The notes under the pieces: model-generated
What the model saw: the letters and a program-made list of their open reading frames with translations, nothing else
The model's database searches: none
Told to the model about the DNA's origin: nothing
Translations under genes and position numbers: made by a program
Shown: one piece after another, positions 1 to 32,544 of the stretch
How positions within the stretch are numbered: the first letter of the stretch is position 1
Layout: every line of letters starts with the position of its first letter
Assembly: GCA_016208495.1 (NCBI GenBank)
Contig: JACQXX010000163.1
Coordinates: 1-32,544, forward strand
Reading direction: 5' to 3'
DNA length: 32,544 nucleotides
DNA from: Acidobacteriota bacterium
Lineage (GTDB): Bacteria > Acidobacteriota > Blastocatellia > Chloracidobacteriales > Chloracidobacteriaceae

Positions 1-2
1 AA

Positions 3-1427
3 GATGGACGGGCAACCAATCTTTACATTTCAGTCCAACCGTCAGGCGCCATTTTTGATCCACCTCTGGAAGTTTCGTTTCCAAATCTTGATCGTGAACC
101 AGCCAATGCCAAAGTCCTTTTGATGAGTTTTGACCATGATGCCGGAAGATATGTCCAGGCCGGAACCGGCCACGTTAGTGCCGATGGAAAGACTGTAATC
201 AGTGATCCTGACAATGGTATCCGGGTTGGTGCCTGGCACGGTTTTCCACCAGTCGCCCCTTCACCTGAAACTAACGGGACAGGCGGGGATGGAGATTCCC
301 CAAGTAATTGCGATGCCTGGTTTTGCAGTAGCCCGGCAATCCCGTTAGGTGGTGGTATCTACCGCGCCAGTGTTCCCTCTCGTCTCTCAGTTTGCGGTTT
401 TGAAGCCAAATGCTCTTGTCCAACTTGCGATGACTGCCCAGCTCAAAAGAAATTTGTTCCGAAACAAGCAACGACAGATACTTGCCAAGTCGAGATTCAT
501 TGGTTTAGAAGTGGTGATCAAGCAACAACTATCGGCTGTTCTGAAAATAAAAGTCCGGTAACCTTTGAGGTTCTATTAGGGCAACAGGTTAAGTTGAAAG
601 GTGTTTCTAAACCTGGCTCACCACGGCAATCAAACTGGTCAATAGGTGGTGGTGAGATAATAAAAGATTTCTCAAGTTCAGAGTCCAAATCCGAAATAAC
701 CAGGCTTCCAGTGTCCGAGATTCAAAGTGACCAAGTTATCTTTTGCTTTGTTGAACCGAAAATTTACACCATACAATACACTGCCCTTGTAAATAATAAG
801 GCATATACAGCAATAGCAAAATTTGAAGTCATTGTGCCTGGAATAGACATAGATAAAGATGTTAGTACAAGGTTTGGTAATTTTTTCGTTTATAGCGATT
901 CAACCGGAGTACTTCGTGGGGGGCTTGGAAAATCTGGAGGAACACCTCAAGAATCTGGAATACAGTTCAAATTAAACTCGCCCTCAAACTACGAGATTCA
1001 ATGGGTTCAACTTGTATTAACAGGAGATAGAGATTTTTGCTTAAATGATGAGCCGTATTTTTTGTTTGCTGAAGGCTTAGATTGTAATCAAATTTCTTGC
1101 TATCCCTACTCTGGAAATAAGGAAACAAACGACTCACCAAATATGGCGTTACCCGCTGGTGCGATTAAAGCAAGAGCGTCGGATTCATTTAAAATGTATT
1201 TGATGTACAAGCCAGATAAGAATTCTACCTGGGTTACGCTGGCAGTGATTGAATGGAACTGGGCATGTAATTTTCAATTTGTAAGTAATCATTGGGTGCC
1301 AGTTATATCGTCTCAAAAGAAGATGGTAACAAGCAAGACAAGTAGTCATGAATTTCCTAAATGGAATAAAAACGTGCGAGGCATGAGTACATTTACCAAA
1401 CAACCGAAGTTTAGTTGTCCTTGGTAA
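3..1427 (+). CDS. Secreted Cys-rich/Ig-like protein, 5' truncated by window edge
   Basis: The frame is open from base 3, so the true start lies outside the window; the first internal ATG (120) is not a natural start because the conserved reading continues upstream of it. The visible N-terminal part (a segment reading VSFPNLD followed by SFDHDAGRYVQAGTG) resembles a domain found in large bacterial surface and RHS-like proteins. It is followed by a Cys-rich stretch (about bases 400-480: CSCPTCDDCPAQ). Next is an Ig/PKD-like segment around NWSIGGGEIIKDF. The tail contains a SDSFKMYLMYKPD...STWVTLAVIEWNW pattern that recurs in uncharacterised secreted proteins. No catalytic motif was seen. Base composition shifts from GC-richer to clearly AT-rich at about base 480, inside the gene, which suggests an acquired or swapped C-terminal region. 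Function unknown; probably exported. Confidence 0.75.
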   Translation, partial: DGRATNLYISVQPSGAIFDPPLEVSFPNLDREPANAKVLLMSFDHDAGRYVQAGTGHVSADGKTVISDPDNGIRVGAWHGFPPVAPSPETNGTGGDGDSPSNCDAWFCSSPAIPLGGGIYRASVPSRLSVCGFEAKCSCPTCDDCPAQKKFVPKQATTDTCQVEIHWFRSGDQATTIGCSENKSPVTFEVLLGQQVKLKGVSKPGSPRQSNWSIGGGEIIKDFSSSESKSEITRLPVSEIQSDQVIFCFVEPKIYTIQYTALVNNKAYTAIAKFEVIVPGIDIDKDVSTRFGNFFVYSDSTGVLRGGLGKSGGTPQESGIQFKLNSPSNYEIQWVQLVLTGDRDFCLNDEPYFLFAEGLDCNQISCYPYSGNKETNDSPNMALPAGAIKARASDSFKMYLMYKPDKNSTWVTLAVIEWNWACNFQFVSNHWVPVISSQKKMVTSKTSSHEFPKWNKNVRGMSTFTKQPKFSCPW

Positions 1428-1492
1428 CCAATTACGGGTTTAGATCAATTGTATTAAGAGTAACAGATTTAAACAACATGAGGGTGATTTGT

Positions 1493-2104
1493 ATGAAGAA
1501 CTTGAGCTACTTAATAATATTCAGTTTAGTTGTGATATTAATGCTACTCTGGCTTTCAGTTCAAGAAAAGAAAAGTTCAGGTTTAACAAACAATTCCCAG
1601 AGCCGCCAAGAGGAAAAGAGTACTTTGACTGTTGAAAATAATACCCAGGATGAACTGTACCCTATAATAGAATGGGGGAGTCCAGTTGAAGGATTTCAGC
1701 TATCAATTGCTTCATCAAAATCTGAATATTCAAATGGGGAAACTATTAAAGTACGATTCTCGTTGAAAAATGTCACACAAAGAACTTTTTATTTGGGGCT
1801 AAGCCACAGTGTAGAAGAGTCTTACCCCTTGTTTATTTATCGGGATAGTAATGAGAAAATCGGATTAACTTTGAGAGGTGAAGAATTCATGAAGTTTTCT
1901 CGAATTTATGGCGGATCAATGGGAATATACCTAAAACCTAACGAAATATGCACAACCAGGTCAATTATAATTAACGAACTTTATGACTTGAAGATGCCAG
2001 GGATTTATTTTATATCAACAGAAACAGCCGTACCAAGGCTAAGTAAAAAGGGTAGCTCTATTGTAAAATCAGGAACAATTAAAATTGTTATTAGGAATAA
2101 ATAG
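1493..2104 (+). CDS. Small membrane-anchored protein of unknown function
   Basis: Predicted 203 aa. I chose the ATG at 1493 because GAGGGTG lies just upstream and because the protein then opens with a classic N-terminal anchor (MKNLSYLIIFSLVVILMLLW). An earlier in-frame start at 1415 would overlap the preceding gene. After a short polar linker there is one beta-rich domain (from about WGSPVEGFQLSIASSKSEYSNGETIKVRFSLKN in two overlapping readings). This resembles the single Ig-like domains with a 'GE.I.v.f.l.N' pattern seen in BsuPI-like and other hypothetical proteins. It follows the previous gene by 65 bases on the same strand and shares its AT-rich composition, so the two may have arrived together. 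Whether it is a partner of the upstream protein is not shown. Confidence 0.7.
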   Translation: MKNLSYLIIFSLVVILMLLWLSVQEKKSSGLTNNSQSRQEEKSTLTVENNTQDELYPIIEWGSPVEGFQLSIASSKSEYSNGETIKVRFSLKNVTQRTFYLGLSHSVEESYPLFIYRDSNEKIGLTLRGEEFMKFSRIYGGSMGIYLKPNEICTTRSIIINELYDLKMPGIYFISTETAVPRLSKKGSSIVKSGTIKIVIRNK

Positions 2105-2199
2105 GTCATTGTTGTAACTAAAGCATTGCTGAGGGCTAAGTCTTTTAGTCAAACGTAAACCCATACAGCCCCTGAAAAAAAGAGAAGTGGTAAATACCA

Positions 2200-5100
2200 A
2201 TGGTTCAACAAAATCATCGAAATTTATTTCAGTGGAAAACAATCGGACTTTGTTTGATTGTAATTCTTGTTCTTATTCCAATGGTTGCGGTTTTATCCCA
2301 AAATACACCTCAACCTACTATTTCGGGAAAAACCGCCACCGTCGCCCTCATCCCCTTTGGCTCAGTCAATGCCGGGCCATTCATCTTCAGCGTAGACTCC
2401 GACCATGACGGGATGCCCGATGATGCCGAACTCCAAAATGGCACCAATCCCAATAACCCACTTGACGCTGATGCCGACCCGGATGGCGATGGTCTGACCA
2501 ATGGCGATGAAGTGACACTTGGGACAAACCCGAACAGTGCTGATTCCGATGGCGATGGGATTGATGACGGGACGGAAGTCCAGCTTGGCTACGACCCGAA
2601 AGACCCGGCGAGCTTCCCTTCGGACAATGGGCCAACTGTGGTTGCCATTGAAGTGACTCCACGTTCGATTGGGTTGAGTCGGTCGGCGATTCTTCCTCCG
2701 GACCCGGTTCAAATTACGGTCACGGGAACCCTCAGCACTGGCGAAACAGTTGACCTGACCAGCAACCCGGCGACCAGTTTTCAAGCCTTAAATCCAGCCG
2801 TGGCAACGGTTGACAGCTTCGGCAAAATTGTTGCCGTGAGCCCCGGTTCGACCACCATTCGGGTTCGCAATGCCAACCTGTCATCGGACATTCTGGTGGC
2901 GGTGTCGCAGGCGACATCGGGAATTGAGAAGGCACTCCGCTTGCCGGGATTTGCCAATAACGTAGACGTCAAAGACCGCTTCGCGTATGTCGCCTGTGGA
3001 CTGGCGGGACTTCAGGTCGTGGATGCCCGTGACCCACAAACAGCACGTATCGTCGGTTCGGTCGAACTCCCAGGCAATGCGAATGATGTCCGGGTGGCGG
3101 GGAACTTCGCCTATGTCGCGTGTGGTGAAGGCGGCTTGCAGGTGGTGGATATTTCCACGCCGTCGAATCCAATCCTGGCGGGCGGCGCTCAGTTTGGACG
3201 GGCGGTGGATGTCGTGGTCAAGGGGAATTTCGCTTTCGTGGCGGCGGGTGAGAACGGCTTGAAAGTGTTTGACCTCAGTTTTGCTCCGTACATTTCTGAA
3301 ATCGGCAGCTTCCCATTAACCGATCCAACCACTCAGTTTGCCAACGGTGTGGACGTGGATGAAGCCCGCCAACTGGCCTACCTCGCGGTCGCCAACGGCG
3401 GAGTGTACATCCTCGATGTGGCAACGCCGGCCAACCCGCAATTGCGAAGCATGGCCGAGGTTGGGTTGCTCAATGGTGATGTTGCGGCATTGGGAACAAC
3501 CGCTCAGGTCATCGGGTACAGTGCCAACACGACGGGAGGGCCAATCGTTTCCATTGATACCCAGACACCGGAAGCTCCAGCCTATGGCGGCATTACCGAC
3601 TTTTTCCAGGGCCGGTCCAGTGATGCTGAAGTTCGCAACGACCTGATGTTCACTGCCATCAATGGCGGCCCAACAACCGGCTTTATTCCCGTGTTTCGGC
3701 AACTCCCCGGCCAGGTAAAACCAGTCTATTTGGGAGCTTACACCTGCTTCAACCTTGCTGGATTGAATCCCTTCCCCTATGCCACTGGCATTGCGGTGGA
3801 CAATTCACGAATTTACCTTACGGCGGCGGCTCGAACCACCAGTCAAAATGAACGCACCGGAGATACCGCCCTCCAAATCGTGAAGTATGGTGAAAATGAT
3901 ACCTCGGACATGGCTCCAGTGGTTGAAATCACCAACCCGGTGACCAGCGGTATCGTCGTTGGCAGTGAGCAGCTTCCGATTCGGGTGACGGCCACGGATG
4001 ATGTGGCCGTGGTCGGCGTCGAAGTCAAAGTCAACGGCGTGGTGGCTGGAAATCTGACTGAGTCGCCCTACGAACTGGCATATCCAGTTCCAGTCGGAGG
4101 CCAATCGTTGGAAATTACCGCACGCGCGATAGATGCGGCGGGCAATGTCGGAGAAGCCCTCCCCGTCACGGTCACCATCGAAGCCGACCCGCTGACCTCC
4201 GTTGTCGGACAGGTGGTGGATGCGGGTGGAAATCCAATTTCCAACGTGTCGGTGACGCTGGATGGAGAGTCAATTTCAGGAATTACCGAAGGCGATGGCC
4301 GGTTCACTCTGCCGAATGTGAGCACCGTGCCGTTTGAACGAACCGTCTCTGTGACGGCGGTAGACAGTCTCCTCAACCGGCGCGGGCGTTCGGCTGCCGT
4401 GACGATGGTTCGCGGAGGCGTGACGGATGTTGGAATGATTCGACTGGCTGGCGTGCGTTCAGCCCTGCTGCCTTCGGGCCTGTCGGCACTCGGCGTTTCC
4501 ACCTTGAATCAGGATGGACATTCAGATTTGTTCGTTGGATTTTCAGACCAGCCCAGCGAAATCAGGCTTGCGGATGGAAACGGCGAATTCCTTCCAGATT
4601 CGGCCTTTGCCTTGCCGTTTGAAACCGTGACGGCTGGAATTGTCGGCCCCAATCTCTTCGATAATTTGCTGGTTCAGCTTCCGGGCCAAAGCGGTCAGGG
4701 GACGGTGGTCCAGCTTGATCCAGCTTCGGGCGTGACGGGGACCACCACGTTTGCCACCGGACTGACCGGTGAGTGCGAGCAAATGGCACGTGGGTTGGAC
4801 TTCCCAGGGTTTTCAGGCTCACAAAAACAGGTGCTCGCTTTTCTGCACACGACCGGAGGTACGCAACTGACCATCCGGGTTGAAACGGCCAGCGGGAATT
4901 TCGGCGATCCAATCCAGGTGCCGATTGCGGCGGGAATTCCGCTCCGAAGCCTGCATCTGCTTGATGTCACCCAGGATAACCTGGCTGACCTGGTTGCCGT
5001 GGCGGACATTTCGGAACTCGATACCCGGTTGATTGTGATTCCGCGCACCTCACCCACCACTTTTGGTTCACCGATTGAGACGCCGCTGGCCGTTCGAACC

Positions 5101-5526
5101 GCCGTGCCGACGCTCGGAACGGAAGACGTGGTGCTGGCGAACTTCGGCGGAAGTCAGGGGTTAGACGTGGCCGTGATGGGAGACGACCGGGTGCGGGTGT
5201 ACGCCAATGATGGGACGGGGCGATACCAGATCCAGCGGGAAATTCCGTTGCCGGAAGGAATGACCCCGCTCTGTTTAGGCCGAAGTGAAACCAGAGGAAT
5301 CGAAATTCTGACTGTTTTCCTGCAACCAGCCAATAGCCCAACCGAACGGGTGGTGTGGTTTGGAGACGGTGACGCGTTCCGGTTTGAATCGCCCGCCGGA
5401 AATGACGAATCCCGACTGAGAATCGGCAGTTTTGCCGGTGAACGGGACTTTGACCTGGTGATCGTCGAAGGCCGAAAGCTCACCACGCTGGTGGATGTTT
5501 TGAAAAACGATACACCTGAGCAGTAA
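2200..5526 (+). CDS. Secreted TSP3/BIG2/LVIVD/FG-GAP-like surface protein
   Basis: 1108 aa. An N-terminal hydrophobic segment (about residues 13-33) acts as signal peptide or anchor. Domains in order: calcium-binding thrombospondin type-3-like repeats at about 66-140 (DSDHDGMPDD, DADPDGDGLTNGDE, DSDGDGIDDGTE); a BIG2-type Ig domain at about 147-235; LVIVD beta-propeller repeats at about 240-400 (repeated pattern FAYVACG..GLQVVD); a second Ig-like domain at about 575-663 (ATDDVAVVGVEVKVNG); a carboxypeptidase-regulatory-like domain at about 664-735 (VVGQVVDAGGNPISNVSVTL); and a C-terminal FG-GAP/VCBS-like propeller. The likely role is structural or adhesive at the cell surface; no catalytic residues were seen. 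The partial, frameshifted gene at 30004-32544 on the other strand is a clear paralogue. The start ATG has only a weak purine-rich stretch (AGAGAAG) upstream. Confidence 0.85.
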   Translation: MVQQNHRNLFQWKTIGLCLIVILVLIPMVAVLSQNTPQPTISGKTATVALIPFGSVNAGPFIFSVDSDHDGMPDDAELQNGTNPNNPLDADADPDGDGLTNGDEVTLGTNPNSADSDGDGIDDGTEVQLGYDPKDPASFPSDNGPTVVAIEVTPRSIGLSRSAILPPDPVQITVTGTLSTGETVDLTSNPATSFQALNPAVATVDSFGKIVAVSPGSTTIRVRNANLSSDILVAVSQATSGIEKALRLPGFANNVDVKDRFAYVACGLAGLQVVDARDPQTARIVGSVELPGNANDVRVAGNFAYVACGEGGLQVVDISTPSNPILAGGAQFGRAVDVVVKGNFAFVAAGENGLKVFDLSFAPYISEIGSFPLTDPTTQFANGVDVDEARQLAYLAVANGGVYILDVATPANPQLRSMAEVGLLNGDVAALGTTAQVIGYSANTTGGPIVSIDTQTPEAPAYGGITDFFQGRSSDAEVRNDLMFTAINGGPTTGFIPVFRQLPGQVKPVYLGAYTCFNLAGLNPFPYATGIAVDNSRIYLTAAARTTSQNERTGDTALQIVKYGENDTSDMAPVVEITNPVTSGIVVGSEQLPIRVTATDDVAVVGVEVKVNGVVAGNLTESPYELAYPVPVGGQSLEITARAIDAAGNVGEALPVTVTIEADPLTSVVGQVVDAGGNPISNVSVTLDGESISGITEGDGRFTLPNVSTVPFERTVSVTAVDSLLNRRGRSAAVTMVRGGVTDVGMIRLAGVRSALLPSGLSALGVSTLNQDGHSDLFVGFSDQPSEIRLADGNGEFLPDSAFALPFETVTAGIVGPNLFDNLLVQLPGQSGQGTVVQLDPASGVTGTTTFATGLTGECEQMARGLDFPGFSGSQKQVLAFLHTTGGTQLTIRVETASGNFGDPIQVPIAAGIPLRSLHLLDVTQDNLADLVAVADISELDTRLIVIPRTSPTTFGSPIETPLAVRTAVPTLGTEDVVLANFGGSQGLDVAVMGDDRVRVYANDGTGRYQIQREIPLPEGMTPLCLGRSETRGIEILTVFLQPANSPTERVVWFGDGDAFRFESPAGNDESRLRIGSFAGERDFDLVIVEGRKLTTLVDVLKNDTPEQ

Positions 5527-5528
5527 TG

Positions 5529-5602
5529 CCAGTTTGTAGTCAGTAGATCGTAGTCAGTAGTTCACTAACTTCAATTGATTGAATTACTTGACTGTTTTCT
5601 AA
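5529..5602 (+). repeat. Dispersed 74-bp intergenic repeat, family A, copy 1
   Basis: Begins two bases after the stop codon of the preceding gene with CCAGTTTGTAGTCAGTAG, includes degenerate TAGTCAG heptads, and ends CTGTTTTCTAA. A copy of the same length lies at 25285-25358 on the opposite strand. By eye, about 65 of 74 positions agree without gaps, which is far more than unrelated intergenic DNA would give. Confidence 0.85.
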
Positions 5603-5611
5603 GACGATCAC

Positions 5612-5648
5612 TTCATTCCAAAATGGTATAATACCATTTTGGAATGAA
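5612..5648. repeat. Perfect 37-bp palindrome at the left end of repeat B1
   Basis: Arms of 18 bp (TTCATTCCAAAATGGTAT and its reverse complement) surround a single central A at 5630. The right arm is the left terminus of family B copy 1. The left arm is therefore an inverted extra copy of the same terminus, as if two elements met head to head. As RNA it would form a strong hairpin, but no T-run follows that would make it a classical terminator. Confidence 0.85.
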
Positions 5649-5735
5649 CCTATCGCATTACGGGAAAGCTAAATCATTGGGAGAATTGTATTTCCTGAAC
5701 CCTGAACCCGATACCCTGAACCCCAAATGGTATAA
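5634..5735 (+). repeat. MITE-like repeat family B, copy 1
   Basis: About 102 bp, aligned by eye with copies at 26982-27084 (minus) and 27200-27302 (plus). Shared blocks are CCATTTTGGAATG, ATCGCATT, AGCTAA, a heptad run, CCCGATACCCT and CCCCAAATGGTATAA. The ends are imperfect inverted repeats of each other (ATACCATTTTGG at the left, CCAAATGGTAT at the right), which fits a small non-autonomous element. The internal heptad here is CCCTGAA; the other two copies carry CCCTCAG-type heptads. No coding potential was seen. The remaining 75 bases before the next gene hold nothing I recognise. Confidence 0.8.
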
Positions 5736-5806
5736 GACCAATTCTGGTTCAGGGGCAGAAGCACCAGATAAGGAAAATAGCCTGTGGTTTGCGATTATTT
5801 TACGGC

Positions 5807-5828
5807 TGGTTCACGGTTGGTTCACGGT
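5807..5828. repeat. Tandem 11-bp duplication spanning the stop of the NHL gene
   Basis: TGGTTCACGGT occurs twice in a row. On the minus strand the first unit encodes part of the last residues (TVNQ). The second unit, shifted by two bases of frame, provides the TGA stop codon at 5811-5813. The stop therefore lies inside a duplication. Confidence 0.8.
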
Positions 5829-8800
5829 AAATTGGAATGGATAGGTAACCAGCGGAAATCCATTCACAACCAGTTGAATGGTGTTCATACCGGGTATGAG
5901 ACTCAATTGTGCTGGAGTTCCCTTCAAAATGAGTTTTGTTTCAGTTCGACGTTTGATTCGCGAACTCACATCCACCTGATTGATTTTGACCACCAGTGAG
6001 TCTTTATCCAACCCGTCACCAGTGAGCGTCAATTTATTTTCTTTAATCGTAAGGGACGAAATTTGTGGCTGCGGATCACTCAGTTTCTTTCCAATGGGAC
6101 CAATTCCTGGCTTGCCTGGTCTTCCAACGCCTTTGACCACTCGCACAAACCCGTTGAAGTACAATTGATACAGGTTCCCCTGCTGGTCAAAAACAATACT
6201 CAGAAGGTCTCCGAGTGTTTCTTTCAGACTTATTACCACCGGGTCACGAGGCAAGGTGGTAATGATTCCAGTCCGGGCATCCACCCGACGAACGGTCCGC
6301 TCAGATGGTGAACACAGATAGAGATTGCCATCGGCATCAATGGCCAGGTCAGTAATCCACCCCGCCCCGGTTTCGGTTGCCGGCACGCCATCAGTCATGA
6401 TTTCGGTTGACCGGTTCCCAGCCACATGAGTCATGGTTTTGGTCTGAGCATCAATTCGGCGGATCTGGCTGGTTGAATACAAATTGCTGATCACAAAGAT
6501 ATTTCCCCCGCCATCAGCCGCAAGTTCCTGGCAGTACCCACCCAGTTCATGGGTGCGGGCAAGCGTGGTTAGAATCCCAGTCCGGGAATCCACCTGGCGG
6601 ATACGGTAACTTTCCCCAATGATCAGGTTAGAGGTGGGATCAGTGGTAATGCCTGTGGGAAACACCGGCGTCTGCAGCGCATACGTTCCTTCTTCCTCGG
6701 CCACAACAGACCCGTTTCCAGCTACCGTGGAAATGATGTTGGTTTGACGATCCACCAGACGAACTCGAGGGCCAATTTGTAAAGCCGGGTTTCCTAAATC
6801 AGAAATCAGCAAATTGTCATTTGGAAGAAAATGCAAATCGTTTACCTGGGCCAGATTGGCCTCTTCAGATGGGCCGCCATCCCCATCAAACCCAGGGGTT
6901 CCAGTTCCAGCAACCTGAGCAATCCGGCCAGTTTCGGGGGTAACTTGGAGAACTCCCGATGAAACGCCGAGGTAGACTTTTCCATCAGAATCCACATTCA
7001 AGGCCCGGACACTCGGAATCCGGGTATTGAAGGACAGCAGTTCCTCCAGATTTAGCTCGCGAGGATGTTCAGCGCCGGCAATGAGGGTGAGGCGCTGGGA
7101 CTGGGCATCAAATCGCCAAATCCCAGCCTTGGATCCAATGTAAATGTTATCGTTGCCATCCAGTTGAATTCCAATCACTTCTGGCGGGCCACCCGCCTCC
7201 AGAAACTCAGGCGTGAGAAGGGTCGAAAGAATGCCGGTTTGCAAATCCACGCTTCGGACTCCACGATTGGGATACTCTCCAATGACCAGATTCCCTCTTT
7301 TATCCAGGGCGATACTTTTTGGAGTCATCCGGGCATTGGTGGCCGGCCCCCCATCGCCGCTATATCCCAAATATCCATTTCCAGCCACCGTGGTAATAAC
7401 GCCGGATGCGGCATCAATGCGACGCACCCGGTAGTTTCCAACATCGGCAATAAACAGATTTCCGGCCTGGTCCAGGGTAAACAGCTTAGTTTTTATTACT
7501 CCGTTAAAATTGAACGTAGCCTGGGTGGCCGGCCCCCCATCACCACTTGACCCCTTTTGGCCTGTTCCAGCCACGAGTTGAATAATCTGGCTGTCAGGAT
7601 TCAGGGAAAAGATCTGATTCAAGTCTTCAAAATAAAGCCGGTTGTTCTGGTCAATGGTCAACCCCTGGGCTTTGACCAGTAAGAATTTATCGGCGGGTGT
7701 CCCGTCCGTGCGGGATCGCCCTCCGCCAACCACGGTGGTAATAATTCCAGTGAGCGCGTCAACTCGGCGAATCCGCCGTCCGTTGTTATCAGAAATAAAA
7801 AGATTTCCAGCCCGATCCAAAACTACGTCATGGGCATCCACCAGCCTTGCCGCCCTGGCCGGGCCGCCGTCTTTAATACTCCCAGCGATATCCCCGCCAA
7901 CAATCGTGGTTACAATCCGGGTGTCGGCATCAATTCGGCGGATCCGTATACCATCAGCGGTGTAAATATTGCCGAGGGTATCAACGGTAAAGAGCGAAGT
8001 TTCCAAAGAAACCGACGGATCAGTGGCCCTGGCGCCATCACCATTGTATGCCGCACCACCGACAATGAAACTGGCTTCTCCAGTCACCATTTCGTCAAGT
8101 CGTTTGGGAATAATCGTCAATTTGGCCTGGGAAATTTCCCCACGGTTTTGAACACTCAAGGCTCGTTCACCGGGTAAGAATTGAGGTGGGACTCGAAACC
8201 GAATTTCAGTGGCTGACACGACGTTCACGTCAGAAATCGGTGTATTTCCAAGCGTGACAATGCTTTCCGGAGCAAAATTTTCACCGGTGATCGTAATTTC
8301 AGTTCCGCCGTCAATACGGGCAGTATCCTGGCTTAATGACAAAATCCGAGGCGCTCCAACTGCCACCACTTTCAGCGATTCTTCTTCAAGTGCGTCTTGA
8401 TCAAGGACAAAACTCCCAATCTGATTGACCGAAACGCTCACGGGTTTCATAAAGGTGACCCCCGGCTGGGCCAGTTCAATCACTTCCGGCAATTTGCCCA
8501 GGGGACGCAAAACCACATACACCCCGGATTGATCAACCACATTCAGGTTGCCCACGGTGTCAAAGCTCAGGCTGCTCGGTTGACGAAATACGATTTCATC
8601 ACGGGGGTTATCCATCTGGCGTAAGGATTGAATCGCGACGCCACGCGTACTCGACGCAACCCCAATCGTGGTCACCTGACCAGAGAAACTTCCATCACTC
8701 GCTCGGGCGAGTTCGATCAGGCGAATCCGGTTATTTCCTTCATCAGCCACACCCAAAGTACGACCATCACTACTCAGCGTTAACCCAGCCGGGCGGAAAA

Positions 8801-9713
8801 AGCGGGCATCTGACCCAGGTCCGTCCACTTTTCCCGATTCACCTGGATATCCCGCAACCAGGCGTACCTGTTGGGCCGCCAAATCCAGATAATAAATGGC
8901 ATGATTGTCGGTATCAGCCAGAAACAAATTGCCTCCGGCTTCGACGGCAACTCCACGTGGGCTCCATAACCGCAAATTCGAAAGGGAAAGAGTACCCGTC
9001 TGGTCAAATCGTGGTGTTCCTGGAAGTCCAATTCCAACAATAGTTTGAACCTCATTGGTAAAGGTAATTTTGCGCAGGCTATGGTTGAGTGTATCCGCGA
9101 TATAAACCCCGCCCGTGGTGCTGTTATCAATGCCAATGGCCGTGGGGCCGGCAAACAGGGATTGAGATCGCAGGCCATCTCGGATACCACGCACATTCTT
9201 ACTGCCAGCAAAAACCTCAAATGAAGAATTAAGCGCACTGTCAGCCCGCATAATCACATTCTGCAAGGGGTTGCTCAAATAGATCTGGCCTTTGCCATCC
9301 AAGCGGGTTTCACCGCGAACTTTTTCCCCTTTCCGTTTCTCAACCCGCACCACGGTGACAAAAACCGAGGCCGCCTGTCCGTTCCTGGTAACCGTGACGG
9401 TGGCAAAACCACGCTTTTTTCCTTCAACTTCACCCGTGATGGAATTTACTTCGGCGATATCTGGACTTCCAGAACTCCATCGCAGCCCGGAAAGCTGGTT
9501 TCCATCTTCATCGGTCGCGGTCAAAACAATCCGATTTCCTTCATTGACCACTGGTCGCCGCTGGCTGATTTTGAGGATGAGTTGAGTGGAGCGACCCGGC
9601 AAAGCCAGAGATTTTTTCAACCGTGAATTCATCCAAACTGATGGCGTTACCAGACACCCAACCAGGATGACTATGGCTGATACCAGCCCGAAAAGTATGA
9701 TTCTTCGATACAT
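5811..9713 (-). CDS. Large exported NHL-repeat protein with BIG2 and TIG domains
   Basis: 1300 aa from the ATG at 9713. The frame stays open to a TTG at 9776, but the ATG gives a protein starting with a basic end and a hydrophobic segment (MYRRIILFGLVSAIVILVGC), so I prefer it; no clear Shine-Dalgarno site decides. Domains: a BIG2 Ig-like domain at about 40-125; a first NHL block at about 170-340 (GGVYIADTLNHSLRKI, NLFLADTDNHAIYYLD); an IPT/TIG domain at about 450-540 (IDGGTEITITGENFAPESIVTLG); and a long second NHL block of repeated 'G.ITTVAGNG..GYSGDGGPAT.A' units. A final TIG-like end follows (LTLTGDGLDKDSLVVKIN). NHL blocks of this kind form extracellular beta-propellers used for binding; no enzyme motif was seen. 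It is transcribed divergently from the TonB-dependent receptor. Confidence 0.85.
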   Translation of the reverse strand: MYRRIILFGLVSAIVILVGCLVTPSVWMNSRLKKSLALPGRSTQLILKISQRRPVVNEGNRIVLTATDEDGNQLSGLRWSSGSPDIAEVNSITGEVEGKKRGFATVTVTRNGQAASVFVTVVRVEKRKGEKVRGETRLDGKGQIYLSNPLQNVIMRADSALNSSFEVFAGSKNVRGIRDGLRSQSLFAGPTAIGIDNSTTGGVYIADTLNHSLRKITFTNEVQTIVGIGLPGTPRFDQTGTLSLSNLRLWSPRGVAVEAGGNLFLADTDNHAIYYLDLAAQQVRLVAGYPGESGKVDGPGSDARFFRPAGLTLSSDGRTLGVADEGNNRIRLIELARASDGSFSGQVTTIGVASSTRGVAIQSLRQMDNPRDEIVFRQPSSLSFDTVGNLNVVDQSGVYVVLRPLGKLPEVIELAQPGVTFMKPVSVSVNQIGSFVLDQDALEEESLKVVAVGAPRILSLSQDTARIDGGTEITITGENFAPESIVTLGNTPISDVNVVSATEIRFRVPPQFLPGERALSVQNRGEISQAKLTIIPKRLDEMVTGEASFIVGGAAYNGDGARATDPSVSLETSLFTVDTLGNIYTADGIRIRRIDADTRIVTTIVGGDIAGSIKDGGPARAARLVDAHDVVLDRAGNLFISDNNGRRIRRVDALTGIITTVVGGGRSRTDGTPADKFLLVKAQGLTIDQNNRLYFEDLNQIFSLNPDSQIIQLVAGTGQKGSSGDGGPATQATFNFNGVIKTKLFTLDQAGNLFIADVGNYRVRRIDAASGVITTVAGNGYLGYSGDGGPATNARMTPKSIALDKRGNLVIGEYPNRGVRSVDLQTGILSTLLTPEFLEAGGPPEVIGIQLDGNDNIYIGSKAGIWRFDAQSQRLTLIAGAEHPRELNLEELLSFNTRIPSVRALNVDSDGKVYLGVSSGVLQVTPETGRIAQVAGTGTPGFDGDGGPSEEANLAQVNDLHFLPNDNLLISDLGNPALQIGPRVRLVDRQTNIISTVAGNGSVVAEEEGTYALQTPVFPTGITTDPTSNLIIGESYRIRQVDSRTGILTTLARTHELGGYCQELAADGGGNIFVISNLYSTSQIRRIDAQTKTMTHVAGNRSTEIMTDGVPATETGAGWITDLAIDADGNLYLCSPSERTVRRVDARTGIITTLPRDPVVISLKETLGDLLSIVFDQQGNLYQLYFNGFVRVVKGVGRPGKPGIGPIGKKLSDPQPQISSLTIKENKLTLTGDGLDKDSLVVKINQVDVSSRIKRRTETKLILKGTPAQLSLIPGMNTIQLVVNGFPLVTYPFQFTVNQP

Positions 9714-10139
9714 ACAGGGTACACTTCGCTTCTTATGAAAATTGAGGATCCAACTGCCGAACGCGTTATCGGTCAAGGAAATGTGGTGCGAACCAGTGTG
9801 GGAGAGAGATGAGGAAACAGTACCTCTCAGAATAAAATTCTGATTTGTTCACTTCATAACGCGTAAAAAATGACAATTCATTCTCATGCGATGGGCTTCT
9901 TTTTGCGGATGAAGTGCCGAAAATGAAGTGGTCGTTTGAGAGAAAATCAGATTTCGGTGGTGAGGAACGGATGTCGGATACGGCCAGGGTGATCTGATAG
10001 ATTGGCGTTCAGAAAAAGTTGCACTTTTTTCGATGCCCCCTCACTGTATCGTGCGAATGTTCACCGGTTTTTCACGCGTTATCAGTGAAGGGGGTGTCTC
10101 TTCAATGTTGTTACAAAATTGCATTCTTTTCCTCATTTT
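9714..10139. promoter_or_regulatory. Divergent intergenic region with three copies of an ACGCGTTAT motif
   Basis: Separates the NHL gene (-) and the TonB receptor gene (+). It contains ACGCGTTATCGGTCAAG at 9761-9777, ACGCGTTATCAGTGAAG at 10074-10090, and a related inverted copy (ATAACGCGT) at 9856-9864. A short CAGAAT-AAA-ATTCTG hairpin lies at 9828-9842. The conserved sites and the position between two divergent genes suggest operators or a shared promoter element. No confident -35/-10 pair was recognised. Confidence 0.45.
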
Positions 10140-13100
10140 ATGCGGTTTCTTCTTTTGAAAATTGTATCCGTATCCCCAAAAGGATTTCTCTTTCAACTTA
10201 CTCTGTTCATTGGGCTTACCTGTTTCACTTTCCAAGTCTTGCATCTGGCGGGATGGACAACGGCTCTGGCTCAAACCGTTACGGGAACGGTTGTGGGCCA
10301 GGTAATTGACCCGGATCAAAAACCCCTGGCCGAGGTGGTTGTCCGCCTGACCAACCTGATCAACGGGTTTGTGTATGCCCAACGAACCACTCGGGATGGA
10401 CTGTACCGAATTGAATTGCTCCCCGCCGGGCGGTATCTGATCACGGCTGAAAAAGAAGGGTTTCAACCAGCGGCAATTGCTGAATTTGTGGTTGAGGTCA
10501 ACCGGGAAAAATTGATCAAACCGCCTCCGATTCAGCTTCTTCCAGGGACCAGCCAGCAACCCGTGACTCAAACCCAAGGCATCACCCAGGTGAATGGCAG
10601 CGACGCGGCCTTACGCTGGAGCAGTACTTCCGAATTGATCCAGGGTCTTCCGCTGGCTGGACTGCGCACCTTTGATCAACTGGCGTTGCTGTCACCTGGT
10701 GTGGCGCCACCACCAGCCACACTGGGGAGCACCGGCCCTGGAATCGGTCCTGGAACCGGCACGGCAGGTCAATTTTCAGTCAACGGTCAACGCAGCCGGA
10801 GCAATACTTTCACCATTGATGGTTCCGACAACAACGACCAGGAAATCGGCGTTCGACGGCAAGGGTACTTAATGCCGGTTCCGGTGCTGGTCGAGGGCAC
10901 CGCCGAAGTTCAGGTCACCACGCTGCTCGCCAATACTGAAGCTGGCCGAAATGCCGGCGGCCAGATTAATGTCGTGTCCATGAGTGGCGGAAATGCAGTT
11001 CATGGCGAACTTCATGCCTTTTTGACCAACGCCTCCGTTAATGCCCGCGATGCCTTTGACCTTGCTGGGCCTGGAAATCCACGGAAAAACCCGTTCACCC
11101 GGAGCCAAACCGGCGGGTCGGTTGGGGTTCCCCTCCGTCCCAATCAGCTCCAGGCTTTTTTTGCATTTGAACGCCTGGAGTTGCATCAGACCCAGGAACA
11201 TCATTTTGTGGTGCCCACCGAACTTGAACGCCAGCGCGGCCTGGTTCTGGCGAGGAACCGCAGTCAGTTGGGTCGGGATATCCTGTCGCCAACCTTTTTC
11301 CCATTGCCAAACCATCCGGGCGGTCCTTATGGCGGAAATACATTGACCCAACTGCTTCCGGCCTCAGGTGAAGGAACGCTTGTTAACGCCCGGATTGACG
11401 GACGGACACATCTGTTTGGATATTCCTCAACGGCCAATCTTCGATATGCCCTCACCGACGACAGCCGAACGCTTCCGGCGGTTGATCAGGCATTGCATGC
11501 CAGCGTCCAGGCCCGAACCCGAACCCACAATCTGGCTCTGATTTTGAATACTGAAGTTTCCCCCCACTTCGCCAATCAGTTGCGATTTTCGTTTGGACGG
11601 ACCCACCTGACTTTTGACGAACTGCCTGACAGTCCATTTGTCTTTCAATCATCTTCAACCGGCCAGGATTTGACCGGTGATGGCATTCCGGATGGACGAA
11701 GCGGCCCAATTGGACGGCTCGTTCTCTCACCGTTTAGTTCACTTGGTGTTGATCCGTACACCTTTCCCCAAACCCGAGCGACAAATACCTTTCAAGTGGC
11801 TGACACCGGCATCTGGTCCGGTGGTCGCCACACAATCAAATGTGGCGTTGACCTGCGACGGGTCCAACTCAACAGCCGTCTGGAGCGAAATTATCGTGCC
11901 CAGGTGGCTTTTACTTCCGGCTTAATCGGATTGCAGGATGGCACCCTGCGTGGTGCCAGCGGCGTTGATTTTGCCGCTTTCGGGTTGCCCTCCGACACCT
12001 CGCAATCGCTGGCCTTGACCCCAGATCCAACCCTTGGCCTGCGGTTGCTTGAACTGAACCTGTTTTATACCCATCAACTCCGGTTGACGCCCCATATCTC
12101 GCTTGAATATGGCCTCCGATATGAACGAAACACGGTGCCGACCGATGTCACGGGAAGGCTTGAGCGGTCATTGCAGGTCACACCAGGGGATTTACCTGCG
12201 TTTGACCCGCACGCCCCGTTTGTTCAGAGTTTTCTGAAAGCCCTGCAGGCTCAGCAACAGATCTTGGCGGGTCGGAAAAAGATTTTTGACGCGGATGGAA
12301 ATAACCTTGCATTCCGAATCGGTGTGGCCTGGGATCTTTCAAAACACGGACGAACGTCGCTCCGGGGTGGGTACGGCATGTTTTATGACCCACTCCTCAC
12401 AACGGTGGTCAGCCAGTCGCGCAATGCCTTTCCAAATTTTATCCCGGTCAATTTCGGTGCTTCGGTGTTGTTTCCCAACCGATTGAGCGCCAACCCGGCG
12501 TTTTTGCGGCTGGGAGATAAACTGCAACAGCCGTTGATTTTGCCGGGAACGCTCAACACGATTGGGTTGCCTTCCGCTCAATTTGTTTCGGGGATCGGAC
12601 AGGTTTTCACGGCTGGCGGTTTCTTTGTCGGGTCGGGCTTTGGCGCCGGAATCACGTTGCCGGCCAAAGATTTACAATCGCCGTTGACCCATCAGTATGC
12701 GGTTTCACTCGAACACGTCATCCACCACAACCTGGTGGCTAGCGTCGCACTGGTGGGCACTCACGGGCGCAACCTCCTGCGGGTGCGGACACCGAACGGT
12801 GGCCAGTTTTCCCCGATTGGGCTCAGGTTAGTGCCTAACGCAGACCCACTGGTGGTGCCATTGCTGAGACGGCCCAATCCGGATTTGGGACCCGTGACCA
12901 TATTTGAGAACTCCGCCGCCAGCGATTATCACGCGTTTCAAGCCTCTTTGATGCAACGGTTTCGCCAGGGTCTTCAGTTTCAGATGGCCTACACCTATGC
13001 GCATGCGCTGGATGATGTGTCAGATATTTTTGACGTGGCAGGAAGTTCGTCACTGGCACAAGATGAAACTGAACGGGGTTCGTCACTGCGAACTGAACGC

Positions 13101-13643
13101 GCAAGTGCAAATTTTGACGTGCGCCATCGGCTAACGACGGCCTGGGTATGGCCGCTTCCCTTTCGAAAATGGAAGGTCGCACAGGGGATGGAACTGTCGG
13201 GCATTGTGACACTGCAAACGGGACAGCCATTTACGGTTATCACCAGCCTGGACCCGAATCTGGATGGCAATCGAACCGACCGGCTGGCAACCACCGCTGG
13301 GATCCTGATCCAAAACCAGGGCCGAACACGGGTGTCTCTGATTCCGGGCCTGGATCCGCTGACACTGGTGGTTCCATTCAATCCGCTTTCGCCCATCAAC
13401 GGCCAGGTTGGACGCAATACCTTTCGGGCTGCGGGCGTGGCCACCCTTGATCTGGCATTGACGAAATCATTGGCACTGCCCCACCAGCACACACTCGGCC
13501 TCCGAATCGAGGCGTTTAACCTGATGAATCGAACTCATTATGGGGTGCCGGTTCGCGTACTGGAGTCACCCGCGTTTGGAAGTTCGGTCACCGCTTCCGT
13601 TCCAGCCCGGACCATACAATTCGCCCTGCGTTATTTGTTTTGA
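10140..13643 (+). CDS. TonB-dependent receptor-like outer membrane protein (Oar-like)
   Basis: 1167 aa from the ATG at 10140; a TTG at 10119 is an alternative, and neither has a Shine-Dalgarno site. The signal peptide probably ends near WTTALA-Q (residue 44). A carboxypeptidase-regulatory-like domain follows at about 46-125 (GTVVGQVIDPDQKPLAEVVVRL). A plug-like region at about 150-290 contains QFSVNGQRSRSNTFTIDGSDNND and INVVSMSGGNAVHGELHAF. The rest is a long beta-barrel region with many alternating strands (for example HISLEYGLRYERN, LRGGYGMFYDP) ending in ...TIQFALRYLF; a terminal Phe is typical of outer membrane barrels. This domain order is typical of the many receptors of acidobacteria. 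The substrate cannot be inferred. Its stop overlaps the stop of the convergent PEGA gene by 13 bases. Confidence 0.88.
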   Translation: MRFLLLKIVSVSPKGFLFQLTLFIGLTCFTFQVLHLAGWTTALAQTVTGTVVGQVIDPDQKPLAEVVVRLTNLINGFVYAQRTTRDGLYRIELLPAGRYLITAEKEGFQPAAIAEFVVEVNREKLIKPPPIQLLPGTSQQPVTQTQGITQVNGSDAALRWSSTSELIQGLPLAGLRTFDQLALLSPGVAPPPATLGSTGPGIGPGTGTAGQFSVNGQRSRSNTFTIDGSDNNDQEIGVRRQGYLMPVPVLVEGTAEVQVTTLLANTEAGRNAGGQINVVSMSGGNAVHGELHAFLTNASVNARDAFDLAGPGNPRKNPFTRSQTGGSVGVPLRPNQLQAFFAFERLELHQTQEHHFVVPTELERQRGLVLARNRSQLGRDILSPTFFPLPNHPGGPYGGNTLTQLLPASGEGTLVNARIDGRTHLFGYSSTANLRYALTDDSRTLPAVDQALHASVQARTRTHNLALILNTEVSPHFANQLRFSFGRTHLTFDELPDSPFVFQSSSTGQDLTGDGIPDGRSGPIGRLVLSPFSSLGVDPYTFPQTRATNTFQVADTGIWSGGRHTIKCGVDLRRVQLNSRLERNYRAQVAFTSGLIGLQDGTLRGASGVDFAAFGLPSDTSQSLALTPDPTLGLRLLELNLFYTHQLRLTPHISLEYGLRYERNTVPTDVTGRLERSLQVTPGDLPAFDPHAPFVQSFLKALQAQQQILAGRKKIFDADGNNLAFRIGVAWDLSKHGRTSLRGGYGMFYDPLLTTVVSQSRNAFPNFIPVNFGASVLFPNRLSANPAFLRLGDKLQQPLILPGTLNTIGLPSAQFVSGIGQVFTAGGFFVGSGFGAGITLPAKDLQSPLTHQYAVSLEHVIHHNLVASVALVGTHGRNLLRVRTPNGGQFSPIGLRLVPNADPLVVPLLRRPNPDLGPVTIFENSAASDYHAFQASLMQRFRQGLQFQMAYTYAHALDDVSDIFDVAGSSSLAQDETERGSSLRTERASANFDVRHRLTTAWVWPLPFRKWKVAQGMELSGIVTLQTGQPFTVITSLDPNLDGNRTDRLATTAGILIQNQGRTRVSLIPGLDPLTLVVPFNPLSPINGQVGRNTFRAAGVATLDLALTKSLALPHQHTLGLRIEAFNLMNRTHYGVPVRVLESPAFGSSVTASVPARTIQFALRYLF

Positions 13644-15082
13644 ATCGGCCTGACGGTAAAGCCATTGATCAGAAAGGCTTCGCCGTTGGGCGTGGCAAAC
13701 CCGATATTGCCACAGGGAAACAAATTCAGCCCGTCCTCAAAAAACCCGATGGAACTCTCTTCGCCGGTTTGCGCCGAGGTAATCCAGTGCTGGACTCGAT
13801 TCCCCTGGATGCGAAGGCGAACCCGGTAATCTTCACCAACTTTCAACGCCGGTATAATCGGCTGGGCTGGAATCAAAGCGTCGTTGAGATCAAGCTTTCC
13901 ATTGCGGCACAAAAACGTCTGGAGTTTGTTTGGAGCGCGTCCATCAGGACCGTTCACACAAAACAGATAGTAGTTGTTCTCGTTTTGAATCCGGACTGCC
14001 CAGGCAGCCCCCTTCCCGCTTACCAGTCGAAGCCCAAACACCACATCAGAATCACAGAACCGTTTGTTGCGGGGTGTCCCAAAGGTATTTTCCCCCTGAA
14101 CCCGCACCAGTTCCGGCCCTGCCGTCCATTCTTTCGGGGCATTCCAGTATTTTAATCCTTCCTGAAACGAATCCGAAAATTCAACCGTGGTGGGCAACAG
14201 GGTTAGTGGGGACTCCAGCGAAGATTGTTCGCCGGGAGATAGAGTAAGCGTCGTCTGAAAAGGTTCGTACCCATCCTGCTCAAGATGGATGTGAGCCGGG
14301 ATATCTGGGGGAACCATCGTCTTGACCCAACCCGTGGTGGGAATGACTCCAATATTCGAGCCATTGACATACACCCGCGTGCCAGGGAGCGATTTGACCA
14401 GCAGCATTGCCGGTTCAGAACGAAGCGCAACCATCACCACGGTTGGCTGGTCAACCTCAATGGTCACCGGAGTTGTAAACACGGTTTTTCCAGGCTGGGT
14501 AACCTGCACCTGATGCTCACCGGGTGCGACTTTGAGACGGAATGCCCGGTCGGCATGCCGAATCAAGGCTGAAGTTGCAATGGGCTGGTTATCAATCTGA
14601 ATCTGGGCCTCACTGGTAGCATCCTGAAAATTGAGTTGCAACCACCCAAATCTGGCTTTCAAGCTGGCTCTGACGGGTCGGGTTTCACCACCGGTGATGA
14701 TAATTTCCTGCCGCCAGGGTTCATATTCAGCCTTTGTGACTTCAATCTGGTGTTTGCCGGCGGGGAGCACAACCGGTTTTTTGAGTGAGCCATCAGCCGT
14801 TGTTTTCCCAACCGCACGGCCATCAATCAGTACGGCTGCCCCCGGTGGGTTTGACACAATCATCACTTTGCCTGACGTGGCGGCTTTGCGGGGTTCCACG
14901 CCAACCACTTTGCCTGATTTCAACTGCACGCGGGGGCGTTCTTTCTGTCCAGACACAGGCATACGCAGTACCAGAAGCCAGACGGCCAGCAGGCACACAA
15001 AGCATTTCGGAAGTACTTTTTGGAAGAATTGAGCTAGGTGAGACCTGATCCCACTGGTCACCTGTGGTGGTTGCTTGTTCAT
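13631..15082 (-). CDS. Exported PEGA-domain protein with C-terminal concanavalin-like domain
   Basis: 483 aa. A signal peptide covers about residues 20-45 (VLPKCFVCLLAVWLLVLRMPVSG). At least two PEGA-like repeats follow: KVMIVSNPPGAAVLIDGRAVG...LPAGKHQIEVTKAEYEPW at about 72-135, and AMLLVKSLPGTRVYVNGSNIG...HIHLEQDGYEPFQ at about 225-285. A PEGA-like segment lies between them (APGEHQVQVTQPG). The C-terminal 180 residues, with FSDSFQEGLKYWN...AWAVRIQNENNYYLFCVNG...FLINGFTV, resemble the LamG/DUF1080-like beta-sandwich fold. PEGA domains are common in surface proteins. It lies 111 bases downstream of the kinase gene on the same strand, so co-transcription with the kinase is plausible. No Shine-Dalgarno site precedes the ATG. 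Confidence 0.82.
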   Translation of the reverse strand: MNKQPPQVTSGIRSHLAQFFQKVLPKCFVCLLAVWLLVLRMPVSGQKERPRVQLKSGKVVGVEPRKAATSGKVMIVSNPPGAAVLIDGRAVGKTTADGSLKKPVVLPAGKHQIEVTKAEYEPWRQEIIITGGETRPVRASLKARFGWLQLNFQDATSEAQIQIDNQPIATSALIRHADRAFRLKVAPGEHQVQVTQPGKTVFTTPVTIEVDQPTVVMVALRSEPAMLLVKSLPGTRVYVNGSNIGVIPTTGWVKTMVPPDIPAHIHLEQDGYEPFQTTLTLSPGEQSSLESPLTLLPTTVEFSDSFQEGLKYWNAPKEWTAGPELVRVQGENTFGTPRNKRFCDSDVVFGLRLVSGKGAAWAVRIQNENNYYLFCVNGPDGRAPNKLQTFLCRNGKLDLNDALIPAQPIIPALKVGEDYRVRLRIQGNRVQHWITSAQTGEESSIGFFEDGLNLFPCGNIGFATPNGEAFLINGFTVRPIQNK

Positions 15083-15133
15083 TTTGGATCAACTGGTTTT
15101 AGCACCTTACCGAAAATTCAGGACGTTTTGAAC

Positions 15134-15159
15134 CACGAAATACACGAAATACACGAAAA
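15134..15159. repeat. Short tandem repeat, period 9
   Basis: CACGAAATA occurs twice, followed by a partial third unit CACGAAA. It sits in the 111-base gap between the kinase stop and the PEGA gene start. Similar CACGAA-type nonamers are seen between genes in other bacteria; no function is claimed. Confidence 0.75.
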
Positions 15160-15193
15160 AAATCAAGCTCCCTGTATCGGGTTGCCAGACTGC

Positions 15194-17278
15194 TCATTTG
15201 GCGCTGACCGCCAGCCGGAATCCAAGATCCTCCTGCCGGGTTGTCGGCATGGTCCACGAACGAAGCGAATTCCGCGCGCCATTGGCCGGCGTCAGATAGC
15301 TGCCGCCGCGATACACTTTGCACTGACTATCTTTTGACTTAGGGCGGTATGGACTGCCTGGGTACGGAACAAAATCAGAACTGGTCCATTCACTGACATT
15401 TCCCGCCATCGCATACAGGCCAAAAGCACTGCAATCCGTCGTGTTATTTGGCGGCTGTAAAATTGATAACAGCGGAGGATAGGTGTTTGGGGCCGGATTG
15501 GTGTTGGCCCACTGTGATTGCCAGCGGTCACCCCAGGTAAAAATGGTACCTTTGGGACCGCGGGCCGCATGTTCCCACTCGGCTTCGGTTGGAAGTCGAA
15601 ATGGAATTCCGTCACGGGTTGAGCGCCAGGAACAATAGGCAGTTGCATCCAGCCAGCTCACATTGGTAACGGGCAGGTCTTCGCTTTCTGGAGGAAACGT
15701 TCCTTTTGGCCAGTGTGGCGGAGGCGGATGACCGGTCAGGGTTATAAATTCCTGATACTCCTGATTGGTCACCTCAAACTTGCAGAGGTAAAAGGGGGAT
15801 AGTTCAACTCGATGGGCGGGCAATTCATCAGGTTCAATCCGACAGCCTGGAAGCTTCTGACAATCACCAGGGTTTGCTCCAATCGAGACTTCCCCACCTG
15901 AAATAAAAACAAACCGGTCACCCAGGTCTTTTTTCAGAGTTGGAACGGGTTGAGCCACGGGAAGATGTCGAACCACCGCCGGGGCTACGTTGGATAGCAA
16001 ACCCGGTTTCCAGGTTTGAACGCCAATTCCCAAAGCCACAAGGATCCCCCCGGCCAGTCCAGCATACATCCATTTCTGGAGAGGGCGTGGTTGGCGAAAT
16101 GCAGCCTGCAAAGGAAGCGTCACCCGCCCGGAATCAGTCAAATTTGGGTGTGTTTCAACCATCGGGTGCGGTGTGGTATCCAGCAAATTGTGCCCCTGGG
16201 CCGCAGCTTGAAACGTAGCCACCAGAGTGTGGGCAACAGCGATCCGTTTCTGAGGTGATTTGGAAAGCAGTGCCTGGATGAGCGTGGCGACCGTGGCTGG
16301 AATTGTCGGAACGAGGTGGCGAACATCCGGCGGCTGCAGGTTAACGTGGCGATACATCACCGTCAGTGGTTTTTCAGATTCAAATGGCCGGGTACCAGTG
16401 AGCATCTCAAACAAAATCACGCCGAGCGAATACAGGTCAGAAGCTTCGTCCAGTTTATCTCCGGTGCACTGTTCCGGGGACATATAGGCCGGAGTCCCGC
16501 AAATTGAGCCTGGATCGGTCATGGTTTCAGCAAACGAGGCAGGTTTGGCAATTCCGAAATCGAGGATTTTGACAACCTCCTGGTCACCCTGGCGATGAAA
16601 GAAAATGTTGTCAGGCTTTAAATCGCGGTGAATCACACCATGCTGATGGACAATCTGGAGTGCGGCATAGACCTGATCAATCCACATCGCAATCTGGGCG
16701 ACGGAAAACCGTTTGTGCCGGTTCAGCCGTTGCCTGAGCGACTCTCCATTGAGGTATTCCATCACCAGATAACAGCGGTTTTCTTCCACGCCGACGTCAA
16801 ATACCCGCACCACATTGGGATGCTCAATGAGGGCGGTAATCCGGGCTTCCCGCTGAAATCGCTCAATCGCATCACGGCTTTGGATCAAGTGGGGCTTTAA
16901 CACCTTAATGGCAAACAACGTCTCAAGCGTGAGGTGCCGGGCCAGATACACGGTCCCCATGCCTCCCTGACCAAGAACCCGAAGAATCACATATTTTCCG
17001 AGAAATGTGTCGTTTGGGGCAAAGCTGGCCGAGGGTTCGGGGTATAACGTCGGCAGATGATCGGCTGGCAACAGAGTTGAAGGTGGAAGATTGACCAGCG
17101 CAAACGACTCAAGAAACTGATCCAGTTTTGAATCCAACGTCAGGAATTGCTTCACTTCGGTCAAAAGTGATGGATCCTGCGCACAGACCCGTTGGAGAAA
17201 CGAATTCCGCTGGGCTGGCTCATAATCCAAAGCCTGTTCGATAATGCCTTTAATGACCTGCCAATGTTCGGGAGTCAA
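15194..17278 (-). CDS. Transmembrane Ser/Thr kinase fused to an FGE-sulfatase-like domain
   Basis: 694 aa. I set the start at the TTG at 17278 because a perfect AGGAGG lies 7 bases upstream and because the protein then begins LTPEHWQVIK, the usual N-terminus of acidobacterial kinases. A GTG at 17308 is the alternative. The kinase domain (about 95-360) is complete: glycine loop GQGGMGTV (103-110), Lys125 in AIK, HRDLKPDN with Asp219, DFG with Asp240, and GTPAYMSPE at 261-269. One membrane helix (about 404-423) follows. The periplasmic part (455-692) is a formylglycine-generating-enzyme/SUMF1-like domain: GEVSIGANPGD, EVTNQEYQEF, NVSWLDATAYCSW, RLPTEAEWEHAARG, AGNVSEW, RGGSY and LGFRLAV. Cytoplasmic kinase signalling coupled to an external domain is likely. 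It is divergent from an ECF sigma gene, a plausible functional partner. Confidence 0.92.
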   Translation of the reverse strand: MTPEHWQVIKGIIEQALDYEPAQRNSFLQRVCAQDPSLLTEVKQFLTLDSKLDQFLESFALVNLPPSTLLPADHLPTLYPEPSASFAPNDTFLGKYVILRVLGQGGMGTVYLARHLTLETLFAIKVLKPHLIQSRDAIERFQREARITALIEHPNVVRVFDVGVEENRCYLVMEYLNGESLRQRLNRHKRFSVAQIAMWIDQVYAALQIVHQHGVIHRDLKPDNIFFHRQGDQEVVKILDFGIAKPASFAETMTDPGSICGTPAYMSPEQCTGDKLDEASDLYSLGVILFEMLTGTRPFESEKPLTVMYRHVNLQPPDVRHLVPTIPATVATLIQALLSKSPQKRIAVAHTLVATFQAAAQGHNLLDTTPHPMVETHPNLTDSGRVTLPLQAAFRQPRPLQKWMYAGLAGGILVALGIGVQTWKPGLLSNVAPAVVRHLPVAQPVPTLKKDLGDRFVFISGGEVSIGANPGDCQKLPGCRIEPDELPAHRVELSPFYLCKFEVTNQEYQEFITLTGHPPPPHWPKGTFPPESEDLPVTNVSWLDATAYCSWRSTRDGIPFRLPTEAEWEHAARGPKGTIFTWGDRWQSQWANTNPAPNTYPPLLSILQPPNNTTDCSAFGLYAMAGNVSEWTSSDFVPYPGSPYRPKSKDSQCKVYRGGSYLTPANGARNSLRSWTMPTTRQEDLGFRLAVSAK

Positions 17279-17736
17279 AACCTGGCCTCCTGAAGTCAAA
17301 ATTGACACCGAATCAGAAGGAGTTGGACTTCTTCCAGATTGAGTCAGATGCTTTTGAAGAGAGTAAAAACTTGAAGTTGAAGTCGTCCTGGATTGGAGAC
17401 AACATTCAGGTGTGAATGCTCAAGGGCTACGAGCCGCAAAGCAGTTTTGGCTTTCTCAAATCTCACTTTGTTTTATTTTCTGGCCTTAAAACCAGTAACG
17501 TGAATACGTTATTCTCAGAAATAAAAAACCTGATCCTGGCTGAAAGTATCCTGTACCCAGGAAGAAACTTCAGCCTTGCCTTCACTTTCACAATCCACTA
17601 TTTTTCAGCGTTTCGGGCTCAACCATTCACTTTCAACACTCCCACGCTGAGTGAATTCCAGTGATTGATCCAGGATCAAGAATCCGAATTTTCCAGCAAC
17701 AGCCTGATTTTTTGAACCTGACCGAATATAACTCAA
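17279..17736. other. Divergent intergenic region, no gene recognised
   Basis: 458 bases between the kinase (-) and ECF sigma factor (+). It holds an 82-codon open frame (17416-17664) whose composition does not look like a protein, an inverted pair GATCCTGG / CCAGGATC about 130 bases apart, and AT-rich DNA near the sigma start. No Shine-Dalgarno site precedes the ATG at 17737. Promoters for both genes must be here but I cannot place them. Confidence 0.5.
17286..17291 (-). promoter_or_regulatory. Shine-Dalgarno site AGGAGG deciding a TTG start
   Basis: AGGAGG on the minus strand is followed by CCAGGTT and then TTG (17278-17276). The spacing of 7 is ideal. This site would be internal to the ORF if the upstream GTG were the start, so it favours the TTG. 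Confidence 0.75.
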
Positions 17737-18348
17737 ATGACCCACACCACTGACCCCAAGGAAATTACAGAATTACTGCTCAAAGCAACCAAAGGCAATC
17801 GCGAAGCGGCTGATCAATTGATTGATGCCGTGTATGACGAACTCCGTCAACGTGCCAGATACTATCTGAATCGTGAATTTCATCCAGACCATACCCTGCA
17901 GCCAACGGCACTTGTCCACGAAGCCTATCTCCGGCTGATCAAACAAGATCAGGTTGTCTGGCAAAACCGAACCCATTTTTTTGCCATGGCGTCTGAGATG
18001 ATGCGACGCATTCTGGTTGATTATGCCCGCACCCAGCAGGCGGAAAAACGCGGAGGCGACGCCATCCGGCTCACACTGGATGCCGCTATGGATCTGGCAG
18101 TCCCCCAGCCTGACATCAACCTGATCTTGCTCGATGATGCCCTCAACGAACTGAGCGAGCTTGATCCACGCCAAACCAAACTGGTCGAACTTCGCTATTT
18201 TGGCGGCCTCTCGGTCGAAGAAACGGCTGAAGTCATGCAGCTTTCAGTCGCCACAGTGATGCGCGAATGGAAAATCACCAAAATGTGGTTGTATCGAAAG
18301 CTTGGGGCTGAAAAAACCAGGGCTGAAGACTCGCAAGCTCGGGGCTGA
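17737..18348 (+). CDS. ECF-type RNA polymerase sigma factor (TIGR02999-like)
   Basis: 203 aa. Region 2 spans about residues 20-95 (AADQLIDAVYDELRQRARYYLNRE, LVHEAYLRLI, FFAMASEMMRRILVDYAR). Region 4 spans about 130-192 (LSELDPRQTKLVELRYFGGLSVEETAEVMQLSVATVMREWKITKMWLYRKL). The 'HTLQPTALVHEAYLRL' and 'ASEMMRRILVDYARTQQAEKRGG' blocks are typical of the planctomycete/acidobacterial ECF family that is often encoded beside Ser/Thr kinases, as here. The family usually ends soon after WLYREL; the last eleven residues (KTRAEDSQARG) and the TGA stop are encoded by the GGGCTGAA repeat, so the C-terminus has been overwritten or extended by repeat DNA. Confidence 0.92.
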   Translation: MTHTTDPKEITELLLKATKGNREAADQLIDAVYDELRQRARYYLNREFHPDHTLQPTALVHEAYLRLIKQDQVVWQNRTHFFAMASEMMRRILVDYARTQQAEKRGGDAIRLTLDAAMDLAVPQPDINLILLDDALNELSELDPRQTKLVELRYFGGLSVEETAEVMQLSVATVMREWKITKMWLYRKLGAEKTRAEDSQARG

Positions 18349-18507
18349 AAAAAACCAGGGCTGAAGACTTCGGGCTTGGGGCTGAAGAAAATGGGTTTAA
18401 TACCCTGAGCCTGCTTTCTTCAGCCCGTCGTCTTCAGCCCCGAGTTTGCGAGTCTTCAGCCCGTTTTCTTCAGCCCGTTTTCTTCAGCCCGTTTTCTTCA
18501 GCCCAAG
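18302..18507. repeat. Inverted cluster of GGGCTGAA / TTCAGCCC repeats between convergent genes
   Basis: The left half has five GGGCTGAA units; the right half has six TTCAGCCC units, the last four joined by CGTTTTC-type spacers with a period of 14. The longest matching arms, 18320-18349 and 18433-18462, pair over 30 bases with one mismatch (AGCTC against AACTC). The cluster covers the gap between the sigma factor and the small convergent gene and contains both of their stop codons. It could act as a two-way terminator by folding, although no clean T-run is present. Confidence 0.85.
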
Positions 18508-18725
18508 GATTTTTCAGCCAGGGACAAGGCATATTCCTCCAATTCCTCAATCGTCCCGTCGCTGGCGATCAGGTACGACTCGCCATCAGACACTTCAAAG
18601 AGCAAATTTTCCCCACAGGTTGTGAGAATCCGAAAAACCTTTTGATCATCATCAGTTTGGGCAATGTAGCGCGACCCTAAAACAGCGGCTTCTTTGCCGA
18701 GATGGATACGGTCATGCAGTTGCAT
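18498..18725 (-). CDS. Small conserved-looking hypothetical protein
   Basis: 75 aa, acidic. GAGGAA lies 5 bases before the ATG, which supports translation. The sequence (RIHLGKEAAVLGSRYIAQTDDDQKVFRIL..., then IASDGTIEELEEYALSLAEKSLG) has no motif I can name. It predicts a short beta-rich part followed by a helix. Its TGA stop falls inside a TTCAGCCC repeat unit. It is convergent with the sigma factor and divergent from the GntR cluster. Confidence 0.65.
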   Translation of the reverse strand: MQLHDRIHLGKEAAVLGSRYIAQTDDDQKVFRILTTCGENLLFEVSDGESYLIASDGTIEELEEYALSLAEKSLG

Positions 18726-18840
18726 GGAAATTCCTCACTTGACAGATTTCTACCTCAGGTGTATTACATCACTAGCACACCAGTACAGTAATACAGTAGT
18801 ACAGTACCACTCTTTCATAAAACAGGTTTGAGAATTGCCG

Positions 18841-19329
18841 ATGAGCACCGTTCAACTTCGCATCAAGATTGATCCAGCCCTGGCGCTTCCACTGTGGAAA
18901 CAGGTGGAGCAGGGATTCCGCACCTTGATTTTGGATGGGGTGCTCCAGTCGGAGTCAATCCTTCCAGGTTCGGCAGAACTGGCCAAACAGCTTGGAATCA
19001 ACCCGGCAGCAACCGCAAAAGCCTATCATAACTTGCTCGCTGCCGGTCTCCTGGAAAATCGGAGGTGGGGCGAAGTGACCGTGGTGGATTTTCAACAACT
19101 CCCGCTTTCAGACCATCGCCAGTTGCTGTTACGCGAAGGCGCCCGCGAGTTTGCCGTTGTTGCCTATCGCGAAAATTGCTCAGAAGCCGAAACCATCGCC
19201 TGTTTGAATGAAGAATTGAGAATGAAGGATGAAGAAAAACGCACCTTGATTGCGGCCAATGATTTTCTTCGCCCCTTTGAGCCAGTGAACAACCGGACCA
19301 AACACCATATCGAAAACCCTGAACCCTGA
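18841..19329 (+). CDS. GntR-family (YtrA-type) transcriptional regulator
   Basis: 162 aa from the ATG at 18841; a TTG at 18835 is also in frame. The N-terminal winged helix has the YtrA-like opening (IDPALALPLWKQVEQGFRTLI) and the helix-turn-helix block ELAKQLGINPAATAKAYHNLLAAGLL. The part matching the wing (RRWGEVTVV) departs from the usual GEGTFV, so DNA binding may be altered. The short helical C-terminal region is typical of YtrA regulators, which control adjacent ABC transporters. The TGA stop is inside a CCCTGAA heptad array. A direct paralogue follows 83 bases downstream. Confidence 0.85.
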   Translation: MSTVQLRIKIDPALALPLWKQVEQGFRTLILDGVLQSESILPGSAELAKQLGINPAATAKAYHNLLAAGLLENRRWGEVTVVDFQQLPLSDHRQLLLREGAREFAVVAYRENCSEAETIACLNEELRMKDEEKRTLIAANDFLRPFEPVNNRTKHHIENPEP

Positions 19330-19408
19330 ACCCCAGTTGCAGACCGTAAACAACCTGCCTCAATTCAACCACCGCTCCGCGGCGAAAACCCTGAACCCTG
19401 AACCCTAA
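19317..19408 (+). repeat. Two short CCCTGAA heptad arrays
   Basis: CCCTGAA units at 19317-19323 and 19324-19330, and again at 19389-19395 and 19396-19402 followed by CCCTAA. The first array contains the stop codon of the upstream regulator (19327-19329). The second fills the position where a Shine-Dalgarno site of the next gene (ATG 19413) would be expected. Between them lies unremarkable DNA. Confidence 0.8.
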
Positions 19409-19412
19409 TCCC

Positions 19413-19868
19413 ATGATTCAAACCATCCACATTGATCCAACCAATGCCACCCCAATCTGGAAGCAGATCGAAGAAAACGTTCGTCATCTGGTCGCTTCCG
19501 AAATTTTGCTGCCTGGGATGCCGATGCCATCAGTTCGGGATCTCTCGAAGGAACTGCGGGTGAATCCGGCGACGGTGGCCAAAGCCTATCAGCGGTTGAC
19601 TGATGCCGGTGTCCTGATGGTCAAACGCGGTGAAGGCACGTTTGTCTCTGAATCACCACCCGTGATGCCAGACGAAAAGCGCAAAGATGTACTGCGCGAG
19701 AGTGCCCGGCGCTATGCGGCGATTGCCGCCACGATTGGCGCCACCCAGGAAGAAGCCATTGACGAACTCAAAAACGCCATGGCGCACACCCGCCTCCGCC
19801 AAAACGAACCTGATCAGGAACCCGAAGATCCAGCCTGGAGAGAATATGGAGCCCATCGCAACCTTTAA
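19413..19868 (+). CDS. GntR-family (YtrA-type) transcriptional regulator
   Basis: 151 aa. The winged helix is well conserved: IDPTNATPIWKQIEENVRHLVAS, then the helix-turn-helix PSVRDLSKELRVNPATVAKAYQRLTDAGVL and the wing KRGEGTFV. The C-terminal tail is short and helical as in YtrA. The gene overlaps the ABC ATPase gene by 23 bases, so the two are translationally coupled. That makes this the most likely direct regulator of the transporter, responding to an unknown ligand, often a cell-envelope antibiotic in this family. The heptad array just upstream leaves no obvious Shine-Dalgarno site. Confidence 0.9.
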   Translation: MIQTIHIDPTNATPIWKQIEENVRHLVASEILLPGMPMPSVRDLSKELRVNPATVAKAYQRLTDAGVLMVKRGEGTFVSESPPVMPDEKRKDVLRESARRYAAIAATIGATQEEAIDELKNAMAHTRLRQNEPDQEPEDPAWREYGAHRNL

Positions 19869-20760
19869 GCATGTGACCATGAAATATGGGTCCAAAGTCG
19901 CCTTGAACGACGTCAGTTTTGAGATCCCACGCGGCGCCGTCTATGCCTTGCTTGGGCGCAACGGCATGGGCAAATCGTCAGCCATTAAATGTATGCTCGG
20001 TCATCAAAAGCAAACCCAGGGGCAGATTTCTGTCTTTGGTATGGATAGCTGGAAACAACGCACCCGGATTTTGGAACGGGTCGGCGTCGTTCCTGAAGAG
20101 CCGGACGCCCCACCCGATATGACCCCGCTCCAACTGGCCAGGTTTTGTGCCGAACTCTATCCGACCTGGGACACAGCCGGCGTCGAAGCACGCTTTGCCA
20201 GATTTAAAATTGCCCCCAAAGCCCGCTTTAAGGATTTGTCCAAGGGCCAAAAAGCGCAGGTGATGATGTCGCTGGCGCTTGGGTCGCAACCGGAATTGAT
20301 GGTGCTTGACGATCCGACTCTGGGGCTGGATGTGGTCGCCCGCAAGGAGTTTTTTGAAGAACTGATTTCCGAACTGGCTGACCGGGGGATCACGGTGTTG
20401 ATCACGACCCACGATCTGGCTGGGATTGAACCGCTGGCCGATCACATCGGCATTTTGAAAGACGGGCGGCTGGCCATCAATGACACTGTCGAAAACCTGA
20501 AAGCCCGCTTCCGGCGCATTCACTGCACCCACCAGACGTCGCTGGCTGCCAATGGGTTGAGCGATGCGCTCGAACCGCTCCAATTGATTCGAACCAAACG
20601 CTTTGGCTGGGGCATGGAAGCCATTGTCGCCAAATTTGACCGTGCTGTGCTCGAACGCTTTTACCATTCCCAACTGACGCTCGTGCCCGAAGTCGTCCCC
20701 ATGACGCTGGAAGAAATCTTTGCCGCCGTGGTCGAAACCGAAGAAGGAGTTGCCCAATGA
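19846..20760 (+). CDS. ABC transporter ATP-binding protein (YtrB-like)
   Basis: 304 aa. The start ATG at 19846 has GGAG close upstream and lies inside the end of the regulator gene. Walker A is GRNGMGKS (37-44), the signature is LSKGQ (131-135), Walker B is LMVLDDP (151-157), and the H-loop His is at 189. The residue after the Walker B Asp is Asp156 instead of the usual Glu, a known variation in this subgroup that may slow hydrolysis. The protein supplies energy at the cytoplasmic face for the two permeases encoded next. Its stop overlaps the first permease start (ATGA at 20757-20760). Confidence 0.93.
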   Translation: MEPIATFKHVTMKYGSKVALNDVSFEIPRGAVYALLGRNGMGKSSAIKCMLGHQKQTQGQISVFGMDSWKQRTRILERVGVVPEEPDAPPDMTPLQLARFCAELYPTWDTAGVEARFARFKIAPKARFKDLSKGQKAQVMMSLALGSQPELMVLDDPTLGLDVVARKEFFEELISELADRGITVLITTHDLAGIEPLADHIGILKDGRLAINDTVENLKARFRRIHCTHQTSLAANGLSDALEPLQLIRTKRFGWGMEAIVAKFDRAVLERFYHSQLTLVPEVVPMTLEEIFAAVVETEEGVAQ

Positions 20761-22880
20761 AATACTTGAAAATGATCTATGCTGTTGCTCGCCGTGAAGT
20801 GATTGAACGCCGCACTATTTTTGCCCTGGCCCTGGTAGTCGGGCTGATGGCAATATCCTGGCCATTTGTGTTTGGATTTTTGAATGCCGAAAACTTAAGT
20901 TCGACCTGGCCTGACATGAGCGCTGTGAGTGGGTTGTTTCTGGGATTGTTCCTTAGTTTTGGGGTTGCATTTCTCAGCGGGGTTGGCCTGTTTGGTCGGG
21001 ATCTGTCTGAAAAACGCATTGGGTTTTATTTTTCCCGCCCGATCCCGGCATTGGCTCTATGGACCGGCAAAATACTGGCCGGGTGGACGCTGATTATTGG
21101 ATCATTTTTGGTAACACTGACGCCAACTTTTCTGGTCGGCGCCAATCCGCTCAAAGGTCTTTTGGAATTGTCCAATAATGGTCAAGGCATTCTATTACTT
21201 CTGCTTCCCTTGTTGCTGTTTGGGATTGGACTGATGGCCAGCATTGCGTTTCGTTCCCGTTCACGCTGGCTTGTTTTTGACCTGGTGGCAATTCCTCTCC
21301 TTCTGTTGCTATTGAGTGCCGGCCTGTTTCCGCTCTATCGAGTGTATGCTGAAGACTTAATGTTCAAGGCGCTGATTGGTTTTGGGTTAATTGCCGGAAT
21401 CGGAATGCTCCTGGCTTCGGCGATCAGTACGATCCAGGGTCGAACCAGTTTGATTCAGACGCACCGGGTGATTTCACTCGCGCTCTGTACTGTGTTGTTG
21501 ATTGGTGCCGGTTCAGTACAGGTCTATGCCCGATGGGCCCTGGCAGTCACTCCAGCCGATATCGAGTCGGTTATCTTTGGGCTTGTTATTCATCCAAACT
21601 GGGTTTTGGTGGGCGGCACTATTTCCAATCGTGAGCGATATTACCCAACTTTTCTCTATAACATTCCAACTGGCCAGATGACATCACTGGAAATTGGGCA
21701 GTATGATTTACCAACGATTGCCTGTTCGAAAGATGGTCAGCGTTGTGCCTGGATTGCCCCATCCCGAAAGCTTCCAATGTTTTCGGGCTCACAGCCAGAA
21801 ACGGGAATGCTCACGATTCTTGATTCCACCACCAAAACCGTGAATCAGAAAATCCAATCGAACCTGGAGTTTTCAATTGGAACCAATCTCGTTTTCTCTC
21901 CAGATGGAAAATGGCTGGTGGCTGCCAGTCAGGAACGGGTTGAGTTCATTGATTTTCAAACTCGACGGATTACCAATCAGTTGACCGTTCCGTTTGAACT
22001 CCAAAAAGAAGGGTTTCTTCAAGTTAATAAAGCCATCTTTGTTTCACCTGAGGTTTTGCGGCTCTACCGGGCACACCCGAAAAAACAAGGGCATCAGATC
22101 CTGGAATTTAACCTCACCACTCGTGAATTCAAGGAAACCGGATTTCTGCTCAAAGATCTGCCTCAGGAAGTAAGCCTGCTCAATAGTTCATCAGTGAATG
22201 GGTTTGCCCGGTTCCCCCGGTTTTGTGACTCAATTGATCGTGCCTTTATTTCACTGCCAGCTCAACCCAACCCAGAATCCCCAGTATCGGTCGTTTCCAG
22301 CTCTTACAAAAATAAGTCTGAGGAAATTTATGCCACTCGGGTTTTTGACTCCCGAACGGGTCAGCATTTGTTTTCCTTACCTGCGGTGGATACTAATTTC
22401 TATGGGGTTTCAGCGCTGGCACTCTCTGACAAACGGACGGTGCAACTGGTTTGGAAAAAAGGGGTCATCCCAGTTACCCCGGAAGTTCCAACCGCGTTCC
22501 TGCAAGTCTTTTCAGCAGACGGCATCCTTGAGCGAACAATTTCGTTGGAAAAGGTGAATGAATTTCAAGGCCATTCCAGCTATGAGATTCATGGCGAAAC
22601 ATCAAGCGGAAAAGTACTTTTGCTTTCAACGACTAAAAGCCCTCAAAAACAGGACCTCACAAAGTTTTCCGTCATTGACTGTACCACTGGGGAAATTCAG
22701 GAGAAATCACGCTCTCACTCAAGTTTTCAGGGAATGATCTGGTGGTATCTCAAAGGCTCGGCAGAGGAGAACGAAACCAGGCTTTTTCTTGAACGACCAG
22801 GTCGAGGAAAACCGAAATCGCTGATTTATTTCAACCCGGAAACAGGCGAAAAGCGAACACTGATTGGCGCGAAAAACTGA
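20757..22880 (+). CDS. ABC-2 type permease with large C-terminal propeller-like domain
   Basis: 707 aa. The first 260 residues contain about seven membrane helices (around 16-40, 55-85, 100-128, 142-165, 169-195, 201-225, 236-260). The conserved ABC-2 element GLFGRDLSEKRIGFYFSRP lies after the second. With the N-terminus inside, seven helices place the remaining 440 residues outside the membrane. That part is soluble and beta-rich, with propeller-like repeats such as LVFSPDGKWLVAASQERVEFIDFQTRRI. Permease and domain are one uninterrupted frame. It is translationally coupled to the ATPase and 97 bases upstream of a paralogue. The likely role is export or envelope sensing; the substrate is unknown. 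Confidence 0.85.
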   Translation: MKYLKMIYAVARREVIERRTIFALALVVGLMAISWPFVFGFLNAENLSSTWPDMSAVSGLFLGLFLSFGVAFLSGVGLFGRDLSEKRIGFYFSRPIPALALWTGKILAGWTLIIGSFLVTLTPTFLVGANPLKGLLELSNNGQGILLLLLPLLLFGIGLMASIAFRSRSRWLVFDLVAIPLLLLLLSAGLFPLYRVYAEDLMFKALIGFGLIAGIGMLLASAISTIQGRTSLIQTHRVISLALCTVLLIGAGSVQVYARWALAVTPADIESVIFGLVIHPNWVLVGGTISNRERYYPTFLYNIPTGQMTSLEIGQYDLPTIACSKDGQRCAWIAPSRKLPMFSGSQPETGMLTILDSTTKTVNQKIQSNLEFSIGTNLVFSPDGKWLVAASQERVEFIDFQTRRITNQLTVPFELQKEGFLQVNKAIFVSPEVLRLYRAHPKKQGHQILEFNLTTREFKETGFLLKDLPQEVSLLNSSSVNGFARFPRFCDSIDRAFISLPAQPNPESPVSVVSSSYKNKSEEIYATRVFDSRTGQHLFSLPAVDTNFYGVSALALSDKRTVQLVWKKGVIPVTPEVPTAFLQVFSADGILERTISLEKVNEFQGHSSYEIHGETSSGKVLLLSTTKSPQKQDLTKFSVIDCTTGEIQEKSRSHSSFQGMIWWYLKGSAEENETRLFLERPGRGKPKSLIYFNPETGEKRTLIGAKN

Positions 22881-22901
22881 TCCTGAACCCTCAAATCACC
22901 C

Positions 22902-22940
22902 GGAAGGTGCCCGCCAATTTCATATTGGCAGGCATCTTCC
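22902..22940 (+). promoter_or_regulatory. Stem-loop between the two permease genes
   Basis: GGAAGGTGCCCGCCAAT at 22902-22918 pairs with ATTGGCAGGCATCTTCC at 22924-22940 with two mismatched positions around a 5-base loop. No T-run follows, so it is more likely a stability or attenuation hairpin than a full terminator. It could adjust the ratio of the two permeases. Confidence 0.6.
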
Positions 22941-22977
22941 GATTTTGCGCTGGTAATCCTTTTGGAGACAAACCGGC

Positions 22978-25128
22978 ATGAAGCACGTGAAAATTATCCT
23001 CACTCTGGCCAATCGGCAACTGGTTGAGAATCGCGCCATCTTTGCACTGGCATTGATCTGTGGGCTGGCCACGCTGGCGCTTCCGTTTGTGATTGGGACT
23101 TCAACTAAAGCACCCGATCAAAGGGAATTTCTGGAGAATATTCGGGCTGGGGCCCAGTTGCTGGGAATGGTGGTGAGTTATGGCGTCGCCTTTTACACCG
23201 GGCTTTCCCTGTTTGGCCGTGAGCTTTCTGAAAAGCGAATGGGATTTTTCTTCTCACGTCCGATTTCAGCCACTGCACTCTGGATTGGGAAACTGCTTGG
23301 CGCGTGGCTGCTGATTGTCGGTTCGCTGTTGCTGGTGTGTTTGCCTGCAATCCTGATGGATGCCAATCCTTTTCTTCTGCGGGAAAAAGTTGGCTGGCCG
23401 GTGCTCACGTTCGGGGCAGGAGTACTGCCCTTCTTGTTTTGTCTGGGACTGACCACGAGCATTGCTTTCCGGTCGAAATCCTGGTGGCTGACAGTTGATC
23501 TGGTGTCTCTGATGATAACAACTCTGCTGGTCGGGCTCGGAGCTGACCGGTTAGTGCAGGAAGGCGCTCTACTGCCACTCATTTTTGGCGGTCTGTTTTT
23601 TTTCGTTGTGGCCATGACCGGCATGCTGGTGGCTTCCCGAATCAGCCTTGGCCAGGGCCGAACCAGCCTGCGGTCGGTGCATCGGGTGATGTCGCTGTGC
23701 CTCTGGTCAATTGTATTTCTCGGAGTCGGTCTCTTTGACGGCTACACCCGCTGGGTCATCAGTGTGACCCCAGATGATTTCACCCAACTCCGCAATGTCA
23801 GCCCGATTTCAAACGGCTGGTTTCTGATTGATGGACAGGTCCGCTACCGGCCCGATTATGTGCCAAAGCTATTACACAATCCGCTCACGGGTCAGTTCGT
23901 CAGGGTCGGGGATCTCGACACAGAGTACTCTTTCCCATCGGTTTCACCCAATGGTCAATATGCCACGTGGGTTCACATCCCCCGGTACCGAAAGCCGGAA
24001 GACTCAGGTGGGCCATACTCTGGAAATCTGATTTTGTGTCGTCTGGAAGGAGCAACTCCCAAACCCCAAACCACCAGTCTGGTCTATCCATCAAACACAC
24101 ACTTTGAATTTTCTCCAGATGGTGCATCAGTCGCCGCCATTACCCCAGATCGAGTTGAATTGATTTCCCTCCAGTCTCATCGAATCATCAACCAGTTTTC
24201 CATCCCCGGTGAATTACAGAAAGAGGGTGAGATGTTTCTTCGCAAAGCGGTCTTTCCCTCACCTGAAATTCTGAGATTGTACCGGTCAGCATACCGAAGT
24301 GATCGTTGCCAGATGGTTGAGGTCAACCTGAACACCAAAGCAATAACCCAAACGGGATGGTTGGAAGAAATTGGATATGAAGAACAGCTTATCTATTGCC
24401 CGGTGACTGATCGAATTTCTTACTATTCGTCATTTTCTCAGGATGAATATCACATTGCAGATGGGCGAACCGGGAAACGGATTTTTTCACTTCGAACTGT
24501 TGACCAGGATTCTGGCCCAGAACCCTGGGTTGTTGTACTTTCAGATGGACGATATGCTCAGTTGATCCCTGAAGAGGTAAAAGTTCCCGCCACCGAACCA
24601 GTTCATCTTATTCCTTTTTGGCCGATAGATGGACTAAACTTTCTGGCAATGAAAAAGATACCGACTCCGAATCATAAAGGGCCTTATCAGATACCGGTTT
24701 ATACTTCCAATATCAGATTCAAACTCCTCACTTCAGATGGAAAAGAAGACCAATCCATTCTGTTAAAGCTTGATTCACTTCCATCAGCTTTCAATTCGCT
24801 CTATTTTTGTGGCGAAGTATCACCAGGAAAAGTACTGATGCTTATCAATTCATATGAATCGCTTGAAAAAACAGTTTCCCAATTGTTTTTGATAGATTCT
24901 GTTACTGGTGAAGTTAATCGGAAAACTATATTTAATGAAGCGCGACAAATAGCTCCGCTTGAGGGAAAAGAAGCCCTCATCACAGGCATTCCTGCCTCTG
25001 TGATGAGAGAGTATTTTTATCGAGATGAGTTTTCAGTTTCCCAAATTTCTTATTCTTATATTGACCCAGCCACCGCAAATCGCCGGCAACTTTATGTCCT
25101 CAACTCTTCCAGGTTTATTTACGACTGA
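22978..25128 (+). CDS. ABC-2 type permease with C-terminal propeller-like domain, paralogue
   Basis: 716 aa. It has the same architecture as the preceding gene: N-terminal membrane region with LFGRELSEKRMGFFFSRPISATALWIGKLLGAWLLIVGS, seven predicted helices to about residue 265, then a long soluble domain with FEFSPDGASVAAITPDRVELISLQSHRIINQFSIPGELQKEG. The paralogues match throughout, including DGxxVAAxxxxRVExIxxQxxRIxNQ, so the fusion predates the duplication. Together the two could form a heterodimeric channel with the single ATPase. GGAG lies 12 bases upstream of the ATG. The 3' end is somewhat AT-richer than the 5' end. Confidence 0.85.
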   Translation: MKHVKIILTLANRQLVENRAIFALALICGLATLALPFVIGTSTKAPDQREFLENIRAGAQLLGMVVSYGVAFYTGLSLFGRELSEKRMGFFFSRPISATALWIGKLLGAWLLIVGSLLLVCLPAILMDANPFLLREKVGWPVLTFGAGVLPFLFCLGLTTSIAFRSKSWWLTVDLVSLMITTLLVGLGADRLVQEGALLPLIFGGLFFFVVAMTGMLVASRISLGQGRTSLRSVHRVMSLCLWSIVFLGVGLFDGYTRWVISVTPDDFTQLRNVSPISNGWFLIDGQVRYRPDYVPKLLHNPLTGQFVRVGDLDTEYSFPSVSPNGQYATWVHIPRYRKPEDSGGPYSGNLILCRLEGATPKPQTTSLVYPSNTHFEFSPDGASVAAITPDRVELISLQSHRIINQFSIPGELQKEGEMFLRKAVFPSPEILRLYRSAYRSDRCQMVEVNLNTKAITQTGWLEEIGYEEQLIYCPVTDRISYYSSFSQDEYHIADGRTGKRIFSLRTVDQDSGPEPWVVVLSDGRYAQLIPEEVKVPATEPVHLIPFWPIDGLNFLAMKKIPTPNHKGPYQIPVYTSNIRFKLLTSDGKEDQSILLKLDSLPSAFNSLYFCGEVSPGKVLMLINSYESLEKTVSQLFLIDSVTGEVNRKTIFNEARQIAPLEGKEALITGIPASVMREYFYRDEFSVSQISYSYIDPATANRRQLYVLNSSRFIYD

Positions 25129-25186
25129 GCGATTGACTACACCATATCGTGTAGTCCCTTCCGCAGATCGTTTTGTTTGATCGCTC
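25127..25186 (+). terminator. Nested hairpin after the second permease gene
   Basis: The outer pair GAGCGAT (25127-25133) / ATCGCTC (25180-25186) encloses an 8-bp hairpin GACTACAC-CATATC-GTGTAGTC (25135-25156). The left outer arm includes the last two bases of the TGA stop. There is a T-rich run (TTTTGTTTG) inside the outer loop after the inner hairpin. It may end the operon transcript. Confidence 0.4.
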
Positions 25187-25605
25187 GACTTCCTGCATCC
25201 ACCTTGTGTTCAGCCAGGGGTTGGATTTTCCCAAGTCACGTCATTCCTGCCTTTATAAGACCAATTTGCAATGAAATCTCCGTATTAGAAAACGGCCAAG
25301 TGATTCAATCAAATAATGTTAGTGAACTACTGACTACTGACTACTGACTACAAACTGGTATACGCAATTGACCTGACTCCCCTTTCCAACCCGGAATTTC
25401 ATCTGATCTGAATAGCCTGCTGGCACGAAAATTGTTCGCTTTTTCAGATGCTTCGCGTCACAATGGTTCGCACTCACAATTTCGCCGAAGCACATTCTCT
25501 CAATCCACTTGATCAAATTTGTCAGAACCGACTCTCCAATGTCATTCAACCGCTCAGAGTGACGTGAGGTGGTTCCTTCCAGGAAGAAAGGTAGGGTCGA
25601 AGCTT
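25187..25605. other. Intergenic region upstream of the FecR-domain gene
   Basis: It holds the inverted family A repeat (25285-25358) and otherwise DNA in which I see no gene. An open frame continues upstream of the FecR start to 25519 but lacks a signal peptide and is not a credible extension. The FecR promoter should lie in 25360-25590; no clear boxes were recognised. Confidence 0.5.
25285..25358 (-). repeat. Dispersed 74-bp intergenic repeat, family A, copy 2
   Basis: Reverse complement of the family A copy at 5529-5602, equal in length and with about nine differences by eye. This copy contains three perfect ACTACTG heptads plus a partial one (25326-25351, plus strand), where copy 1 has an interrupted version. 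The repeat lies about 160 bases downstream of the permease stop. Confidence 0.85.
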
Positions 25606-26985
25606 ATGAAATCAATAGCTCGACTATTTCAGATTACGATACTGGCCTGTTTCATCTGTGGCGCCTCGATGGCCGCCACGGCCCAAAGCCGGGATACCTA
25701 TGTGATTTCCGCCCGGGCTGGACTGGTAAACCTGGTATCCGGAACAGTTACCTACCAGCACGCTGGTGAAATGCGCTGGCGCTCGATGGCATCCGTTGAA
25801 GAACTCGGACCCGGTGACCGGGTGCGAACTTCGGCGGGTGGGCGGGTTGAAATCCTGCTCAACCCCGGCTCCTATTTGCGCCTGAATGAAAATTCCGAAT
25901 TTGAATTAACCAATCCTTCATTTGACGACCTTCAAATTTCACTGCTCAGCGGAAATGCGATCATCGAAATGACCGGCACCGATGGCAGCGAAGTCTTTAT
26001 GAAAGTCCTCACGCCCAAACAAACCTTTTCCATCATTGATGATGGCCTCTATCGGGTCAATGTGCTCCCGGATGGAATCAGTGAACTCCTGATCCGGAAA
26101 GGCAAAGCTGCTCTGGCCAGTGATCCATCGAAAAAAATCAAAGATGGACGAAAAATCATTGCCAGCGCCGCTGAACCAACTATTGAAAAATTCGATAAGA
26201 AAAAAGATCAGGACATGTTTGATATGTGGAGCGGCCAGCGAGCTGAACTCCTGGCCACGGCCAATTCCCGCCTGACCGACAATCGGATACTGACCGGAAT
26301 CAATGCCTATCAGGCAGCCGGAAACTATGGATTCGGGTATCGCCCGTTTTATGGCCTCTGGCTCTATGACCCATTCCTGAGCGGCTATTCGTTCTTCCCG
26401 TTTTACAGTAGCTGGTTCTCACCCTATGGGTTTAACTACTCGATCTGCTACGGCCTGCCGTGGTGGTACTATCGGCCATTGCCATACGGATATTTTCCAA
26501 ATGGATATGGCGGAACTGGTGCGGGCACTGGAACCGGCACTGGCACTGGCACTGGCGGAACATCAGCCGGGAACGACTCGAAGTTTACCGTTGCACCACC
26601 GGTTCGCATCCGGCCAACCCTGACTGGGGGAACCCCAGGTGTCACAACCACCAAAAACAACAAAACGACCCTGCCGACCAGTGCGGGACAAACCCTGCCG
26701 ACCGTGAGTGGGAGTGCAGCTTCAACAACATCAATCCGACCAACATCGGATAAAAAACCACGTGAATTTCCAACACCAGCCCAGGCAATCTCGATTCGTT
26801 CAACGTTGGACAGCATGGCCAATTCTGAACGGGGATATACTGGCGGTGGCTATACCGGATCTTCGGCAACCTCAACTGGCAGAGGCGGTGGCGGTGCCGG
26901 TCGTGTAACAGCCGCTCCTTCAGCCGGCAGCACCCCTCGCCCAACCAACACCACCCTGAGTCCAGGGCGGACACGCAACAATTAA
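25606..26985 (+). CDS. Exported FecR-domain protein with Tyr/Gly-rich tail
   Basis: 459 aa from the ATG at 25606, preceded by AGGTAGGG. A signal peptide (MKSIARLFQITILACFICGASMAATAQ in two overlapping readings) ends near AQ-S. A FecR-like domain follows at about 35-165 (GTVTYQHAGEMRWRSM...LGPGDRVRTSAGGRVEILLNPGSYLRLNENSEFEL). It is not the iron-signalling type with a cytoplasmic anti-sigma part, so it probably acts as an external structural or binding domain. The middle (about 250-300) is rich in Tyr, Phe, Trp and Pro. The tail is low-complexity Gly/Thr/Ser/Pro with a GTGTGTG run. The TAA stop lies at the very end of a family B repeat. Expected location: periplasm or cell surface. Confidence 0.83.
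   Translation: MKSIARLFQITILACFICGASMAATAQSRDTYVISARAGLVNLVSGTVTYQHAGEMRWRSMASVEELGPGDRVRTSAGGRVEILLNPGSYLRLNENSEFELTNPSFDDLQISLLSGNAIIEMTGTDGSEVFMKVLTPKQTFSIIDDGLYRVNVLPDGISELLIRKGKAALASDPSKKIKDGRKIIASAAEPTIEKFDKKKDQDMFDMWSGQRAELLATANSRLTDNRILTGINAYQAAGNYGFGYRPFYGLWLYDPFLSGYSFFPFYSSWFSPYGFNYSICYGLPWWYYRPLPYGYFPNGYGGTGAGTGTGTGTGTGGTSAGNDSKFTVAPPVRIRPTLTGGTPGVTTTKNNKTTLPTSAGQTLPTVSGSAASTTSIRPTSDKKPREFPTPAQAISIRSTLDSMANSERGYTGGGYTGSSATSTGRGGGGAGRVTAAPSAGSTPRPTNTTLSPGRTRNN
26512..26559 (+). repeat. In-frame hexanucleotide run in the FecR-domain gene
   Basis: GGCACT and near variants (GGAACT, GGAACC) repeat in a 48-base stretch, with the last three GGCACT units adjacent (26536-26553). They encode alternating Gly and Thr. 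The unit is a multiple of three, so length changes would alter the linker but not the frame. Confidence 0.75.
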
Positions 26986-27084
26986 ACCAATTTGGGCTGA
27001 GGGTATCGGGCTAAGGGCTGAGGGAAATACATTTTTATCAGTCACTTAGCTCCTCAGAAATGCGAGCATTTGATTCCAAAATGG
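26982..27084 (-). repeat. MITE-like repeat family B, copy 2
   Basis: Reverse-oriented copy of the element at 27200-27302, and also similar to 5634-5735. Read on the minus strand it runs from CCCATTTTGGAATC, through AGCTAAGTGACTGATA and CCCGATACCCTCAGCCC, to ATTGGTTTAA. The final TTAA overlaps the TAA stop codon of the FecR-domain gene (26983-26985), so the element abuts the gene exactly. Confidence 0.85.
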
Positions 27085-27117
27085 GATAAGAGCGAACTCA
27101 GAACTCGCTCAACAGAA

Positions 27118-27156
27118 AAAAGGTGATGGAAGTAATTTCCATCACCTTTTCTTTTT
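27118..27156. terminator. Rho-independent terminator between convergent genes
   Basis: AAAAGGTGATGGAA (27118-27131) pairs perfectly with TTCCATCACCTTTT (27137-27150) around the loop GTAAT, and a T-rich run continues to 27156. The A-run on the other side makes it functional in both directions. It would end transcripts of the FecR-domain gene (+) and of glutamine synthetase (-). Confidence 0.9.
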
Positions 27157-27199
27157 GGCCTGGCAAGCGGTGATTTACCGCTCGCGACTCACCCTTCTA

Positions 27200-27302
27200 C
27201 CAATTTGGAATGAGCCTATCGCATTTTTGAGAAGCTAAGTGACTGATATGAATGTATTACCCTCAGCCCCTAGCCCGATACCCTCAGCCCCAAATAGTAT
27301 AA
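27200..27302 (+). repeat. MITE-like repeat family B, copy 3
   Basis: Forms an inverted pair with copy 2, with the terminator between them. It contains CCAATTTGGAATG, CCTATCGCATTTTTGAG, AGCTAAGTGACTGATA, CCCTCAG-type heptads and CCCCAAATAGTATAA. It matches copy 2 more closely than copy 1 in the middle, including the heptad word, but matches copy 1 better at the left (ATGANCCTATCGCATT). Confidence 0.85.
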
Positions 27303-27326
27303 CTACTCGCTACTCGCTACTCGCTC
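27303..27326. repeat. CTACTCG heptad array abutting the glutamine synthetase stop
   Basis: Three perfect CTACTCG units (27303-27323) run to the TAA stop of glutamine synthetase (27327-27329 on the minus strand). The array follows directly on repeat B copy 3. Confidence 0.85.
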
Positions 27327-28736
27327 TTAGATATCAAAGTACATCTGAAATTCGAGTGGGTGTGGCCGCATGCGCATCACATCCACTTCGCGCTTGCGCT
27401 TGTAAGAAATGTGACGTTCGATGAGTTGTTCGGTAAAGACATCGCCCTTGAGCAGGAACTCATAATCTTTTTCAAGCGCATTGAGTGATTCTTCAAGCGA
27501 CCCCGGCAAGCTGGCCACTTTCTTCAACTCTTCCGGCTCCAGATCATAAATATCCTTATCAAGCGGATCTCCGGGATCAATTTTGTTCTGAATTCCATCC
27601 AGACCAGCCATCAACAAAGCGGCAAAGGTCAGGTAGGGATTGCAGCTTGGATCCGGCGGTCGGAATTCCAGCCGCTTTTGTTTTGGATTGGATGAAAACA
27701 TCGGAATCCGAATCGCCGCCGAACGGTTGCGGGCTGAGTACGCCAGGTTGACCGGGGCTTCAAAGCCAGGCACCAACCGTTTGTAGCTATTGGTCGTTGG
27801 CGCGGCAAAGGCAATGATTGCTGGGGCGTGTTTGAGCAGACCGCCAATGTAATAGAGCGCCATTTCCGACAATCCGGCGTAGTTGTCCCCCGCAAAAAGT
27901 GGTTTCCCATCTTTCCAGAGCGACTGGTGGCAGTGCATCCCCGAGCCATTATCGCCAAACAGCGGTTTGGGCATAAAGGTTGCCGCTTTCCCATACTGAT
28001 AGGCCGTGTTGCGGACAATGTACTTAAAGAGGAGCACGTTATCAGCCGTGCCCAGCAGGGTTGAAAACCGGAAATCAATTTCGCACTGGCCGCCGGTCGC
28101 GACTTCGTGGTGATGGCATTCCGGATGAATCCCAATTGATTCCAGGTTGATCATAATTTCCGAGCGCAGGTCATGGAGCGAATCCATCGGCGGCACTGGA
28201 ACATAGCCTTCCTTGGTCCGAATCCGAAAGCCCAGATTGTCAGCCTTTCGGCCACTGTTCCAGTTGCCTTCGACTGAATCAAACTCATACATGGCGCAAT
28301 TGGGATCATTTTTGTACCGGACGCTGTCAAAGACAAAAAATTCAGCTTCCGGGCCAAAATACGCCGTATCCGCCAGACCAGTAAATTTCAAATAGCTCTC
28401 CGCCCGTTTGGCAACTGAGCGGGGATCAAGCGGATAGCCTTCCTTGGTGATTGGATCAACCACATCCGCAAACAGGCACAGGGTATCTTCTTCGAAGAAT
28501 GGATCCACCCAGAAGCGGGTCGGATCCGGAATCAAGAGCATGTCGCTTTCATTGATCGCCGCCCATCCGCGCAAGCTCGATGCGTCGAAGCCAAAGCCAT
28601 TTTCAAAGGTGTCTTCGTGCAATTCGCTGATGGGAAACGTCAGATGCTGCCAGCTTCCTGGCAGATCGGTAAAGCGGACATCAACAAACTTGATTTGTTT
28701 GTCAACAGCATATTGAAGGACAGTTTTTGGGTCCAT
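27327..28736 (-). CDS. glnA: Glutamine synthetase, type I
   Basis: 469 aa from the ATG at 28736, preceded by AGAGGAAAA; the open frame continues upstream but those codons do not match the family. The enzyme makes glutamine from glutamate and ammonia with ATP, in the cytoplasm, as a dodecamer in this class. Visible family motifs: [12 protein letters not shown] (48-58), [10 protein letters not shown] with the metal-binding Glu130 and Glu132 (128-137), the ammonium/ATP region [14 protein letters not shown] (261-274), [30 protein letters not shown] split over 316-345, and [14 protein letters not shown] (357-370). Tyr397 in [11 protein letters not shown] corresponds to the adenylylation site of the GSI-beta subgroup, so regulation by GlnE is possible. 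The length is normal for the family. Confidence 0.97.
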
Positions 28737-29200
28737 TTTTCCTCTCTTCACAATCTCAATAAAGATGGTCGCTAAGCGCCAGCCTCGGGTACTGAAAAAA
28801 GACACACACCTGCGACGCGCCCTTTGTCTGTCACAAGACAAGCCAAAAGCTCAATTGCAGGTGGAGATGTGTCCATTTTGGATCGAAGTGCCGAGGGGGA
28901 CAGCCGCGAAAACTTGGATAGGCCGTTTGTTGCTTTACTTTGCGATTCTGCCTGAAGCAGCCACAACCCACCGGGAGACAAAGACTTACGGGAGTTTGAC
29001 GAATCGTGGAGGGTGTGAACGTAAAGTAAAGGGCCGGCACATGATGTTCACTGGGGATGATACTGTCAAGACGACTTTAAGAGGTCGCGTGTTGGAGAGC
29101 GGTTGACGGTCATCAAATTTGCGATGGGGCGACACCTCAAACAGCACAAACTCAATCAACACCCACCCAAGCTCACCATCATTGGTGAGTGCTGGCGTGA
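28737..29200. other. Upstream region of glutamine synthetase, no gene recognised
   Basis: It contains an inverted pair CTTTACTTTGCG (28933-28944) / CGTAAAGTAAAG (29020-29031) with one mismatch, and a short hairpin CTCACCA-TCAT-TGGTGAG (29172-29189). A 113-codon plus-strand frame (28765-29106) has no convincing protein features. The glnA promoter must lie here, but no sigma-54-type GG/GC pair or other box was identified with confidence. Confidence 0.5.
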
Positions 29201-29214
29201 CCCCCTTACCCCAT

Positions 29215-29357
29215 AAGCGCCAGGATAAGGGTTTGAAGGCCCGAAGGGTCGTCGTTTAATAGCCGGGGTGCGAAGCCCACGGTCCCGGCCAGGACGGGAT
29301 CCAGGCCCTACCAGAGCGTCATTCAATGCCAACACAGGGGTTCTTATCCTGGCGCTT
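29215..29357. repeat. Palindromic intergenic element bounded by a 15-bp inverted repeat
   Basis: AAGCGCCAGGATAAG (29215-29229) is repeated in reverse at 29343-29357. The interior contains GGCCCGAAGGGTCGTCG and TAATAGCCGGGGTG, a block resembling structured intergenic elements I have seen in other environmental bacteria. CCCCCTTA occurs just outside both ends (29201-29208 and 29361-29368), compatible with a target-site duplication or extended termini. The right flank supplies the stop codon of the AhpD-like gene. Confidence 0.65.
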
Positions 29358-29365
29358 CTGCCCCC

Positions 29366-29971
29366 TTAACCCGAGGTATTCGATACGTCTTCCCCGGCGT
29401 AGCCTTGAGTTGCGAGTCGCACCCCAGATTGGGCGTAGGCTTCCGCCGGCATATCTTCCACCCCGGTGGCATCAATCCAGGTGTTGTAAAACTGAAACAG
29501 CGCACACACCGTGATCGCGTCGTAGATGGCTTCCTCTGACCAACCGGCGGCTTTCACCCGATCAATATCCGATTGATTGACCTGATTTGACCGCAACGTC
29601 ACCTTTTCAATCAGGCCGAAGAGTACTTTCTCAGCTTCTGACAGCGAAGAGGTCCAGTAATTTTCCAAAACTTGTTGAACTCGTGCGCGGTCCCCGAGCA
29701 CGGCTGCCGTGGCAGCGTGTGAGCCGACTCAGAAAGGGCACTGATTGAGCTTTGAAGTGAAGGCCGCGATCAGTTCGCGTTGTTCAATCGTGAGCGGCGA
29801 TGGTCCACGCATCACCGCCTGAGTAAACAGATTGAGGTACTTGTTGCGTTCCGGCTTAAACGCCAGCAAGTGCAAAATTTGTGGAATCGGAAGCCCGGCG
29901 GCCTTCAATTGCCGAAGGCCCTCACCAGCTTCTCCTGGTGGATGGTGATGCTCGATTTCCGAGAGAAACAT
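29366..29971 (-). CDS. AhpD-like (CMD family) peroxidase, predicted selenoprotein with in-frame UGA
   Basis: 201 residues if the TGA at 29731-29729 is read as selenocysteine. The part before it (80 residues from the ATG at 29971; GTG 29998 is an alternative start) and the part after it (120 residues) are in the same frame and together form a complete alkylhydroperoxidase/carboxymuconolactone-decarboxylase-like protein. The active site reads C78-P-F-U81-V-G-S-H85, with Glu66 fifteen residues before Sec. This matches the spacing of Glu118, Cys130, Cys133 and His137 in mycobacterial AhpD, so Sec takes the place of the peroxidatic Cys. The second half keeps the family pattern (KVTLRSNQVNQSDIDRVKAAG, ALFQFYNTWIDATGV). 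Expected role: cytoplasmic thiol- or selenol-dependent peroxide reduction. A simple nonsense mutation is the alternative. The TAA stop lies at the edge of a palindromic element. Confidence 0.82.
29683..29701 (-). promoter_or_regulatory. Candidate bacterial SECIS hairpin
   Basis: On the mRNA, GTGCTCGG (29701-29694) pairs with CCGCGCAC (29690-29683) except for one U/C mismatch, leaving the apical loop GGA. The loop starts 35 bases after the UGA and has G in its first two positions, within the relaxed bacterial SECIS rules as I remember them. A competing hairpin (CACGCTGCC with GGCAGCCGTG) lies closer to the UGA, so the assignment is tentative. Confidence 0.4.
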
Positions 29972-30003
29972 AAATTGTGAAGGTGTTCCTTTCAACACAA
30001 TGG

Positions 30004-32544
30004 TTATTCGCTGGCGCGTGGCGGCCCCAGATCAAGGAAGGTGGTCAATGTCCGCCCATCAATGACCACGACATCAAATTGCCCAAACTCACTCCCGCCG
30101 AGGTCATCAATGACAATCCGAGTCTCACCCACGTCACTCGAAAGTTCATAAGGAATCACCGTCGTTGGAGTCTCGCCGCCTTCGCCGTAGAGCAACAGCA
30201 TTCTGGATAACGGCACATCAAGTTGACTGACCGTAATGGCCAGCACGGTGCCCCCGATTTGACTTTGTGGACCGATGCCACGACCGACGGTGTTTTCCGG
30301 GAGGAGAATTTCACGGTACAGTGAATAGCTGCCGGTGCCATCACCTGAATAAATCCGCACCCGATCTTCAGCCAGGACCGCCACATCATCATTTCGACCA
30401 CTGCCGAACGTGCCAATCGTCACCTCCACCGTGCCGACCGTGGCTGCACCGTTTCGAATGATGACTGATGATTCAACCGGAGCCCCAAACGTCGTGGTGC
30501 CGGTGCGTGGAAACACAATCAGACGCGTGTCGGTGGATGAAATTTCCTCAATCCCAACGATATCCGCCAGTTGGTCGCCGGTTACATCCTGGACCAGGAG
30601 CGAGCGGATTGGGATTTCAGGCGTAGTCGGCAGCCCAATTGGTGCCGAGAACTGGTCGGGCGCTCCCTCGTTGACCCGAACGGTAAGGCTGGTGCCTCCG
30701 GTCAGGGCGGCAAAAGCCACCACCGGACGACGGCTCAGGAAATCCGGTGAATCAAACCCGGTGACGATGAGTTCGCTCTCGCGGTCAAGTCCGGTTTCCA
30801 ATGGCATCGAACTCAGGATACCTCCCGCTCCATCGGTCAGCACGATGGTTGCCGTTCCCGGCGTTCCAACTGGTTGGGCCAGGATGTCCACGCCGCCAAC
30901 CGAATCCAACCGGAAACTGGTTCCAGCTCGAACCGTGGAAAACGGCAGGGTCAGCGTCGAACCCGGCGTCAGGTTGCCCGTTCCGTCCGACTGATACACC
31001 GCCGCCGGCTGGTCGGCAAACCCGATGAACACATCCGCCAGGTTATCACCACTATGGTCGCCGGAACCAAGGCCCGAAATCAGGCTTGGGAGCAACGCGG
31101 ACCTGATGACTGCGGCTTGGATCGTTCCAAGCTCCGTGGTTCCGCCTCGGACTGCGACAACCTGAGCCGAACGGCCACGGCGACCTGTTGCCGGGTCATT
31201 GATTGTGGCTGAAAGTTTCACGCCAAATGGAAGTGTGGACACATTTTCAAATCGGAATTGACCGCTGGCATCGGTGACCGCCATCAGGTTCAATCCATCC
31301 AGAACCACCGGAACATTTGAAACTGGGGTGCTGTGCACATCGGTCACCATCCCAATGACGGTTGTGAGCGGATCAGTTTCCACCACTTGAACCGAAACTG
31401 GTGTTGCCCGACCATGATTTCCACCATCATCAACTGCGCTGGCTTCAATTTGGATCATCGCTTCGGTTTGCGGAACTTGATAGGTTACGCTGTACGGAGG
31501 CGTCGTCAGTACGCCGATGACCTGACCGTTGGCTTGAATTTCAACCCGTGTGATTTGACGCCCGGACAAACAAAGTTGACTCGCCTACTTGTTCACCCAG
31601 TTCATTGGCAATTCTGACTGAAATTTCAACCCCCAGTGGAATTGTCCCAACACCTGGGATTGAGAACCCCCCCTGGGTGTCAGTGACGGCTGAACGAGGT
31701 GTGCCAGTAACGGTAACTGTTGCATTCACAATTGGATAGCCTTGAGAATCAACCACCTGGCCAATGACTGTCGTCAATGGATCTTCAATCACTGAACCCA
31801 CCACTGGAGTCGCATCGCCACGATTCGCGGCATAATCAAACGCGGTGGCTTCAAAGGTGATTGAATGAGAATGTGCGGGAACCGTGTAAGAAACCTGATA
31901 GGGAGGTTTGGTCAGGCTGGCAATGGTGATGCCGTTGGCTTTGAGGTCAACCTGGGCCACCCCAACATCATCCTGGGCCATGGCTTTCACCAGGATTTGG
32001 TCACCCTGGACCAGTTCTTCTCCGTCCGCCGGAGAGGCAAGCGTCAATGTTGGCGCAATCCCAGCCAGATCAGCCGGTTGCCGGTATTGGGCAATCACCA
32101 GTGCGGAGTCTCCAGTGCTGCCATGCTCAAGTCCTTCAACTGAGTTGACGGTCTCGAAAATCAACTCATCCGTGGTGGCAATCCCCGTGCCTTCCCGATA
32201 CGTTGAGCTGACCACAATCGCACCGATATACAGCGGCGCAGCGCCAGCCGGAAGTGAGAACAATGGAACCGCCGCCACGCCTGTCCCCTGTGCCGCGGCC
32301 ATTCCGATCTGGTCGCGAACCTCAAAATCAGTCCCAAAAAACCCGGCGGTATCAGTCCCAATGATGTGCGGGGTATCCGGGTTTGAGATATCAATCGCAT
32401 ATAACCCGGGAGGAAAACCAGCCACGGTATGGTCACGGGTGACGACATAGGCCCGAGATTGAACCAGGGTTACATCTCGCGGGTTGAAAAGCCTCTGATT
32501 GACGGGTGCCAGCGTTCCACGGGCTTGAGGAACGGCGGGATTGG
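30004..32544 (-). pseudogene. Frameshifted LVIVD/Ig/FG-GAP-like surface protein, 5' end outside window
   Basis: Two minus-strand frames together form a paralogue of the protein at 2200-5526. The upstream frame (window edge to the TGA at 31541-31543) has an LVIVD-like part (YVVTRDHTVAGFPPGLYAIDISNP), an Ig-like domain (AQDDVGVAQVDLKANG) and a carboxypeptidase-regulatory-like domain (TVIGQVVDSQGYPIVNATVTV). The downstream frame, open from 31584 to the TAA at 30004, begins in the middle of a second Ig domain (GRQITRVEIQANG). It continues with another regulatory domain and the FG-GAP-like C-terminus. The frames must switch between 31543 and 31584. The second Ig domain lacks its first 30 or so residues, so a deletion with frame loss explains it best. 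A sequencing error alone would not restore the missing part. The paralogue at 2200 has only one Ig-plus-regulatory module. Confidence 0.75.

Follow-up and report, generated by a model that had tools for sequence, protein, structure and literature searches.

A predicted AhpD-like selenoprotein of the TIGR01926 family with an unusual SECIS region in an Acidobacteriota genome

A reading frame interrupted by a single TGA

Does the TGA between two neighbouring minus-strand ORFs of an Acidobacteriota genome end a gene, or is it read as selenocysteine (Sec)? In the window, the whole stretch of 32,544 nt that was analysed, the mechanical ORF list gives these ORFs as 29729..29998 (89 aa) and 29366..29701 (111 aa). 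The initial annotation had taken them for one gene cut in two by ORF calling, with both parts in one frame and only this TGA between them, and the ORF list and the read-through translation agree with that description. From GTG 29998 to TAA 29366-29368 the sole in-frame stop is the TGA at 29731-29729, and the nine codons VGSHAATAA, said to continue smoothly past it, are followed by no further stop before the TAA. The translation runs ...KLNQCPF-U-VGSHAATAAVL..., with the TGA at the second Cys position of a CxxC motif; the joined protein around it reads ...EQRELIAAFTSKLNQCPF-U-VGSHAATAAVLGDRARV... Glu, Cys, UGA and His had been claimed to stand at AhpD spacings, and Glu75, Cys87, UGA90 and His94, numbered from GTG 29998, indeed have the spacings of the AhpD proton-relay residues described in PMC3141380.

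The joined protein matched TIGR01926 ('peroxidase-related enzyme') with 99.6 bits against a cut-off of 81.8 (E 1.7e-28) over residues 38-177, across the TGA, and Pfam CMD with 33.4 bits against a cut-off of 23. Since the TIGR01926 match spans the TGA and homologues have TGA at the same codon, the joined frame is not a product of chance. ATG 29971, residue 10 of the GTG frame, is the likely start because the homologue alignment begins there, and would yield a protein of 201 aa (Table 1).

Table 1. Positions of the predicted selenoprotein gene, its active-site codons, the hairpins downstream of the UGA and the second Sec candidate of the same genome
Feature	Position	Strand	Basis or remark
Predicted selenoprotein CDS, AhpD-like / peroxidase-related enzyme	29366..29971	(-)	201 aa + TAA, one TGA read through; TIGR01926 99.6 bits
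Predicted Sec-encoding TGA, residue 81 from ATG / 90 from GTG 29998	29729..29731	(-)	TGA in 38/42 relatives >130 bits
Cys of the CxxU redox pair	29738..29740	(-)	Frame translation, homologue alignment
His of C-x-x-U-x-x-x-H, AhpD His137 equivalent by spacing	29717..29719	(-)	AhpD residues, PMC3141380
Glu of the putative proton relay, AhpD Glu118 equivalent by spacing	29774..29776	(-)	AhpD residues, PMC3141380
Homologous hairpin, GCUGC-CACG-GCAGC, loop 17 nt after UGA, U-A pair in stem	29703..29716	(-)	Alignment with relatives
Second hairpin, GGA loop 35 nt after UGA, 8 bp, -11.5 kcal/mol	29682..29702	(-)	Agrees with bacterial SECIS rules
Second Sec candidate	L135 1606-1608; contig C161, match 19190-19531		Own genome; WASW-U-GPC, long N-terminal region TPR-like by eye

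Predicted fold and chemistry of the product

A structure model (mean pLDDT 70.4, from a four-row alignment) served for fold assignment only. Both by sequence (best 6.5e-18) and by fold, the nearest solved relatives were D. radiodurans 6k40, 2pfx, 2prr, 2oyo and 3c1l, while weaker fold matches were obtained with M. tuberculosis AhpD (1lw1, E 0.11) and the PA0269 entry 2ijc (E 1.4e-3). As modelled, the protein has an all-helical AhpD fold and belongs to the peroxidase-related enzymes of TIGR01926, with Sec predicted in place of the second Cys of CxxC. The 'peroxidatic' role of this second-Cys/U position we infer from AhpD. By the same analogy, a Glu/His relay would deprotonate the selenol, which would attack a small molecule, either a peroxide or some other oxidised or halogenated compound; the upstream Cys would resolve the intermediate as a selenenylsulfide, and a cellular dithiol would then reduce it.

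Given the same Sec decoding, the chemistry could be a different one, namely that of a thiol-dependent reductive dehalogenase like Bmp8 or of a mere electron adaptor for AhpC. Next after the peroxidase-related entries the model matches the debrominase Bmp8 (6ohi, E 3.2e-4), and an adaptor role towards AhpC has been described for AhpD (PMC3141380). Among the sequence and fold matches, however, the best ones (6k40, 2pfx, 2prr, 2oyo, 3c1l) bear peroxidase-related, AhpD or antioxidant-defence names, which prove no activity by themselves, and we regard the other chemistry as rather unlikely, if well within the range to be reckoned with.

Conservation of the TGA among relatives

Peptide patterns run against public genomes retrieved three relatives with TGA at this codon, at 56-62% identity, from two Gemmatimonadota-titled metagenome-assembled genomes (MAGs) and one Chloroflexi-titled MAG. 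No tRNA-Sec was found in the Chloroflexi-titled MAG, and its contig may therefore be misbinned. A copy on a plasmid of Gemmatirosa kalamazoonensis likewise has TGA at the same codon; this CPFU gene (L024 3001-3609) lies on plasmid 2 of strain KBS708 and comes from a plasmid-collection record without annotation.

A profile built from these five sequences, the window's among them, matched 59 of 396 genomes of the window's phylum at 1e-20 and five of 162 genomes of its class at 1e-40; at the latter threshold the 9 other genomes listed for its family gave no copy. Genomes of 3.7 Mb in two contigs and genomes of 8.3 Mb both occur in that family. In the phylum of the first Gemmatimonadota MAG, 25 of 298 genomes matched at 1e-40, with one TGA in all 26 matches. 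Among the 42 non-identical relatives above 130 bits, window gene included, the column opposite the UGA, for which a homologue alignment had been advised, is TGA in 38 and TGC in 4. Below 130 bits there were 34 sequences with TGA and 26 with TGC or TGT, a figure that undercounts Cys: in the search of the window's phylum the TGA-bearing matches were fetched, whereas about 30 Cys matches, some of which lie in flanks, received no separate locus and were left unfetched. In total 102 sequences were kept after merging identical domains, leaving out domains below 60 bits and dropping two rows without C..[CU]...H (second copies in L039 and L050, both Cys-type). In every TGA row of this set, TGA encodes the second residue of C-x-x-[CU].

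The tree of these sequences was built without the Sec/Cys column and is of the 'quick' kind, unrooted and supported by SH-aLRT only; it leaves 38 of its 99 inner branches open, and long branches were flagged in it. On it, the Sec/Cys label needs 3 changes, compared to an average of 26 for shuffled labels. While the 42 relatives above 130 bits form a group by score, 36 of them fall into one clade, that of the window gene, with 32 Sec and 4 Cys rows and motifs such as CPFU, CLFU and CDFU. Two further Sec groups, a CxYU clade with 32 rows and a third group with 8, are separate from it, with Cys clades in between. Six CVFU rows (L109-L114) belong to another Sec group on the tree together with L055 and L088. 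The four Cys members of the window's clade carry the motif CEFC and are nested within it, as expected if Sec was lost there; counting changes without a root gives no proof of this direction.

The distant TIGR01926 proteins with TGA (L055-L088; 34 rows below 130 bits, same phylum) are mostly CxYU, and many of them have another hairpin, e.g. CACGCAGAGTTTCTGCGT.

A hairpin shared by the Sec relatives and its aberrant form in the window

Bacterial Sec insertion elements (bSECIS) are defined in PMC13188914 by a loop 16-37 nt from the UGA, a G in the first two loop positions and a minimum free energy of at most -7.5. Five base pairs, joining nt 13-17 with 22-26 after the UGA around a 4-nt loop, form in 38/38 Sec members above 130 bits. 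All five form in 0/4 Cys members above 130 bits and in 0/24 Cys homologues of 80-130 bits, counts that cover the 28 of 30 Cys rows above 80 bits. When the stem was slid by whole codons, five pairs were obtained in 0 to 2 of 38. Unguided RNAalifold returned the same stem and kept double-sided changes at three of the five pairs. Once the stem is extended by its next outer pair, 98.1% of cells are paired and 0/500 shuffles reach the observed covariation, in a kind of shuffle test that kinship inflates.

In most members the conserved Ala-Ala-x-Ala-Ala motif alone accounts for all but one of the five pairs, which leaves the pair between the wobble positions of the first and third Ala as the informative one. 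This middle pair is C-G in 33, U-A in 2 and U-G, G-U and A-U in one each, and thus paired in 38/38, while two Ala wobble letters drawn at random from the same gene are expected to pair in 41% of cases. The hairpin codons are GCC, GCG, GTC and GCG at four positions in 32, 35, 33 and 34 of 38; elsewhere in the same genes GTG is commoner than GTC for Val (176 vs 143). Such frozen synonymous sites are what an RNA element would cause. The loop of the 37 members other than the window gene is GGUC (33), GGGC (2) or AGUU (2), always with G at loop position 2. Under the published rules, 37/38 near Sec genes (window included) and 33/34 distant Sec genes pass, compared to 7/28 Cys homologues.

Although the window's copy keeps the stem, its loop CACG is without the usual G, and the homologous hairpin fails the loop rule of PMC13188914. 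The copy passes the rules only via a hairpin that is not common to the relatives, and 194 of 1478 window TGAs (13%) pass by chance. The single-sequence fold of its SECIS region is no more stable than shuffles (z -0.19); such folds are uninformative for the five sequences so treated (z -1.47 to 0.53), the signal residing in the alignment only. Beside the old stem one codon is missing, and the stem codons are recoded. The second hairpin may be the working SECIS of the window's copy. A possible, still doubtful account is SECIS turnover, in which the lineage would have lost the loop guanosine while retaining the protein, with Sec decoding shifted to the GGA hairpin 35 nt downstream.

The same oddity could mean that the family is one of selenoproteins but the window's copy is losing Sec decoding, with the key loop G gone, poor read-through and the gene on its way out. 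Besides the loop, which deviates from the GGUC, AGUU or GGGC of the 37 others, the fold z-score and the absence of a 1e-40 match in the 9 listed genomes of the family are consistent with such a loss. Against it, the stem contains a compensated U-A pair, the second hairpin conforms to the rules published in PMC13188914, and amino-acid change downstream of the TGA is not in excess. We consider this loss improbable. In the reading that we prefer, of an intact gene, an RNA hairpin just downstream of the UGA would steer Sec insertion, and either of the two may be the one used.

Conservation of the protein before and after the TGA

Compared with 30 Sec relatives, the mean amino-acid identity is 0.527 upstream of the TGA and 0.541 downstream, where the comparison omits the first 13 columns after the TGA. 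Near-invariant columns are kept at 14/15 on each side, and in both parts it is the third codon positions that change most. No dN/dS is claimed, as NG86 dS was undefined in 8/12 comparisons. Since the protein is alike conserved on both sides and shows no excess of downstream change, there is no visible decay. Close relatives with Cys together with decay of the gene had been named beforehand as an outcome that would speak against Sec; instead TGA outnumbers Cys, and the protein past the TGA shows no decay.

These data bear on the possibility that the TGA is a true stop, brought about by a nonsense mutation, a sequencing error or the birth of a pseudogene, and that the gene is split. The two entries of the mechanical ORF list and the aberrant loop of the homologous SECIS would fit such an event, which is nevertheless very improbable given the same TGA in 38/42 relatives above 130 bits, the equal conservation of the two halves and the complete Sec machinery of the own genome described below.

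Selenocysteine machinery of the own genome

The assembly that contains the window (8.38 Mb, 177 contigs, 99.16% complete) was searched for the Sec genes whose absence, according to the initial annotation, would have counted against Sec. ARAGORN detected a tRNA-Sec with anticodon UCA, which scored 63.1 bits with Rfam RF01852 (gathering score 47), while the candidates that stayed under this score were Ser, Leu, Gly, Tyr or Arg tRNAs or none. SelB (a 655-aa frame; 370.3 bits vs 242.25), SelA (555.5 vs 267.9) and SelD (398 vs 125) were all found, and none has an in-frame stop. By gene content, the own genome is able to insert selenocysteine, and SelB with tRNA-Sec(UCA) would deliver Sec to the ribosome at the UGA.

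A second Sec candidate of this genome has a TlpA-like / AhpC-TSA domain with the motif WASW-U-GPC and is the only one with TGA among 21 AhpC/TSA matches; its SECIS, whose GUU loop lies 17 nt past the UGA, obeys the published rules. TGA was absent from all 7 molybdopterin oxidoreductase matches and from the 3 other TIGR01926 paralogues of the genome; two distant paralogues have CxxC at the position of the window's TGA. A scan for TGA in redox-like motifs across the window and 15 own-genome loci gave many chance-looking matches beside the known one. That UGA is a sense codon here (e.g. Trp), or is read by a non-Sec system, is barely conceivable: the in-frame TGA is evidently translated in the family, but SelA, SelB and SelD have no in-frame stop, TGA occurs in just one of the 21 AhpC/TSA matches (in the UGPC redox motif) and in 0/7 molybdopterin matches, and the codon is TGA, TGC or TGT only in the 102 homologues, rows picked by C..[CU]...H with two lacking the motif dropped.

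Co-occurrence with tRNA-Sec was then compared between genomes with and without the TGA form. In the own phylum, tRNA-Sec of at least 60 bits was present in 35/39 matched genomes with the TGA form vs 1/20 without (Fisher p 1e-10, kinship not corrected, and the 60-bit line set after seeing the scores). This line corresponds to the gap between 54 and 60 bits, matches of 46-54 bits being taken as other tRNAs, like the low-scoring candidates of the own genome, and the searches in both phyla used Infernal's stricter filters. The own-phylum exceptions with TGA are G253 (97% complete), G234 (96%), G026 (95%) and G266 (72%); G396, G398, G769 and G620 carry the TGA form too, yet the first three gave no tRNA-Sec reaching 60 bits and G620 one of only 54.0. 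Three CEFC genomes of the window's clade (G217, G359, G370) yielded no match to tRNA-Sec at 1e-7; in the fourth, G075, a tRNA-Sec (75.8 bits) occurs together with a CHYU paralogue whose match continues across further stops. Among Gemmatimonadota genomes, 22/25 with the gene and 12/20 without have a tRNA-Sec at or above 60 bits, and the test says little there because so many genomes without the gene also have it.

Altogether, we are highly confident, arguing from sequence, that this is an intact selenoprotein gene whose UGA at 29731-29729 is read as Sec, insertion in the window's own copy being inferred. The earlier proposal that this UGA encodes Sec thus gains support from the machinery, from the ratio of 38 TGA to 4 TGC among the 42 relatives and from the lack of decay past the TGA.

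Gene neighbourhood and significance

The gene is preceded on its strand by two proteins, one matching FG-GAP and carboxypeptidase-regulatory-like entries and one with a bacterial Ig domain, and is followed by a glutamine synthetase. Six window ORFs between 20757 and 32425 were scanned; they comprise glutamine synthetase, FG-GAP, Ig-like and FecR domains and two ORFs without match, and none of them is an AhpC. At 20757-22880 and 22978-25128 (+), two adjoining proteins of 707 and 716 aa have no Pfam match at 1e-4.

Neighbours were surveyed at 41 loci of relatives above 130 bits (L108 left out), with names judged by eye from the sequences. The largest recurring cluster is a TonB-receptor-like protein upstream at 9/41 loci (L091, L094, L095, L109-L114), followed by an FG-GAP-like protein downstream at 8/41 (L017, L027, L109-L114). 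We propose no functional partner from the conserved neighbours. In L109-L114, a small ORF, CMD/AhpD-like by eye and without CxxC, lies immediately upstream of the CVFU gene, from about 460 bases before it up to its start; it is perhaps a partner subunit.

A standard ORF search cuts the gene in two, so that an enzyme of this kind can be missed or shown as fragments. The collected set constitutes a natural experiment: one enzyme occurs in a Sec and a Cys form among related genomes, some with tRNA-Sec and others lacking it, and every Sec form keeps an RNA hairpin that no Cys form keeps whole. With the window's copy one could test to what extent a bacterial SECIS drifts or changes place, and its SECIS oddity is the part that may interest specialists.

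Comparison with known selenoproteins and AhpD-like enzymes

Replacement of Cys by Sec in AhpD-like CxxC proteins had been mentioned as already reported, and the literature bears this out. AhpD-like CxxU selenoproteins (27 sequences) are listed in the Sargasso Sea selenoproteome of 2005 (PMC1088965), AhpD-like selenoproteins were counted in bacterial genomes in 2006 (PMC1794560) and named again in a 2022 review (PMC9312934), and TIGR01926 AhpD-like selenoproteins appear in Table 1 of a 2026 catalogue of 119 families and subfamilies (PMC13188914). Because it agrees with the published TIGR01926 CxxU definition as far as this is testable, the window protein is a further member of this known family and not categorically new. 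What is particular to it is the 'CPFU' group with its own SECIS, together with the odd hairpin of the window's copy. A separate description of the CPFU group was not found in the literature searched, which covered few subscription journals.

With the TIGR01926 / COG2128 CxxU selenoproteins the window protein shares the NCBIfam subfamily, scoring above its cut-off, Sec as the second residue of the redox pair and a hairpin directly downstream; as points of difference, it belongs on the quick tree to a CPFU-type clade apart from the CxYU clade and has another SECIS sequence. NF041238 (AhpD_rel_CFYUT) likewise has an AhpD core with C-x-x-U, but its model has 357 positions and the window protein, at 46.1 bits, is below the equivalog cut-off of 175 and not a member. 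NF053654, the YciW-related (seleno)proteins, shares the AhpD-type core and the possibility of Sec, yet the window protein stays far under its cut-off (22.8 vs 310 bits) and is not a member either. A scan of eight further family members (seven with Sec, one with Cys; some as partial sequences) gave none that either model claims.

Like M. tuberculosis AhpD and P. aeruginosa PA0269, the window protein has an active site of Glu, CxxC and His positions at the same spacings (PMC3141380); Cys is found there where the window gene has the predicted Sec codon, and the AhpD fold match is weak. The closest solved relatives by sequence and fold remain 6k40, 2pfx, 2prr, 2oyo and 3c1l, and in 6k40 and 2pfx, the two that were aligned, a Cys stands opposite the window's TGA.
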